Source: Shewanella sp. TC10
Lineage (GTDB): Bacteria > Pseudomonadota > Gammaproteobacteria > Enterobacterales > Shewanellaceae
NCBI RefSeq assembly: GCF_009663145.1
Contig: NZ_VKHR01000012.1
Location: 1 to 64,000 of the forward strand
Length of the DNA stretch: 64,000 nucleotides
Direction of reading: 5' to 3'
Shown here: positions 1 to 64,000 of the stretch, one piece after another
Layout: every line of letters begins with the position of its first letter
Numbering within the stretch: position 1 is the first letter of the stretch
The notes under the pieces: generated by a model
Database searches by the model: none
Seen by the model: only the letters and a program-made list of their open reading frames with translations
What the model was told of the DNA's origin: nothing
Position numbers and translations under genes: made by a program

Positions 1-1
1 C

Positions 2-172
2 CCCGTTGGTGCTCCTCTAGTTTCTGGTGGTAAAGTTGTTGCTGAAGTGGTTAGCCACGGTCGCGGTGAGAAAGTAACTATTCAAAAGTTCAATCGTCGT
101 AAGCATCACGAAAAGAAAATGGGCCATCGTCAATGGTTCACTGAAGTTAAAATCACTGCGATCAGCGCATAA
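2..172 (+). CDS. rplU: 50S ribosomal protein L21, C-terminal part
   Basis: The reading frame enters from the left edge and codes for the last 56 residues of bacterial L21, a protein of the large ribosomal subunit that binds 23S rRNA. The C-terminal block with HGRGEKV, the basic [11 protein letters not shown] stretch and the [12 protein letters not shown] ending is the L21 signature. The start lies outside the window. The stop is followed 16 bases later by rpmA, so the two form the usual L21-L27 operon. Confidence 0.96.
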
Positions 173-188
173 TTTAGGAGTCTAACTC

Positions 189-443
189 ATGGCACATAAA
201 AAAGCTGGCGGTTCTACTCGTAACGGCCGCGATTCAGAAAGTAAACGTCTTGGTGTTAAGCGTTTCGGTGGCGAATCAGTTGTTGCTGGTAACATCATCG
301 TACGTCAACGTGGTACTAAGTTCCACGCTGGTGTAAACGTAGGTATTGGTCGTGACCATACTTTGTTTGCATTAACAGACGGTAAAGTTAAGTTTCAAGT
401 AAAAGGTCCTAATAACCGTAAGTTTATTAGCATCGAAGCTTAA
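189..443 (+). CDS. rpmA: 50S ribosomal protein L27
   Basis: L27 is a large-subunit protein whose N-terminal tail reaches the peptidyl-transferase centre. The 84-residue length and the start [16 protein letters not shown], followed by KRFGGESV and the [10 protein letters not shown] motif, are diagnostic. No N-terminal cleavage sequence (as in Firmicutes) is present, since the mature start is encoded directly. An AGGAG ribosome binding site lies nine bases before the ATG. It is cotranscribed with rplU and followed by a strong terminator. Confidence 0.98.
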
Positions 444-466
444 TTCTAGACTCTAATCAGTCTTTG

Positions 467-500
467 AAAGCCCCGCCTTCTGGCGGGGCTTTTGTGTTTT
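467..500 (+). terminator. intrinsic terminator of rplU-rpmA
   Basis: An 11-bp perfect stem with core AGCCCCGCC / GGCGGGGCT and a four-base loop is followed by a T-rich run. It sits 24 bases after the rpmA stop codon and separates the ribosomal operon from obgE. Confidence 0.93.
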
Positions 501-657
501 TTACTTCATTGTTGATTTAAGTTAACTAAACTTCAACGAAGTATTTCGATGTATGACATCGATAGTTATTTATTTTGCAGTAAGCGACTTGTGGTGATTG
601 TATCTTCTACGCTTCCCTGCACATCTCAGTCTTTTGAGGTTATAATTGGCACATTAA

Positions 658-1842
<1,185 letters not shown>

Positions 1843-1904
1843 TATTGTGAGATAAATTTTACTCGATTATCATTGAGTCACTAAAAGGGTAATAAGAGAG
1901 ACCA

Positions 1905-2669
1905 GTGTACGCAGAAACTCAAAATGACATCACTCGTCTTGTCGTACGCAGTGCGCAATTACTCTTAGCTTATGGCGCTGAATCTGATCTTGTTGAAGAG
2001 ATTAGTCAGCGCTTAGGCAAAGCACTAGGTTTAGCCAGTGTTGAGCTTTCCATTTCTTCAAACTCCCTCGTGTTAACCAGCCTAGTTCATGGGCGCTGTA
2101 TTACAACAACAAGACGTATTAGAGAGCACGGCATCAATATGATGATTGTGTGTGAAGTACAGCGGATTTGCTTGTTGGCAGAGAAAGGCATTTATAATGC
2201 TAAGCAAGTCAAAAGACGATTAGAAAGAATTGAACCAAAGAGTTATCCTGCTAAGTATGTCATAGGGATGATTGGTCTATCATGTGCCAGCTTTTGTCAC
2301 TTATTCGGTGGCGATTTAGCATCATGTGTTATTACTTTTATTGCTTCAGCAATTGGGATGTCAGTGCGATTGTCCTTAGTTAAAAAACACTTCAACTTAT
2401 TGATTATTTTTTCAATCACTGCATTTATAACCACACTCATTGCTCAAGTGGGCTATATCGTCGATATAACGAGTACACCTAAAACCGCGATGGCGGCGAG
2501 TGTATTAATGCTGGTGCCGGGTTTTCCTTTAATTAATGCGATTTCAGATATGGTTAAAGGTCATATGAATGTCGGTATCTCTCGCTGGGGACACGCCACG
2601 CTATTAACGCTAGCAACAGTGATAGGTATTACCCTGGCTATGGCATTAGGCGGTAGTTTATTTCTATGA
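1905..2669 (+). CDS. yjjP: YjjP/ThrE-family inner-membrane exporter subunit
   Basis: The large half of a two-component exporter of the ThrE superfamily (DUF1212). In E. coli YjjP with YjjB is reported to export succinate. The 254-residue protein has a soluble N-terminal domain (about 1-120) with the ELSISSNSLVLTS segment, then about five hydrophobic segments from residue 122, including PGFPLINAISD, a family hallmark. The start is GTG with a purine-rich AAGAGAG in front. Its stop overlaps the yjjB start (ATGA), indicating coupled translation and a heteromeric complex. The substrate in this organism is inferred. Confidence 0.88.
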   Translation: MYAETQNDITRLVVRSAQLLLAYGAESDLVEEISQRLGKALGLASVELSISSNSLVLTSLVHGRCITTTRRIREHGINMMIVCEVQRICLLAEKGIYNAKQVKRRLERIEPKSYPAKYVIGMIGLSCASFCHLFGGDLASCVITFIASAIGMSVRLSLVKKHFNLLIIFSITAFITTLIAQVGYIVDITSTPKTAMAASVLMLVPGFPLINAISDMVKGHMNVGISRWGHATLLTLATVIGITLAMALGGSLFL

Positions 2670-3133
2670 ACCTCATTTTAGAGTTATTGCATGATGCGTT
2701 TTTCTCAGCCATTCCAGCACTTGGTTTTGCTATGGTGTTTAATGTCCCAAAGCGATTTTTACCATACTGCGGACTAGCTGGTGCGATTGGCCACAGTTTT
2801 CGCTCATTATTGATGCATTTTGATATGCCAATTGAATGGGCAACCTTCACCGCTGCAGCCCTTGTCGGCGTGATAACGATTAGATTTGCTAAAAAGCACT
2901 TAGCCCCACCTTTGATGTATTCAGTTGCCGCAATTATTCCTATGGTACCTGGAACCTACGCTTACAATACCCTTATTTCAATAGTCCAGCTTAGCGTACA
3001 AGATCAAATTAGCAGTGACCTGACGTCGCTGGTTATCTTCAATGGTTTAAAAACGGTATTTATTCTTGGTGCATTAGCTGTTGGGTTAGCAATGCCAGCT
3101 CTCGTCTACTACCGCACTAGGCCCATTATTTAA
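2666..3133 (+). CDS. yjjB: YjjB/DUF3815 membrane partner of YjjP
   Basis: Small membrane subunit of the YjjPB exporter, 155 residues, nearly all hydrophobic with about four to five transmembrane segments. The FNVPKR motif near the N-terminus and the VPGTYAY stretch correspond to the conserved pore half of ThrE proteins, split off here as in E. coli. The first codon overlaps the yjjP stop by four bases. It ends 28 bases before folA, so folA may be read through from the same transcript. Confidence 0.87.
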   Translation: MNLILELLHDAFFSAIPALGFAMVFNVPKRFLPYCGLAGAIGHSFRSLLMHFDMPIEWATFTAAALVGVITIRFAKKHLAPPLMYSVAAIIPMVPGTYAYNTLISIVQLSVQDQISSDLTSLVIFNGLKTVFILGALAVGLAMPALVYYRTRPII

Positions 3134-3161
3134 TTTCTTAAGCATCTATAAGGATTTTTAC

Positions 3162-3638
3162 ATGCGCATCGCAATGATCGCCGCTATGGCAAACAATCGT
3201 GTAATCGGTAAAGACAACAAAATGCCTTGGCATTTACCTGAAGACCTAAAACACTTTAAAGCCATGACGTTAGGAAAACCCGTAGTGATGGGGCGCAAGA
3301 CATTCGAATCAATAGGCAGACCACTCCCTGGACGTCACAATATTGTGATAACTCGCCAAGCCGACTATCAACCAGATGGTGTGAGTTGTGTTAATTCTTT
3401 TGAGGCAGCAAAAGAGTTAGTCAAAGATTGTGACGAATTAGTTGTGATTGGTGGTGGTCAACTCTATAAAGAAATTCTACCAGTGGCCGATACCCTTTAT
3501 CTAACCTTCATAGAATTAACTGTTGATGGTGATACCTTTTTCCCTGAATGGGATGATGGTAGCTGGAAGTTGACAGAGAAGGTTGTTGAGATAAATGAAT
3601 CACAATTGCAATATAGCTTTAACACTTTGGTTAAATAA
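3162..3638 (+). CDS. folA: dihydrofolate reductase
   Basis: NADPH-dependent reduction of dihydrofolate to tetrahydrofolate, the target of trimethoprim. The 158-residue chromosomal type shows the N-terminal strand IAMIAAMANNRVIG, the Met20-loop region NKMPWHLPEDLKHF with the catalytic Asp/Glu at E27, the GRKTFESIGRPLPGR nucleotide-binding stretch, and VIGGGQLY. It starts with ATG after AAGGA. Nothing indicates a mobile resistance-type DHFR; length and context are those of the housekeeping gene. Confidence 0.97.
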   Translation: MRIAMIAAMANNRVIGKDNKMPWHLPEDLKHFKAMTLGKPVVMGRKTFESIGRPLPGRHNIVITRQADYQPDGVSCVNSFEAAKELVKDCDELVVIGGGQLYKEILPVADTLYLTFIELTVDGDTFFPEWDDGSWKLTEKVVEINESQLQYSFNTLVK

Positions 3639-3724
3639 TGTTAAATTGTGTCCTGTGTTACCCTGAATAGATACTTACCCTTGATGGTAGGTACAAAATA
3701 AAAATACCTAAAAAGGAGTGTCAG

Positions 3725-4117
3725 ATGCGTTTATTGCCAGTGGCCTTAGCAGCCCTAATTGCAGCATCTTTTGTGTCAACCCCTGCCGAAGCCAATACTG
3801 AACAACTTGTCGCTAACATTTGTGATTATGTAAAATCTAATGACAAAAATCGTTTACGCAAAAAGTTGAAAGAAAGCCGAGTTAAATTACGTAATATCTA
3901 CGATGGTGTTTCTTGTGACGGTAACAGCTTATTAAGAACTGCTTACAACTCTAATTCTTTAGAAGTGGGTGAGTATATTGCTAAACGTCTTCCAGCTGGT
4001 GATTTAAATTCACCTGAGGCTGACGGCAAAAGCATTCTTGATTGGGCAAATGCAAATGGTCATAGTGGAAGTGCTATTACTGCAGCAGTTCAAAGTCGTA
4101 TCAGCGGTGGTGAATAA
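3725..4117 (+). CDS. small exported DUF3718-type protein
   Basis: A 130-residue protein with a clear signal peptide (MRLLPVALAALIAASF, probable cleavage after STPAEA). The mature part holds two cysteines (NICDYV and VSCDGNSLL) that could form a disulfide, and a charged LRKKLKESRVKLRNIY helix. The pattern fits DUF3718, a family found in Shewanella and relatives, recognised from memory only. An AAGGAGTG ribosome binding site precedes the ATG. It has its own terminator. Function unknown; location should be the periplasm. Confidence 0.7.
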   Translation: MRLLPVALAALIAASFVSTPAEANTEQLVANICDYVKSNDKNRLRKKLKESRVKLRNIYDGVSCDGNSLLRTAYNSNSLEVGEYIAKRLPAGDLNSPEADGKSILDWANANGHSGSAITAAVQSRISGGE

Positions 4118-4238
4118 ACGTTAATTAACGTATTGAGTCATTTGTTACGCTATGGTGCATTAGAACGTTTAATGCGTCATGACAAACCAGATTGGTTGTT
4201 GGTTTGCGTCTTTCGTTAGTACAAATAACAATTAATCT

Positions 4239-4264
4239 AAAAACCGCCTTTATGGCGGTTTTTT
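4239..4264 (+). terminator. intrinsic terminator after the DUF3718 gene
   Basis: A stem AAACCGCC / GGCGGTTT with a TTTAT loop runs directly into a T run. It lies about 120 bases after the stop codon. Confidence 0.87.
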
Positions 4265-4430
4265 TATGGGCTAAATATCAGCAACTATGAATAATAAATT
4301 GATATTTACATCAAAAGGCGAGCAGGGAACATTAAGTGGCTAGTGTATTAAGGCTAATTACAAACGACAAGTTTGGATACTTTATGCATGCTTTAACTGA
4401 AAGAGTGAACACTTTATAATTTAAGGCATT

Positions 4431-4454
4431 AAAAAAGGCTCCTAAGAGCCTTTT
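4431..4454 (-). terminator. intrinsic terminator of the chemotaxis receptor gene
   Basis: Read on the minus strand, AAAAGGCTC pairs with GAGCCTTTT around a four-base loop and is followed by T residues. It lies 26 bases beyond the receptor stop codon. Confidence 0.88.
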
Positions 4455-4480
4455 GGGTAAAAGATGAATCATCTTAAAGG

Positions 4481-6502
4481 TTAGACTTTAAATTCACCTA
4501 CAGAGCCTTGTAGCTCTTCTGAAAGCATTGCAACTTGATGGCTTGACTGTGCTGTTTGATCCGCCCCTGTAGCCGTTTCTTCTGATATTGCTGCAATATG
4601 TTCTAGCATCTCAGAAACTTGCTGGCTCACTAAGTTTTGCTCTTGAGCAGCTTGAGCAATGTGGTTACCAGAGTCGTAAGCTTTATGAACTGATTGACTA
4701 ATCGTTTCAAGTGCTAAGTTAGCCTGTTCAGTTTTATCAACACAGCTTGTAGCTTGGGTACGTCCTAGCTCCATTACTGACACAGCTTGCTGAGCACCTT
4801 GTTGCAGCATCTCAATCATTTGCTGAATTTCGCTGGTTGATTCTTGTGTTCTAGAAGCAAGACTTCGAACTTCGTCAGCAACTACCGCAAAGCCACGACC
4901 TTGCTCACCGGCGCGTGCAGCCTCAATTGCAGCATTAAGTGCAAGTAGATTGGTTTGTTCAGCAATTCCTCTAATAACGTCAAGAATTGAACCAATAGAT
5001 GCACTGTCTGAATGAACCTTATTAATCACTTGACCCGCTTTGGCAACTTCATCAGCTAAAGCGAGAATAGTGACTTTATTTTCTTCAGCTAGTGAACGCA
5101 TGTGCTGGGTTTCTTCATCAGCTTGCTTAATTTGCTCTAGTGCTTGGTCGGCGCTCATTGAAACCTGTTGCGCACTTGAGCTTAACTGAGTTGTCGCAGT
5201 AGCAACTTGATCAACTTGGCTCTTCTGTTCTTGGATACCACTGGTCGTTTGGGTGGTGATCGCAGATGTTTCTTCTGCCGCAGCGGCAAGCTGGTTTGAG
5301 CGGTCTAAAATACCCACAATCAGATTACGTAAGCTATCGACTAAGCTATTACAGTTTTTAGCTAATTCAGCGAATTCATCATGGCCAGAGTCATCAAGCT
5401 TATGAGTTAAATCACCAGAAGCTAAAATGTTCAATGCTTGGTTCACTTTCGCTAAAGAGCGAGTGAGCGGCTTAACCACTGCAATACTTACAATGATAGA
5501 AACCAGAATCGCAAGAATGACTACAAACATAGTTTTCAAGCTTGCAGAATCGATATTTTCAATGGCGTTATTACTGATTTCGCCAGTAAACCCTTCAATG
5601 TTGTTGGCAAGGTTTATCATCTTAGCATTGACATCTAAACGTGCTTTATCAGTTGCAGCCAACTCTTTCTCTGCTTGTTGATCATGGCTCAGTTGCTGAC
5701 CCTTGATAGCAATAATACCATTGCTGTCATTAATTAATTTAAATACAGCTTCACTTTCGCTATTTAAGTTATTTAGTGTGTTGTCACTGACAATACCGCG
5801 CCCCTGTCGATTGATGTGTTCAATCTTAACGCGTGTGTCACTGACCATATAGTCAAGCTCATTAACTATCACGTTGTATTTGCTGTTATCTTTAGCTGCT
5901 ACTAAGTCATAAATCGTAGTGATAATGTTGATAAAAGTACTGTCTACAACGCCGGCTGTTGCGGCAATACTTTGCTCAGTTGTATCGTCACTCATTTCTA
6001 AATCAATAAGATCTAACAAAATTGAAGATGCTTCATCGGCACTGTCTTCTAAATCACTGCGCAATGACAATAGCGTTTCGTGTTTAATCAGTGCACTTTC
6101 ATGCTCTTCTAGCATTAGCTTGCTGTTTTTTTCAAAACTTGCATAACTGGATTTTAACTGGGATAGATTTGAAGAGAATTCTTGTCTGTCAGAAATAAGG
6201 CTTGATAACTTATTGAGTGTCTTTGTGAACTCAGCAGACTCATCTTTGATTTGTTTCTCAACAGCTGGGATTTGTGCTGATTGATCTGTGTAATAACCAA
6301 ATAGGATTTGAATTTGCTGTGCACTTAAATTTTGTGTTAATTCACCTGTTGCAGTAAGCGCAGGTAAGCTGACCTTCTGCAATGTTGTAGTACTATCTTT
6401 AATTGTACTATTGGTGAGCAGTGATACGCCTCCCAATACAATTAAAAGTAGTGTGACAACAGTAAAACCGCCAATAACTCTGGTGGCAACATTAATTTTC
6501 AT
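4481..6502 (-). CDS. methyl-accepting chemotaxis protein
   Basis: Transmembrane chemoreceptor that signals through CheW/CheA. The 673-residue protein has TM1 at about 10-30, a large periplasmic helical sensor region (about 31-320, rich in Ser, Glu and Leu, consistent with a four-helix-bundle domain), TM2 at about 325-345, then HAMP and the long cytoplasmic coiled coil. The hairpin tip with [19 protein letters not shown] and [15 protein letters not shown] near residues 505-550 is the MCP signature. No C-terminal NWETF-like CheR tether is present; it ends [13 protein letters not shown] precedes the ATG. A FliA-type promoter lies about 85 bases upstream. Ligand not predictable. Confidence 0.95.
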
Positions 6503-6585
6503 AGCATACTCCGGCTGTTATTATTTTATCCCGAATTTGTCTCTTGATCGCTCAGGGTAATGTGATCATGTGAGATCTATTAGCT

Positions 6586-6612
6586 TTATCGGCTAAGATT
6601 TTTATTAGTTTA
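6586..6612 (-). promoter_or_regulatory. sigma-28 (FliA) promoter of the chemotaxis receptor
   Basis: On the minus strand TAAACTAA, 11 bases, then GCCGATAA match the FliA consensus TAAAGTTT-N11-GCCGATAA: all eight -10 bases, the TAAA core of the -35 and the exact spacer length. It lies between the apaH stop and the receptor start, about 84 bases before the ATG, so the receptor should be in the motility regulon and independent of the apaH operon. Confidence 0.8.
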
Positions 6613-6624
6613 ACAATTTATTCA

Positions 6625-7440
6625 TTATTTTAGTTTTTGCTGCGTTATTTTTTCATTGGTTTCAGCATGCCAAAGTGTCATATATTCGCCCCAGCAACAG
6701 CCCGTATCTAACGCTAATACTTTCTCTTGGTTAGTTACTCCCATAAGGGCGGCCCAATGACCAAATACTAAAGTGTGAGTTTTCTTAAGATCTGAATCAA
6801 AATTAAACCATGGCGTAAGACCTTTGGACTTATCTTTTAGTGGTTTTTTACAGGCAAAATCTAAACTGCCATCTGGGTGTAAATAGCGCATACGAGTCAG
6901 TGCATTAATACAATATCGTAAGCGTGGTAAACCTTTTGACTTACTATCCCATAAATCAGGGGCTTCAGTGTACATTTTTGCAATTAATTCAGATAAATAA
7001 TCGTCTTTTTTCAGCGCGTCACTGACAGCAAGGGCTTCTGTTTGCAGTGTTTTTAGATCCCATTGCGGTGGGACACCTGCATGGGTCATAACGATATTAT
7101 GTGATGATAATGTTTGCACTAAAGGTTGCTGTCTTAGCCAATCAATAAGCTTGGTGATATCTTCTGCCGCAAGTAACTCAGCTAGGTTATCTTTAGGATT
7201 GGCTTTTTTGAGCTTACCGTGCAATGCGAGTAAGTGAAGGTCATGATTACCTAAAGTAATCTTTGCGCTGCCTTCTAAAGATTTCAAATAACGTAAGGTT
7301 TGTAAGGAGCCTTTTCCGCGTGCGACCAGATCTCCTACAGCCCACAGTTCATCTTTAGCTGGGTTGAAATCCACTTTAGCGAGTAGTAATTGCAGCTCGT
7401 CAAAACAGCCTTGTATATCTCCAACGAAATAATGCGCCAT
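6625..7440 (-). CDS. apaH: symmetrical Ap4A hydrolase
   Basis: Hydrolyses diadenosine tetraphosphate to two ADP and, in enterobacteria, removes Np4 caps from RNA. It is a calcineurin-like phosphoesterase: HYFVGDIQGCFDEL near the N-terminus, VGDLVARG and LGNHDLHLLAL carry the metal-binding Asp, Asn and His residues, and GHWAALMG and LDTGCCWG follow. The ATG at 7440 is preferred to in-frame codons up to 7506, because the family begins with the MxxYFVGDIxG strand and the upstream extension overlaps apaG. Length 271 residues. It starts four bases after the apaG stop, as in the E. coli surA-to-apaH operon. Confidence 0.95.
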   Translation of the reverse strand: MAHYFVGDIQGCFDELQLLLAKVDFNPAKDELWAVGDLVARGKGSLQTLRYLKSLEGSAKITLGNHDLHLLALHGKLKKANPKDNLAELLAAEDITKLIDWLRQQPLVQTLSSHNIVMTHAGVPPQWDLKTLQTEALAVSDALKKDDYLSELIAKMYTEAPDLWDSKSKGLPRLRYCINALTRMRYLHPDGSLDFACKKPLKDKSKGLTPWFNFDSDLKKTHTLVFGHWAALMGVTNQEKVLALDTGCCWGEYMTLWHAETNEKITQQKLK

Positions 7441-7444
7441 AGGG

Positions 7445-7825
7445 TTACTGCAAAATGCCTGGAACGGCCAATCTAAAAGTCGGAATGTCTGCTTTGAAAC
7501 TATCACCCTGTTCAGTGATCATTCCGTAACTTCCTTCCATAAAACCAACGGGCGTTTCCATGACAGTGCCACTTGAGTATTGATAAGCGGTATCAGGATC
7601 AATGGTAGGGGTTTCACCTACAACCCCAGGGCCTTTCACTTCACTGGTATCGCCATTTGCATTGGTGATTATCCAATGGCGATCTTTAAGTGTGATAGGA
7701 ATTTCACTGAGATTAATAATGGTGATGGTATAACTAAATAAATACTTTTCATCTTCTGTTGATGATTGTTCTTCGAGGTATTTAGTTTCTACTTTGATTT
7801 TTACGTTAGCAGCTACAGAGGTCAT
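7445..7825 (-). CDS. apaG: ApaG protein (DUF525)
   Basis: Small fibronectin-like beta-sandwich protein of unknown precise role, conserved next to apaH and rsmA. The 126 residues include KYLFSYTITIINLS, the GPGVVGETPTIDPD motif and GSYGMI, all typical of ApaG. The ribosome binding site AGGAAG overlaps the T run of a hairpin upstream (7836-7870), suggesting that apaG-apaH expression is tuned separately from rsmA. Confidence 0.95.
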   Translation of the reverse strand: MTSVAANVKIKVETKYLEEQSSTEDEKYLFSYTITIINLSEIPITLKDRHWIITNANGDTSEVKGPGVVGETPTIDPDTAYQYSSGTVMETPVGFMEGSYGMITEQGDSFKADIPTFRLAVPGILQ

Positions 7826-7835
7826 TAAACTTCCT

Positions 7836-7870
7836 AAAAAAGAAAGGGCATCTTGTGAAAAGTGCCCTTT
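7836..7870 (-). terminator. terminator-like hairpin between rsmA and apaG
   Basis: On the minus strand AAAGGGCA, a 12-base loop, TGCCCTTT, one C and six T residues form an intrinsic terminator, six bases after the rsmA stop. The T run abuts the apaG Shine-Dalgarno AGGAAG. It could be a partial terminator or attenuator inside the operon. Confidence 0.65.
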
Positions 7871-7876
7871 AAAAAT

Positions 7877-8680
7877 CTAACTTTTATCGCAAACCAAATT
7901 GGCTAGCGCGACATATTGTTCAACGCTTATTTGCTCTGGTCTTAAAGTTGAGTCAATGTTTAGTTGAGTAAACTCTTCATCAGTGATCATTTGCTTCAAG
8001 TTATTTCTTAATGTTTTACGGCGCATGTTGAATGCTGTCGTACACAAATGACGAAGGACATTTACATCCTTACAAGGATAAGGTTTCACATCATAAGGCA
8101 ATAAGCGCACGACTGCAGAATCTACCTTTGGTGCAGGCTTGAAGCTTTCTGGTGGCACTTCAAGAACTGGCACAACTTTACAGAAATACTGAGCCATGAC
8201 TGTTAAACGGCCGTAAGCTTTTGTCCCTGGGCTTGCAGAAAGACGTAAAACCACTTCTTTTTGTAGCATAAAGTGCATGGTTTCGATTATTTCGGCAAAT
8301 TCGAAAAGGTGAAACATAAGCGGGGTAGAGATGTTGTATGGCAAGTTACCAAACACTTTCATCTTCTTACCATCTTGTTGCAGCTGACTAAAGTCAAAAT
8401 TAAGTGCATCACCTTGATTGATGGTTAATTTATCTTTCAGTACTGGATGAGCTTGCAGACGTTCAACAAGGTCTTTATCAAGCTCGACAACCGTTAAGTT
8501 ATCAACGGCTTCAGCTACAGGCTCGGTTAATGCACCAAGACCCGGACCAATTTCAACCATGACATGGTCATTATCAGGAGAAATAGCGCCCACGATTCTA
8601 CTGATGACACTTTCATCAGTTAAAAAGTTTTGTCCGAAACGTTTTCTGGCCGTGTGGCCTAAATGTACTTTATTGCTCAT
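7877..8680 (-). CDS. rsmA: 16S rRNA dimethyladenosine transferase (KsgA/RsmA)
   Basis: Dimethylates two adjacent adenosines (A1518 and A1519, E. coli numbering) at the 3' end of 16S rRNA using S-adenosylmethionine. The 267-residue protein has the N-terminal RKRFGQNFL, the SAM-binding [13 protein letters not shown], the acidic VVELD, and the catalytic NLPYNIS motif. The C-terminal small domain has [10 protein letters not shown]. It sits seven bases after pdxA in the lptD-surA-pdxA-rsmA order conserved in gammaproteobacteria. Confidence 0.97.
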
Positions 8681-8687
8681 TGGAAAT

Positions 8688-9674
8688 TTATTTACTTACT
8701 TTTGAGGCCAATTCAATGGCTTTATTTAATGCACAGGTAAAACTACCGCAATCTGCTTCACCGGTGCCTGCAAGTTCTAATGCAGTGCCGTGATCGACAG
8801 AGGTTCTAATATACGGAAGACCTAAGGTGATGTTAACCGATTTCCCAAAACCTAAAGATTTAAGTACAGGGAGTCCTTGGTCGTGATACATAGCAAGAAC
8901 CACATCTGCTTCTTGTAAGTATTTAGGTTGGAAAAGCGTATCAGCAGGCAATGGCCCAACAATATCAATATCTTGTTCACGCAGCTCATTAAGAGCAGGG
9001 ATCATGATATCAATTTCTTCCCGTCCTAAGTGTCCATCTTCACCCGCATGAGGGTTCAAACCACATACATAAATTTTTGGTGAAGTGATGCCAAATTTTT
9101 GCACTAATTCACTATGCAAAATTTGAATAATATGGTGTAAACGTTCACGAGTAATCGCTTTTGAGACATAAGCCAATGGAATATGTGTGGTCATTAATGC
9201 CACTTGTAACCCAGGAGCTGCAAGCATCATGACAACATCTTGGCAATTAGCTTGTAATGCAAAAAACTCAGTGTGGCCACTGAAAGGAATACCTGCTTGG
9301 TTAATAATTCCTTTGTGTACCGGGCCTGTCACCACTGCTGCAAATTCATTGCTCATATTTTTTTCACCAGCGTAACGTAAGGTGTCAACAACATAAGCAC
9401 TGTTTGCTTCGTTTAGCTTGCCACATTCAACTTCAGCTGCAAGTGTGAACGGCGCTATCGTCAATGTACCAGCCTCTTGAGGTTTAGCTTCAAGGGTCGG
9501 CTGGTAAGGGCGAAGAGTCAGTGGTAATCCAAGCATTTTAGCTCGGCTGGTTAATAATTGTGGATCTGCACAAACAACTAACTCAGCAGGCCAAGCCTGC
9601 TGAGCAAGTTTAATAACAATATCTGGGCCGATACTCGCCGGTTCACCCGGCGTAATCGCAATTCTTTGTGTCAT
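8688..9674 (-). CDS. pdxA: 4-hydroxythreonine-4-phosphate dehydrogenase
   Basis: NAD-dependent oxidation and decarboxylation of 4-phosphohydroxy-L-threonine in pyridoxal 5'-phosphate synthesis; the product is condensed by PdxJ. The 328-residue sequence begins [15 protein letters not shown] and contains TGPVHKG, the metal-binding SGHTEFF, the [14 protein letters not shown] block and MYHDQGLP near the C-terminus, all conserved in PdxA. It begins nine bases after surA. Confidence 0.96.
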
Positions 9675-9683
9675 TAAGTTAGG

Positions 9684-10988
9684 TTAACCCCGCGTACTCT
9701 GTGGCTCAAAAACTTCAATGTAAGCATCTGTACGCATTTCATCTAACCAGTTTTGCAGTTCTTCGTTGAACTTACGACGATAGATTAACTGGTGAGCACG
9801 GTTACTATTAAACTGATCCGTTGCGTCAGTGGTACGTTTTTCTTCTAGCTGGGCAATGTGCCATCCGTGAGTAGTACGGAATGGTTCACTGATTTCATAA
9901 AGTTCTAGGCTGTTCAATGTTTGGGCAAACTCAGGAACATAAACAGAAGGTTCAGCCCAACCTAATTCACCACCTTTTGCCCCAGAACCTGGGTCTTCAG
10001 AATATTGGCGGGCAAGGTCTGCAAAGTCAGCTTCACCAGAACGAATTTGTGATAAGAAGCTTTCTAACATTGCTTTTGCTCTATCTTCTGAAAGAATTGG
10101 AGATGGCTTTAACAATATATGACGTGAGCGTACTTCTTTAATTTCTTGGGTTTGTAAACCACGAGCATCCATAATTTTAATGATATGAAAACCTGAACCA
10201 CTCTTAATAGGGCCAATCACATCGCCATTTTTGGCATCTGTGACAACTTCAGCAAATAACGTCGGCATTTCGTTAATGCTCATATAATCCCAAATACCAC
10301 CTTCTAGCGCTTTAGGACCAGATGATGAAGCAATGGCAGTACGACGGAAATCTTCACCGCTATTTAAACGTTCAAGCACGATGTTAGCGCGTTTGCTAGA
10401 AGCTTCTAGTTGCTCACTGGTAGGGTTGCTTGGTACTTCAATTAAAATATGACCGACTTGGAATTCAACATCCTTTAAGCCTTGCTCTTGGATCATTTTA
10501 ACTAGGTTATTGATCTCTTGAGGCGAAACTTGAATACGACGTTGAACTTGAATTCGTTGAATTTCACCAATGGTGATTTCTTCACGTAACTGTTCACGGT
10601 ATTGACCGAAACTCATACCTTCACTTTCAATTTGTTGCTGCATTTGGCTAACGGTGAGGCCTTGCTCTTTAGCAATATTTTCGATGGTCTGATCGAGTTG
10701 TAAATCACCAATAGATAAACCAATTCGCTCTGCCATTTGCAACTGTAAATGAGTTAGAATCAGACGTTCAATAACCTGAGTGCGAAGGGCATTATCAGAA
10801 GGTAAGCCTTGGCCTGCTTTTTCAGCATTGGCTTTTACTGAAGTGACCATATGGCTGATTTCGCTTTCTAGTATGATGCCCTCATTTATTTGTACGGCAA
10901 CGCTATCTAATGGTACGGGAGCGGCTATCGATACTTGGCTAACAGCCATAGTAAATAAAGCTAAAATCATTTTCTTACAGTGTTTCAT
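9684..10988 (-). CDS. surA: periplasmic chaperone and peptidyl-prolyl isomerase SurA
   Basis: Escorts unfolded outer-membrane proteins to the BAM complex. A signal peptide (MKHCKKMILALFTMAVSQ, cleavage near SIA-APV) precedes the N-terminal chaperone domain (VAVQINEGIILESEI), then two parvulin domains at about 180-275 (VGHILIEVP, FHIIKIMD) and 290-390 (RSRHILLKP, GGELGW). The ATG at 10988 has AAGGAT eight bases ahead and begins the signal peptide; an in-frame GTG at 11006 would add six residues. Length 434, near the usual 428. It lies downstream of lptD, a major SurA client. Confidence 0.95.
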   Translation of the reverse strand: MKHCKKMILALFTMAVSQVSIAAPVPLDSVAVQINEGIILESEISHMVTSVKANAEKAGQGLPSDNALRTQVIERLILTHLQLQMAERIGLSIGDLQLDQTIENIAKEQGLTVSQMQQQIESEGMSFGQYREQLREEITIGEIQRIQVQRRIQVSPQEINNLVKMIQEQGLKDVEFQVGHILIEVPSNPTSEQLEASSKRANIVLERLNSGEDFRRTAIASSSGPKALEGGIWDYMSINEMPTLFAEVVTDAKNGDVIGPIKSGSGFHIIKIMDARGLQTQEIKEVRSRHILLKPSPILSEDRAKAMLESFLSQIRSGEADFADLARQYSEDPGSGAKGGELGWAEPSVYVPEFAQTLNSLELYEISEPFRTTHGWHIAQLEEKRTTDATDQFNSNRAHQLIYRRKFNEELQNWLDEMRTDAYIEVFEPQSTRG

Positions 10989-11122
10989 CCACAGAATCCT
11001 TGGCACTTAAATTTTCTAATTATTATTGGCACTGTCGCCAAAATAGTGTTGTTAACGTTTAATAGGACTATTTGTTTTCCACTAGGTTCAGCAATCTATC
11101 ACAAATGATGCACAAATGATGG

Positions 11123-13423
11123 CTAATTGCTTAAGTAAAGTGGTTTACGATAGTTAAATAATCCTTCGTTTAGCATATCTTCAACACCGAGAGGGCCTGA
11201 ACCACCTAAACCTTTAATAATAAAGTTGAGGTATATACCACTCTCAAATTGCTCTCTAGCATCAATGCTTGGATTTAAATCGTCATCATAATTGGTTTTA
11301 ATACGGTAATGATAACTTAAACGCATTGCCCAGCAGCAAGATTCATATTGAACACCAGTGTAGGTTTCAATGCTACGAGATTCGTTAAGATCGTAATAAA
11401 AATTCCCAACAAAATACAAGTCATCACTGATTGGCCAAGATGTACGCATACCGACTTGAGAAATATCAACGCGGTCATTGGTATTGGTATTCAATAGATC
11501 TGGTACATATCGGTAACTGAACTGAAGTAATTTTTCGTTACTAGGTCGAAAATCTAAAGTCACTTCACTCTTTTTAGTGTCACCGTGTTCAGTATCAAAT
11601 TGAAGCGCACCACTGATAAACCAGTCTTCATATAAATTCGCATCAATTTCTGCAGCTAATACTGAAGTCGATGGCGCAGCTTCTATATTTTCATCTGTGT
11701 AGTTAATTTTGCTGTCTTGGAAAAAGATGATTTGACCAATACTGAATTTAAGTTTTTCGATGTTAGCATCATCAAACAATCGGGTTGTTACACCAAGGGT
11801 CATTTGATTTGCATCAGCAATTCTATCTAATCCTGAGTAACGTCTGTCCCTAAACAGTCCAAAGTAATCTTCTTGTAATTGAGCTGAGTCGTAAATACCA
11901 ATGCCGTCTTGATCTTCATAGCCTACATATAAATATTGAAATTGAGGCTCTAGAGTTTGCTTAAAATCAGCAACAAATAAATGAGTTTGACGTTCAAAGT
12001 TTACTTGACCATGCAATCTAACTTGAGGGATTGTACGATTTACAGAGTCTTCTAGTTCACTGCTCTCATCGATATTACTCTGCCAGTACTGAGTTTGCAG
12101 CAATTTTACTTCACTGGTCAGCGAGCCTGCTGGTCCCTGAATTGGCAGAGTGATGCTCGGCTCCATGTGCAATCGAGTTGCTGTCGAGTATTCATTTTCT
12201 TTATGTTGGAAGTTAGTGAGTTCAGAATTAAATTTAAAATCTAGCCCTTCCCAAAAATCATTAGTTTGGTAGTTGAAGTTAAGTTGTGGCATCACTTGAT
12301 AAGGTACTTCATCTTCACCAAGTACTTTAATGTCTTGGATTTTCATACCGAAGTCCCAATCTTTTTCAAAGTAATTAAGCTCACCAACTCTAGATAGTTG
12401 GTTGTCTGTTGAGCGATTGACATCAGAACTTAAATCATTGAAATAATTATTATCAGAAACGTCAGTAAAGTTAGCAAGCACACGCCAATTTTCATTTATC
12501 GAACCCTGATGACGCCAGTGATAAAGATAACGATCAGGGCTGTTATCTAATTTGTCGTCCTCAGCTAAGTACTCTAAGTTGAGTTGACCGTCTTGATCTT
12601 CACCTGCTAAATATCGAAATTCAGTTTTAGAGTAAAAACCACGTGCTGACATGTAAGTAGGCGTAAAAGTTAAATCGTATTCTGGGGCAATATTCCAGTA
12701 ATAGGGTGTGCTGACTTCAACGCCATTGGTGGTACTAGTACTAAAGGAAGGGAATAAGAAACCTGATTTACGTTTATCAGATACGGGTATTGTCATGTAA
12801 GGCACATACATCACTGGAACGCCGGCAATTCGAATTTTAGCTTCCCAAATTTCTCCCCATTCTTCTGTGCTATCAATCTTGATTTCTTTCGCTTCTAACA
12901 GCCATGAATTATCACCAACAGGACAAGTGGTAAAATTGGTATTCTTTAATTCAAGGTTATTTTGTTCAGTGACTTTAAGTTGTTCGGCATCACCATGGAT
13001 TTGCTGGCCGTGTAACCAATACTGAGCACCATTTAAGGTTGCGCTGTTAGAAAGCATCTGCGCATTGAGAGAATCTGCCGTAACGGTAAATAGCTCATCG
13101 GAAAAAATTAGGTTGCCATTAGCATCGAGTTGTTCATTTTTTTGGTCCAAAATAGCTTCGTCAGCACTAATGTGACGTGTGCCTTGGCTAAAATTTACGT
13201 TACCAGAGAAATGCGCTTTATCTCCCATAGCAGCTTCAGAACGATCTGAAATGATCACAATATCTTCTGCTGACAAATTGGGGACTTGTTGACGTTCGTC
13301 AATAGAACTAGAAACCGGAGGGTTAATTACACAATGAAGCTCAACCGCTTCTGTGTCAGAGGGTTCTTGTGCCGAGACTAGGTTAGGTAACAGGCTCAAT
13401 GCCAGAAAGTAGCGGATCTGCAT
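11123..13423 (-). CDS. lptD: LPS-assembly protein LptD
   Basis: Outer-membrane beta-barrel that inserts lipopolysaccharide into the outer leaflet with LptE. The 766-residue protein has a signal peptide (cleavage near SAQ), an N-terminal OstA/jellyroll domain (about 50-190, with GDKAHFSGNV and ISADEAILD), then the 26-strand barrel. Cysteines at position 31, in NFTTCPVG and in the adjacent pair YESCCW near the C-terminus match the four disulfide cysteines of E. coli LptD. No strong Shine-Dalgarno is visible before the ATG. It heads the surA-pdxA-rsmA series and is divergent from amgK. Confidence 0.95.
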   Translation of the reverse strand: MQIRYFLALSLLPNLVSAQEPSDTEAVELHCVINPPVSSSIDERQQVPNLSAEDIVIISDRSEAAMGDKAHFSGNVNFSQGTRHISADEAILDQKNEQLDANGNLIFSDELFTVTADSLNAQMLSNSATLNGAQYWLHGQQIHGDAEQLKVTEQNNLELKNTNFTTCPVGDNSWLLEAKEIKIDSTEEWGEIWEAKIRIAGVPVMYVPYMTIPVSDKRKSGFLFPSFSTSTTNGVEVSTPYYWNIAPEYDLTFTPTYMSARGFYSKTEFRYLAGEDQDGQLNLEYLAEDDKLDNSPDRYLYHWRHQGSINENWRVLANFTDVSDNNYFNDLSSDVNRSTDNQLSRVGELNYFEKDWDFGMKIQDIKVLGEDEVPYQVMPQLNFNYQTNDFWEGLDFKFNSELTNFQHKENEYSTATRLHMEPSITLPIQGPAGSLTSEVKLLQTQYWQSNIDESSELEDSVNRTIPQVRLHGQVNFERQTHLFVADFKQTLEPQFQYLYVGYEDQDGIGIYDSAQLQEDYFGLFRDRRYSGLDRIADANQMTLGVTTRLFDDANIEKLKFSIGQIIFFQDSKINYTDENIEAAPSTSVLAAEIDANLYEDWFISGALQFDTEHGDTKKSEVTLDFRPSNEKLLQFSYRYVPDLLNTNTNDRVDISQVGMRTSWPISDDLYFVGNFYYDLNESRSIETYTGVQYESCCWAMRLSYHYRIKTNYDDDLNPSIDAREQFESGIYLNFIIKGLGGSGPLGVEDMLNEGLFNYRKPLYLSN

Positions 13424-13556
13424 TTTAATTAATGATTATGAATTCTTAGTCTAGACAAAATGAAACGAAAAAAAGCCGCAGCTAACAATTTATCTTTAGC
13501 TGTTTCCAAGTGTTATGTGGCTATAATAAAGCAATTTTCCAATAAGAGCCATTGAG

Positions 13557-14561
13557 ATGAGTTTATCTGATACAAGATTTATTTTATTAACGAACTGGTT
13601 AAGTCAATATTTCAAGACAGAGGTGTCTGTAGAACTGATATGCGGTGATGCCAGTTTTCGTCGTTACTTTCGAGTTCAACATTTAGCAAACTCTTATATA
13701 GTCTCTGATTCACCTATTGAGCTGGTTCCTATTTTGCCGTTCGTTCAAATGGCCAATGTCTATAAAAAAGCGGGCTTGATAGTGCCTGAAATAATTGCTC
13801 AAGATGATAAAAATGGTTTTGTTTTACAGTCAGATTTAGGTGATAAGCAGCTTATAAATCAATTAAATGAACAAACCGTTACTCGGCTTTATCAAAATGC
13901 GTTGGCATTGTTGCCTCAAGTTGCCTCAGTAACTGAAACTGAAAGTGGTCCGCTTCCTACATATGACAAAGTATTTGTGGAGCGAGAACTTGATATTTTC
14001 GTTGAATGGCTGCTGATTAAGCATTTAGGTTTAGTGTTATCTGAGCAAGATAAATCGATAATTGAAAATGCATTTTCTGAATTGACATTATCAGCGCTTG
14101 AACAGCCTAAAGTTGGCATGCATCGAGATTTCCATAGCCGAAATATTTTAGTGGTTGATAACACATTAGCTTTAATCGATTTTCAAGATGCTGTCATCGG
14201 CCCTGTGACTTATGATGCTGTTTCATTACTGAGAGACTGTTATATAAAATGGCCTGTAGAGATTATTGATAAGCTAAAGCTTGAACACTTTAGCTTATGC
14301 CAAAATAAAAAATTGATTAGTGAAAGTGTCACATTTGAGCAGTATCAGACTTGGTTTGACTTGATGGGGTTACAGCGACATGTAAAAGCGGCAGGTATAT
14401 TTGCCAGACTAAATCATCGCGATGGTAAATCAGGTTACCTTAAAGATATTCCACTCACATTGTCTTATATCGTTGAAATTGCAGCCTTGTACCCCAAGTT
14501 AGCGCCATTTAGTCAATGGGTTGAACAGCATGTTTTGACTAGAATCAGTGATAAGGGGTAA
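13557..14561 (+). CDS. amgK: N-acetylmuramate/N-acetylglucosamine anomeric kinase
   Basis: Aminoglycoside-phosphotransferase-fold sugar kinase. In Pseudomonas AmgK phosphorylates MurNAc at the anomeric position for peptidoglycan recycling, bypassing de novo UDP-MurNAc synthesis. The 334-residue protein shows the kinase loop HRDFHSRN near residue 189 and DFQDAVIGP near 208 (metal-binding Asp). The N-terminal GDASFRRYFR strand is typical. murU follows after three bases, the same pair as in Pseudomonas downstream of a divergent lptD, which supports the assignment. A TATAAT at 13522-13527 suits a promoter 30 bases before the ATG. Confidence 0.87.
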   Translation: MSLSDTRFILLTNWLSQYFKTEVSVELICGDASFRRYFRVQHLANSYIVSDSPIELVPILPFVQMANVYKKAGLIVPEIIAQDDKNGFVLQSDLGDKQLINQLNEQTVTRLYQNALALLPQVASVTETESGPLPTYDKVFVERELDIFVEWLLIKHLGLVLSEQDKSIIENAFSELTLSALEQPKVGMHRDFHSRNILVVDNTLALIDFQDAVIGPVTYDAVSLLRDCYIKWPVEIIDKLKLEHFSLCQNKKLISESVTFEQYQTWFDLMGLQRHVKAAGIFARLNHRDGKSGYLKDIPLTLSYIVEIAALYPKLAPFSQWVEQHVLTRISDKG

Positions 14562-14564
14562 ACG

Positions 14565-15245
14565 ATGAAAGCAATGATTTTGGCCGCTGGCCGCGGTGAA
14601 CGCTTAAGACCCCTAACGGATTCGTTACCTAAACCATTGGTTAAAGCTGCTGGGAAAGCATTAATTGCCTACCACTTAGAAAAACTGGCAGCTGCAGGCT
14701 TTAAAGAGGTTGTAATTAACCATGCTTGGTTAGGTCATAAATTAGCTGAATTATTAGGCGATGGCAGTGAATGGGGATTAAGCATTCAATATAGTGCTGA
14801 AGATACGGCATTAGAAACTGCAGGCGGAATAAAACACGCTTTACCTCTGCTCGGGACTGAGCCTTTTCTGGTTATTAATGGCGATATTTATATCGATGAA
14901 TTACCTGATTTAGAGCATGCTAAAACGATTATGCAAAATAATTTAGAATTAGATGCTTTTTTATGGTTAGTTGATAATCCACAGCACAACCCACACGGGG
15001 ATTTTGCTATTATTGATAATCAATTAGCTGAATCTACTGAAAATAAGCTGACTTATTCAGGAATGGGAATTTATCATCCGAAAATGTTTGCTGATTTAGC
15101 ATCGGGTAAAAGTGCCCTAGGGCCGATATTAAGACAGAAGATATCGCAACATAAAATAGCGGGAAGTCATAGCACATCGTATTGGTGCGACGTCGGCACT
15201 GTCGAGCGATTAGAGCAATTGACACATTATATTGAAAGCCTTTAG
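14565..15245 (+). CDS. murU: N-acetylmuramate alpha-1-phosphate uridylyltransferase
   Basis: Nucleotidyltransferase that turns MurNAc-1-phosphate (product of AmgK) into UDP-MurNAc in the recycling route. The 226-residue Rossmann-like domain starts MKAMILAAGRGERLRP, the UTP-binding signature, then LPKPLV, ETAGGIKHAL, and the metal-binding NGDIYID. It lacks the long C-terminal hexapeptide domain of GlmU-type enzymes, as expected for MurU. A homologous sugar-phosphate transferase remains possible, but pairing with amgK argues for MurU. Confidence 0.88.
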   Translation: MKAMILAAGRGERLRPLTDSLPKPLVKAAGKALIAYHLEKLAAAGFKEVVINHAWLGHKLAELLGDGSEWGLSIQYSAEDTALETAGGIKHALPLLGTEPFLVINGDIYIDELPDLEHAKTIMQNNLELDAFLWLVDNPQHNPHGDFAIIDNQLAESTENKLTYSGMGIYHPKMFADLASGKSALGPILRQKISQHKIAGSHSTSYWCDVGTVERLEQLTHYIESL

Positions 15246-15397
15246 TGGTTTATGAATGAGCTTTTAGTTGGTCATTTAAATTCGGTTACTAAAAAGTTTT
15301 AGCGGCTGATTAAAAGCCTTTAGCAAGTTATTGAAAATCATTAATTCATTTAACCGGTACACTTTACTTGTGCTGGTGTTATTTAGCGGGAAGTTTG

Positions 15398-16174
15398 ATG
15401 CGTATTTGGGGTAAGTTTTTTGGAGCTATCATTGGCTTTATGTTTGGCAGGTTTTTTGGTGCCCTTATTGGTTTATGGCTAGGTCATTTATTTGATAAGC
15501 GTGCAGGCTTTGCTGACATGCTGCGCAAAGGTCAAGCAAGACAAGCGCAGTTTTTCAATACCACATTTACAGTAATGGGGCATGTGGCAAAAGCATCTGG
15601 GCATGTAACTGATGTGGATATTCGCATCGCTTCGATGTTAATGGATCAAATGAAATTAACTGGCGATGCTAGACGAGATGCCCAAGCGGCATTCAGAAAA
15701 GGTCGCGATGCTGATTTTGACTTGGTGCAGACACTTCGTGAATTTCGGGCGATGACTCAAGGCCGCAATGAAATTCTGCAGATGTTTTTAGAGATTCAAA
15801 TCCAAACAGCCTTGTCAGACGGTGAGTTACACAGTAAAGAAAAACAAATTTTATCTACTGTTGCCAAAGAGTTAGGCTTGGGGCAAGCTCATTTAGATGC
15901 GTTACTGAGCCGCTGGCAAGCTGAGTTTCACCATCATCAGTCGGGACAAGGCAATACAATGCAACTTGATGACGCCTACTCCTTGTTAGGCAAGGAAGAG
16001 TCTTCAAGCGATCAAGAGATTAAACGGGCTTACCGTAAATTGATGAATGAACATCATCCAGATAAATTAGTTGCCAAAGGACTGCCAGAAGAAATGATGG
16101 AGCTTGCCAAAGCAAAAGCTCAAGATATTCAATCTGCTTATGAAACTGTAAAAACATCCAGAGGGATGCGCTAA
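15398..16174 (+). CDS. djlA: membrane-anchored J-domain co-chaperone DjlA
   Basis: Type III DnaJ homologue that stimulates DnaK at the inner membrane. The N-terminus is one transmembrane segment rich in Gly and Phe (FGAIIGFMFGRFFGALIG), with the small-residue motifs required for dimerisation in E. coli DjlA. A TerB-like helical domain follows (about 60-170) and a C-terminal J domain with HHPDK near residue 220 and the KRAYRKLM helix. The start is placed at the ATG 15398, ten codons inside the open frame, because the family begins MRIWGKF and GCGGGA precedes it. Length 258. Confidence 0.94.
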   Translation: MRIWGKFFGAIIGFMFGRFFGALIGLWLGHLFDKRAGFADMLRKGQARQAQFFNTTFTVMGHVAKASGHVTDVDIRIASMLMDQMKLTGDARRDAQAAFRKGRDADFDLVQTLREFRAMTQGRNEILQMFLEIQIQTALSDGELHSKEKQILSTVAKELGLGQAHLDALLSRWQAEFHHHQSGQGNTMQLDDAYSLLGKEESSSDQEIKRAYRKLMNEHHPDKLVAKGLPEEMMELAKAKAQDIQSAYETVKTSRGMR

Positions 16175-16259
16175 AAGAGCTTATAACTAAAAAGAATCGC
16201 TCGGGTAGACATATTCGAGCAATTTCAATGATGCTTGATTGTTGTATATGGAGTTACAC

Positions 16260-16883
16260 ATGAGAATAACCGTTATTGCTAGTTTTGTTTCTATTGCTTG
16301 TACCGCCGCTATGACGCTTCCTGCCAAAGCTGAAATTTATGTATCGCCTTTCGGCGGTTATAGTTTTGGTAGTAGTGAGTTTGATATTTCTGACCCTAAT
16401 ACCAATGACACTGGCAAATTAAAGATTACTGAATCTGAGCATTATGGGGTTATGATTGGTACCACCACCAAAGATCCTGGCAACATTTACTTTTTATATA
16501 GCACTCAGGCAACAGATGTCAGAAATGGCGCATTTACAGATGAAGTCTTTAATGAGCTAGATGTTGATTATTTCCATTTAGGCGGCAGTTTATATTTCCC
16601 TAATGGCAAGTTTAAGCCTTATGTAACGGTCAGCGCGGGCGCGACGCATATGCGTCCTAGTGGTAACTTTTCTTCAGAAACACGTTTTTCAATGGGGTTT
16701 GGCGGTGGCGCCGCATTCGAGATTACCCCTCAGGTTGCATTATTTGCTGATGTAAGGGGTTATGCGACATTCGTAAATTCAGATAACACATTCTTTTGCG
16801 GCCCCGATGAATGTTTATGGCATATATCGGCAGATGTTATGTGGCAAGGACAAGCCAATGTCGGTTTAGAGGTTAAATTTTAA
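16260..16883 (+). CDS. small outer-membrane beta-barrel protein
   Basis: A 207-residue secreted protein with signal peptide (cleavage near PAKA-EIY) and alternating-hydrophobicity strands: YVSPFGGYSFGS, YGVMIGTTT, YFHLGGSLYFP, FSMGFGGGAAFEI, VALFADVRGYATF. The C-terminal residue is Phe (VGLEVKF), the BAM recognition signal. It fits an eight-stranded OmpA-like or OmpW-like barrel. The ATG at 16260 has GGAG six bases ahead. The specific function is not recognisable. Confidence 0.75.
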   Translation: MRITVIASFVSIACTAAMTLPAKAEIYVSPFGGYSFGSSEFDISDPNTNDTGKLKITESEHYGVMIGTTTKDPGNIYFLYSTQATDVRNGAFTDEVFNELDVDYFHLGGSLYFPNGKFKPYVTVSAGATHMRPSGNFSSETRFSMGFGGGAAFEITPQVALFADVRGYATFVNSDNTFFCGPDECLWHISADVMWQGQANVGLEVKF

Positions 16884-16897
16884 ATAGGTCTTTGCGA

Positions 16898-17848
16898 ATG
16901 AAAATTGTGATACTTGATGGCTATACATTAAACCCTGGGGATCTTAGCTGGTCAGAATTGTCAGCATTAGGTGATGTAGAGGCTTTTGAGCACAGTACAG
17001 TCGATCAAATTATTCCTCGCTGCCATCAAGCCGATATTGTATTGACTAATAAAGCTGTTATCACTGAAGCCATTCTTCAACAATGTAGCAAGCTTAAATA
17101 CATTGGTGTGACAGCAACAGGCACCAATGTTGTCGATATGAAGGCCGCGAGTGCTCGTAATATCGTCGTCACCAATGTTCCTGCATACGGCCCTGATGCG
17201 GTAGCTCAAATGGTTTTTGCATTAATTTTGCAGCACAGCCAGCAAGTCACTTTACATGACTCTGCCGTTAAACAAGGTCAATGGACACAGTCTCGGGACT
17301 TTTGTTTTACTTTATCACCGTTAATGTCGCTCAAAGGAAAAACAATCGGGATTGTCGGCTTTGGTGACATTGGCCAACAAGTGGCTAATTTAGCATTAGC
17401 ATTTAATATGAAGGTGATAATTACTAGTGGTCGTGAGAAGACTGGCTTAGCTGATAATATCAGTTGGCAACCTTTGAATAGCTTACTTGCTCAAGCAGAT
17501 ATTATCTCATTACATTGCCCACTTAATGAGGCGACAGATAAGATGATTAATGCGGATAGTTTATCGCTATTAAAAAAAGGTGCTTTGTTGGTGAATACTG
17601 CGCGGGGAGGATTAATTGATGAGGAGGCATTGGCTAAAGCATTATCTCAGCAACAATTATTCGCCGCAGTTGATGTGCTTTCTACCGAGCCACCAGAAAA
17701 AGATAATCCTTTATTATCAGCCGATAATATTATTATTACTCCACATATAGCGTGGGCAACAATTGAAGCCAGACAAAACCTATTGAACATTGCAGTGAAT
17801 AATGTGAAGCAGTTTTTGAATGGCTCACCGATTAATACAGTGAACTAG
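16898..17848 (+). CDS. D-2-hydroxyacid dehydrogenase, glycerate dehydrogenase-like
   Basis: NAD(P)-dependent reductase of 2-keto acids, closest in appearance to hydroxypyruvate/glyoxylate reductases (HprA type). The 316 residues include the dinucleotide-binding GIVGFGDIGQQVA near 145, the catalytic Arg in NTARGGLID, the Glu in STEPPEKDNPL, and the active-site His in TPHIAWAT. The N-terminal GVTATGTNVVD block is typical of the family. An in-frame TTG at 16892 would add two residues; the ATG at 16898 is preferred. The terminator at 17872 ends the transcript. Substrate inferred from similarity only. Confidence 0.83.
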   Translation: MKIVILDGYTLNPGDLSWSELSALGDVEAFEHSTVDQIIPRCHQADIVLTNKAVITEAILQQCSKLKYIGVTATGTNVVDMKAASARNIVVTNVPAYGPDAVAQMVFALILQHSQQVTLHDSAVKQGQWTQSRDFCFTLSPLMSLKGKTIGIVGFGDIGQQVANLALAFNMKVIITSGREKTGLADNISWQPLNSLLAQADIISLHCPLNEATDKMINADSLSLLKKGALLVNTARGGLIDEEALAKALSQQQLFAAVDVLSTEPPEKDNPLLSADNIIITPHIAWATIEARQNLLNIAVNNVKQFLNGSPINTVN

Positions 17849-17871
17849 CATGTCTCAAATAATGCTCAAGT

Positions 17872-17903
17872 AAAAAGCCTAACACTCACATGTTAGGCTT
17901 TTT
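17872..17903. terminator. bidirectional terminator between the dehydrogenase gene and purT
   Basis: A 13-bp perfect stem (AAAAAGCCTAACA / TGTTAGGCTTTTT) around a six-base loop gives T runs on both strands. It lies between the convergent 3' ends. Confidence 0.92.
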
Positions 17904-17940
17904 CGTTTTACGAGTAAGGTGCTCAGCATTTTACTGCGAA

Positions 17941-19137
17941 TTAAAAAACGACCTTTACTTCAGCTGCAGAACGTTTGGCTTTAGCGATTGAAGATTCAAT
18001 ATCTTTATCTCTAGCTAGTGCGACACCTAATCTTCTGCGGCCATCGATATCAGGTTTACCAAACAACTTAACTTGAGTGTCGGTCTCTTTCAAGGCATTA
18101 GCTACGCCTTGGTAGCGAATGTTTGATGATTGACCTTCAGCAAGAATAACCGCAGATGCACTTGCGCTATGCTGCTTAATATCAGTAATTGGTAGACCCA
18201 AGATGGCTCGAACGTGCAAAGCAAATTCAGAGGTATCTTGGCTAATTAAAGTGACTAATCCAGTATCATGGGGACGCGGTGAAACTTCTGAGAAGTAGAC
18301 TTCATCGCCTTTAATGAATAGCTCGACGCCAAATAATCCAAATCCGCCTAAGGCCTTAACAACCGATTGACCAATCTCTTGAGATTTTGCCAGTGCTATT
18401 GCTGACATAGCTTGTGGTTGCCAAGATTCACGATAGTCCCCGTCTTCTTGTCTATGACCGATAGGAGCACAATAATGAATACCATTAATCGCACTAATTG
18501 TTAGCAAGGTGATTTCATAATCAAAATCAATAAAACCCTCTACAATCACTCGTCCACCGCCAGCTCTTCCGCCTTCTTGTGCATATTGCCAAGCTTGCTC
18601 TATTTGCTGTTCCGTCTTGATAACACTTTGGCCTTTGCCTGATGAACTCATGACAGGCTTAACTACGCAAGGTAGACCAATTTGTACGATTGCTGCTTTA
18701 AATTCAGCAAGAGTATCGCAAAAGAAATAAGGTGAAGTGGGGATTGATAATGTCTCAGCTGCAAGACGTCTAATGCCTTCTCTGTCCATGGTCAACTGAG
18801 TTGCTTTGGCCGTTGGGATAATGTTAACCCCACGGGCTTCCATTTCAACTAAGGTCTGAGTGGCAATAGCTTCAATCTCTGGGATAACTAAGTGTGGCTT
18901 CTCTAGTTCGATAACATTTTTTAAAGCGACTTCATCAAGCATGTTGACCACATGAAATCGATGAGCAACTTGCATTGCTGGCGCATTAGGGTAGCGGTCT
19001 ACTCCAATGACTTCGATTCCAAATCGTTGCAGTTCAATGGCAACTTCTTTGCCAAGTTCACCACAACCTAACAGCATTGCTTTAATTGAGCCTTCAGTGC
19101 CTGCTGTACCAAAATCAAATGGGGTCTTCGCGTTCAT
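17941..19137 (-). CDS. purT: formate-dependent phosphoribosylglycinamide formyltransferase
   Basis: ATP-grasp enzyme making formyl-GAR from GAR, formate and ATP in purine synthesis, an alternative to PurN. The 398-residue protein matches E. coli PurT throughout: [50 protein letters not shown] (ATP loop), [25 protein letters not shown] and [17 protein letters not shown] precedes the ATG. It is a single gene, divergent from yiaW. Confidence 0.97.
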
Positions 19138-19455
19138 TGTTTTACCTTCTAGGAAGCTTCGTAGGGTTATTGCATCAGGATTTTATCTTGTATTCGAACT
19201 TGATTGATTAGCAAAGCCTATAAATGTGTAAAAGATCACGAGAAAAGAGTTATTTTTTTAGCGAATAAACAGTGTTTTACAGATATTTATTGATACTCTT
19301 GTGTTATGTTTAGGTTGTGTTTGTGTTGCGCTTTATGTTGTGCGAGTTGGTGAATTACCGATTTATGAAACTTTGATTTTGGGCTAAACAGTTTAAGGTT
19401 TAGCGTTTATTAACCTTGGTTACTTTTCTTGTTGGTGAGTTGATAGGAGAGTTAT
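19138..19455. other. divergent regulatory region between purT and yiaW
   Basis: A 318-base AT-rich gap carrying the promoters of two divergent genes. No clear PurR operator, RNA gene or coding frame was recognised. Confidence 0.5.
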
Positions 19456-19869
19456 ATGTTTTTGGATTATTTTGCGTTAGGGCTACTTTTTTTTGTTGCT
19501 CTAGTGATTTTTTACGGTGTGATTGCAATTCATGATATTCCCTATGAAATTGCTAAGAAGCGAAACCACCCTCAACAAGATGCGTTGCATATTGCGGGTT
19601 GGGTGAGCTTATTTACTATGCATGCCATATGGCCATTTCTATGGATTTGGGCGACCTTGTATCGCGAAGACCGAGGATGGGGTTTCAGTAATGGCAAGAA
19701 GCGTGAATTAATCCTTGAAGGAGAAGTGCGTGAACTGATGGAGAAGGTTGAGAATTTAAATCAACGACTTGCATCTATTGAAACGCCTGAGTCTTCAACT
19801 GCTGCTCCTGAATCACAGGCTAAGGCAGAACCAAGCCAAAAACCACAACAACCAGAACAAGGGGTGTAA
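19456..19869 (+). CDS. yiaW: YiaW-family inner-membrane protein (DUF3302)
   Basis: Small membrane protein that accompanies a YiaV-type membrane-fusion protein. The N-terminal 90 residues resemble E. coli YiaW: MFLDYFALG, HDIPYEIAKKRNHP, AGWVSLFTMHAIWPFLWIWA and LYREDRGWG, with two transmembrane segments. The C-terminal 45 residues form a coiled coil (VRELMEKVENLNQRLASIE) and a Gln/Pro-rich tail. A GGAGAG Shine-Dalgarno lies ahead. It is separated from yiaV by two bases. Confidence 0.9.
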   Translation: MFLDYFALGLLFFVALVIFYGVIAIHDIPYEIAKKRNHPQQDALHIAGWVSLFTMHAIWPFLWIWATLYREDRGWGFSNGKKRELILEGEVRELMEKVENLNQRLASIETPESSTAAPESQAKAEPSQKPQQPEQGV

Positions 19870-19871
19870 TT

Positions 19872-21020
19872 ATGGATCTGTTACTGATTTTAACCTACAC
19901 CGCTTTGTGTGTTGCGATATTTAAAATATTCAAAATACCGTTAACTAAATGGACAGTGCCTACAGCCGTTTTAGGTGGCATAGCTTTAATCGGTACCTTA
20001 TTGGTATTGATGAACTACAACCATCCTTACACTAAGTTTGCACGTGAGTACTTTGTTTCTATTCCAATTAACCCCGCAGTTCGTGGCTTAGTGGTTGAGG
20101 TCAATGTAAAGCCAAATGTTCCGGTTAAAAAGGGTGATGTATTATTTAAAATTGACCCCACTCCTTTTATCGCTGAAGTAAAAGAAAAGCAGGCAGCGCT
20201 GGAAGACGCTAAACAAGCTGTACCGCAACTGAAAGCATCGTGGGATAGCGCGATTGCAAAAGTGACACAAGCTGAAGCTAACCGCGATAGGGCTAAGCAA
20301 GCTTATGAACGTTATGATGAAGGTAAGCGAAAGGGTGGCAAGAACTCACCATTTTCTGAAATTGAATTGGATAATAAACGCCAAACTTATTTAGCTTCTG
20401 AGGCTCAATTTAAAGCTGCTCAAGCTGATGAGATTCGTTTCCGCTTGGCTTTTCAATCGAATATTGATGGCGTAAATACCGATGTTGCAGTTATTCAAGC
20501 TCAATTAGACGAAGCACAATTTAACCTTGAGCGCACAGAGGTTAAAGCCCCTGTAGATGGTGTTGTTACCCAGATGGCGCTCCGCCCAGGAGTCATGGCA
20601 GTACCTATCCCACTTCGTCCTGCGATGACATTTATACCTGATGAAGATAGGTATTTTGCTGGCGCGTTTTGGCAAAACTCATTGCTGCGTTTAAAAGAAG
20701 GTGACGAAGCCGAGTTAATCTTAGATGCTATGCCTGGCGTGGTTCATAAAGGTAAAGTTGTTAAAGTTTTACCAGCAATGGCTGAAGGTGAGCTGCAATT
20801 TGGTGGATCATTACGATCTTCAAATGATTTGTTCAAGCGAGGCCGCGCACTGGTGCTTATTGAGCTTGATGACGAAAATGAATTGTTAGCTAACTTACCT
20901 GCGGGGGTGGCTGGCCAGTCAGCTATTTATACTGAACATTTCACGCATGTATCGATCATTCGAAAAGTATTGCTGAGGATGCAAGGTTGGCTAAACTACT
21001 TGTTTGCAGAAGGGCACTAA
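19872..21020 (+). CDS. yiaV: HlyD-family membrane fusion protein, YiaV type
   Basis: Periplasmic adaptor anchored in the inner membrane, of the EmrA/HlyD class, resembling E. coli YiaV. Two hydrophobic segments at the N-terminus (residues about 3-20 and 30-50) precede the first half of the biotinyl-lipoyl-like domain (VRGLVVEVNVKPNVPVKKGD), an alpha-helical hairpin (about 105-230, with repeated AQA/KQA heptads), the second lipoyl half (APVDGVVTQMALRPG) and a beta-barrel domain. The ending HVSIIRKVLLRMQGWLNYLF matches the YiaV tail. No cognate transporter or outer-membrane factor is adjacent, so the exported substrate is unknown. Confidence 0.9.
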   Translation: MDLLLILTYTALCVAIFKIFKIPLTKWTVPTAVLGGIALIGTLLVLMNYNHPYTKFAREYFVSIPINPAVRGLVVEVNVKPNVPVKKGDVLFKIDPTPFIAEVKEKQAALEDAKQAVPQLKASWDSAIAKVTQAEANRDRAKQAYERYDEGKRKGGKNSPFSEIELDNKRQTYLASEAQFKAAQADEIRFRLAFQSNIDGVNTDVAVIQAQLDEAQFNLERTEVKAPVDGVVTQMALRPGVMAVPIPLRPAMTFIPDEDRYFAGAFWQNSLLRLKEGDEAELILDAMPGVVHKGKVVKVLPAMAEGELQFGGSLRSSNDLFKRGRALVLIELDDENELLANLPAGVAGQSAIYTEHFTHVSIIRKVLLRMQGWLNYLFAEGH

Positions 21021-21070
21021 ATTAATCGCCCGCTACTTATCGATTGATAAAGTTATTGTTTATTTAATTA

Positions 21071-21095
21071 AAAAGTCCGCTTATAGCGGACTTTT
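21071..21095. terminator. bidirectional terminator between yiaV and the DUF4136 gene
   Basis: An 11-bp stem (AAAAGTCCGCT / AGCGGACTTTT) with a three-base loop and T runs on both strands lies between the convergent genes. Confidence 0.92.
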
Positions 21096-21124
21096 TTATT
21101 GAAATAACTTCAACTACAAGTTTA

Positions 21125-21670
21125 TTACTCAGGCTGAGGCAAAGGAGGGAATTGAGCTAATATATTGCTAATTGTCTTACTGGTTTCAGCTACTTTTTCA
21201 TCGCCACCGGATTCAAAATCAAATTCGTCAGTGCCACGCCAGATTAAGCGATTTTCTTTGGCATCAATAATATCAACTTGGATCACTTGAATTTTCGCGC
21301 TGTCACTACCTATTGGGATCCCCATGCTGGTACCGACACCTACTCCACCGTGACTGCCGCTGGTTCCTGTACCTAATCCAATCGAAAGTCCTGAACTTTT
21401 TGGCTTATCTTTAGTTAAAAATGCATAGCTGACTGCAAAATCACTTTGCTCTGATTTTTCAACAAAACCTTTTTCGGTCAAGGAGGTTCTTATGTTAGCC
21501 CGAATTCGTTCGGCACTGAGCTGGTCGCCTTGATCTGGTGTATCAATAAAGTAAAAAGTTTGAAGTTGGCTGAAATCGTATTTGGTATCGTAGTCAGAAT
21601 TACTGTTGGTACTTTTACAAGCGGTGAAACACAGTATCACCGAAAGCAGTATTAGGTTTCGAAATAACAT
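21125..21670 (-). CDS. DUF4136 lipoprotein
   Basis: A 181-residue predicted lipoprotein: the signal sequence ends in a lipobox-like CFTAC, followed by a Ser/Asn linker. The domain (YDFSQLQTFYFID, IRANIRTSLTEKGF, FAVSYAF, VDIIDAKENRLIWRGT) has the DUF4136 pattern. A Gly/Ser-rich stretch (SIGLGTGTSGSHGGVGVG) sits in the middle. The ATG at 21670 has GGAGAG ahead and is preferred to a start four codons earlier. Asp/Glu follows no +2 inner-membrane retention rule (Lys at +2), so the outer membrane is likely. Function unknown. Confidence 0.82.
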   Translation of the reverse strand: MLFRNLILLSVILCFTACKSTNSNSDYDTKYDFSQLQTFYFIDTPDQGDQLSAERIRANIRTSLTEKGFVEKSEQSDFAVSYAFLTKDKPKSSGLSIGLGTGTSGSHGGVGVGTSMGIPIGSDSAKIQVIQVDIIDAKENRLIWRGTDEFDFESGGDEKVAETSKTISNILAQFPPLPQPE

Positions 21671-21939
21671 AGCACTCTCCAAAGCGGCATACTTCGTTTT
21701 AGTATGACATATGCTTAAAATTGATGGCTGTCAGCAGGGTAATATACACGCAAATTTATTCATAAATTTAGTGGTATAGCGAATAAGTCTTTTAATTAGC
21801 TTAATGTAATTTGGCGGTTTAAACCAACCTTAGTTGATCTTACATGCTGATTTATTTGATAAATAAGCAAAATTGAATATGCCTTTTAGTGAGTTTAGTG
21901 CTAGATTAGAGTAATAAATAACCACATGTTAGTGAGGAT

Positions 21940-22254
21940 ATGGAACAACTTAGTTTTCTGGAAGTACCCAGTCCGTGTATAGGCGTGTGTCAAACTGATG
22001 CGCGTGGTTATTGTGCGGGTTGCTTACGTAATAGAGATGAGCGCTTTAATTGGCTGCATTTCAGTGATGCGCAAAAACACAACATCATTCGTTTGTGTAT
22101 ACAGCGTAAACGTCGTAGGCAATATGCAAAGTACAAAGCGCAGCAGATAGCGATTAAAGAACAACAAGCTGAAGTTAATACTCAGCTCGATTTTGAAGAA
22201 GATACGCAAGAGAATAAAGATAACTTAGATTTTGGTGATTTCTCTCTAGATTAA
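21940..22254 (+). CDS. DUF1289 cysteine-rich protein
   Basis: A 104-residue protein whose first 55 residues hold the DUF1289 signature: SPCIGVCQTDARGYCAGC (four cysteines, probably binding a metal) then LRNRDERFNWLHFSD. A basic stretch (KRKRRRQYAKYKAQ) and an acidic tail follow. AGTGAGGAT gives a fair ribosome binding site. Its 3' end is convergent with the histidine kinase gene, eight bases away. Function unknown; possibly nucleic-acid or Fe-S related (inference). Confidence 0.88.
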   Translation: MEQLSFLEVPSPCIGVCQTDARGYCAGCLRNRDERFNWLHFSDAQKHNIIRLCIQRKRRRQYAKYKAQQIAIKEQQAEVNTQLDFEEDTQENKDNLDFGDFSLD

Positions 22255-22262
22255 ATTGTTAA

Positions 22263-23549
22263 TTAATCATCCATCTTTGGCTTAACAAATAAATGCTCTC
22301 TCGGCCAAATCAAAGTGAAAGAAGTATTATCTTCATCGCTTACTAGCTTAACTTGGCCTTTATGGCGATGCATGATCCGCTTGATAATTGCTAAGCCTAA
22401 ACCATGCCCTTTATTGCCTTTATGTTGAGATTTACTGCGATAGAAAGGTTCAAAAAGTTTCTCTTGGTCCTCTTCTGGGACTGCTTCACCATCATTTACG
22501 ACCGACAAGAAAACCAATCTTTCATCGTAACTCAAATACAGCTCAATACTGGTTTGAGTATAACGTTGGGCATTAGTGATGAGGTTTTGAATTGCACGTT
22601 CAACCAAAGGCGGCTCAGCCATAATTAACATTTTATCCATAGAGTAATGGAAGTTAATAGGCTTATCACTCAATGGTGATAATCGAGCAGTTAGCTCTTC
22701 TGTCATGCTAATTAGTTCACACTTTTCAAGTGTTGGTTCTTGCTGTACTTCTAAGCTTGCATAGGTCAACAACTCTTGTAATAAGGTTTCCATTTCCTTG
22801 ATATCAAGTTGCATTTCGTCAAGGAACTCTTGCCTCCGCTGCTCGTCACTTTTCGGAAGGCAGTATTGTGGTAAAAGAGCCAAAGCAAACTTCAACCTAG
22901 CTAAAGGGGTTCTAATTTCATGGGAAACTGCATTAGATAAATGTTTTTGATTTTCGATTAGGTCACTAATATGTTGCGCCATATCGTTGAAGGTATTAGC
23001 AAGTGGGGCAACTTGAGAACTGGCATTAAGCTCAATTCGAGTATTCCATTTGGCTTCACCAAAGTTTTGAGTTGCTTTTTTTAAGGTCTTTAAATCTTTA
23101 GACAGTGGCCAAACCCAAATTAGTGCCACAAAAGCTAAAGATAAATAGAAAAAAATAGTAAATAGACTGCGTAACTGGCCTCGGGGATCGACATCAACAG
23201 GGCCTGCCATAAGAACTTGGTCGCCTACGGCAATGAACTGTAATTCATGGCTTTTATCTGCTGTAGTCGTGATAATCTGCGTTTCAGAAAATACAACATC
23301 ACCGCTTAAAGCTATCTCATTTTTTTCGAATAATTGCAGTGGGTAGGGGAATTGTTTATTGATCTTATCAAGCTGAGCTTGGCGATCGGCTTTAGGTTGC
23401 TGAGCGAGAAGCAAACCAAAGGCAATTAGTGGTGAGTCGAGGTTGTCGTTATCTTCGACTTGTTGTTGCCATAAGCTATCTAATGTCCAGCCTATACCTA
23501 AAAAGCTTAAGCTTAATAATAGGTATAGGCTGATGAAGAGTCTTTTCAA
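22263..23549 (-). CDS. sensor histidine kinase, RstB-like
   Basis: Membrane sensor kinase of a two-component pair. Two transmembrane segments (about 5-22 and 132-150) flank a roughly 110-residue periplasmic sensor. HAMP follows, then the HisKA box AVSHEIRTPLARL with phospho-acceptor His210, the N box (NLITNAQRYT) and G boxes (VVNDGEAVPEEDQEKLFEPF, KGHGLGLAI). Layout and the N-terminal MKRLFISLYLLL resemble E. coli RstB. The only start fitting this N-terminus is a TTG at 23549 with a weak AGAAG in front, so translation may be low or coupled. The response regulator gene lies 17 bases upstream. Confidence 0.92.
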   Translation of the reverse strand: MKRLFISLYLLLSLSFLGIGWTLDSLWQQQVEDNDNLDSPLIAFGLLLAQQPKADRQAQLDKINKQFPYPLQLFEKNEIALSGDVVFSETQIITTTADKSHELQFIAVGDQVLMAGPVDVDPRGQLRSLFTIFFYLSLAFVALIWVWPLSKDLKTLKKATQNFGEAKWNTRIELNASSQVAPLANTFNDMAQHISDLIENQKHLSNAVSHEIRTPLARLKFALALLPQYCLPKSDEQRRQEFLDEMQLDIKEMETLLQELLTYASLEVQQEPTLEKCELISMTEELTARLSPLSDKPINFHYSMDKMLIMAEPPLVERAIQNLITNAQRYTQTSIELYLSYDERLVFLSVVNDGEAVPEEDQEKLFEPFYRSKSQHKGNKGHGLGLAIIKRIMHRHKGQVKLVSDEDNTSFTLIWPREHLFVKPKMDD

Positions 23550-23566
23550 AGTCTTCTATAACCTGA

Positions 23567-24280
23567 TTAGTTATTCCACGCTTCCGGCGCGAATAAATAA
23601 CCTTGTCCCCAAACAGTTTTAATTCTGAATGGTGTTTCGATGCTATCACCTAACTTCTTACGTAAGCGCGAGATACGAACATCAATTTTTCTATCTTTAC
23701 CGTCAAAGTCGATATTAAGAAGGTATTGATAAATATACTGACGACTCAGTACCTGGCCTGCTTGTGAAGCTAGTAGCCATAATAATTCAAACTCATGGCT
23801 AGTTAGATCAACCTCAGTATTACCTAAGCGAATAGCTTGAGTATGAGGATCTATGCTCAATTTACCAAAGCTTAAACAGTGAGACTCAGGTTTTGAAGGC
23901 TGAGCCTGACGGCGAAGTAGGTTATTGATACGAGCTACCAACAAGCTAGGGTCTACTGGTTTAACCACGTAATCATCGGCGCCTAACTCTAAGCCTTTGA
24001 TTTGGTCTTCAGGTGAACCTAACGCACTCATTAATAAAATCGGACCTGCAAAGTAATCAGGTAGTTTTTCACACAGGCTTAATCCATCAAGTCCAGGTAG
24101 CATGATATCCAATAAAATTATATCAGGCTTGTAACTAATTAATCGTGTTAATACGGTATCACCACGTCGTTCAACTTCGACGTGCATATCATGTGACTTA
24201 AGGTAATCCACAATTAAGTTGGCAAGACGAATATCATCTTCGACCAACAAAACTCTATGAGTTGATGGGGGGGTTGCCAT
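23567..24280 (-). CDS. OmpR-family response regulator, RstA-like
   Basis: DNA-binding partner of the adjacent kinase. The receiver domain (about 7-120) has the acidic pocket VEDD, phospho-acceptor Asp58 in LLDIMLPGLDG, and Lys in YVVKPVDPSLL. The C-terminal winged helix (about 140-235) has LTSHEFELLWLLAS and RKIDVRISRLRKKLGD. The ATG at 24280 overlaps the stop of the DUF3019 gene (TAATG) with GGAG ahead; five upstream in-frame codons are disregarded. This places it in one transcript with mipA and the DUF3019 gene. Confidence 0.94.
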   Translation of the reverse strand: MATPPSTHRVLLVEDDIRLANLIVDYLKSHDMHVEVERRGDTVLTRLISYKPDIILLDIMLPGLDGLSLCEKLPDYFAGPILLMSALGSPEDQIKGLELGADDYVVKPVDPSLLVARINNLLRRQAQPSKPESHCLSFGKLSIDPHTQAIRLGNTEVDLTSHEFELLWLLASQAGQVLSRQYIYQYLLNIDFDGKDRKIDVRISRLRKKLGDSIETPFRIKTVWGQGYLFAPEAWNN

Positions 24281-24696
24281 TAAAATAAACTCCAAGGGTT
24301 ACGGTAACGTCTGCGAACTTTTGTTTCTGACGCAGTTGTGACTTTTAGTAAAACGTCCGCCAGTTCATTATTATTATTCTTATTTATTAAGACAAAATGA
24401 ATATCTTTGTTTGTTTTTACAGAAATTTGCAATGAGTGTTCATTAATTGAATCACTACACCACCGAGATAAGGATGGGTAATTTGAGATAATACACACCA
24501 GTTGCTCAGTGTCGACACTCCAATTTAGCTTAATGTCAATTTCACAAATGCTGTCTCCAGCATCAATAAGACATAAACGAGGGGTAGCCGAAAACTGTGC
24601 TTGCCCGGTAAGCGTATCAGCTTTGGCATAGAAAGCACTAAAAATCAGTATTAAGATACCGAAAAAGTGATAGACCTTATGTTCTTTAAGGAACAA
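24280..24696 (-). CDS. DUF3019-type secreted protein
   Basis: A 138-residue protein with an N-terminal signal (FFGILILIFSAFYAKA) and a mature domain carrying four cysteines (RLCLIDAGDSICEI, LVCIISNY, SRWCSD), probably two disulfides. The ending RRRYRNPWSLF with several arginines is typical of DUF3019 proteins that accompany MipA and two-component genes in Shewanella (recognised from memory). No ATG is available; the start is a TTG two bases after the mipA stop, and the stop overlaps the response-regulator start. Such tight packing suggests a shared pathway, perhaps as an envelope accessory of the sensor (inference). Confidence 0.75.
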   Translation of the reverse strand: MFLKEHKVYHFFGILILIFSAFYAKADTLTGQAQFSATPRLCLIDAGDSICEIDIKLNWSVDTEQLVCIISNYPSLSRWCSDSINEHSLQISVKTNKDIHFVLINKNNNNELADVLLKVTTASETKVRRRYRNPWSLF

Positions 24697-24698
24697 GG

Positions 24699-25574
24699 TT
24701 AAAACCTGTATGCAGCTCCAACAAAATAGGAGCTTGAGTAATCTTCATCAATAATTGGGCTGTCGATAATTTCATCGGCTAATTGGGTATAACGTGCTGC
24801 TAATAGTAAATCCCAGCTGGGTGAAATACGGTAGCGCGTTGTCAATTCTATTGCATTACTCCAATCAGAATTGGGTTGGTACTCTTCACTCCAGTACGCA
24901 TTCTCACTGGCTCGAACACCGAAGTAATAGTCAATAACTTCTGAACTTTTCCATGCTGTTTTCAATGCTAAGTCAAAACGCCAGTCTGAGATGGCGAGAG
25001 AATATGTCCAGCTGATATCAACTTCTTGACCATTATGTACGTTTAATAAATCATGGGTAGCGGCAATTTTAAACACGCCTAATTTGCCATACCAGAAAAG
25101 TTCTACACCACCATATACGGTGAAGTTTCTACTTTCAAGTTCATTTAAAACAGGAGCTTGGCTTACAGCTTGAGTTCCAAATCCTCCAATTGCAGGTATG
25201 TCTGTCGCACTGTCAATATTTGCTGATTGAGGTAAGAAAATATTGGCAGGATCCCAACGATAAAAAAATGCACGCTCGTCGCTGTAGCTAGTAGCGAGAT
25301 TGATTGTGAAATTTTCTTGCTCAGATAGCGTATAGCCGAAGTTGAAGTTATCAAAAAACCAACGTTCTCCATAGTAAGCTATTGAAGGTATTACATAAAG
25401 AGGTATGTCATCATAGCTGGCTAGAGGGTTAGTTTTATTGCCATAACCAATAGCAACACTAATATCCCACTCACCTACAACGATACAGTCACCATCTTTT
25501 TGACAAGGCTCATCTGCCACAGCGGGTGCAATGGACAGAAAAAAAATGGTGAAAATGACAAGAAATCGATACAT
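24699..25574 (-). CDS. MipA/OmpV-family outer-membrane protein
   Basis: Beta-barrel of the MipA/OmpV family (scaffold or porin-like proteins of the outer membrane). The signal peptide MYRFLVIFTIFFLSIAPA is cleaved near AVA-DEP. The mature start WDISVAIGYGNKTNPL and the IPLYVIPSIAYYGERWFFDN block match the family. The C-terminus ends in Phe (GAAYRF). The ATG at 25574 is used, though in-frame TTG codons at 25577-25583 sit closer to the AAAGG sequence. First gene of the four-gene mipA-DUF3019-regulator-kinase operon. Confidence 0.87.
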   Translation of the reverse strand: MYRFLVIFTIFFLSIAPAVADEPCQKDGDCIVVGEWDISVAIGYGNKTNPLASYDDIPLYVIPSIAYYGERWFFDNFNFGYTLSEQENFTINLATSYSDERAFFYRWDPANIFLPQSANIDSATDIPAIGGFGTQAVSQAPVLNELESRNFTVYGGVELFWYGKLGVFKIAATHDLLNVHNGQEVDISWTYSLAISDWRFDLALKTAWKSSEVIDYYFGVRASENAYWSEEYQPNSDWSNAIELTTRYRISPSWDLLLAARYTQLADEIIDSPIIDEDYSSSYFVGAAYRF

Positions 25575-25668
25575 CAACAACAAACAACCTTTGTAATATC
25601 AAAATAAAACAGCTAATAAATGCGACTTTATCATTAAAATGAAGTCGGAAAAATTGCTTTAATTAAAA

Positions 25669-25684
25669 TGATACAAACTGATAC
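25669..25684 (-). promoter_or_regulatory. candidate OmpR-family direct-repeat operator upstream of mipA
   Basis: On the minus strand GTATCA-GTTT-GTATCA is a six-base direct repeat with a 10-base period, the usual geometry for OmpR/PhoP-type dimers. It lies about 100 bases before the mipA start, where the operon's own regulator could bind. Inference from geometry only. Confidence 0.4.
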
Positions 25685-25752
25685 TTGTGATTCGCAAGTG
25701 TTAATGGTGTTGCTCATTGTATCGTTTTTAGCTAAACCTTTGTTTTAATGTG

Positions 25753-26013
25753 TTATAAATTATCTTTTGTTAATTCTGTTTTAGCTAAAGAAGATTGGCG
25801 TTGATAGCCCATTTCGATCAACTGAGCGTTGACGCAATCTGATACAAACTGTTGCTCTTCGACTGATTCTATTTGTTCTTGTGCTGCGGCTTTAGTACAA
25901 ATATCAGTGAGAGAAATTAACGTTTCTTTAGGCGCTTTAATGTTATTTGCAAAAACTGAAGCACTCAGTAAAACAGTCGTTGCTAGAAGGGCTGATAATG
26001 AAAAATTTTGCAT
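25753..26013 (-). CDS. small secreted protein of unknown function
   Basis: An 86-residue protein with a clear signal peptide (MQNFSLSALLATTVLLSA, cleavage near VFA-NNI). The mature 64 residues are mostly helical, with two cysteines (DICTKAA and VSDCVNA) spaced for one disulfide. AAGGACA precedes the ATG. No family recognised. It is monocistronic, upstream of the mipA operon on the same strand, with a set of three short repeats in its promoter region. Confidence 0.65.
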   Translation of the reverse strand: MQNFSLSALLATTVLLSASVFANNIKAPKETLISLTDICTKAAAQEQIESVEEQQFVSDCVNAQLIEMGYQRQSSLAKTELTKDNL

Positions 26014-26070
26014 GGGTTGTCCTTTGTTAGAACTTATTATTAATATCTTGTGAATTTAACGAGCTGTATT

Positions 26071-26101
26071 TGCAAACAATTTTCGCAAATAAGTTCGCAA
26101 A
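26071..26101. repeat. three short direct repeats upstream of the small secreted protein gene
   Basis: TGCAAACAA, CGCAAATAA and CGCAAACAA occur in the same orientation at 12-13 base intervals, overlapping at their right end an inverted repeat CAAACAA-CC-TTGTTTG. They lie 60-90 bases before the start of the gene, as expected of a multi-site operator. Confidence 0.45.
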
Positions 26102-26181
26102 CAACCTTGTTTGTTATAGCCGCTATGTTTGTAAATAGCAGTTTGTAAATTGAACAATTAATTAGTCAAATAGATGCAAAA

Positions 26182-26700
26182 TTAGTTCATTTTTTGTTTT
26201 ATAAATTCAATCGCAGCATCGTTTAAACAACGCTTAGAAACGTAATGTTTAAGCTTTTCAGTCGTTAATAAAAAACCTTGTTCTGTTTCCTGCGAACGGT
26301 AGATATCTGTCCATTTGAGCAAATGGTCAATATATGCAGATTTGGAATGAATGCCTTGGTCATTGATAGTTAATGTCACTGGGTTATTAGCTGATTTACT
26401 GATCATTTGTCTCATCAACCACCAAGCTCGATTAAAGCGTACTTGAAGTGCTTCAACCGCTCCTAAGCCTATAAAAAAGTATGCAAGATAAGGTGTGACA
26501 TCAGTTTGAGTCATTAAGAAACCCGCCACAATAAAAGCCACTGCTTTTAAATATCGTTTTGGGCTATGGTTAATCACCACAGACTCATCAAAGGTTTCAG
26601 CGAAGTGTGATTTATCTAAGATATATTCTTTAGAAAAGTTAAAACCGATATCAGTTAAGTTATCGGCTTCAGTGGTTGTTGGAGTATTGCTAGCAGACAT
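26182..26700 (-). CDS. YcxB-like membrane protein
   Basis: A 172-residue protein with two close transmembrane segments (about 50-66 and 70-88, AVAFIVAGFLMTQ and YLAYFFIGLGAVEAL) and a C-terminal cytoplasmic domain. The latter has VTLTINDQGIHSKSAYIDHLLKW, the strand-turn pattern of YcxB-type (PH-like) domains, in which a conserved Trp follows. The ribosome binding site is poor. It follows glnD on the same strand with a short degenerate frame between. Function unknown. Confidence 0.6.
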   Translation of the reverse strand: MSASNTPTTTEADNLTDIGFNFSKEYILDKSHFAETFDESVVINHSPKRYLKAVAFIVAGFLMTQTDVTPYLAYFFIGLGAVEALQVRFNRAWWLMRQMISKSANNPVTLTINDQGIHSKSAYIDHLLKWTDIYRSQETEQGFLLTTEKLKHYVSKRCLNDAAIEFIKQKMN

Positions 26701-26731
26701 ATTGTGCTCATAATCAATCTTAATGGGCTAA

Positions 26732-26836
26732 TTATAAGGTTGAAGTGAACGATTTGACTAATTTTTCCTGCAACTGAGCTTGAGTAGGGCGGTTAACTAA
26801 TCTGTTAGCTAAGTCAGCTATAGATAGTTCATTCAT
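26732..26836 (-). CDS. 34-residue frame repeating the GlnD C-terminus
   Basis: A short frame between glnD and the YcxB-like gene ends QAQLQEKLVKSFTST before its last codon, against VELQEKLVKSITSS at the end of GlnD. About 36 of 43 aligned bases are identical by eye. It starts with ATG but lacks a clear Shine-Dalgarno. It is most simply a decayed partial duplication of the glnD 3' end; a translated micro-protein is possible but unsupported. Confidence 0.35.
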   Translation of the reverse strand: MNELSIADLANRLVNRPTQAQLQEKLVKSFTSTL

Positions 26837-26896
26837 CTTTATTGCTCATAACCCTTCATTTTCGAGCCAAACAGCTCGATTTTTTATGGTTGATGC

Positions 26897-29587
26897 TTAG
26901 CTTGAGGTAATCGATTTAACTAATTTTTCCTGTAACTCAACTTGTTCTAACTCAGTTAATTGAGCCCCATGCTGATTTGATAGCGCAAACACATTATCAG
27001 CCCTTTCACCTACAGTACTAATGGCTGCTGAATGAATATTAAGATCTAGCGTTCTAAACGCACTGGCAATTTGCCCCATAAACTCATGGGTTTCTAACGC
27101 TAAAATATGCACTAATGTGCGATCTGCTTTTTTAGAATGAATAAACTCAATAGTCGGCTTATTATCAAAATTTTTGGTGTGCCTTGAAGGGCGATTTTTA
27201 GGTGGAGACATGTTGTCATCTAAAATTTGTCGTAATTTTTTAGTGACTTGTTTACGTCTTTGAGAACTAAAAATGGGTTTGCCGTCAAAGTCGAGCACTT
27301 TAAATGCTTCTACAACATAGCCATCTTTAGTTTTAGATATTTGCGCTTGATTGACTGATATTTTCAATGTCGACAAGGTATTAAACAGTGAGATAAATAG
27401 CCCTGGTCTGTCTTTGGTATAAACGAACACATCACTACAGCCTTTAACACTACTGTCATCGAGTATAATCAGCGAAGGCGGTTCAGTGATATTGTTTTCA
27501 GCAAAATTAGCTTCAGTTACATTTTCTTCAGTATCATTTTCTTTGTAAAAAGTTGTGCCGTGTTCATGCTCTGACTCATGGGCTAATATCCCAAGGGTAT
27601 ATTTGGCTATTTCAGTGGGGATAGCATTACTGAAAAATGATAACGGCAAGCGTTTCCATAATTTATTTATTGCGACAAGTTGAGCTTCATCAGCATCAAT
27701 TAATCCTAGCGCTTCCTGTTTGTGTTCTCTGACAACGGTTCTGAGCTGTAATACGTTTTCGAGGCCATTACGCAGGGCTTTACGAGTCGCAAAGTACAAG
27801 TCTGTTAGCAAGCTTGCTTTCCAATCGTTCCATAAATCGTCGTTAGTCGCTTGAATATCAGCAACCGTAAGGCAATAGAGTGCATCTAATTTAGTGATAC
27901 TACCGACCGATTTAGCAAAGGTTTTAATCACCTCTGGATCGTATATATCCATGCGCTGGGAAGTAATAGACATTAATAAATGCTGCTCCACCAACCAACT
28001 GATTAATTGTTGCTGAGAAGTTTTAAGCCCATGGAATTTGGCAAATAATTTAGCATCGACAGCCCCAAGCTCACTGTGGTCGCCACCACGGCCTTTGGCA
28101 AGATCGTGAAATAATGCGGCAAATAGTATCGACTCTTTAGCTTGAAAACGCTCAAAAATATCGGCGGCTAACTTTTGATCTGGAGACACAGCGTCCTGAG
28201 TGAGCTTGTATAAGTTCTTTAATAGCTTATGAGTGTGCTCATCGACCGTATATGCATGAAATAAATCAAATTGCATCTGGCCTACGACTTCACGCCATTG
28301 GGGTAAATATGATGCTAAAATTCCATGCTGATGCATTAAGGTTATTGCTAAGCCCATTCCATGTGGGTTTTTAAATAACCTGACAAATAATTCACGACAA
28401 ACTTGATAGTCTTGCAAGTCGCCCATTAATCGGCGACGAACCTGTCTTAATAGTCTCAGTGTTTCAGGGGTGATCCCTGTGACTTGCTCATGATGAACGG
28501 CAATGTAGTTAAACATCGCCATAATTTGTGAACGGTCGATAAATACGTCTTGGTTCTCTGCGTGAATTTGACCGTTGAAAATTTGAAAGTCTTCGTTGAT
28601 TTTAACTATTTCTGGGGTTTTCTGTGGCACAATTTCACGTTCAAAATATGCCATCAGCATCAGGTTGAGCTCACGAATACGTTTCATAGCTCTAAATAAC
28701 TGGCGCATCATTTTTTCGATGGCAATATTGCCACTGTCACCAAAACCTTGAAGGCGAGCAACTTCTGCTTGATGTTGCAGTAGTAGCCGATTTTCAGGAC
28801 GGTTAGATGCTTGATGTAATGCAAAACGCACCCGCCAAATGAAGTTTTGACACTCCATAAATTCAGCATATTCATCGTCAGTTAAAAATTTGAGACGACG
28901 TAAATCTTTAAGGCCATCAATGGAAAAATGTTTTCGAGCAATCCAAGTGATAGTTTGGATGTCGCGCATTCCACCAGGGCTATTTTTTAAATTAGGTTCA
29001 ATATTGAATGCAGTGCCTTGGGCTTTATGATGGCGGCCTTTTTGTTCATTTAATTTCGCTTCGAAAAAAGCTTCACTAGACCAAACGGTTTCACCGTACA
29101 ACTTACTCAGTACTTGATGTTGATGGTTCTCATGGCCACAAATATGACGTATTTCTAGTAAAGTGGTAGCGATGGTGACGTCTTCAGCGCAGGCGATAAA
29201 GGTATCATCTAATCTTCTTACTGCATGACCAAGATCTAGGCCTAAGTCCCAAAGTTGAGTTAGAAAGTCCCCAAGGGTGCTGGCATCATTAGCTGATAAA
29301 TCATCGTCATGGATAATACAGATATCAATATCTGAATAAGGGTGCAGGGTTTTGCGGCCATAGCCACCGACGGCATTAAGCGAGATTGTCTGAGTTTCAA
29401 ACTGAGAGGAATGCCATATATGGCTAAGTAATATGTCGAAAAACTGTGCGCGATGCTGCAGAATTTCTGCGATAGAACAACTGCTAATTTGTTGTTCTAA
29501 CCAGGTATCAAACTCAGTAATGGCTTGTTTAAGCTCTACAATGCTCATTTCTGGCTGTAAAATCGGATAAGCTGGTTGCAAAGACAT
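26897..29587 (-). CDS. glnD: bifunctional PII uridylyltransferase/uridylyl-removing enzyme
   Basis: Nitrogen sensor that uridylylates PII proteins when glutamine is low and removes UMP when it is high. The 896-residue protein has the nucleotidyltransferase site GGYGRKTLHPYSDIDI (about 60-80), a PII-UTase linker domain (NSPGGMRDIQTI), the HD phosphohydrolase domain (LFHDLAKGRGGDHSELG, about 490), and two C-terminal ACT domains. ACT1 has TKDRPGLFISLFN, but ACT2 reads LETHEFMGQIASAF where the family has a DQPGLL-like loop. An acidic insertion rich in Glu and Asn precedes ACT1. The ATG at 29587 follows AAGGAGTAAC and is preferred to an upstream in-frame codon. Confidence 0.95.
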   Translation of the reverse strand: MSLQPAYPILQPEMSIVELKQAITEFDTWLEQQISSCSIAEILQHRAQFFDILLSHIWHSSQFETQTISLNAVGGYGRKTLHPYSDIDICIIHDDDLSANDASTLGDFLTQLWDLGLDLGHAVRRLDDTFIACAEDVTIATTLLEIRHICGHENHQHQVLSKLYGETVWSSEAFFEAKLNEQKGRHHKAQGTAFNIEPNLKNSPGGMRDIQTITWIARKHFSIDGLKDLRRLKFLTDDEYAEFMECQNFIWRVRFALHQASNRPENRLLLQHQAEVARLQGFGDSGNIAIEKMMRQLFRAMKRIRELNLMLMAYFEREIVPQKTPEIVKINEDFQIFNGQIHAENQDVFIDRSQIMAMFNYIAVHHEQVTGITPETLRLLRQVRRRLMGDLQDYQVCRELFVRLFKNPHGMGLAITLMHQHGILASYLPQWREVVGQMQFDLFHAYTVDEHTHKLLKNLYKLTQDAVSPDQKLAADIFERFQAKESILFAALFHDLAKGRGGDHSELGAVDAKLFAKFHGLKTSQQQLISWLVEQHLLMSITSQRMDIYDPEVIKTFAKSVGSITKLDALYCLTVADIQATNDDLWNDWKASLLTDLYFATRKALRNGLENVLQLRTVVREHKQEALGLIDADEAQLVAINKLWKRLPLSFFSNAIPTEIAKYTLGILAHESEHEHGTTFYKENDTEENVTEANFAENNITEPPSLIILDDSSVKGCSDVFVYTKDRPGLFISLFNTLSTLKISVNQAQISKTKDGYVVEAFKVLDFDGKPIFSSQRRKQVTKKLRQILDDNMSPPKNRPSRHTKNFDNKPTIEFIHSKKADRTLVHILALETHEFMGQIASAFRTLDLNIHSAAISTVGERADNVFALSNQHGAQLTELEQVELQEKLVKSITSS

Positions 29588-29710
29588 GTTACTCCTTATT
29601 GTTTTGCCCACAAACAGAGTATTCGATTTGGTTTGTTAACTCAAACGAACCGCTAAAATGAATTGGAATAAGTTAATTCTTTTAACTAGTTAAATGAGAA
29701 TAAATAATCA

Positions 29711-30415
29711 ATGCGTAGTAAAAGAAGTCGATTAGACCAGTTTGTCGCTCAAAAACTGCAGATTTCGAAAAAAGCAGTGAGGCAACTATTGCTTGAAAAC
29801 AGGGTAGAGCTTGATGGTGAAATTTGTAAGGCAGTGGATAAGCAAATAAATGAGTTTAGTCATATTCGATTTGATGACACTTGGTTACAACAGCGTAACC
29901 GCGAGTATTACATGCTCAATAAACCTGTGGGCGTGGTGAGTGCGACTATAGATGATATTCATCCCACAGCCTTGTCTTTATTAAAAGGGGTCAATTCTGA
30001 GTTAATGCATATTGCAGGACGACTAGATTTGAACTCAACAGGGCTTTTGTTAATCACTAATGATAGTCAATGGTCACAAGCCTTAATGGCGCCAGAAACG
30101 AAAGTCGATAAACAATACCTAGTGACGTTGGCAAACCCTATTGATGAGAGTTATGAAAAGGCTTTTGCTGACGGAATGTATTTTGGTTATGAAGATATCA
30201 CCACAAAACCGGCAAAGTTTGAGTTGGTGACAGAGTTTCAAGCAAGAGTGACATTACAAGAAGGTAAGTATCATCAAATTAAACGAATGTTTGGCCGGTT
30301 TCGAAACCCAGTTGTTGAATTGCACAGAGAGTCAATTGGCACAATTTTATTAGATAAACATCTTAAGCCAGGTGAATATCGTCATTTAGATAACAAAGAG
30401 ATATGTATGAAATAA
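29711..30415 (+). CDS. rsuA: 16S rRNA pseudouridine synthase, RsuA type
   Basis: Converts uridine 516 of 16S rRNA to pseudouridine in E. coli. The 234-residue protein has an N-terminal S4 RNA-binding domain (RLDQFVAQKLQISKKAVRQL), then the synthase domain starting YYMLNKPVGVVS, with the catalytic GRLDLNSTGLLL motif (Asp) and EGKYHQIKRMF. The absence of further extensions fits RsuA better than RluB/RluE/RluF, but RluE-like specificity cannot be excluded. Divergent from glnD. Confidence 0.85.
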   Translation: MRSKRSRLDQFVAQKLQISKKAVRQLLLENRVELDGEICKAVDKQINEFSHIRFDDTWLQQRNREYYMLNKPVGVVSATIDDIHPTALSLLKGVNSELMHIAGRLDLNSTGLLLITNDSQWSQALMAPETKVDKQYLVTLANPIDESYEKAFADGMYFGYEDITTKPAKFELVTEFQARVTLQEGKYHQIKRMFGRFRNPVVELHRESIGTILLDKHLKPGEYRHLDNKEICMK

Positions 30416-30524
30416 AAAGGGGAAGGTAAAGCTTAATTGAAGCTTAAGAAGGCTGGGTTGGATCAATATTCTCTGTAAATTTTCATGCTACCTTTTTGTA
30501 AGATAAACAATTCTAGGTAGCGAA

Positions 30525-31484
30525 ATGGATATAAAAGCCTTAAAAAAGATCAGTGAATTAGATATTTTCAGTTTGCTTGTCTTTAAAATAATTTATGAAA
30601 CAGGATTCGCTAACCTTGCAGCAAGACAACTGAGTGTTTCAGCACCTAAAATTAGTCGTTGTTTAACCTCCTTAAGGTTAACTTTTGATGACGAATTATT
30701 TTATCGCCGCCAACAAGGTCTAAAACCAACAGCTTTAGCCGAACACCTCTACCAACCGATTTGCCAGTTTTGTGAGTCAGCCTCTAATATTGAAAGAATT
30801 GCCTGTGAGGGCAATAACACCAATGCATCAAACATTCTCAATATTGCGGTCACGCCTATCATTATGACGTCTGTATCTTCGGCGTTAGGCCGTGAAGAAG
30901 TGATGGAAAAGTTGGGCAAAATAAGAGTTCACATGTGGAACGAAGATTCAGAAGAGAAAATCCATCAAGGTGATATTGATTTGGGGATTAATTTAGGTTC
31001 TGCTACTTCCTCAGAACTTGAGTCAGAAGTCATTGGTACATCGCCTTCAACTTCCATTGTAGCAAGGCACAATCATCCAATTTGGAATAACGAATATATT
31101 TGTTTAGAAGATGTCGCCAATTATCCATTTTTAATCCTTGAAGGGATGGGGTTTAACGATAAGCTGGATCCCTTTCAAATATACTGTCGTCAAACAGGAA
31201 TAGAACCAGCGAGTGTTCACCGTTTTACATCAATCGAAGATTGGTTCTGTCACATACTGACCATGAGAAGCGTGAGCTTTATGAGTACTGCTGAGTCAGC
31301 AATTTTTAATAATTTCGATGATGTTAAGGTTGCAAAAATGGATGATTTTGAAAGGGAGAAACTCACAGGGACTTCTCTCGCGCCTCAATATAATTTTATT
31401 GAAAAAAGCGCACCTTATCGACGATATTGTGAAACTAGCCGTAAGATCATTCTGGATTCAGTCCTTGGAATTGTTCTGCAGTAA
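30525..31484 (+). CDS. LysR-family transcriptional regulator
   Basis: A 319-residue LysR-type regulator: N-terminal winged helix (about 15-75) with IIYETGFANLAARQLSVSAPKISRCLTSLR split by the usual turn, then a periplasmic-binding-protein-like effector domain. The second segment is divergent and no ligand can be named. It carries its own terminator and lies 380 bases before the decaheme cytochrome gene in the same direction; a palindromic element in between is a candidate target. Confidence 0.85.
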   Translation: MDIKALKKISELDIFSLLVFKIIYETGFANLAARQLSVSAPKISRCLTSLRLTFDDELFYRRQQGLKPTALAEHLYQPICQFCESASNIERIACEGNNTNASNILNIAVTPIIMTSVSSALGREEVMEKLGKIRVHMWNEDSEEKIHQGDIDLGINLGSATSSELESEVIGTSPSTSIVARHNHPIWNNEYICLEDVANYPFLILEGMGFNDKLDPFQIYCRQTGIEPASVHRFTSIEDWFCHILTMRSVSFMSTAESAIFNNFDDVKVAKMDDFEREKLTGTSLAPQYNFIEKSAPYRRYCETSRKIILDSVLGIVLQ

Positions 31485-31511
31485 TCTCAAGATTTAATCA
31501 GTTTAGCGAGT

Positions 31512-31542
31512 AAAAAAAGAAGACCATGAGTCTTCTTTTTTT
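31512..31542 (+). terminator. intrinsic terminator of the LysR gene
   Basis: A 13-bp perfect stem (AAAAAAAGAAGAC / GTCTTCTTTTTTT) with a five-base loop ends in a T run, 27 bases after the stop codon. Confidence 0.9.
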
Positions 31543-31650
31543 ATAGCTTTATTCCATTTTAAATTCAATTTTCACTTCTAAAAAGTCGTAAAAAAATATT
31601 AATTTAGTCAGGTTTTCTTTAAATCTTGAACATGATTAACCGCACTTAAA

Positions 31651-31666
31651 TATGATCTAAGTCAAA
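31651..31666 (+). promoter_or_regulatory. CRP/EtrA-like site upstream of the decaheme cytochrome gene
   Basis: TATGA-N6-TCAAA matches eight of ten bases of the CRP consensus TGTGA-N6-TCACA and, one base inside, eight of ten of the FNR/EtrA consensus TTGAT-N4-ATCAA. In Shewanella, CRP controls mtrC and omcA (established), which makes it plausible here. Proposed from sequence only. Confidence 0.45.
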
Positions 31667-31697
31667 GTATTATAATTATCTAATACTATGAAAGATA

Positions 31698-31716
31698 TCG
31701 ATATTTTAGATATCGA
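31698..31716. promoter_or_regulatory. palindromic operator candidate before the decaheme cytochrome gene
   Basis: TCGATAT and ATATCGA form a perfect 7-bp inverted repeat with a five-base spacer, about 150 bases before the start codon and just downstream of likely -10 sequences. A nine-base direct repeat (AGATATCGA, 15-base period) overlaps it. The neighbouring LysR protein is one possible binder. Confidence 0.4.
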
Positions 31717-31866
31717 AATTACCAAGGGCGAATTGTGAAATTGCCACTAAAGCATCTTTAAATTCCAGTCACATTTGCGGAACAATATTAATACATCTAA
31801 AGAGGTATCTTTTATATTTGAAAAACTGCTAATGCAGAATCAAATACCTAAAAAAGGGATACGATA

Positions 31867-34236
31867 ATGAGAACATATAAAAAGTCGATACTTGCTGCAG
31901 CGTTGATGGCTGCGATCGGGTTGACGGGTTGTAGTGATGGGGACGATGGGAAAGATGGTCAGGATGGTGCGCCAGGAACACCTGGTGAACCGGGTACATC
32001 TGTCGGTAATGTTGTTGAAACCGTAAATTCAGCAGCAGACTTTACGTTAACCCTAACACCAGAAGATATCGTTGTTGTTGGTACTGAAGATTTCTCGGTT
32101 AAATTTACTGTCACTGGAAAAAACAGTGCTGGTAAAGAATTACCATTTTCTGGTCTAGAAAAAGTTGCGCTTTACGTGATGAATGAAGCGCCAAACACTA
32201 CCGATACTGGTGGCCCATATTTTTGGCAAAGTCACGGACTTGAAAATGACTTTAGCTATAGCATGTATTGTAGTTTAACCGGAACGACAACATCTTGGGG
32301 TAGTGAGGTCGACGCATGTACATTGGTCGAAGATACTGAAAACCCTGGCACTTATACTGGTACTTGGGAGCATGAAGGTAATGCTCCTATCGTTCTGGCT
32401 GAGGGTGATGTTAATCGCTTACATCGCGTTATGGTTAGAACTTACGATATTACTGACGATGAAGGTAATGCTATATCAGATAAACTGCTGACTAAGCCAT
32501 TAGATTATATTCCAGCAACAGGCGAGCTTGCAGTATCCAATAAAGATTCAGTATCAAACGCAGCGTGTATTCAATGTCATAGCGCACTAGATGGATTTGC
32601 TGAAGATGATATGCGTATTGGTAATATTGATGCTCACCATAATTACCAAAAAGTAGAAAATTGTGTCGCTTGTCATAACCCAGCTTATGCAGCTGATCAA
32701 AACGATCCAGAGAAAGGTTATAACCCTAACTGGAATGCCATGATCCATACCATTCATGCAGGTCATCACTTAGATTTAGTTGGTGAAGCAAAAGAAATGT
32801 TTAGCGAGGTGGGTTTCCCTGCTGAGTTGAATGAATGTACGGTTTGTCATGATAATGGCACGCAGTGGAATGACAATATTTACGCTGAAGCTTGCGTGTC
32901 TTGCCATACCGATGTTGATTTCGAAACAGGTGATAATCACCGCGGTATCGTGCCAGAAAGTGATGCATCGTGTTCGGGTTGTCATGGCGCTGGTAGTTTA
33001 AGCCCAATGGAAGCTCACGCAGTGGGTGCTCGTGGAACGTTAAAAGACGGTGTCGTATTTGATGTTATGTCTGCTGAAGTTGCAGCTGATCAATTAACTG
33101 TTGTTGTCGACGTAACGATCAATGGCGAAACACCTGCAGATGGTACCGTTTTAGCCGATTATTTAGCTGCTGAAGGTTATGCTCATGCAATTATGATGGG
33201 TACTTTAGATGAAAATGGTGATTATGTTCGTGGTTTAAGCCTTGATACTAGTTCAGGTTTATTTGTTACTACTGGCGGCAAACTCACTTTATCTCAAGCT
33301 ATTGATGCCAACTCTCTTGACGGAAAAACACTTTCTGTAAGTTCAGAGTTTAGTATGTGTGGTGACATTGAATCAGGTATGGTCATTGATAGAACGACTT
33401 TAGGCACAGATGAAGAGTGTGAAATCGCTATTCCAGCGAATATCGTGACTAAGTTCTTCATGTTTGACGATGTTGCAGCTGTCGGTGTTGAAACTGAAGA
33501 AAATTTACGTTTTGTGCCTTCTTCACTTGAAAACTTCACCATGCCAACACAAGCGATGAATGATCGCACCAGTGCTGATGAAGCTAAGTGTAATGCATGT
33601 CATGAGAATTTATCGCACATTAAAGCTCCTCGCCATGGTGTGACTGACTTTACTCAGTGTGCAGATTGTCACAATAATAATTACCCTGGTTCATACCATG
33701 CCGATGTTTATAAACAAGCTGGTACTGACGAAGATGGTGAACCTACATTTGAGCTAGTTGAAGGTTTAGAGTACTACAACCGTGATTTAGCAACCGTTGC
33801 TCACCGTTTCCATAGTGGTATGTTCGCAGGTAGCACTGGCGGCGGTATCTACTTAGGTGAAGATGGTGAAACATGGGTTAATTACCCTGCATCTAAAACT
33901 GACTGTCAGGCTTGTCATAAAGATGTCGATTCAAACGGTGACGACATGACCTTCTTTGCTGGTGACGGTGAATTAACATCTGGTCGCACAGCAATCGCTG
34001 AAAGTAACGATTACGGAGCTACTGTTAATTACATTTCTCCTGTAACAGAAGCTTGTCGTACTTGTCATGCTCACTCAGGTGCAGCAGCATTAGCTCACTT
34101 TAAGAGCAATGGCGCGACAGTTTATGAAGATGGCGTTAAATCTGCCGCTGATGTACCTGTAGAGTCTTGTTCTACTTGTCACGCTGAAGGTAAAACTTAC
34201 GGTGTTGATACAATGCATAGCGGTACAGGTCACTAA
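31867..34236 (+). CDS. OmcA/MtrC-family decaheme c-type cytochrome lipoprotein
   Basis: Predicted outer-membrane, cell-surface electron-transfer protein of 789 residues. The signal sequence ends in lipobox LTGC (Cys22), followed by seven Gly-X-Y collagen-like triplets. Ten CXXCH heme sites fall in two groups of five: residues 234-373 (domain II) and 575-772 (domain IV), separated by beta domain III, the MtrC/OmcA layout. Domain III keeps a cysteine pair (SMCGD to DEECEI, CX19C) analogous to the MtrC disulfide, and domain I has another (CX15C). No MtrA/MtrB partner is adjacent. S. oneidensis also has an orphan family member, SO_1659; orthology is an inference. Confidence 0.93.
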   Translation: MRTYKKSILAAALMAAIGLTGCSDGDDGKDGQDGAPGTPGEPGTSVGNVVETVNSAADFTLTLTPEDIVVVGTEDFSVKFTVTGKNSAGKELPFSGLEKVALYVMNEAPNTTDTGGPYFWQSHGLENDFSYSMYCSLTGTTTSWGSEVDACTLVEDTENPGTYTGTWEHEGNAPIVLAEGDVNRLHRVMVRTYDITDDEGNAISDKLLTKPLDYIPATGELAVSNKDSVSNAACIQCHSALDGFAEDDMRIGNIDAHHNYQKVENCVACHNPAYAADQNDPEKGYNPNWNAMIHTIHAGHHLDLVGEAKEMFSEVGFPAELNECTVCHDNGTQWNDNIYAEACVSCHTDVDFETGDNHRGIVPESDASCSGCHGAGSLSPMEAHAVGARGTLKDGVVFDVMSAEVAADQLTVVVDVTINGETPADGTVLADYLAAEGYAHAIMMGTLDENGDYVRGLSLDTSSGLFVTTGGKLTLSQAIDANSLDGKTLSVSSEFSMCGDIESGMVIDRTTLGTDEECEIAIPANIVTKFFMFDDVAAVGVETEENLRFVPSSLENFTMPTQAMNDRTSADEAKCNACHENLSHIKAPRHGVTDFTQCADCHNNNYPGSYHADVYKQAGTDEDGEPTFELVEGLEYYNRDLATVAHRFHSGMFAGSTGGGIYLGEDGETWVNYPASKTDCQACHKDVDSNGDDMTFFAGDGELTSGRTAIAESNDYGATVNYISPVTEACRTCHAHSGAAALAHFKSNGATVYEDGVKSAADVPVESCSTCHAEGKTYGVDTMHSGTGH

Positions 34237-34848
34237 GTCGTTAAATTAAGATTAAACATTTTTCTGTAAAACCTGCAAGTTGCAGTTAAATGTTAAAGGA
34301 GCCCTCTGGGCTCCTTTTTTTATGGGGATTTAAAAAGGAAAAATAATTAATTTTGCGATTGCTTAACTAATGTTTGAGATTGTGAACTTGAGCAATTATT
34401 CATCATATAAGGTCGATTTTGGACATTCCTTTAATCGCCCAAAACCGCACTAAGTGTGATGGAGGTCGAAATTATTTGAAAAGTAAGATGTTTCGCGGTA
34501 GCTGGGAAAACCGTTTCTCGCTGATCAATTTTAAATGGCAATTGAAGATATTAACTGTCAGTGTTTTCACTCTTTAGTTAATAAACCTCACTTAGTTTGA
34601 GTTAAGTTACTAACTTTATTCAACTTGATTATGTAGCTTCTATTGTGTTTGATAATAAAGCTAAAGATTGTACGATTTATTGTGGTAATCCTTCACCGCT
34701 TTCGTGTATTTGTCTGTAAGTTCATCCTTGCTTAAAATGCGCCGCAGTTTCATTAACTAACCTTAATATTTAGCCATTTGAATGCTACAAACCATTCTCT
34801 AAGCAAACATCTAAGCATACTCAATGCGGTTTCATTCAGGAGCAAGCT
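34237..34848. other. 612-base gene-free region before the SatP-type gene
   Basis: It holds the cytochrome terminator at 34295. Beyond that the sequence is AT-rich; one TGTGA half-site at 34455 resembles half a CRP site. No coding frame or RNA gene is evident, although the length leaves room for a long leader or a small RNA. Confidence 0.45.
34295..34321 (+). terminator. intrinsic terminator of the decaheme cytochrome gene
   Basis: AAAGGAGCCC pairs with GGGCTCCTTT around a three-base loop and is followed by a T run, about 60 bases after the stop. Confidence 0.92.
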
Positions 34849-35496
34849 ATGTCAACGGCATTAGCAAATTCATCACCAACTTCAAATTCATCATTTGCAA
34901 ACCCAGCGCCTTTAGGTCTAATGGGATTTGGTATGACGACTATTCTACTTAATATCCATAATGCAGGGTTCTTTCCTATCGATGCGATGATCTTAGCTAT
35001 GGGTATTTTTTATGGCGGTATTGGTCAAGTCATAGTGGGTATGATGTGCTTCAAACGTGGTGATACTTTCGGTACCACTGCATTTACTTCATATGGCTTA
35101 TTTTGGTTAACATTAGTTGGCTTATTAGTGATGCCTGAAATGGGGATCTCTCAAGCGAGTCCTGCAAGCTTTATGGGATGGTATTTAGGTTTATGGGGCG
35201 TATTTACTGCGTTTATGTTCGTTGGTTCTTTGCGTTACCCTCGTGCTAAGCAGGTGGTATTTGGTTCATTAACAATATTATTTTTCCTACTTGCAGCCCG
35301 TGATTTTACCGGTTCAGCATTTATTGGCACTATTGCTGGTTTTGAAGGTATTTTTTGTGGTGCGAGCGCGATTTATTTTGCCATGGCACAAGTATTAAAC
35401 GCTGAATATGGCCGGGTGATTTTACCTATTGGAGAGTTAAAGCAAGCTGAAGTTATCTCTGTAGCAGATGCTAATGAGACATTTGAAGCAGCTTAA
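34849..35496 (+). CDS. GPR1/FUN34/YaaH-family acetate/succinate transporter
   Basis: A 215-residue protein with six transmembrane segments. The family signature NPAPLGLMGFGMTT (compare NPAPLGL in SatP) lies near residue 18, and FYGGIGQVIVGM and FTSYGLFWL are also conserved. E. coli SatP is a proton-coupled acetate and succinate transporter; the substrate here is inferred. A GGAG site lies seven bases before the ATG. It is a single transcription unit ended by a bidirectional terminator. Confidence 0.9.
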   Translation: MSTALANSSPTSNSSFANPAPLGLMGFGMTTILLNIHNAGFFPIDAMILAMGIFYGGIGQVIVGMMCFKRGDTFGTTAFTSYGLFWLTLVGLLVMPEMGISQASPASFMGWYLGLWGVFTAFMFVGSLRYPRAKQVVFGSLTILFFLLAARDFTGSAFIGTIAGFEGIFCGASAIYFAMAQVLNAEYGRVILPIGELKQAEVISVADANETFEAA

Positions 35497-35524
35497 TGAC
35501 GTTGTAATTGCTCGGTTTATAATA

Positions 35525-35552
35525 AAAAAGCTGACCTATTGGTCAGCTTTTT
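35525..35552. terminator. bidirectional terminator between the SatP-type and MFS genes
   Basis: A 12-bp stem (AAAAAGCTGACC / GGTCAGCTTTTT) with a four-base loop and flanking T runs on both strands. Confidence 0.92.
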
Positions 35553-35598
35553 GTTTTGAGTGTTTCGCCCAGTTTGTGATTACACATTTAGGACTTTA

Positions 35599-37125
35599 TT
35601 AACTTTGCTGCAGACGATATAACCACTTACCGTACAAGAAAATACCCACGGCTGAGATGGTGCCAATAGCGGCAATGATGTACCACGCCATACCGATATT
35701 ATGGGTGTTATACATTAATGTGGTCAGCTCTTGTGCTGGCTCACCGGTGAAAGCCACTAACGTCGTAAATGCTTCCCCTTGCGGAATAGCGTCAATTTTA
35801 GCCGCATCCATTCCTCGCTCGCCAAGCAGTTGCAGTGAGAATACTTCTTTAGATGCATACATCTCGTATAGCTTAGGTCCAAAGTAACCTTCAAGTGTCC
35901 AACCTATCCCTTGAGGTAACATAACAAAACCTAAGTACATGGCTTTTTTCCCCTCTGGGGCAATGTTGCCCATGAACTCGTTTTTCTTTGGGCTGATCAT
36001 CATTTCGCCAAACGAGAACATAGCAATAGCCAGTACGATCATCCATGCTGCATTAGTAGCACCTATGAAGACAAAGGCAAGAATACTGAGCAAACAACCA
36101 CCCAGCATGGCTGTAGTAATCCGGTATTTTGCTGTGAGCGCCGCAACCAAGAAACAAGTGGTCATGATCATACCAGCATTTAAGTTAAGCATGCCTTCAG
36201 GCATCACTTTAGTACCGGTATTATCAAGGCCAAGCCAGAACTGGAAAAAGCCATTAGATGTACCTTCAGGCCCAAACAGTGAAGTGACGATAACGCTAGT
36301 ATCAACCCATTCAGCAATGTGAATCGGCAGTACGTCAAATAATGCATTGAATAAGAACCAGAACCCTGCAAATACCAGCATATAGTAGATAACCACAGGT
36401 TTTTTCAGCTCGTTTAATGCATCACGCCATAAAGCTTCTTGTTGGATTTCACCCGATTTGATTTTACGGTTTCGCTCTAAACGCTCTTCTTTACCTGGCT
36501 CTTTGTAGGCCAGTAAGAATAAGAAGTTCAGTGAGATAATTGCAGCACACGCGTAGAAAACATTATCCCAAGAAAGTTGACGCATATGCACTGCGACTAA
36601 CGGACCCATAAAGCCACCGATATTCACTACTTGGTAGAATATTCCCCAAGCCATAGAAGTGTTTTGGCGTCCGGTGGATAGGACTAAGGTTCCTTGGATC
36701 CCTGGCTTAAATATGCCGGTACCCGCAGCAAGCAATATTGCTCCAAAGAGGAAGCCATAAAAGCTTGGGAAAAATGCCATCACCAAGTAGCCAGCTATTT
36801 TAATAATGGTGGAAGCAAAGATGGTTTCTTTATAGCCTACGCGATCTGAAATACCGCCTGTGAATACAGGAATGAAGGTTTGCATAAAAGCCCATATTGC
36901 GATGATGACACCATAATCGCTAAGGCTGATCCCTAAACCGCCTTCAGAAGTTGGCGCTTTGGCGTATAAACCTGCACTGGCTTTTACACCGTAATATGCG
37001 ATACGTTCAACCAGCTCCATGCCGCCGACGATCCAAAATATATAACTCAAGCTGGCAATCGATGCCCACATGCCCAATTGTTTGACTTCCCTTAAGTCAT
37101 TTCCTGAATGGGAGTTCGTACCCAT
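35599..37125 (-). CDS. major facilitator transporter, POT/PTR-like
   Basis: A 508-residue membrane protein with about 12-14 transmembrane segments. GGMELVERIAYYGVKA near the N-terminus resembles the ExxER-type motif of proton-dependent oligopeptide transporters (ELxERxxYYG), and GGISDRVGYKETI is the loop-2 MFS motif. FKPGIQGTLV fits the POT FKPN/S region. An extended segment between helices 7 and 8 is present. A peptide or related substrate is inferred. A good AAAGGGTG site precedes the ATG. Confidence 0.8.
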   Translation of the reverse strand: MGTNSHSGNDLREVKQLGMWASIASLSYIFWIVGGMELVERIAYYGVKASAGLYAKAPTSEGGLGISLSDYGVIIAIWAFMQTFIPVFTGGISDRVGYKETIFASTIIKIAGYLVMAFFPSFYGFLFGAILLAAGTGIFKPGIQGTLVLSTGRQNTSMAWGIFYQVVNIGGFMGPLVAVHMRQLSWDNVFYACAAIISLNFLFLLAYKEPGKEERLERNRKIKSGEIQQEALWRDALNELKKPVVIYYMLVFAGFWFLFNALFDVLPIHIAEWVDTSVIVTSLFGPEGTSNGFFQFWLGLDNTGTKVMPEGMLNLNAGMIMTTCFLVAALTAKYRITTAMLGGCLLSILAFVFIGATNAAWMIVLAIAMFSFGEMMISPKKNEFMGNIAPEGKKAMYLGFVMLPQGIGWTLEGYFGPKLYEMYASKEVFSLQLLGERGMDAAKIDAIPQGEAFTTLVAFTGEPAQELTTLMYNTHNIGMAWYIIAAIGTISAVGIFLYGKWLYRLQQS

Positions 37126-37408
37126 AGTTCACCCTTTTATTGTTAGTTATCGTGATATTAACAGGCAGACACTTTACCTAATTTGTAAGAAATTACCAAA
37201 GGTACGGTTACAGAAAGTTAGACTAGATGTTGGTACTGGGATGTTTTGTATTCAAAATGCGCTTTAAAGCGTCACATTGGTTAAATTTTAATTTTGGATA
37301 TCCGTTCTTCAAATTAATTTTTAACCAATGAGTTATATAAACTTAAGTCTTTATTGCAGAGTGACTTTATTGATTGAAGACACTGTCTTTTTAAAGACAC
37401 TGTGCTTA

Positions 37409-38635
37409 TTAAAAGTACCAGCGGCTAGCGAGTTGCCATTGCTGCTCGATTAAGTCGCGGGGCAAATCTTGCTCTGCTCGAGCATTACGAGTGGAATCAA
37501 TTCGATTATATTCTGCTTGTATAAACCACTTTTGAGCTAAACGGTATTGATATGACAAGGTCATTGCATTTCCTTGCTCATTATTATCATCATCGAAGGT
37601 GAGATCATTGTCTGTTACATCGAAATCTTCAAGGCGTAAACTGACGCGATGTTTGTCCCAGCGCCGGCTTAATAATATGAAAGCGGATTGATAGTCGTTG
37701 TTGACCACATCAACGGCATCTGGTGACTGCATTAATGTACTGCCATAAATATATTGGCTGATTAAATCGATGCTATAGGGTAAGCGCCATTTAATGCCGG
37801 CATGAGTAAAGCGTGTATGCCAAGCGTACTGGCCGTTTTTGACGATGCGTGTGTTGGCATTATTATCGTAATACCCTAAAGAAATCTCTCCGCTGCCTTT
37901 TATGCGCCAGCTCCCGTGTAACTGATAGCCAAAGCGATCGTCTAACTCAATAAAAGGATCGGATTCTTTCGCTTGTTCATCAAGGCTGCCCCCATCCAGG
38001 CTTGGCATATTACTTAAAGGCAGGGACTCTTGTAGTAATGTTTGTCGTGAGCTGATTGTCCAGCCATGCCAAGAAAGCATTGCACCAGCAGTATCATTAC
38101 TCTGGAACAGGGCTGCTGAAACAGAGAAATCATTTTTTGAAGAGTGAAATTTACCAAGGCGTTCTAAGGTGACTTCTGCGCCAAGGTGGCGAAACTCTTC
38201 ACCTAACCAACTGTTTATAGTAGAATTAGTGAGAGTGTAGGGGGATGACCAAGCTGTGGCGACATTTTCTAATGAAATGTCAGGATACATTAGACCGAAT
38301 CTGGTTTTTAATCGTAAACCATTATCCCAAGGTAAACTTCGATAATTTAGAAAAGCTTCAGTAATGCCAACGCCATTTTGGATGCCATCGACATAACCAT
38401 TAGCGGTGACATGTGCTGAGAGAGCATTTTCCCAATCGACTTTATATGTCATTCCCATTTGAGATAGTGACACTTGGCTACCATCATCAAATCGAAACTT
38501 TCCTAGACCACCGTCGACATAGGAATGTGTTCCTTGGGTGTGGCTTGCTCTTAAGTCAATAATGCCTGATATATGGTGATCTGCAGCTATAGCGCTATAG
38601 CTGCTTAAACATAATATCAAAATCCATTTTTTCAT
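37409..38635 (-). CDS. outer-membrane beta-barrel protein, porin-like
   Basis: A 408-residue protein with signal peptide MKKWILILCLSSYSAIAA, many amphipathic strands (ISGIIDLRAS, SLSQMGMTYKV, AHVTANGYVD, GEISLGYYDNN, WFIQAEYNRID) and a C-terminal Phe (ASRWYF) as expected of a BAM substrate. Probably a 14-18 stranded barrel; no specific family recognised. It is the third gene of an operon with a cupredoxin-like protein and a GGDEF-EAL protein, 36 bases downstream of the latter. Confidence 0.75.
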   Translation of the reverse strand: MKKWILILCLSSYSAIAADHHISGIIDLRASHTQGTHSYVDGGLGKFRFDDGSQVSLSQMGMTYKVDWENALSAHVTANGYVDGIQNGVGITEAFLNYRSLPWDNGLRLKTRFGLMYPDISLENVATAWSSPYTLTNSTINSWLGEEFRHLGAEVTLERLGKFHSSKNDFSVSAALFQSNDTAGAMLSWHGWTISSRQTLLQESLPLSNMPSLDGGSLDEQAKESDPFIELDDRFGYQLHGSWRIKGSGEISLGYYDNNANTRIVKNGQYAWHTRFTHAGIKWRLPYSIDLISQYIYGSTLMQSPDAVDVVNNDYQSAFILLSRRWDKHRVSLRLEDFDVTDNDLTFDDDNNEQGNAMTLSYQYRLAQKWFIQAEYNRIDSTRNARAEQDLPRDLIEQQWQLASRWYF

Positions 38636-38671
38636 CCGTGAACCTTATTATTTAAATTATTACGGATTTGC

Positions 38672-41035
38672 CTAGCTGTAACTCGACTGAATTAACCACT
38701 GAGTCAACCGTGTGGCATCAACTGGTTTTGAAAGATAAAACCCCTGTCCCATTTCGCAGCCACGTTCAGTTAACCATTTTAGTGAACCTTCGTCTTCAAT
38801 CCCTTCAGCAACGACTTTGAGCCCTAAATTATGGGCAAGCTGCAGCGTTGAGTTAACAATGATTTGATCGTCTTCGTTGATCATCAGGTTTTGCACAAAA
38901 GACTTATCAATTTTGAGTTCATCAACAGGTAACTGTTTAAGCTGCGCTAATGAAGAATAGCCAGTGCCATAATCATCAATAGACAGTTTTAGGCCGTGTT
39001 GTTTAAGCTCTGTTAACTGTTTAATGGCATGTTCAGGATCGGCAACAACCGCATCTTCAGTGATTTCCAGTGTGAGTGCCTCAATCGGTACTCGTTTATC
39101 TTTTATGGTCTGTAATACGTAATCACAGAACTGATTGTCTTTTAAATTTTCAGGTGAAATATTCACTGCGATAGCAAGCTCAATACCTTGCTGTTGCCAT
39201 CTGAGGTATTGATCCAATGCTTCATTAATTACCCACTGTGTTAAGGCGTTCATTTGACCCATTTGTTCTGCGATGGATATAAAGCTATCTGGGGGGATCA
39301 TGCCTCTGACTGGGTGTTGCCAGCGAACTAATGCTTCAACATGAGTGACTTTATTGAGTGTTAAGTCGAGTTTAGGTTGATAAAACAATACGAGTTCATC
39401 TTGTTCGATAGCAGGTTTTAAATCATTGACTAATTGAAGTCTATCTAAAGTATTAACATCTATTTGCTGGTGGTAAATTTGTAAATGTAAGCGATTTTTC
39501 TTGGCATGTTGAAGCGCAGTATCTGCTTGACGTAATAAGGTTTCAAGATCGTTAGGATAATGAACAAAGCTGATACCTATGGTGGTTTGTAAGTGTAAAG
39601 AGATGTCTTGGTAGCAGAACTCTGTTTCAATGCTTCGCTGGATATTTTTAATTAACGCTGTCAGTTTTTTTTGTTCAGTATGTTTGATTGCCAATACAAA
39701 TTCATCACCACTTAAACGGCACACTAAATCAATTTCATCAAAACTTGCTAAACGTCGGCCAATTTCTTGAATGACAACATCACCAACGATATGACCTAAA
39801 GTACCGTTTATTTCTGTCATTCTGCGAATGTTGATTAAACAGATAGCGATAGGCGTCTTATCTTCAAACCAATTTGATGTGACTCGTATAAGTTCGTTTT
39901 TGTTGCCAAGACTGGTAAGAGGGTCATGATAGGCCTGAAAAGTGATTTTGTTTTCTCGGCTTAATATAGCCTGTTGCATCGCGGTAATTTCTTCTGCTAG
40001 CTCGTGCATCTCTGCGCTGCTACCCACCTCGACTTTAGAATTGTAATTCCCCTTGGCAATGAACCTTGCTTGTTTAATTAATAGTGTCAGGGGTTTAGTC
40101 ACGCCTCTAGCGATAATAAATGCGACGAATAAAGAAATCGGTAACATCAGCAGGATGAGCAATACCTGCTGAAACCAATGTTTTTGTGCTGACTCTAATG
40201 CATCACTGCGACTTAAAAACATGAAAGCATGTAGCTGGCGGTGATCGTTTTCTTTTAGACTGACTTCGCCTAAATCAGATTGCCATAAAATGTAATCATC
40301 ATTGGGACGATTTTGCTTAATAAAACTGGATATGACTTGGTTGTCTGCTTTAGAAAAGCTTGAACTTGATAGGCTGATTAACTGATTCGTTTGCTGCTCA
40401 GCAGTGAGTACGAAGCCGGTGTTTAGACCGGTTTGTTGTGAAAGTGACTGAGTTAACTCATCACCGATGATATAACCAAATCCCACCCAACCTATAATGT
40501 TTGATGCTCCACTCGTTAATGGTGAGAAGCGAAGCTGATAAACATGGTTTTCGAGAGGGTATAAAGGGCTGATAGCTTCAAATTCAGTAGCCAATGACAT
40601 ACGGAATGCTTCGCCTTGCTCAGGGCCAACCTTTACTTTGCCCTGATTTGGCCCATCTGGGGTCGTGAGTAATTGACCGATGACTTTACCTTCAATATCA
40701 ACGGCAATGGCAAGATCTGCATTGATGCGTTTTCGATGATTATTCAATGCAACAAGAAAACTACGGCTATCATCGTCAATAAAGACATCTTTGAGCCCAA
40801 AATCTTTTGCTGCAGTTTCCGCAAAAGCAGATAAGTAGTAATTTCGATTATCGTATTCAGACTTAAAAACGAGCTCAGCCACAGAAAGTTGGTTGGCAAG
40901 TTGATGCTGCTCTAAGCGTTTATTAGTGTAATAAGTAATGGCGAACGAGATCGCTTGCACTGCAATTAAAAGCACCATAAAAAAAGCAAAAATGCGCGTT
41001 TGAATACTGTTGAACGATTTAAGCGTTTTTAGCAT
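38672..41035 (-). CDS. membrane GGDEF-EAL cyclic-di-GMP protein
   Basis: A 787-residue signalling protein. TM1 (about 12-33), a periplasmic sensor of about 250 residues, TM2 (about 288-310, LLILLMLPISLFVAFIIA), HAMP, GGDEF domain (about 360-520) and EAL domain (about 530-785). The cyclase motif is SGDEF (RLSGDEFVLAI), a variant of GGDEF, so cyclase activity is uncertain. The EAL domain looks complete: EALVRW, NISPENL, EITEDAV, DDYGTGYSSL, KIDKSFV and EGIEDEGSL, so phosphodiesterase activity is likely. The start overlaps the cupredoxin stop (TAATG), which suggests its sensor reads the state of that protein or of copper/redox. Confidence 0.92.
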   Translation of the reverse strand: MLKTLKSFNSIQTRIFAFFMVLLIAVQAISFAITYYTNKRLEQHQLANQLSVAELVFKSEYDNRNYYLSAFAETAAKDFGLKDVFIDDDSRSFLVALNNHRKRINADLAIAVDIEGKVIGQLLTTPDGPNQGKVKVGPEQGEAFRMSLATEFEAISPLYPLENHVYQLRFSPLTSGASNIIGWVGFGYIIGDELTQSLSQQTGLNTGFVLTAEQQTNQLISLSSSSFSKADNQVISSFIKQNRPNDDYILWQSDLGEVSLKENDHRQLHAFMFLSRSDALESAQKHWFQQVLLILLMLPISLFVAFIIARGVTKPLTLLIKQARFIAKGNYNSKVEVGSSAEMHELAEEITAMQQAILSRENKITFQAYHDPLTSLGNKNELIRVTSNWFEDKTPIAICLINIRRMTEINGTLGHIVGDVVIQEIGRRLASFDEIDLVCRLSGDEFVLAIKHTEQKKLTALIKNIQRSIETEFCYQDISLHLQTTIGISFVHYPNDLETLLRQADTALQHAKKNRLHLQIYHQQIDVNTLDRLQLVNDLKPAIEQDELVLFYQPKLDLTLNKVTHVEALVRWQHPVRGMIPPDSFISIAEQMGQMNALTQWVINEALDQYLRWQQQGIELAIAVNISPENLKDNQFCDYVLQTIKDKRVPIEALTLEITEDAVVADPEHAIKQLTELKQHGLKLSIDDYGTGYSSLAQLKQLPVDELKIDKSFVQNLMINEDDQIIVNSTLQLAHNLGLKVVAEGIEDEGSLKWLTERGCEMGQGFYLSKPVDATRLTQWLIQSSYS

Positions 41036-41721
41036 TAGTAGCCTTCCAGAAAGTCAAAGTCATCTAAACTCTGTTGACTAGGAATATCATCCATAGACGC
41101 ATTTATTTGTATTGTTAGGGAGTCAGATAATGGGGTACTAACTTTTTGGCTATATTTGTTATCTTCAATTTGTAATTGAGGGTGCCAGATGTCGAGCTGA
41201 TATTCATTATCAGGCACAGAGTCAAACTCGACTTGACCTAGATTATTGGTGACAGCATAAAATGGTGTGTCGACCACTAATACATGACCACTCATCCAGT
41301 CATGAATATTACAACCCATCGATATATGACCTGCTTGATCGAACACCATATCTTTTTGGGCATTATCTTTACGTAACTTAAACGAGAATCGCTTTGGCCC
41401 TGAAGCAGAATAAATATGGTGGGTGATATCATCATCGTTAATAAATTTTAGTTGGTAACCTTTTTGGATAACGGTGATGTAGGGAGTAAATTGCTTATTT
41501 TCTTGGTGGACTTCAATGGGAGGCTGAGTGGAACCTTTTGGCTGGTTGATACTTTGTTCTGGTGAAGGGACTAAGGCTGTTAAGGAGACAACCATATTCG
41601 GCATAGGCTCAGAATTTGAATTTACAATTGTGAATTGATGACTTAACGCAGACAAGCTAAAGCCTGCACTTAAAAATAGCCCGGTAACAATGAAACTTTT
41701 AACCGCTTTATGTCTGTTCAC
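41035..41721 (-). CDS. periplasmic cupredoxin-like (blue copper) protein
   Basis: A 228-residue exported protein. The signal segment FIVTGLFLSAGFSLSALS leads to a cupredoxin domain with copper ligands in INDDDITHHIYS (His) and MGCNIHDWMSGH, where Cys, His and Met follow the CxxHxxM spacing of type 1 sites. A second beta domain (VTNNLGQVEFDSVPDNEYQLDIW broken by a turn) and an Asp-rich tail follow. The annotation methylamine utilization protein is often given to such sequences. The start is the GTG at 41721, five bases after GAGG, since the in-frame GTG at 41739 has no ribosome binding site. First gene of a three-gene operon. Confidence 0.8.
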   Translation of the reverse strand: MNRHKAVKSFIVTGLFLSAGFSLSALSHQFTIVNSNSEPMPNMVVSLTALVPSPEQSINQPKGSTQPPIEVHQENKQFTPYITVIQKGYQLKFINDDDITHHIYSASGPKRFSFKLRKDNAQKDMVFDQAGHISMGCNIHDWMSGHVLVVDTPFYAVTNNLGQVEFDSVPDNEYQLDIWHPQLQIEDNKYSQKVSTPLSDSLTIQINASMDDIPSQQSLDDFDFLEGY

Positions 41722-41732
41722 ACATACCTCTT

Positions 41733-41758
41733 TTATCACATTAGTTTATCACATTAGT
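41733..41758. repeat. perfect 13-bp tandem duplication in the cupredoxin leader
   Basis: TTATCACATTAGT occurs twice head to tail, 12-37 bases before the chosen GTG start; the minus-strand unit ACTAATGTGATAA contains TGTGA. It may be a slip duplication or a repeated operator half-site. Confidence 0.7.
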
Positions 41759-41883
41759 TGAATACCTAATTTACTGATAAAGGCTTGCTCTTTTGTTGAA
41801 AGCAACTGGCCTTAGGAAAATAAGAACGAGGTTAAGCTTATAATATTTCACAAAATAAATATATTTTATTAACGATATGGAAT

Positions 41884-41915
41884 AAAAAAAAGCAAAACCG
41901 AAGTTTTGCTTTTTT
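41884..41915 (-). terminator. intrinsic terminator of the SEC-C protein gene
   Basis: On the minus strand AAAAAAGCAAAAC, a TTCG tetraloop, GTTTTGCTTTTTT and further T residues form a textbook terminator, insulating the cupredoxin operon from upstream transcription. Confidence 0.92.
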
Positions 41916-42072
41916 ACTGCTGTTTAAGTAGTCACAAAGTATTAAGCCATTACGGCTTTATTATCAGTACTGGCGGTAGTATTTGGGCCTAATCTTTATT
42001 GCACGAATTATTAGTGCCTTATTACTACTTAGTATCTCAGCCTGAAAGAGCGACTTTAATGACTGATGGCGA

Positions 42073-42408
42073 TTAGCCACAGCATTTTTTATATTTTTTG
42101 CCGCTGCCACAAATACAAGGATCATTACGATTGATTTTAGCTTCTGCAGTGACCGCTTTAGGTTTGTTCAAGATCCCTTCAAGTTGGAGTATATCTTCAG
42201 CCAATTCAGCATTAATTGTAATATTCGCCACCAACTTATGTTGCTCAACAATAAGCTGAACTTCTTGCTGGCGTTCTTCAGTTTGAACGGTTAGCGCAAG
42301 CGGATTAGTTGCGGTACCGATTTTAGCTTGTCGCTTGGTGTTATAACCACTTTCGCCATAGGCAGGTTTTGGCGTTTGACGGCCTTTGAAGAAAAATTTA
42401 TCTGACAT
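42073..42408 (-). CDS. SEC-C/SWIM metal-binding motif protein, PBPRA1643 type
   Basis: A 111-residue protein ending in [18 protein letters not shown], the zinc-binding SEC-C motif found at the end of SecA. The N-terminus [23 protein letters not shown] and the short acidic middle correspond to a small family in Vibrionales and Shewanella. A link to protein export or translation is sometimes assumed but not shown. The ribosome binding site is weak. Single gene with its own terminator. Confidence 0.83.
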
Positions 42409-42650
42409 AATGATATCTGCCCATCGGTGTAAAAAGTGAATAGTTGCATATCAATAGACGACGTATATTGTAGATTTACTCGTAATTCTACTTAGGCGTA
42501 TATTGAAAAATAATATAGAGGCGATGCTTATACAGGAATTCATTGCTGTTGACTAATAAAACGTCCATAAATGGGTTATTAATAGCAAATAACTCGTTTT
42601 AGAAAATAAAGGCCGAAATATCAAGAATACTGAGTAAGCTATTACAAAGG

Positions 42651-43067
42651 TTATTGGTAGTTAACTTCAATCGTGTAATTCAATTGCTGCTCTCCTGCCA
42701 ACTGGTCACTTAGTACATCGACCTTTCCGCCCACATTAATTAAGGTTGTTTGCTGCGTTAAAGCAAAAGATTGTTGCTGACTGCCATTAGGCAAGATAGG
42801 CGTAAATTTGATATTGGCATTATTGGTTTGATAAACAGTAACGTTAATCACTGAATGGCCATCTCCATTAATGGCAAATTGGCCCAATTGGTTATCAGAA
42901 CTAATACAGCCAGTCCCTTGTCGTTGGAATTGATCAAGTTGACATTCGACACTGACTTGATTGGAAATTAAGCCTAAATTGAGGGTTTGAGTTTGCTCAA
43001 TGGCAACAGGTGATACTAAAGTGAAATGTGCTTGAGCAATAGCGCTAGCTAACATAAATAATGACAC
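42651..43067 (-). CDS. DUF4402-like fimbrial subunit, probably minor or tip
   Basis: A 138-residue secreted protein resembling the subunit encoded at 47365-47832: KFTPILPNG, INVGGKVDVLSDQLAGEQQLNYTIEVNY align with the second half of that protein, and a CX11C pair (VECQ to GTGC) matches its CX13C. The start is GTG with AAGGAT six bases ahead; an in-frame TAG directly upstream rules out extension. The signal peptide is short and lacks basic residues. It is the last gene of the chaperone-usher cluster, 88 bases after the usher. Confidence 0.75.
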   Translation of the reverse strand: MSLFMLASAIAQAHFTLVSPVAIEQTQTLNLGLISNQVSVECQLDQFQRQGTGCISSDNQLGQFAINGDGHSVINVTVYQTNNANIKFTPILPNGSQQQSFALTQQTTLINVGGKVDVLSDQLAGEQQLNYTIEVNYQ

Positions 43068-43155
43068 GCGCTATCCTTAATTAAACTAGTCACAAAGTAA
43101 TGACTAGATTGTAGTTGCTGATGGATTAACGTGCAGCTAAATTAGCCATTAAAGA

Positions 43156-46100
43156 TTAACGAGAGAGTGTTTGTGTGGGAAAGGTCACATATTCGCCAGG
43201 GGCAAGTATTATCGGGTCTGATTGTATTTGTTTGTTGATTTCAATTTGATACTCGCCAGGCACTAACTGCTCAAAGATAAACACGCCATCATATTCCACT
43301 CGAGCATGGTATTTGACGTCATTTTTATCAATCAGTGTGATTGGAACGCCTTTCGCTGCTACTCCATTGTCATAGAAAACTTCGCCATCTAATTCCGCAG
43401 TAAATAGAACAGGAAAAAGAATTTCAGCTACGTTGCCTGGGTGGGCTTGGATAAGCAGGATGCTATTTAGCGGTAATAAAAAGGGATCTGGTAAAGAGCG
43501 TTCATTAAGCACTAACTTATGTGGCCTGGTTGTTTGAATGTGGGTAATGAGCAGTTGGCCGTTTTCATCTGTTTCGTCATCTGAACGTGTATGTCCAGAG
43601 AAACGTAAACCTTCCATAGGCAATTCATTCTCATCAAATAAGCCGTTATTATTATCATCCTGAAAGGCGATGATTTTAACGCTTCCTGTATTCAGATGGC
43701 TGACGCGATCAAGTAACCAAGTGTTATCAGGTGCGATTAAAAGTGCCGAGCTACTCCACTTAAATTGAGCAAACCAGTCACCTTCAGAGTCATTTTCAAC
43801 AGAAAACCTCAAGGTACTTGTGTCTAAAAAGTACGACAAAGAGTTCTTCACTGTGACTTCTGCACTAGCCATAGGTTGATAGCGCACTTCAAATTGATAG
43901 TTACTATTGTCGGTAAATGAAGTCCTGACATTGGATACTAACTGGGTTAATTCTGTATCAGGTAAAAGCGCAAGATCAGCGTAAGTTCGTAAATACCAAT
44001 CGTCAATTCGACCTGAAAGCGCTAGCCTATTTGCCCACACTTCGTTGTTGGCGATATTTTGCCAACTTAATTCATTACTTAATGATAAGTGCTGAAATTG
44101 CCCAGCTACGGTAGCTGCAATAAACAGACTATCGCTACCTAGATTTTGGTCTTGCCAGCGACCACTGAGCGCCCAGCTCATGTTGGTGTGCTCCAAGTTA
44201 CCACTTAAATTAACGCTGGCGAGTTGTTTTAATTGATTGTCTTGATTATCCCAAGATTCAAAATCATTGTATTTTGCCCACTCTGTTTGCCAATCAATTA
44301 ACTCGTTACTGCCTTGGGCTATCAGGTTGGCGGCTGTACCCGTTTCATTACCCGTGAGGTTAAGTTGCCATACACTATTATCCGTCAAAAGATTTAGGGT
44401 GACAGTCGGATTAAAAAGCCATTTATCTTTTGATATTTGTTGCTCAATGATGGCCACTCCAGCTGAAAAATTATCTGTCACCGCCCAATTTGCACTCGCA
44501 TAAACTTGCTTTAAATCATCTTGTTCTCGCTGCATTGCCCCGAAATTCATGCCAAAGCTATTGGCTTTCATTTGCGAAGGGTCAAGTAACTTACTGAAAG
44601 ACTCTGTGCGGGTTTCGCCATTGGGACCGAAAAAACGAAGTTGATATTGGTTTAAGCCAATATAGTAGGGGACTTGCTCAAATCGGTATTGGCCGTTGTC
44701 CGATACTCGTTGAACACCAATTAAACCACCATTTCGATAAAGTTCTACATCCCAACCTGGTTCTAACTCGCCATCAACGACGAGGTATCGAATATCATCA
44801 GTAAAAGCATCGCCCGCATTAATAACAACGCCCTCACCAGTACTTGAACTAGAAACAAGTGCTAAGTTATGAGAGTCGATACTGCCAAGCCGATAATAGT
44901 TAACCCAAGTATCTGCCATTTGTTTTTCAATATAAGCATTCAAGCTTTCTCCATAGTCTGACCATGAATATCCTGCGTAGGCGCTATGACCTAAGAGATG
45001 AGTGCGAGCTTGGATAAAGCCATCAAAACTGGGATCTTGTGTGTCTGTTTGTTTACGTTGGGATACACCTAAATCGGCATGCAGCGCTAAATCACCTAAG
45101 TTGGCGTATTGGGTTTTAATGTGACGTTGGTTCTTAGGAGAGTTGGCTTTTTTCTGATCGTTGAACTGTTGATAGCGTTTTTGTCGAGCGAGTAATTGGC
45201 TTAAAGGAACATGCGTATTTTCGATTATTTCGAGCATTTGTCTTGCATGATCAAATTGAATATCTAATCCGGTCATCTGTTTGACCACTGACATATCAAG
45301 ATATAAATCCCAATCATCAAAGTAAACTTGCGTTGCGCTGTGTTCGCAATCGCTATTTTGTGCTGTAAAGCGCATGAGGCCTTGGTTAATCTCCACTGGA
45401 TTATCTGTTGATAGATACCAGCCAGTTAAACTGAGCGGATACATTTCTGTTTGCAATGGCAGCATTAAGATATCTGCTAAAAATTGCATGGGCAGATATA
45501 CAATTCCATCGTTTTGATAAATGAACATTTCATCACTTAATCGCTCAGTGCCATAGTTAAATTGACTGACAAGAAATTGCTCTTCATTTGCAGCTGATGA
45601 AGTATAGGTTCGATTAATTAATCCTGAGCAAGTTAATTCACTTACTTTAGGGCTGGCCACATCGGTAGTGGAAAGTTTAGAAATAGGCTGCTTTGGCAGA
45701 ACTTGATTTGAACTAGATTGCTGTGACGGAAGGGAAATAGGGGCGCTTACTGTATCTACGGCCGTATTTTTTTGAGCAAAATTGGATGTGTGGGGCGTCT
45801 TGGCGTTTTGTGTTTGAACTTCTGCTGAAATCAGATCTTTATTGTTTATATTACTAATCGTATCTTGCGGTATTCCATTGCTAATCGTATCTCGCGGTAT
45901 TTCATTGTTAATTAGAGACTTAGTGGCCACTTGTTCAGAGGCTATTTGATCTACACTATCTGTATTTTCAGTGCTTTCCCTAATTGCACTATTACTAAAT
46001 TCGCTGTGAGTAAATGCATTATTACTAAATTCACTTTCACTAAATACATTATCACTGATTGAAGTATCGATTTTCCCATGTTCACTTGCCACTATAGGTG

Positions 46101-46323
46101 GGTTTGGAGTGACTTCATCTATCGTTTCATGCTCATGAAGTGTTTTGGACTTTTTTATTTGTTGCGTTGGAGGAGGTAGCTCAAGTGATGATAAAAAAGT
46201 GGGTTGATCTGACTTCCAGGGCTTTGATGATTCAAGCCCTGGATTGACTAATTCGATATAAAGCAAAAGTAAGCTAATGGCTAAAGCATATTTTGCTAAT
46301 CGATTTATCTTCCGTTTGATCAC
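43156..46323 (-). CDS. fimbrial usher-like outer-membrane protein with anchored N-terminal extension
   Basis: A 1055-residue usher-type assembly protein. The N-terminus is basic with a hydrophobic stretch (YALAISLLLLYIELVNPG) lacking an obvious cleavage site, then about 200 residues rich in Ser, Asn, Thr and Gln with internal near-repeats (SEFSN, IPRDTISN/IPQDTISN). From about 235 the usher begins: NYGTERLSDEMFIY, YLPMQFLADILMLP, barrel strands, then ELEPGWDVELYRNGGLIGVQ (plug/middle domain) and FFGPNGETRTES. C-terminal beta domains follow, including an EF-hand-like DDNNNGLFDENE loop. Start is GTG with no good Shine-Dalgarno. It fits the alternative (CS1-like) usher group rather than the FimD group. 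Confidence 0.82.
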   Translation of the reverse strand: MIKRKINRLAKYALAISLLLLYIELVNPGLESSKPWKSDQPTFLSSLELPPPTQQIKKSKTLHEHETIDEVTPNPPIVASEHGKIDTSISDNVFSESEFSNNAFTHSEFSNSAIRESTENTDSVDQIASEQVATKSLINNEIPRDTISNGIPQDTISNINNKDLISAEVQTQNAKTPHTSNFAQKNTAVDTVSAPISLPSQQSSSNQVLPKQPISKLSTTDVASPKVSELTCSGLINRTYTSSAANEEQFLVSQFNYGTERLSDEMFIYQNDGIVYLPMQFLADILMLPLQTEMYPLSLTGWYLSTDNPVEINQGLMRFTAQNSDCEHSATQVYFDDWDLYLDMSVVKQMTGLDIQFDHARQMLEIIENTHVPLSQLLARQKRYQQFNDQKKANSPKNQRHIKTQYANLGDLALHADLGVSQRKQTDTQDPSFDGFIQARTHLLGHSAYAGYSWSDYGESLNAYIEKQMADTWVNYYRLGSIDSHNLALVSSSSTGEGVVINAGDAFTDDIRYLVVDGELEPGWDVELYRNGGLIGVQRVSDNGQYRFEQVPYYIGLNQYQLRFFGPNGETRTESFSKLLDPSQMKANSFGMNFGAMQREQDDLKQVYASANWAVTDNFSAGVAIIEQQISKDKWLFNPTVTLNLLTDNSVWQLNLTGNETGTAANLIAQGSNELIDWQTEWAKYNDFESWDNQDNQLKQLASVNLSGNLEHTNMSWALSGRWQDQNLGSDSLFIAATVAGQFQHLSLSNELSWQNIANNEVWANRLALSGRIDDWYLRTYADLALLPDTELTQLVSNVRTSFTDNSNYQFEVRYQPMASAEVTVKNSLSYFLDTSTLRFSVENDSEGDWFAQFKWSSSALLIAPDNTWLLDRVSHLNTGSVKIIAFQDDNNNGLFDENELPMEGLRFSGHTRSDDETDENGQLLITHIQTTRPHKLVLNERSLPDPFLLPLNSILLIQAHPGNVAEILFPVLFTAELDGEVFYDNGVAAKGVPITLIDKNDVKYHARVEYDGVFIFEQLVPGEYQIEINKQIQSDPIILAPGEYVTFPTQTLSR

Positions 46324-46373
46324 GGTAGGAATAATCAGTTAAGAGTTATTATCAGTGAATGTCCTTTTAAACC

Positions 46374-47165
46374 CTAAAAATTAACGGTTTGCTCAACCGT
46401 TTTTGCTTCAAATAAACCATCATTTTCGATGTATTTTACCAATAGTTTAGTATTGGGTTTGAGCGGTTCATTCAATGTAATTGCAAAAGAGCGGCGTTCA
46501 TTTTCAGTATAAATAGACGCATTTTTCAAACTACCCAATAGTTCGTTAGTATCAGCATCAAACACCTCTACATCACCATAACTACTTCTTTGTCCTTCAC
46601 GCGCTATTTCGACAATTAACTGCTGTTTACCGTCTTGAGTATTGAGCCCGTTAGATTCGATAGTGAGTTCAGCTGTTAACTGTCCTACACGCATGATCAC
46701 AGGGATGGCTATACGTAAGTAGGCAGTAACCGATAGTTTCATAGTGTCAGATGGCGTATTTGCATCTGTTTCACTGGTAGGAGCAAGTGGAATTTGATGG
46801 AACACAATGTAGCTTCGATATTCCCCTGCTTGAATATCTTTTGGTGGTCTTACAGCAAGACGGACTCGGGCACCTTGCTCGGGTGACAAACTGACTCTTC
46901 TTGGTGAGTAGCGAGTAAAAGGGGTCAAGGAGGTAGGGGTAACGTCAGATTCAAGCAGTTCAAACTCACCAGAATCCAATAAGCGTTTATCTTCTAGGTA
47001 GATCTCATAGCGTGATGTTTCACTGCTTTTGTTAACCAATGAAAACACGGCACTCTTGTCGCGTTTATTATCGAGCTCAACGCGTGTTGGGGTAACTAAT
47101 AGATTTGCATACACACTTGGAACTAAAGTGAGAGCCAAAGTGGTAAAAAGAAATAATTTTTTCAT
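46374..47165 (-). CDS. periplasmic fimbrial chaperone
   Basis: A 263-residue PapD-like protein: signal peptide MKKLFLFTTLALTLVPSVYA, then an Ig-like domain NLLVTPTRVELDNKRDKSAVFSLVNKS (split by a turn), the conserved YSPRRVSLSPEQGARVRL block and YRSYIVFHQIPL, the strands and basic residues used for subunit binding. A second Ig-like domain follows. Sequence type fits the chaperones of alternative chaperone-usher systems. It lies between the major subunit and usher genes, 50 bases before the latter. Confidence 0.87.
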   Translation of the reverse strand: MKKLFLFTTLALTLVPSVYANLLVTPTRVELDNKRDKSAVFSLVNKSSETSRYEIYLEDKRLLDSGEFELLESDVTPTSLTPFTRYSPRRVSLSPEQGARVRLAVRPPKDIQAGEYRSYIVFHQIPLAPTSETDANTPSDTMKLSVTAYLRIAIPVIMRVGQLTAELTIESNGLNTQDGKQQLIVEIAREGQRSSYGDVEVFDADTNELLGSLKNASIYTENERRSFAITLNEPLKPNTKLLVKYIENDGLFEAKTVEQTVNF

Positions 47166-47364
47166 GGCAATGCCCAGCTAAATTTATATGCAACGTGTTG
47201 CAATTATTATAATTTTTTATTGTTAGCTTACTTCGAGCTTGTGTTGTAAATGAGTTGAGGTATAGGAATTAAATCCCGTAAAACGACTACGGGATTTAGC
47301 TTACGTTTTCTCAAATAGATTAATTATCTACTTGTAAGTTAAAAATATTTGCACCTAATAAATA

Positions 47365-47832
47365 TTAGTAAGTTACTGAAAGCGTATAACTTAGTGCGTG
47401 AGTACCTGGAGCTGCACTTGCTGCAACAATATCCAATGTACCGCCAACGTCAACAGCAAGGGTGTTACTTGCCACAGTACCAGTTGCACTAGCAAGTGTT
47501 GGTGTAAAAGTGACACCAGATACTGAAGTATCTGCAGCAGAAAGTGATAAGTTAACCGTGCCATCTGCAGCAGTTACTGTGAATAAACCGGTATTAGCAG
47601 TATTACCGCCAGCAACACATGCAGCACCAGAAGTGGCATCTGAATAATCTAAAGCACATTGTCCATCTGCTGCAATAGATACGTCGCCGAATTCCATTTG
47701 CTCAGTTTCACTAACAGTGATCGGGTAAACCAAGTTGAAGTTTGCTGTGCCTGTTGCATCTTCTGCACCGGCTTGAGTAGAAAGAAGTAATGTTGAAGCT
47801 ATAACTGTAGATAATAGTATTTTTTTAGTCAT
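47365..47832 (-). CDS. DUF4402-like fimbrial major subunit
   Basis: A 155-residue protein with signal peptide (MTKKILLSTVIASTLLLS, cleavage near AGA-EDA). The mature beta-sandwich is rich in Ala, Thr, Ser and Val: ITVSETEQMEFGDVSI, a CX13C pair, GLFTVTAADGTVNLSLS, LAVDVGGTLDIV and the ending ALSYTLSVTY, typical of DUF4402 subunits. It is first in the chaperone-usher cluster, with the longest intergenic region upstream, so is probably the most expressed component. Confidence 0.82.
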   Translation of the reverse strand: MTKKILLSTVIASTLLLSTQAGAEDATGTANFNLVYPITVSETEQMEFGDVSIAADGQCALDYSDATSGAACVAGGNTANTGLFTVTAADGTVNLSLSAADTSVSGVTFTPTLASATGTVASNTLAVDVGGTLDIVAASAAPGTHALSYTLSVTY

Positions 47833-48517
47833 TTCTATGTTCCCAGGTAAAATATTATAGTTTTAATAGCCCATACTTTTTGTGCGGATAATTATCGTAT
47901 TTAAACAACGACTTATTTGCAGGGCAGAATCAAAATAACATTGTTGAAATATTTTGCAACACTTTGATTACAATTCAAACTTGTACTTTTGGTGTAACTA
48001 AAAGTTCTAATTTATAACCTAGGTGAATATGGAATAGGTAGTTAAAAAGTATTAGGATTCAAACTGGTGTTTAACTTGCTGAAAATCAAAACGATAAACT
48101 AGAGATTTTGAGACTTTTTAATATAGGTTTAACTGCAGTTAGCTTTATAAATACATTATTTGTGTACGTTTTATGTTCATTGTTAAAGTTTTATGACAGC
48201 AATCGTGTGATTGTTTTTTAATCTATTTAGATCGTTTTTGAACTATTTTTGAATTGATTTTGAATTGCTTTGGTATAGTTTAGTGGATTTATTTGATTCC
48301 ACTGAATTGAGAAAAGAGGCATATCAAAATAGCTTCATTGTTGATTTTTTATGATTTGATTGAGAAGATGTTGAAGTTTGTACAAAATGATACATATAAA
48401 AGGTGTGCATTAATGTGCTATTAGAGTCTATTTTTATCTGAAACCATTTTTATTTGGTTTTTTGATTTCTAATGTATTGATAATAAATAAAATAAATTTA
48501 CATGAGGCGCTATATCT
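47833..48517. other. 685-base divergent control region of the fimbrial cluster
   Basis: A very AT-rich region between the subunit gene (minus) and the DUF4402-like gene (plus). Near 48234-48270 the motif TTTTGAA occurs three times at 11-12 base intervals. No coding frame with a ribosome binding site was found. Confidence 0.5.
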
Positions 48518-49018
48518 ATGGGGTTTGTTAATTGTGCTATTTTTTTATTTGAAGCATTGAAATTAGGTTTACTAGCTCTGTGTATGAGCTTAATAAGCTT
48601 GACTGCCACTGCTCAAATTGCCATCACTGAAATTCAACCAATCAAATTTCCTACAGTGCTACAAAATAGTGGTTCAAGCACCACTGTTGTTGTGAACTGG
48701 AAAGGGGCGATTGGTAATGCCACTAATTCTACTTTACTTGATAATGACTACTATCAGGGAAGGTACTTTATTACTTCTGATGGCACAGCTCCCATTGATA
48801 TCAACTTTTTGAGTTTGGATAATGAACCTCTTATTCAACTTAAGAATTTCAAAGTGAGATACAAAAATAAAACCTATAAAACATTCCCTATTTTGGGGTT
48901 AGAAAACCCCGGTGCTGGTGGAGAGTATATTGATATCGGCGCTAAAGTTGTTGCGAATAAAAAGTCAGGACAAGGCTTAAAATATCCACAATATATGCTG
49001 AGTGTTGATGAGCAATAG
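48518..49018 (+). CDS. divergent DUF4402-like secreted protein
   Basis: A 166-residue protein with a long signal peptide (ALKLGLLALCMSLISL, cleavage near ATA-QIA). The mature part repeats the subunit pattern: ITEIQPIKFPTV, STTVVVNWKG, GRYFITSDGTAPIDINFLS, GGEYIDIGAKVV, aligning with strands of the 47365-47832 product. It lacks the cysteine pair. GAGG lies 11 bases before the ATG. Probably a third fimbrial subunit or adhesin transcribed away from the main cluster (inference). Confidence 0.65.
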   Translation: MGFVNCAIFLFEALKLGLLALCMSLISLTATAQIAITEIQPIKFPTVLQNSGSSTTVVVNWKGAIGNATNSTLLDNDYYQGRYFITSDGTAPIDINFLSLDNEPLIQLKNFKVRYKNKTYKTFPILGLENPGAGGEYIDIGAKVVANKKSGQGLKYPQYMLSVDEQ

Positions 49019-49071
49019 GCGCTTTTAGCCTTTACATAAGTATTAGCGAGAGTTAGTTATCAATATCTATT

Positions 49072-49105
49072 AAAAAGGCCATCAACAGTTGTTGATGGCC
49101 TTTTT
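49072..49105. terminator. bidirectional terminator between the DUF4402-like gene and valS
   Basis: A 15-bp perfect stem (AAAAAGGCCATCAAC / GTTGATGGCCTTTTT) with a four-base loop and T runs on both strands. Confidence 0.94.
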
Positions 49106-49159
49106 AGTCTGGATAGATTCAGTTTCAGTGAATCAATGTACAGTTATTAGCTGTGTATT

Positions 49160-52075
49160 CTATCCTTCTAGCTTAGCAAGCTCAGTTTTTTGTTCTGTTA
49201 GCTTTTCAATATCGCGTTGATATTCAGCTTGCTTTGCGCGTTCTTTCTCAATAACCGCAGCAGGTGCTTTAGCAACAAAACCTTGGTTAGATAGCTTACC
49301 TTCAATGCGTTTAAACTCTCCTGCAGCTTTTTCAAGTAGCTTGTCGATACGGGCAACTTCTTTAGCTACATCGATAAGCCCTGCCATAGGGATTAATAAC
49401 TCCATATCGCCTACAAGTTGTGTCGTTGACATTGGCGCTGCTTCACCGTCAGCTAGAATAGTCATAGACTCAAGTTTTGCTAAGGTTTTGAAGAAGGTTT
49501 GGTTTGCTTCAATACGCGCTTTATCTTGCTCACTTACGCCACGTAATAATGCATTAAGTGGTTTAGAAGGGGCAATGTTTAGCTCTGCGCGAATATTACG
49601 CACTGCAGTAATGACTTGCTTAACCCACTCAAGATCTTCCATCGCTTGGGCATCAACTTTAGCTGCATCGAACTCAGGGAACGAAGCGAGCATTAATGTA
49701 TCACCTTCAACACCAGCAAGCGGTTTAACGCGCTGCCAAATGGTTTCAGTTAAGTACGGCATCATTGGGTGCATTAAACGCTGCATTTGTTCTAGTACAG
49801 TGACCAATGTATGACGAGTACCACGAAGCTGCGCTTCGCTGCCATTTTGCATAACAGGTTTAGTTAATTCTAAGTACCAGTCACAGAATTGGTTCCAAGT
49901 GAACTCGTAAATGGTGTTAGCTGCTAAATCGAAACGGTAGTTAGTCATATGCTCGTCGTAAGCTTTAACGGTTTGATTAAATAAACCGATAATCCAACGG
50001 TCAGCTAGTGACAATTCCATTTCACCAGGCTTGCCATCAACAAGCAATTGACCACAATCTAATGCTTCGCCAATAGCGTCTTCATCAGCACCTTCAGTTT
50101 GTACTTCAGTGTTCATTAGTACGTAACGTGAGGCATTCCAAATCTTGTTACAGAAGCTACGGTAACCATCAAGACGTTTCATGTCCCAGTTGATATCGCG
50201 ACCTGTTGAAGCCATAGACGCAAGAGTAAAGCGCAATGCATCAGTACCATGTGGCTCGATGCCATCGCTAAACTCTTTACGAGTACTCTTTTCAATTTTA
50301 GCGGCCATTTTAGGCTGCATCATATTGCCAGTACGCTTATCAACGAGTGACTCAAGGTCGATACCGTCAATCATATCTAATGGGTCAAGTACGTTACCTT
50401 TAGATTTTGACATCTTATTACCGGCTTCATCACGGATAAGACCTGTGACATAAACGGTTTTAAAAGGTACTTGTGGCTTGCCGTTTTCATCTTTGATGAA
50501 ATGCATGGTCATCATGATCATACGTGCAACCCAGAAGAAGATAATGTCGAAACCGGTAACCAACACATCTGTTGGGTGGAATGCTTTTAATTCTTCAGTG
50601 TTCTTTGGCCAGCCTAGAGTAGAGAATGTCCATAATGCTGAGCTGAACCAAGTATCGAGTACATCATCATCTTGGCGTAGAACCACTGAGTCAGCTAATT
50701 TGTGCTTAGCGCGAACTTCAGCTTCATCACGGCCAACGTAGACTTTGCCTGCTTCGTCATACCATGCAGGGATACGATGTCCCCACCAAAGCTGGCGTGA
50801 AATACACCAGTCTTGAATGTCACGCATCCAAGAGTTGTACATGTTCTCGTACTGCTGCGGCACAAACTTAATGTCGCCGTTATCAACTGCTTCCATGGCC
50901 GTTTTTGCCATTGGTGCTACTGACACATACCATTGGTCAGTCAGTAATGGCTCAATGACCACACCAGAGCGATCGCCATAAGGCACTTTAAGACCGTGCG
51001 GGTCGATTTTGCCTAACAGACCTAACGTTTCGAACTCTTCAACAATCGCTTTACGTGCTGCAAAACGCTCTAAACCTGCGTAACGCTCAGGTAAGCTGTT
51101 ATCTAATTCGTTATTTGCTGTGCCGTCTGTATTAACCACTTCAGCTGCGCTACGAATGTCAGCATTGATAGTTAAAATGTTGAACATAGGTAAAGCGTGA
51201 CGTTTACCCACTTCATAATCGTTAAAGTCATGAGCTGGAGTGATTTTCACACAGCCTGTACCAAATTCCATGTCGACATAGTCGTCAGCAACGATTGGGA
51301 TTAGACGGTTTACGATTGGCAGTAGAATAAACTTACCAATTAATGACTGGTAGCGCTCATCATCAGGGTGAACCGCAACCGCACTATCACCTAGCATGGT
51401 TTCTGGGCGGGTAGTAGCAACTTCTAAGTAGTCTTTACCATCGCTAGTTAATGCGCCGTCAGCTAGCGGGTAGCGGAAGTGCCACATGCTGCCTTGCTTT
51501 TCTTTGTTTTCAACTTCTAAATCTGAAATAGCGGTGTGTAGCTTTGGATCCCAGTTTACTAGACGTTTACCACGGTAAATTAATTCATCATCATATAAAC
51601 GTACAAACACTTCTTGTACGGCTTCTGACATGCCTTCATCCATAGTGAAGCGCTCACGATCCCAATCTACAGAGGCACCTAGGCGACGTAGTTGTTTGGT
51701 GATGGTGCCACCAGATTCGTTTTTCCAATCCCAAATACGTTCGATAAAGTTGTCACGACCTAAGTCATGACGACCTAAGCCTTCCTCAGCAAAGACCTTA
51801 CGCTCAACCAACATTTGAGTCGCAATACCCGCGTGGTCGGTACCCACTTGCCAAAGAGTATTTTTACCCTTCATGCGCTGGTAACGTGTCAAGGTATCCA
51901 TGATGGTGTCTTGGAAAGCGTGACCCATGTGTAAACTACCCGTCACATTCGGTGGCGGGATCATGATGCAATAGTTACCTTTTGACTCATCGCCATGTGG
52001 TTTGAAGTAGCCTTGCTCTTCCCAGTTTTGGTAAAGAGATTGCTCAATTGACTGCGGGTTATATGTTTTTTCCAT
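49160..52075 (-). CDS. valS: valyl-tRNA synthetase
   Basis: Class I synthetase charging tRNA-Val. The 971-residue protein begins [12 protein letters not shown] and has the HIGH-type motif [15 protein letters not shown] (about 42), the CP1 editing domain with [10 protein letters not shown], the KMSKS loop [13 protein letters not shown] near 555, the anticodon-binding domain and a C-terminal coiled-coil arm ([20 protein letters not shown]). Slightly longer than the E. coli protein (951). It follows holC by 58 bases, in the conserved pepA-holC-valS order. Confidence 0.98.
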
Positions 52076-52133
52076 GGGATTTTTGTTTTCTCAATCTAAA
52101 TTAATAGTTGGTATTGTTAACGAATCAACGGAC

Positions 52134-52586
52134 TTAAACGCCAGTGAACTCAGTTGTTGTGAGTTCAATGCCTAATTGCTTGTAATCGCGGTAGCGAGCA
52201 CGGGCAATCTGTTTAAGCGCATCATCATTAGCAACAAAATCGATAATATGCGGAAAGTTAACCGCAAATGATGGCACTTGATCTGCGAGGTTGATGAGTA
52301 AATGGCGGCTTTTATTAGCGCCTAATTTATCAAAACCTATTTCCACAGGTGAACCGGTTACTGGTCCTTCCCCTTTTAAATTGTGAGGAACAAATGCCGT
52401 TGGCTCAAATTGCCAAAGTAATTCGTCAATGGCGTATGCCTGCTGTTTGTCTTGGCAATGAATATAAATTAATTGCTGCTGACGGTAATGCTTTTCTGCT
52501 AATTGGCAGGCGCTTAACAATACACTTTCGATAGCACTGGGCTGTGTATTGATGGCGGGCATTAAGTAAAACAGAGTCTTTGGCAT
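52134..52586 (-). CDS. holC: DNA polymerase III subunit chi
   Basis: Chi links the clamp loader to SSB in the replisome. The 150-residue protein shows the HolC layout: an early CQLAEKHYRQQQ helix, LIYIHCQDKQQAYAIDELLW, FVPHNLKGEG, PVEIGF and the C-terminal ARYRDYKQLGIEL. Location between pepA and valS is the standard one for this gene. Confidence 0.93.
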   Translation of the reverse strand: MPKTLFYLMPAINTQPSAIESVLLSACQLAEKHYRQQQLIYIHCQDKQQAYAIDELLWQFEPTAFVPHNLKGEGPVTGSPVEIGFDKLGANKSRHLLINLADQVPSFAVNFPHIIDFVANDDALKQIARARYRDYKQLGIELTTTEFTGV

Positions 52587-52704
52587 GCTTTTACTATATT
52601 TGACGAAGTAAAGACGGATTTTACACTAAAAGCAACTCATGGGGCTAGGGCGGACAGCGGTTAAATTAACATTTAGATGTGATTTTTAATTCATTTAGAA
52701 AAAC

Positions 52705-52736
52705 AAAAAAGGTGAAGAATTGCTTCTTCACCTTTT
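52705..52736 (-). terminator. intrinsic terminator of pepA
   Basis: A 13-bp stem (AAAAGGTGAAGAA / TTCTTCACCTTTT) with a four-base loop, followed on the minus strand by a T run, lies 38 bases after the pepA stop and before holC. Some read-through to holC-valS is possible. Confidence 0.85.
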
Positions 52737-52774
52737 CTTATCAAGCTTAATCTATCGACTCGTGTCAATAAGGC

Positions 52775-54283
52775 TTATTCGCCTTGATCTACACCTGCGC
52801 GATTGATTAAGAACTGACTTAATAATGGTACAGGGCGACCTGTTGACCCTTTATTTGCACCACTGTTCCAAGCAGTACCTGCAACATCAATATGCGCCCA
52901 GTTATATTTCTTAGTAAAACGAGATAAGAAACATGCTGCAGTAATAGACCCTGCTGGACGACCACCTAAGTTAGTCATATCAGCAAACGGGCTTTCAAGC
53001 ATTTCTTGATATTCATCCCAAATCGGCATGCGCCAAGCGCGGTCGCCAGATTGTTCACCCGCATTTAACAGCTCGTGAGCTAATGGGTTGTGAGATGAGA
53101 ATAAACCTGAAGCGTGCTTACCTAGCGCAATAACACAAGCGCCAGTTAAGGTTGCTGTATCAATAACAAGTTCAGGATCGAAACGTTCAACGTAAGTTAG
53201 AACATCACATAATACTAAGCGACCTTCAGCATCGGTATTAAGTACTTCAACCGTTTGACCTGACATGGTGGTAAGGATATCGCCTGGGCGGTATGCATCA
53301 CCTGAAGGCATGTTTTCACAGCCCGCAAGAATACCGATAACATTGATTGGCAAGTTCATTTCACATAGCGCTTTCATCGCGCCGATAACACCTGCTGCGC
53401 CGCCCATGTCATATTTCATCTCATCCATACCATCACCTGGTTTTAATGAGATGCCGCCTGAGTCGAAGGTTAAGCCTTTACCCACAAGTACAATTGGTTT
53501 TTCAGTTTCATCAACTGCGCCTTTGTACTCCATAATGGTCATGATTGACTCATTAGCACTTGCACGGCCCACTGCTAAGTATGAGTTCATACCTAGCTTA
53601 GCCATTTGCTCTTCACCAATGGTGGTAACAGTTAAGTTCTCATGAACTTCGCCAATTTGACGCGCTTGAGAAGCTAAGTAAGCTGGGTTACATATGTTTG
53701 GTGGCATGTTGGCCACGTCACGACATAAGTCCATACCTGCAGCAACTGCCATTCCGTGCTCAATAGCACGTTCGCCAATAGTAAGTTCACGACGAGTCGG
53801 AACATTGAATACCATTTTGCGAAGTGGACGGCGAGTTTCACCTTTGCGGGTTTTTAAAGTATCGAAACTGTATAAACTGTTATAAGTTGTTTCAACAGCT
53901 TGGCGTACTTTCCAATAAGTGTCGCGGCCTTTAACGTGCAATTCAGTTAAGAAGCAAACCGCTTCCATTGAACCCGTTTCGTTTAGGGTGTTAATGGTTT
54001 TGGTGATAATTTGTTTGTATTGGCGCTCATCGAGTTCACGCTCTTTGCCACAACCGACTAACAAAACGCGCTCACTGAGTACGTTTGGTACATGATGCAA
54101 TAATAGCATCTGTCCTGGTTTGCCTTCTAAATCACCACGTCGAAGTAGGTTACTGATATAACCTTCACTGATTTTATCCAATTGCTCCGCGATACCAGAT
54201 AAACGACGAGGTTCGTATACACCGACAACGATACAAGCTGAACGTTGCTTTTCGGGGCTGCCGCTCTTTACGCTAAACTCCAT
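52775..54283 (-). CDS. pepA: leucyl aminopeptidase PepA
   Basis: Hexameric dizinc M17 aminopeptidase that in E. coli also binds DNA in ColE1 cer recombination and carAB control. The 502-residue protein has the metal site [27 protein letters not shown], and the signature [10 protein letters not shown]. The ATG at 54283, with AGGAG seven bases ahead, is chosen over one two codons upstream; E. coli PepA also begins [20 protein letters not shown]-like (first 18 residues nearly identical in kind). Confidence 0.97.
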
Positions 54284-54537
54284 GAGCACTCCTAGATTAT
54301 TAAAGACAAATTTTTATATTTATTAGATAATGTTTTAATTAGGCCTGTTAGGCCATATTTACAAACCTTTAAGGAAATAAATCCTTGGTAATTTTCTGCT
54401 ACGCAGCTAAATGAATTACACTTAAGGAAGCTCACGAGCTGGTCAGAAAACTATCAATAACTGCTAAAAGCAGACATTTTATAGTGAACTTACTCTGATA
54501 CCAGCAAAAAGACAAGTTTAGACAGTGGATCCTACCT

Positions 54538-55650
54538 GTGATTGTATTTAGATACTTGATCGTTGAAGTTTTAAAAGCCCAATTTGCGATACTTTTGGTG
54601 CTGTTAACTATTTTTATTAGCCAGCAATTTGTGCGTGTATTAGGGGATGCCTCAAATGGCGAATTTCCTGCATCATTAGTGCTGACATTGTTAGGGCTTA
54701 ATTTACCGCAACTTACAGTGCTGGTGTTGCCGCTGAGTTTTTTCTTAGCGATATTGCTTGCTCATGGGCGAATGTATGCCGAAAACGAAATGGTGGTTCT
54801 CCATGGCGTTGGGATCAGTGAATGGTATGTCACTAGGGTAACCTTGTTGATTGCTGTCGCTAACTTGATATTCACAGGTATTTTATCTGTGTATGTGGGG
54901 CCTTGGGCTGAAGAAAAGCAAAACCAAGTGTTAGAGCAAGCACAATCAGAGGCGGGACTTGCAGCCATAGTGCAAGGACGTTTTCAGGCTAGCCCCAACG
55001 GGCGAGCCGTATTATTCGTTGAAAAAATATCGAAATCCAATGAGTTACAAAAAGTTTTTGTAGCACAACTTCCCGATCCTGAAGATGAAGAAGGCCTCAC
55101 TAATATTGTGGTGTCTGAGCAAGGTCGAGTGGTTGAAGATCGCTTTGGGAGTCAACAATTACAGCTTGATAACGGTATTCGTTATCAAGGAAGTGCCCAT
55201 CATCTCGATTATCAAATGATTGAGTTTGGTGGTTATAGAATGGAAATTAAAGAACAGGAAGTTGACGAAAGGCGCAGAAAGTTATCAGCGCTACCTGTTA
55301 AAGAACTTTTAAGTACTCCAGGGCCTGAAGCGGTTGCTGAGTTCCAGTGGCGCCTTGCCTTACCATTGGCTATTCCATTAATGACACTTATTGCTGTGCC
55401 ACTGGCAAGAGTGAATGTAAGACAAGGTAAGTTTGCCAAGATGTTCCCAGCCATTTTGCTCTACTTAGGTTATTTCGGTTTAATGGTTGCTGGACGTAAA
55501 GCGTTAGAGGATGAAGTAATCCCATTAGCACTAGGGATGTGGTGGATCCATGGTTCTGCGCTGGTGATGGGCTTGTTTTTACTGGGCAAAGAGCGTCCGA
55601 GTGGGGCTAAAATACTGCAAAGCTTTAAGCGCAAGCAGGTGGCATCATGA
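54538..55650 (+). CDS. lptF: LPS export permease LptF
   Basis: Inner-membrane half of the LptB2FG ABC transporter that extracts LPS and pushes it to LptC, LptA and LptD. The 370-residue protein has three transmembrane segments near the N-terminus, a periplasmic beta-jellyroll (about 130-270) and three at the C-terminus. RYLIVEVLKAQFAILLVLLT, LPLSFFLAILLAHGRMYAENE, and PLARVNVRQGKFAKMFPA match the YjgP family. The start is GTG. Its stop overlaps the lptG start by four bases, and it is divergent from pepA, as in E. coli. Confidence 0.96.
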   Translation: MIVFRYLIVEVLKAQFAILLVLLTIFISQQFVRVLGDASNGEFPASLVLTLLGLNLPQLTVLVLPLSFFLAILLAHGRMYAENEMVVLHGVGISEWYVTRVTLLIAVANLIFTGILSVYVGPWAEEKQNQVLEQAQSEAGLAAIVQGRFQASPNGRAVLFVEKISKSNELQKVFVAQLPDPEDEEGLTNIVVSEQGRVVEDRFGSQQLQLDNGIRYQGSAHHLDYQMIEFGGYRMEIKEQEVDERRRKLSALPVKELLSTPGPEAVAEFQWRLALPLAIPLMTLIAVPLARVNVRQGKFAKMFPAILLYLGYFGLMVAGRKALEDEVIPLALGMWWIHGSALVMGLFLLGKERPSGAKILQSFKRKQVAS

Positions 55651-56705
55651 AGATATTAGATCTCTATATTGCGCGAGTTATCATTAGTACATCAGCGTTG
55701 TGTCTACTTATCTTGACAGGCCTGTCTGGCATTATTAAGTGGGTCGACCAGTTACGAGTGGTGGGTCGCGGTGCATACACCATGCTGGATGCGATGATTT
55801 ATGTCATCTTCTTAATTCCACGTGATATCGAAATGTTCTTTCCTATTGCGGTGTTATTAGGTGCATTAATCGGAATGGGAATGCTTGCGTCTAATTCTGA
55901 GCTTGTAGTGATGCAAGCATCAGGCATGTCACGCCTACAAATTACTATTTCAGCGATGAAAACCGCTATTCCGCTGATGATTATCGTGATGGCGCTAGGT
56001 GAGTGGGGTGCACCCGTAGCCGAGCGGAGCGCTAAAGAGTTACAAGCGACCAAAGTATCAGGTGGTAGTTTGATAAAATCCCATCGAGGGGTTTGGGCTC
56101 GAGATGGCGATTTATTCGTTAATATTGGGGAAGTTGAAACCATCAATACCCTCAATAACATCACCTTTTATGAGTTTGACGATGATTTAAAGTTAAAGAC
56201 CATGACCCAAGCAATGCGTGCAAATTTTGCTAATGGCGTATGGCGATTGATGGATGTGAAAAACACCCATATTACCCAAGATAAAATCACCTTAGAGTAC
56301 CAAGAAGAACGTGTATGGAACTCGACACTGACGCCAGATAAATTAAGTGTGGTGTCAGTAAAACCTGAAGCATTAAGTATTCAAGGCTTAATTGGTTATT
56401 TAGATTATTTAAAAGTGAACCAGCAAGATCCAAGTCGGTATGAGCTAGCGCTGTGGCGTAAAATTATGCAACCGATTACCGTTGCTGTAATGATATTAGT
56501 GGCGTTGTCATTTGTGTTTGGTCCCTTAAGAACAGTGACTATGGGCGCGAGGGTGTTATTGGGGGTTGTTGCAGGGTTTAGCTTTTACATCTGTAGCGAA
56601 ATATTTGGACCGTTAAGCATTGTGTATGGGTTACCTGCTTACATCAGTGCCAGTATGCCAGCGGTGTTGTTTAGTGCTGGGGCGTTATACTTTATTAGGA
56701 AATAA
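55647..56705 (+). CDS. lptG: LPS export permease LptG
   Basis: Partner of LptF in the LptB2FG transporter. The 352-residue protein has the same two-by-three transmembrane layout with a periplasmic domain at about 130-260. LDLYIARVIISTSALCLLIL, LLGALIGMGMLASNSELVVM and FVFGPLRTVTMGARVLLGV match the YjgQ family. The stop is followed by a bidirectional terminator. The four-base overlap with lptF supports fixed stoichiometry. Confidence 0.96.
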   Translation: MKILDLYIARVIISTSALCLLILTGLSGIIKWVDQLRVVGRGAYTMLDAMIYVIFLIPRDIEMFFPIAVLLGALIGMGMLASNSELVVMQASGMSRLQITISAMKTAIPLMIIVMALGEWGAPVAERSAKELQATKVSGGSLIKSHRGVWARDGDLFVNIGEVETINTLNNITFYEFDDDLKLKTMTQAMRANFANGVWRLMDVKNTHITQDKITLEYQEERVWNSTLTPDKLSVVSVKPEALSIQGLIGYLDYLKVNQQDPSRYELALWRKIMQPITVAVMILVALSFVFGPLRTVTMGARVLLGVVAGFSFYICSEIFGPLSIVYGLPAYISASMPAVLFSAGALYFIRK

Positions 56706-56763
56706 ACGGTGTAGACGTATCGAGCATTAATCAGTGTGTAACTACGCATAGCTAAAAGACACT

Positions 56764-56802
56764 AAAACCAGCCTAACATTATGACGAGTGGCTGGTTTTT
56801 TT
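56764..56802. terminator. bidirectional terminator between lptG and the diguanylate cyclase gene
   Basis: AAAACCAGCC pairs with GGCTGGTTTT across a 16-base loop and is followed by T residues. It lies between convergent genes. Confidence 0.85.
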
Positions 56803-56843
56803 ATGCCTGTAAATAGGATTACTCTTTATTAAGATGAGTTGAG

Positions 56844-57953
56844 TTAACTTGCTTTTTTAGGGTGAACACTATCTCTACCATGCTCTTTAGCATAGTAAAG
56901 ATATTCGTCAGCTTGGGATATTGCAGAGTCGACAGAGTGAGTGATATCCGCTTTGCCTATGCCAATACTCACTGTAATAGGAATGGTGATATTTTCATAA
57001 ACAATCGGATTGTCATGAATGGTATTTCTGATTTTTTCGGCCACTTCATAGGCGTCTTCAAAAGGAGTTTGTGGCAGTAAAATTAAAAACTCTTCCCCAC
57101 CCCAGCGCGAAATCATATCTTGCTTGCGCAAAGTGCTAACAAATAATTGAGCCAGTTTTACTAATACTTCATCACCATAAGAATGACCATATTGGTCGTT
57201 AACTTGCTTAAAAAAATCAACATCAATCAGTAAAATGCTCATCGAATGCTTATTGCGTAATACTCTGGCATATTCATAGTCAAGCTGTTCCATCATTGCA
57301 CGACGGTTTGGAATATTAGTGAGGTGATCACGAAGGGCTTGTTGCTCAAATTTTTCGCTGAGCTGTTTAACGTGTAAGAAAGATTGATGGCGTGAGTATT
57401 CATAATAGCCAGCTAAAAAGGTAAGGGTCAATAATGAATAAAGCACGCGGGTTTTAAATTCATAAGTGTAAGTTGCGATCAATAATTCATCATTAGGGTA
57501 GAACATTATCAGGCAATAACATGCAATAAATACGAGGGTGTTTCTAAGTCCACCTTTTAAACCACCAAAAAACATCATCACAGGCGGGACTAAGAAAATC
57601 CATAAGGGCCCAGTGTTGTTTGCGCCGCCACTATAAACTAGATACAGCATTAGCGTCAGTAAACTCAGCTGAATTAAGGTGCCAGAAGTTTCAAATCTAT
57701 ATTGTCTAAGAAAAAGCCAGTGATTCTGTAGCGAGAGAAAAAATAAGATACTGGAGAGCAATAATACCATCGCGAGGGTGGAGTTATTGTCGATATAAGC
57801 ATTGATACCGAGGATAAAGGTGATTGAAAAACCTACCACACCAAACCAATTGATAATCAGGATTTTATGACGTTTTTCAGGGTCGTCGTAAAGCTCTGTA
57901 CCTCGGTTCAGATAATTTAACAGCAATTTTTTAATCGCAATTATGGTATTCAA
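56844..57953 (-). CDS. membrane diguanylate cyclase (GGDEF)
   Basis: Synthesises cyclic di-GMP. The 369-residue protein has five to six transmembrane segments in residues 25-185, then a GGDEF domain (about 205-365) with DHLTNIPNRRAMM, the active-site RWGGEEFLILLP and an inhibitory-site RxxD (RKQD) five residues before it, so product feedback is expected. No EAL partner domain. The start is TTG with GGA six bases ahead; no ATG fits. Signal unknown. Confidence 0.92.
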   Translation of the reverse strand: MNTIIAIKKLLLNYLNRGTELYDDPEKRHKILIINWFGVVGFSITFILGINAYIDNNSTLAMVLLLSSILFFLSLQNHWLFLRQYRFETSGTLIQLSLLTLMLYLVYSGGANNTGPLWIFLVPPVMMFFGGLKGGLRNTLVFIACYCLIMFYPNDELLIATYTYEFKTRVLYSLLTLTFLAGYYEYSRHQSFLHVKQLSEKFEQQALRDHLTNIPNRRAMMEQLDYEYARVLRNKHSMSILLIDVDFFKQVNDQYGHSYGDEVLVKLAQLFVSTLRKQDMISRWGGEEFLILLPQTPFEDAYEVAEKIRNTIHDNPIVYENITIPITVSIGIGKADITHSVDSAISQADEYLYYAKEHGRDSVHPKKAS

Positions 57954-58341
57954 GGTTTTCCGTTCATCCCTTTACGCAATAAATTCCATGAATAAGTTAA
58001 AAGAACTTTCCTAGGAATGGCTTTTTTACTTATTATCCTCTTAAGATACTCCAGTATCTCTGTCTCGCCAAGTAACAATCGTATGTTGGCGTAATGTGTT
58101 TGTCTCTTGAGGGTTATTGTTGCGTTAATTGGGTACGGAAGGACTCAGACTCTAGCAGTTAGGGTTTATGATTAAGCATGAAAAAAGCCAATTGATTATT
58201 CAATTGGCTTTAATGGGATGATTGCTGCTACAAAAGTAATACTGACTCTTTATAAATGGTTTTAAGCGTTAAGTTTTAAATACCGAGTTAAAGTCTTAAT
58301 TACTAAGTCTAAGCCTAAGCACTGAGTTTTAAATGCTTAGC
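57954..58341. other. gene-free region between the diguanylate cyclase and RDD genes
   Basis: A 388-base gap with the RDD-gene terminator at 58181. Near 58305-58350 the motif CCTAAGCAC occurs twice. No c-di-GMP riboswitch-like sequence or RNA gene was recognised. Confidence 0.5.
58181..58214 (-). terminator. intrinsic terminator downstream of the RDD gene
   Basis: On the minus strand AAAGCCAATTG, a six-base loop and CAATTGGCTTTTTT form a stem with a T run, about 130 bases past the RDD stop. Confidence 0.83.
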
Positions 58342-58851
58342 CTAAGCACCGCGCCAATTTCGCATTTGATTTGCTTCAACAGATAAAACCACAACTTCAG
58401 AGCGGGTCATTTTATCTTGTAAGGCTAGTTTATCTGGATTAATCAGGATAAATAAATTGCCAATTCCAGCAAAAGACCAAACCACACGGGCGATAGCAGT
58501 AATAAAACTTAAGTTTTGCCCATTTGGGTGTTGCACTTTTAAACGCCAAGCTCGCATACCTAATGTTTGGCCTCCACGGCTCCAAAATATGGCGTAAAAC
58601 CCAGCTACACAGATCACTAACCAAAGTTGATAGAAGCCTTGGTAAAGCGGTGTTTGGTTCAGTAAGTCAGAAACATGTTCATGGCCATTCATACCGATAA
58701 CCCCAGTGCTGGTTAAACCAAAAAAGAGTCCGAAGCCAATCACACCTGCAACCATATATACAGCCACTGCAAGTAAAGCATCATAAATCATAGCGCCACA
58801 ACGTTTAATAAAGCTGGCTCTAGGAAAGTTCGCGTGTTCTGAATTAATCAT
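58342..58851 (-). CDS. RDD-family membrane protein
   Basis: A 169-residue protein with three transmembrane segments. The N-terminal FIKRCGAMIYDALLAVAVY carries the Arg-Asp-type pattern of RDD proteins, and GGQTLGMRAWRLKV and VVWSFAGIGN are also characteristic. AAAGG lies seven bases before the ATG. It follows the DUF2960 gene by 14 bases in one operon. Some RDD proteins act in ion or compatible-solute transport, but no function can be named here. Confidence 0.88.
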   Translation of the reverse strand: MINSEHANFPRASFIKRCGAMIYDALLAVAVYMVAGVIGFGLFFGLTSTGVIGMNGHEHVSDLLNQTPLYQGFYQLWLVICVAGFYAIFWSRGGQTLGMRAWRLKVQHPNGQNLSFITAIARVVWSFAGIGNLFILINPDKLALQDKMTRSEVVVLSVEANQMRNWRGA

Positions 58852-58865
58852 GTAAACCCTTTGAA

Positions 58866-59132
58866 TTAGCTAGTTGGTGTTTCTTCGTCGTCTTCTCTGA
58901 CAAATTTAATGCTGCTAAACCCAAAACGAGCAAATTCAGTTTTACGGAATTCTTTTTCAGCCTTAGCGCCTTTTTTTGAAGTCATCGCCACTTGTTGTTC
59001 CATCGCGAGAAAGCGGGTTAAATCTATGCCTTCCGCTTCTGCTGCGGCTTCATATAAGTCGTGATGAATGTCATAGCTAAACGGGATAACTTTGGTTTTA
59101 CCTTTAAAGATATAAATGACTTGGCGAGCCAT
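58866..59132 (-). CDS. DUF2960 protein
   Basis: An 88-residue soluble protein: MARQVIYIFKGKTKVIPFS, YDIHHDLYEAAAEAEGIDL and RFLAMEQQVAMTSKKG match DUF2960, found in Shewanella and Vibrio, function unknown. The true start is the ATG at 59132, with AGGAG ahead. The open frame extends 53 codons further upstream, but this part lacks a start signal and resembles non-coding sequence. Confidence 0.82.
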   Translation of the reverse strand: MARQVIYIFKGKTKVIPFSYDIHHDLYEAAAEAEGIDLTRFLAMEQQVAMTSKKGAKAEKEFRKTEFARFGFSSIKFVREDDEETPTS

Positions 59133-59392
59133 GGAAACTCCTAAAATCGGGTTCTGTGGTATGAGCAGAAATAAACTCATACGACTAAATAAGCAGCTGC
59201 ACTTTTCATGCTGACACGGCTGTAATAAGTTGGCTATTATAACGAAAGCTGAAGATGCAAGATAGCACTGATGAATAGCTTTTACTGGCAATTAACACAT
59301 GATTCATCTAGTCATAAATCAAACCGAAATCTGTTTATAACAGGGGAAGCGACAATGAGTTGCTCATTGGCACAATACAAAAGGAAAAGAGA

Positions 59393-59971
59393 ATGTCTGC
59401 AAGTCTTAAGATAGTGTTTATCGGCGTAATTGGGTTAGCTTTTCAAATGGTAGCAATTCCTGCACATGCTGGCATGGAAGTATTTAAAGATGGCACTGCA
59501 ATTAAAGGCTATGGGCAGATTGCGAAGGTCGAGTCTCAGCTATCTATTCCCAAAGATATGGTGTTTAAAGTCGCTTTTGATATGAGTAAAGCTGCAAAAC
59601 CTGGTGAGGTTAATCGCAATTTAAATACTTTGGCACGTTTCATTAATATGCATGTTGCGGCAGGTGTTAAAGCTGAGAACATTCAATTGGCCATGGTGGT
59701 TCATGGTGCGTCGGTTGCCGACTTAGCAAAGGATTCATTTTATCAAGGGCAATTACCTCAAGAATTAGCGACTCAACAGCTGATAAATGCGAACAAAGGT
59801 TTAGTTGAACAATTGGTTAACTATGGCGTTAAAATATATATTTGTGGCCAAAGCGCTGCTTATTACGGGTTAGATAATGCGTCCTTGTTGCCAGGTGTTG
59901 AAATGGCGTTATCGGCTATGACAGCGCACGCTGTATTGGCGCGGCAAGATTACAGCTCAAACCCATTTTAG
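59393..59971 (+). CDS. secreted DsrE-like protein
   Basis: A 192-residue protein with signal peptide (MSASLKIVFIGVIGLAF, cleavage near AHA-GME). The mature domain fits DsrE/DsrF-like folds: FKVAFDMSKAA, LNTLARFINMHVAAGV, LAMVVHGASV, and YGVKIYICGQSAAYYGL, with the single Cys at the position used in DsrE. A periplasmic DsrE protein is unusual, since the well-studied ones are cytoplasmic sulfur carriers. The ATG at 59393 has AAGGAAAAGAG ahead; eleven upstream codons are discarded. Confidence 0.82.
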   Translation: MSASLKIVFIGVIGLAFQMVAIPAHAGMEVFKDGTAIKGYGQIAKVESQLSIPKDMVFKVAFDMSKAAKPGEVNRNLNTLARFINMHVAAGVKAENIQLAMVVHGASVADLAKDSFYQGQLPQELATQQLINANKGLVEQLVNYGVKIYICGQSAAYYGLDNASLLPGVEMALSAMTAHAVLARQDYSSNPF

Positions 59972-60008
59972 CGTGTAATAACTCATCTAAATCAACTGAT
60001 TAGCGATG

Positions 60009-60818
60009 CTACTCATCATCAAATTGCATCGCTTCTTTAATCTCATCGCTGCCAAATCCCTTACGCGATAAATAGGCATAGGCTTTCGATTTATCTTTAT
60101 AGTCTGATAAGTCGTAACGCTTTTTCATCAGTTGCTCTTTACAGCTTTGATAGAAATCGATTTCTTCAGCCTGGCTTAACTGATAAATCGTATCTTGAAA
60201 CTCACTGATATCAATGAGGCGTTGTTTCAATTCTTGTAAAATAACCTTCTCGCCTTTGCCTTTATTATAAAGCTTGATGATTTCAGTTCTTAAATCAGCT
60301 TTATCAGCTTTTAAAGCTAATTTACTGCGCAATGTTTCCCGTTGTGGGTGTACAGATAATGCATGATCAATTTCAGCTCTTGAGAATCCTTTACTGGTCA
60401 TCTGAGCGTAAACTTTCTCTTTATTCGTGCCTTGGAAGTGTTCAAACTTGTTGAGTAAGCGCGATTTCGCCATTTCAAAGGTATCAATTTGTTGAGTTTC
60501 CATGACTTGTTCAATCGCATTATCAATTTCGGGTATTGATATCCCTCGTTGCTGTAATTTGCGTTTTATGGCGCTAGTACCAATTTCATTATGAAAAGCC
60601 AATTCACAGTAACGCACCGCAAAATCTTGATTGCTTTTTAAATAACCACTTTCAATTAATTTCGCGAGAACAGTATCAACCCATTGTTGATTATCAGTTT
60701 TTCGCTCTAATTTGGTGCGAATTTCACTAATAGTGAAATCCTGCTGACTTAAGTGCCAATAGGCACTGTTAAACACATTATCAATGGTTTTGGCTTGGCG
60801 AAGCGTTTGACGTTGCAT
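60009..60818 (-). CDS. long RecX-like protein
   Basis: A 269-residue protein built of RecX-type three-helix units. Residues about 15-160 correspond to a complete RecX: AYWHLSQQDFTISEIRTKL, VLAKLIESGYLKSNQDFAVRY, SAIKRKLQQRGISIPEID, then YAQMTSKGFSRAEIDHAL. Further units follow (ILQELKQRLIDISEFQDTI, YAYLSRKGFGSDEIKEAM), nearly doubling the usual length of about 150. RecX inhibits RecA filaments. No recA is adjacent, so this is probably a paralogue with a distinct role. Confidence 0.78.
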   Translation of the reverse strand: MQRQTLRQAKTIDNVFNSAYWHLSQQDFTISEIRTKLERKTDNQQWVDTVLAKLIESGYLKSNQDFAVRYCELAFHNEIGTSAIKRKLQQRGISIPEIDNAIEQVMETQQIDTFEMAKSRLLNKFEHFQGTNKEKVYAQMTSKGFSRAEIDHALSVHPQRETLRSKLALKADKADLRTEIIKLYNKGKGEKVILQELKQRLIDISEFQDTIYQLSQAEEIDFYQSCKEQLMKKRYDLSDYKDKSKAYAYLSRKGFGSDEIKEAMQFDDE

Positions 60819-60973
60819 AACAAGTAGATCTTTTGATAAGTAAAATCAATCGCAGTGTAGCAGAACATCTAAGCGATAAGCATCAGAACTTACTGGACTC
60901 ATTTATATAGCTAGGGTTTATTCGGCTTGAGCTCATACAGCAAGGGTTTATTATGTTAGCAAACGGATGCTAG

Positions 60974-61102
60974 CTATTGGCGGTCATTTTTTAAATGAGA
61001 AATGCCCCAGAATAAAATGCCAGCTCCTGAGCAAGAAAAGAAAAAGAATAACCCTATGCCTATAGGAGAACCCCATGATAAAACACTATAAAGCACGTCC
61101 AT
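60974..61102 (-). CDS. 42-residue single-span membrane protein
   Basis: A short gene with one hydrophobic stretch: MDVLYSVLSWGSPIGIG, then several Phe, a Cys, GAGILFWGISHL and a polar KNDRQ tail. AGAGGAA lies seven bases before the ATG, a strong ribosome binding site. The Gly/Phe/Trp-rich span resembles small subunits or regulators of membrane complexes such as oxidases, but no family is recognised. It lies downstream of the 7-bp tandem array. Confidence 0.62.
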   Translation of the reverse strand: MDVLYSVLSWGSPIGIGLFFFFSCSGAGILFWGISHLKNDRQ

Positions 61103-61218
61103 GTTTAATTTCCTCTGACTTGAATAAAGGCTGAATGTTCGAAATTGATGTTAATTAACATCCAAATCAGTATAAGAAAGCTTTAGCTGAAATCCAAATT
61201 TGTCAGTTTCTAGTTGTA

Positions 61219-61273
61219 ACTTCCTACTTCCTACTTCCTACTTCCTACTTCCTACTTCCTACTTCCTACTTCT
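61219..61273. repeat. heptanucleotide tandem repeat, seven copies plus a partial one
   Basis: ACTTCCT is repeated seven times without error from 61219 to 61267, then a partial unit follows. A pure 7-base array of this length is expected to vary in copy number by slippage. It lies 117 bases upstream of the 42-residue membrane protein start, in its likely promoter region on the minus strand. Confidence 0.95.
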
Positions 61274-61436
61274 AAAATCAGGCTGAAAGAAGAGATTAAT
61301 GTGACATGTTTAGAATACTTCACGATTGTTTGTATATGGTTATTCGTTCATGACTGTTCTTATATGGTTATTCGTTTATGACAATTCGTTGATGGTAGGT
61401 AGATTATCAGCAGATGCAATTAGAGATGAGGCAGCG

Positions 61437-61470
61437 AAAAAAAAAGTCGTGAACAGCTTGCCACGACTTT
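61437..61470 (-). terminator. intrinsic terminator of the DUF2913 gene
   Basis: On the minus strand AAAGTCGTG and CACGACTTT form a stem over a ten-base loop, followed by about nine T residues; it lies 26 bases past the stop. Confidence 0.87.
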
Positions 61471-61495
61471 AGGTACCAATAAGAAGTAGATAAGG

Positions 61496-62161
61496 CTATT
61501 TAATTAAAAAGCACAGTTGTTTCAGTTGGTTATTAGGGGCAATAAGATAAGTCTTATGATGTTTTATCATACTGGTTTTTTTGTTGCCAGGGCTGACTAA
61601 CAAGCCTTTTTCTAAGGCTTTTTCAGCAAAGTGATTTTCATCACCGCGAACATAAATAGGCAGTGATTTAACTAACTTTTCACCATCAAAATGGCTTTCA
61701 AGTTGTAACTCACACACCACAAGGCTTGACTGACCATTACCTGCGAGTTTGAGTTTAGTGCCGCGATTATCAGAGAAAGCGCTATCAGCGATAACAAACC
61801 AATCTTCGCTTTCAAGTTCTGCTAATAATTGAGTTATACCTTGATGTTGGGATAGTTCAGCTTGTTGTACTTGTCGGTACTGCTTGGCAATTCGTTCAAA
61901 TAGCTGAGGTAGCATAGCACCAGCACCTTGGCTACGAGCCATTCTGATCCAAGCTGAAATGTCGTCGGCTACCAATTTTGAAAAACGTTTTATTCGAAAA
62001 GATTCAACTAGCCATGCACATAAAAAATGACTTTCTTGAGCGGGTGTACGCTTGGCTTTTTGATTTTCAGCAGAATCTTGCAGTGCTTGAATGCCTGCTT
62101 CGGCGACGTCTAAAATGGCTTGATTGTATGTTTGGGTTTGCACTATTGGGGCACCGTTCAT
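61496..62161 (-). CDS. DUF2913-like protein
   Basis: A 221-residue soluble, mainly helical protein. The block QESHFLCAWLVESFRIKRFSK followed by DISAWIRMARSQGAGAMLP resembles DUF2913 (short LxxWL, KRF and WI-x-R motifs), recognised from memory at moderate certainty. The C-terminal half (about 115-221) is mixed alpha/beta, with DWFVIADSAF and LLVSPGNKKTSMI. No enzyme motif was seen. Single gene with its own terminator; weak ribosome binding site. Confidence 0.6.
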   Translation of the reverse strand: MNGAPIVQTQTYNQAILDVAEAGIQALQDSAENQKAKRTPAQESHFLCAWLVESFRIKRFSKLVADDISAWIRMARSQGAGAMLPQLFERIAKQYRQVQQAELSQHQGITQLLAELESEDWFVIADSAFSDNRGTKLKLAGNGQSSLVVCELQLESHFDGEKLVKSLPIYVRGDENHFAEKALEKGLLVSPGNKKTSMIKHHKTYLIAPNNQLKQLCFLIK

Positions 62162-62341
62162 TAAATTGTTCCATCACAGAAATATTCGATGATGGAACGT
62201 TGCAACTGGATAAATTACTCTAGCTGTATTGTAGCAGAGGTGGTTAAACCGCTGCTACAAACTTAATGTAATCACTGCCACCAAAAGCTGCAAATGAATC
62301 TGTGCTTTGCAAAAGTTTACAGCACTTAAATTAATGAACTG

Positions 62342-62977
62342 TTACTGCTGTTGTAGTAATTTTGCTGCAGTTAAAATTAGCTCTGGAGCAGGACGCACTT
62401 TATAGTTTGGATTGATGTACTGAAAATGCACCAGACCTGATTTATCAGCTACATAAACTGCAGGAACAGGTAAAACTAAGCGTTCTTCACCCTCAGGCGT
62501 AGTCCAAAGTGTGTTGTTTACTTTGAGTTTTGCTTGATACATAGAGGTCACTTTTTCGCTGGTGTAGAACGCAATACCAAACGCTTGTGAAGCCGCCATT
62601 TTTTCATCTGACAACAACAAGTAATCTAATTCATTGTCGTTAATTGACGCTTTTAATTTTTCTGGTGAATCTGGTGAAATCCCCACTAGTTGAAAACCCA
62701 TTTCAATTAGTTTTGGTTCAATTGCCTTTAATTGTCCCATTTGCACATTACAGAAAGGACACCAGCCGCCACGATAGAAAAAGAAGATCGTTGGTTTTTT
62801 GGCTGTGAGTTCTTCAAGATTAACTTTATTCCCTTCTACATCCTGCAGCTCAACACTAGGGATTTGCTGGCCATTCATTAGTGGCATTACGTGATATTCA
62901 TCACTAGCAATAGGTTTAGCCAATGAAGGTAAGCTAAATAGTGTCACTGCGGCGGCTAAGATAATTTTTTTTAACAT
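62342..62977 (-). CDS. secreted AhpC/TSA-type peroxiredoxin-like protein
   Basis: A 211-residue thioredoxin-fold protein with signal peptide (MLKKIILAAAVTLFSLPSLA). The active site YRGGWCPFCNVQMGQL holds a CPFC pair at the N-terminus of the first helix, typical of the peroxiredoxin-like/thiol-oxidoreductase group in place of the classical TSPVC. GISPDSPEKL and PAVYVADKSG follow. It probably acts as a periplasmic peroxide or thiol reductase. The start is the ATG at 62977 with GGA ahead; an ATG four codons earlier is possible. Redox partner unknown. Confidence 0.85.
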   Translation of the reverse strand: MLKKIILAAAVTLFSLPSLAKPIASDEYHVMPLMNGQQIPSVELQDVEGNKVNLEELTAKKPTIFFFYRGGWCPFCNVQMGQLKAIEPKLIEMGFQLVGISPDSPEKLKASINDNELDYLLLSDEKMAASQAFGIAFYTSEKVTSMYQAKLKVNNTLWTTPEGEERLVLPVPAVYVADKSGLVHFQYINPNYKVRPAPELILTAAKLLQQQ

Positions 62978-63194
62978 GCTGAAATCCATATTCAATTAAA
63001 AGGGAAGAACTGTTTAAGTGCCCTAACTAGACACTTTTTTATGGTTGATCGTTAGGTGTCGTTCAAATTCGCTTTAACAGCGACTAGGGGCTGTTGATCT
63101 TTGCTGGTTGAGTTTTGTTCGAGTTAAAAACATTTTAATTGAGGCGGATGGATTGATGCCTAGTCATCTAAGCACCTTTTATTCACAAAGATGC

Positions 63195-63292
63195 ATACAA
63201 CAAAGATTAAAACGTTTTTAGCCGAACCCTTCGGGCAGCGTTTGTTGGCCATTTTTACTGCGTTATCGACTTTTTATGTAGAATAACTACAC
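63195..63292. repeat. possible dispersed intergenic repeat element
   Basis: Embedded in AT-rich DNA, this segment includes GCCGAACCCTTCGGGCAGC (a short hairpin) and the phrase ACTGCGTTATCGACTTTT. The composition differs from the flanks and resembles intergenic repeats seen in Shewanella genomes, recalled without proof. Only one copy is in this window. Confidence 0.3.
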
Positions 63293-63403
63293 CACAAAGT
63301 CTCTACCTTGTATAAATAGTCAACAATTCGCTGCAAAAATAACCTTGAAAGATCATCAGACCCTAATTAGACCTGAGCATAGCAGTTTTTATTTCATTGA
63401 ATT

Positions 63404-63491
63404 AAAGTAAAAGTGAATATGGGTTTACTTTTTGTTATTAAAGACAAAAAGTAAAAGTGAATATGGGTTTACTTTTTGTTATTAAAGACAA
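63404..63491. repeat. perfect 44-bp tandem duplication
   Basis: Two identical 44-base units run head to tail, 63404-63447 and 63448-63491. Each contains TTTACTTTTTGT and the complementary bases, so the array forms an inverted repeat (63424-63435 with 63444-63455). It lies between the helicase terminator and the peroxiredoxin gene and does not interrupt a gene. Confidence 0.95.
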
Positions 63492-63503
63492 ACAGCAGGC
63501 AAT

Positions 63504-63527
63504 AAAAAAGGCGCTATCAGCGCCTTT
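63504..63527 (-). terminator. intrinsic terminator of the DEAD-box helicase gene
   Basis: On the minus strand AAAGGCGCT and AGCGCCTTT form a nine-bp stem with a three-base loop and a T run, 37 bases after the stop. Confidence 0.92.
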
Positions 63528-63563
63528 AATGGAGTTACATATGAAGTCACAACTAAATATAAA

Positions 63564-64000
63564 TTACTTAAGTTTTTTGTATTTTACAGTGCTGCTAGAT
63601 TTACCAACGGTAACTCGGCGACCTTGCATGTTACGCTCTGCTGCAACCTGAGCGCCAGCACTGTCTGAGCGTTGTTGTTTTTTAGCAAAACTACGACGTT
63701 TTTGAATTTGCTTAAGTAATAGCTCGCGGCTACCCACTTCATAGCCAGCAACTGTGATACGACGGATCGGCTGACCAATTAACTTTTCAATATCCGCTAA
63801 TGTGCGCTCTTCTTCACGGCTTACAAACGAAATAGCAGTACCTGATTTACCTGCGCGGCCAGTTCTACCAATACGGTGAACATAATCTTCTGCTAAGAAA
63901 GGTAAGTCGTAATTAACAACATAGCCAAGGTTTTGAATATCTAAGCCACGGGCTGCCACTTCTGTTGCGACTAATACGCGAACTTTACCTTCAACAAACT
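63564..64000 (-). CDS. DEAD-box RNA helicase, RhlE-like, C-terminal part
   Basis: The frame runs off the right edge and gives the last 145 residues of an ATP-dependent RNA helicase. [16 protein letters not shown] (motif V) and [13 protein letters not shown] (motif VI) define helicase domain 2. [12 protein letters not shown] after the core is the RhlE-type IP-I-GYE signature, followed by a basic tail ([18 protein letters not shown]) that should bind RNA. Domain 1 with DEAD lies outside the window. Likely role in ribosome assembly or RNA decay in the cold (inference from family). Confidence 0.92.

Follow-up and report, generated by a model that had tools for sequence, protein, structure and literature searches.

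A cupredoxin gene and the gene of an adjoining dCache_3 receptor form a pair that recurs across many families of the Pseudomonadota, and the pair persists across receptors with four types of output domain. It was studied from a locus of Shewanella sp. TC10, where a third gene, for an outer-membrane-type beta-barrel, completes a trio. The cupredoxin may be a dedicated periplasmic co-receptor of the receptor encoded beside it, reporting redox or copper state, a reading that we regard as evenly balanced between right and wrong.

Layout of the three-gene locus

The window (the whole stretch of DNA analysed, 64,000 nucleotides of contig NZ_VKHR01000012.1) carries the trio on its minus strand in the order cupredoxin (41721-41035), receptor (41035-38672) and barrel (38635-37409). 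The stop codon of the cupredoxin gene overlaps the receptor ATG in the sequence TAATG (41037-41033), and a 36-base gap (38671-38636) separates the receptor stop codon from the ATG of the barrel gene. The features are as follows:

37409..38635, minus strand: outer-membrane-type beta-barrel, 408 aa, C-terminal Phe (weak family matches, below cut-off)
38672..41035, minus strand: receptor, dCache_3-HAMP-GGDEF-EAL, 787 aa (Pfam; relatives)
38723..39427, minus strand: EAL domain, residues 537-771 (Pfam, above cut-off; catalytic residues)
39494..39934, minus strand: GGDEF domain (SGDEF), residues 368-514 (Pfam, above cut-off)
39965..40114, minus strand: HAMP domain, residues 308-357 (Pfam, above cut-off)
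40166..40930, minus strand: periplasmic dCache_3-type sensor, residues ~36-290 (Pfam matches of relatives; double-Cache fold)
41035..41721, minus strand: exported two-domain cupredoxin, 228 aa, with a cupredoxin part and a carboxypeptidase-regulatory-like part (model pLDDT 89.9)
41269..41529, minus strand: cupredoxin fold, residues 65-151 (structure comparison of the model)
41293..41421, minus strand: copper-ligand residues His101 (41421-41419), Cys137 (41313-41311), His140 (41304-41302) and Met143 (41295-41293) (conservation)
41886..41915, no strand assigned: terminator-like palindrome upstream of the trio (not above chance for the region)

An earlier note, made from the letters alone, had described three minus-strand genes with the TAATG overlap and the short gap, and the coordinates bear this out. 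Its picture of the products also holds: an exported protein with a CxxHxxM pattern (the motif reads MGCNIHDWMSGH and lies behind a signal-peptide-like N-terminus), a two-TM receptor with a large periplasmic sensor, SGDEF and an intact EAL domain, on which sequence and model agree, and an outer-membrane-type barrel that does end in Phe. None of the NCBIfam equivalogs reached its cut-off for the cupredoxin, receptor or barrel of the window.

The cupredoxin start codon is a GTG at 41721 with AGAGG upstream, and an alternative in-frame GTG at 41739 is possible. Just 5' of this start there is a 13-base unit with an exact tandem copy (41733-41758), possibly a regulator site or a recent duplication. 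Terminator-like stems are no more frequent in the region than in shuffled sequence (3 observed, 3.9 expected). Farther out, positions 42651-47832 encode a DUF4402 protein, a 1055-aa usher-like protein, a chaperone-like protein and another small exported protein, and look like a chaperone-usher-type surface operon, with a family match near cut-off for the DUF4402 protein only. On the other side, at 31867-34236, a multiheme outer-membrane cytochrome with domains like those of MtrC/MtrF is encoded on its own, with the gene of a membrane protein downstream.

The cupredoxin

The window cupredoxin matched Pfam Cupredoxin_1 below cut-off (E 3.7e-4). Among 77 relatives, Cupredoxin_1 was matched by 32 and CarboxypepD_reg by 43 at E <= 0.01. 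A PDB sequence search with the cupredoxin profile returned no relative at E 0.01, and the fold was recognized by structure comparison: residues 65-151 of the model resemble plastocyanin (2plt, Z 12.7, rmsd 1.6 over 83 residues), amicyanin (4p5r, Z 12.1, rmsd 2.0 over 85) and, in the same Z range of 12-13, the copper domain of NirK. The model is a confident one, and predicts a plastocyanin/amicyanin-type fold.

Four residues of the predicted type-1 copper site, His101, Cys137, His140 and Met143, are invariant in the closest set found by a contig scan, a set partly chosen by the pattern MGCNIHDW. Because MGCNIHDW was among the search patterns, the count was repeated on homologues found by profile, which were not so chosen; over all those scoring at least 110 bits, from both sources, His101 is conserved in 176/177, Cys137 in 177/177, His140 in 177/177 and Met143 in 176/177. 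The earlier note had named copper ligands in a structure model as a point to check, and the result is a confident cupredoxin model with conserved ligand residues. Conservation of these residues suggests that the protein binds copper. The ligand loop of amicyanin is also CxxHxxM, so that fold and loop are both shared; the window protein differs in being part of a two-domain exported protein with a receptor gene adjoining, whereas amicyanin and plastocyanin adjoin a dehydrogenase or a photosystem.

The genome of Shewanella sp. TC10 has one further, distant cupredoxin relative (L083). In its neighborhood (contig C32, 3203-7127) this cupredoxin is flanked by a CCP/MauG peroxidase and a cytochrome P460, a GGDEF protein lies next to them, and the gene content predicts another copper-heme-c-di-GMP neighborhood in the same genome.

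The receptor

The periplasmic part of the modeled receptor is bracketed by two long helices and has a double-Cache fold (pLDDT 83.2). The window sequence matches Pfam dCache_3 below cut-off (E 0.0018, 18.4-19.6 of 25.7 bits), and 55/60 receptor relatives match that family at E <= 0.01. In structure comparisons, residues 58-190 resemble CitA (Z 15.7, 119 residues), the whole sensor resembles LuxQ of V. cholerae (3c30, Z 14.7, rmsd 4.1 over 203 residues), and the CHASE4 domains of IsmP and PA2072 score Z 12.5-12.8. Among the PDB sequence matches listed for the sensor part, all are to chemoreceptors and HAMP proteins and are confined to its C-terminal stretch, from residue 271 onward. A search of the genome with the sensor profile gave no second match besides the window receptor. 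The corresponding Pfam dCache_3 search was too insensitive, and missed the window receptor itself.

The residues that we take to be catalytic in EAL domains are invariant in 77/77 receptor family members, and the EAL domain is predicted to be a c-di-GMP phosphodiesterase. An exact GGDEF motif occurs in 6/77 members. The window receptor has SGDEF, with Asn at what is presumably the metal-binding Asp position of the GGDEF family, and Asn also occupies this position in the commonest GGDEF-domain patterns of the receptor family. Judged by these residues, the GGDEF domain of the window receptor is probably not a cyclase. An active diguanylate cyclase was considered as the output of this receptor, and finds no support given SGDEF and the Asn.

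The beta-barrel

The window barrel matches Pfam OMP_b-brl below cut-off (E 1.3e-5), and among 71 barrel relatives there are weak, below-cut-off matches to OMP_b-brl, BBP2 and Porin_4 (22, 10 and 8 relatives for three barrel families). The sole match in a PDB sequence search was an unrelated aldolase (E 0.71). The family is conserved, with many invariant residues, and Phe is the last residue in 70 of 109 ORFs, a count that includes redundant rows.

Conservation of the trio and of the cupredoxin-receptor pair

A cupredoxin scan with one genome per species gave 99 loci, of which the best 80 were taken; counts leave out L037, leaving 79 loci. L037 is a Shewanella contig in which frameshifts break all three genes of the trio, and may reflect an assembly error. 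Within this best part of the scan, the receptor gene follows the cupredoxin gene on the same strand in 79/79 loci, and the barrel gene, whole or partial, is present in order and on the same strand in 74/79. Two of the five loci lacking the barrel are true absences (L026, L081), and the other three (L031, L049, L075) are at contig ends. Hosts include Shewanella, Colwellia, Thalassotalea, Psychromonas, Pseudoalteromonas and Neptuniibacter.

Wider sampling used the cupredoxin profile, which at E 1e-10 found matches in 32/274 genomes of the class and 65/295 of the order, and at E 1e-15 in 55/398 of the phylum; the three genome samples overlap. The 219 cupredoxin ORFs were reduced to 206 by de-duplication at 95% identity, and 177 of these score at least 110 bits, one of them being a gene fragment from the frameshifted locus L037. 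Neighborhoods left out were those of G410, G276, G408, G326, G380, G458, G391, G300, G768, G464 and G508, the second match in G376, contig 12 of G474 and contig 454 of G288. A dCache_3 receptor gene lies within 1.2 kb on the same strand of 163 of the 177, as called mostly with our own sensor profile, with five that it missed confirmed by Pfam. By score, the receptor adjoins 79/79 cupredoxins at 250 bits or more and 84/98 of the remainder. The gap between the two genes is at most 60 bases in 156/164 cases, a count that includes L186, which was afterwards dropped. The closest set is 33-77% identical to the window protein.

The barrel is an optional partner. It is found with 76 of the 79 closest homologues (those of 250 bits or more) and with 10/85 in the next group, namely homologues of 110-250 bits with a signaling gene within 1.2 kb. 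In eight loci there is a cupredoxin-barrel pair and no adjacent receptor; in that branch the link to the barrel is therefore as old or as strong. Six of the 177 fit neither arrangement (L083, L134, L146, L186, L193 and L195): in L134 the barrel is on the opposite strand, in L186 the nearby GGDEF protein has no dCache_3 input, and L195 has DUF3034 and globin genes and no adjoining receptor. The genomes of the eight receptor-less loci and of L134 all have a receptor of the family elsewhere (9/9). In five it is beside another cupredoxin (G543, G454, G443, G515, G288), in G323 it is with DUF3034 and globin, and in G302, G485 and G475 it is alone.

That the genes are chance neighbors in a compact genome has next to no probability. 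Nothing was found in its favor, overlapping genes alone prove little, and it is refuted by recurrence across many families of the phylum together with exchange of the output domain.

Exchange of the output domain

Among homologues of at least 110 bits, the receptor beside the cupredoxin is mostly a GGDEF-EAL protein. In ten loci the output is instead a class III nucleotide cyclase, five of them checked with Pfam (L085, L086, L088, L127, L171) and five assigned by similarity, and single loci have a histidine kinase (L092) or a Ser/Thr kinase (L098). In most of the 29 lower-scoring homologues no adjoining receptor was recognized by the profiles used; five others have a Ser/Thr kinase (L101, L112, L116, L168, L202), four of them Pfam-checked, the dCache_1 match of L112 being below cut-off and L116 lying outside the Pfam check, and L120 has a GGDEF-EAL protein beside the cupredoxin. 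Since outputs vary among loci, the recurring unit is the cupredoxin with its Cache receptor, and these two recur in the output-exchange loci, where barrel, DUF3034 and globin are present in some and missing in others.

On trees of 88 rows with many weak branches, output changes number six for the cupredoxin and three for the sensor. The rows comprise 18 of the 79 closest homologues together with others, after three rows from two frameshifted loci were dropped. With so many weak branches, each output type may have had one origin.

The co-occurrence search that the earlier note had recommended thus found the three families adjacent in many genomes, and its link between cupredoxin and receptor is now better supported, because the pair survives a swap of the output domain. 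A partnership kept across exchange of the enzyme suggests that the cupredoxin is the sensing partner of the receptor.

The sister form and redox neighbors

In the group of 85 defined above, DUF3034 (53/85) and a bacterial globin (52/85) are found within 4.5 kb, and the same 4.5-kb search found neither beside the 79 closest homologues. The commonest order of this sister form is cupredoxin, GGDEF-EAL, DUF3034, globin (37 loci), and the four-gene cluster occurs in about 50 loci, for example L087, L093, L095 and L097, where the GGDEF-EAL protein has a dCache_3 sensor. The sister globin has one His and two Cys that do not vary over 54 ORFs (a count with redundant rows), of which 26 have a lipobox-like motif. 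The invariant His may be a heme ligand. A DUF3034 search of the genome of Shewanella sp. TC10 gave no match, and its control was likewise without signal.

Two distant cupredoxins have a CCP/MauG peroxidase and a hybrid histidine kinase as neighbors (L203, 1221-5829, and L205, 5263-9175), with Pfam behind the L203 assignment only. Others (L099, L105, L109, L115) are beside long HEAT-repeat-like, radical-SAM-like and oxidoreductase-like ORFs, as read from ORF starts only.

Tests of the association

Pairwise distances of cupredoxins and sensors correlate with r 0.78, a value that includes shared species history, and 500 row permutations gave at most 0.11. In a coupling analysis of 149 pairs, a number too small for a trustworthy result, the tenth-best inter-protein score was higher than in all 12 within-group shuffles, which ignore relatedness; pairs within each protein were poorly recovered. 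In the reciprocal direction, the sensor profile at E 1e-6 gave 28 matches in 26/274 genomes of the class. Matches above 100 bits lie beside a cupredoxin or one gene from it in 16/18 cases, and the other two (G171; contig 35 of G117) have no cupredoxin nearby. This search is only partly independent, because the profile was trained on cupredoxin-adjacent sensors and 12 of the 16 were included. Ten matches are weaker: three adjoin a cupredoxin homologue (L112, L116, L120), L103 is about 2 kb from one, L227 has a 21-bit cupredoxin-like ORF alongside, and five have no recognizable cupredoxin beside them.

Proposed mechanism and alternatives

If the cupredoxin is a co-receptor, whether or how it engages the sensor would depend on its type-1 copper site, which may be empty or loaded and may carry Cu(I) or Cu(II). 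Engagement would move the HAMP linker and alter the EAL domain, which would hydrolyse c-di-GMP, and could raise or lower its activity. The degenerate GGDEF domain would act as a spacer with a regulatory role, and the signal would be supplied or relayed by the barrel as outer-membrane partner. In our view the signal is more likely to be of a redox type (electron supply, oxygen or NO) than to be copper supply, given that the sister clusters carry a globin, deeper relatives adjoin CCP/MauG peroxidases, and the relative in the same genome adjoins cytochrome P460.

Gene adjacency fits co-expression equally well, and the main rival is a receptor that binds its own small ligand or metal and is merely co-expressed with a copper-protein pathway, the cupredoxin and barrel being effectors or metabolic partners that make no contact with it. 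We consider this unlikely, though less so than the other alternatives. Judged by structure titles, the dCache domains of known structure mostly bind their ligands directly; IsmP is reported to sense iron and PA14_37690 to bind copper directly through its CHASE4 domain (PMC10904736; PMC13277305); and the eight cupredoxin-barrel loci do without an adjacent receptor. Against this, the cupredoxin is the most constant neighbor of the receptor, and ten cyclase and nine GGDEF-EAL loci (110-250 bits) keep the pair although no barrel of this family, DUF3034 or globin was found in them. This separation of the pair from the barrel is not clean, since L085 and L090 have other barrel-like ORFs.

Copper supply could itself be the signal, with loaded and empty cupredoxin read differently and the barrel admitting copper. 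The conserved type-1 ligand residues, the copper binding reported for a CHASE4 GGDEF-EAL protein (PMC13277305) and the barrel as outer-membrane partner in 76/79 of the closest loci are all consistent with this. Its probability is nevertheless low, as the globin, CCP/MauG and cytochrome P460 neighbors of relatives point to redox chemistry, and an unsystematic look at loci recognized no copper-export or copper-chaperone gene beside the trio.

A relay from the surface is improbable to a greater degree. Here a change of state in the barrel would be bridged to the receptor by the cupredoxin, as in YfiBNR-like relays; YfiBNR is a proposed outer-membrane-periplasm-inner-membrane relay. The invariant residues of the barrel and the cupredoxin-barrel pairs lacking an adjacent receptor favor such a role, but most loci in the group of 85 have no barrel or one from a different family.

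Relation to known systems

The co-receptor reading has precedents. LuxP-LuxQ likewise combines a double-Cache receptor with a separate periplasmic protein, and LuxQ is the closest full-length fold to the sensor. LuxP belongs to the sugar-binding type of protein and LuxQ is a hybrid kinase, whereas in the trio the partner has a copper-protein fold and the output is an EAL domain. The titles of PDB entries 1zhh and 2hj9 describe a complex of LuxQ with periplasmic LuxP. In Vibrio cholerae, the inner-membrane GGDEF-EAL receptor MbaA reads the periplasmic protein NspS and sets c-di-GMP (PMC8967002). As in the trio, the periplasmic partner is encoded with a GGDEF-EAL receptor; however, NspS is a solute-binding protein for polyamines and not a cupredoxin, MbaA has both activities while the GGDEF domain of the trio looks degenerate, and the input type of the trio is coupled to further kinds of output as well. 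A metal-responsive periplasmic sensor of related fold on a GGDEF-EAL protein is shared with IsmP of P. aeruginosa PAO1 and its homologue in PA14, PA14_37690, in which the metal is bound by the CHASE4 domain itself without a cupredoxin (PMC10904736; PMC13277305). The word cupredoxin does not occur in the text of PMC13277305, and PMC7930318 concerns an unrelated PAS-MCP sensor.

Membrane receptors that read a periplasmic protein are therefore known, as is direct metal input to a GGDEF-EAL protein. Searches of a library of open-licence papers found no description of a cupredoxin-coupled receptor, in agreement with the earlier note, which had held the combination not to be a standard described pathway. 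Tentatively, and at somewhat less than an even chance, we suggest a widespread, undescribed receptor class of the Pseudomonadota that uses a separate type-1 copper protein as its input. The cupredoxin-dCache pair would drive c-di-GMP phosphodiesterases, nucleotide cyclases and histidine or Ser/Thr kinases; the sister form would add DUF3034 and a globin with an invariant His and two Cys; and together they would read the periplasmic redox or gas (oxygen, NO) state.

Many GGDEF-EAL receptors are without a known input. If the cupredoxin is the input subunit, it would give this large receptor group, with its four kinds of output, a signal chemistry that can be tested, and biofilm, cyclic-nucleotide and kinase signaling would come under direct control of the redox or copper state of the periplasm.
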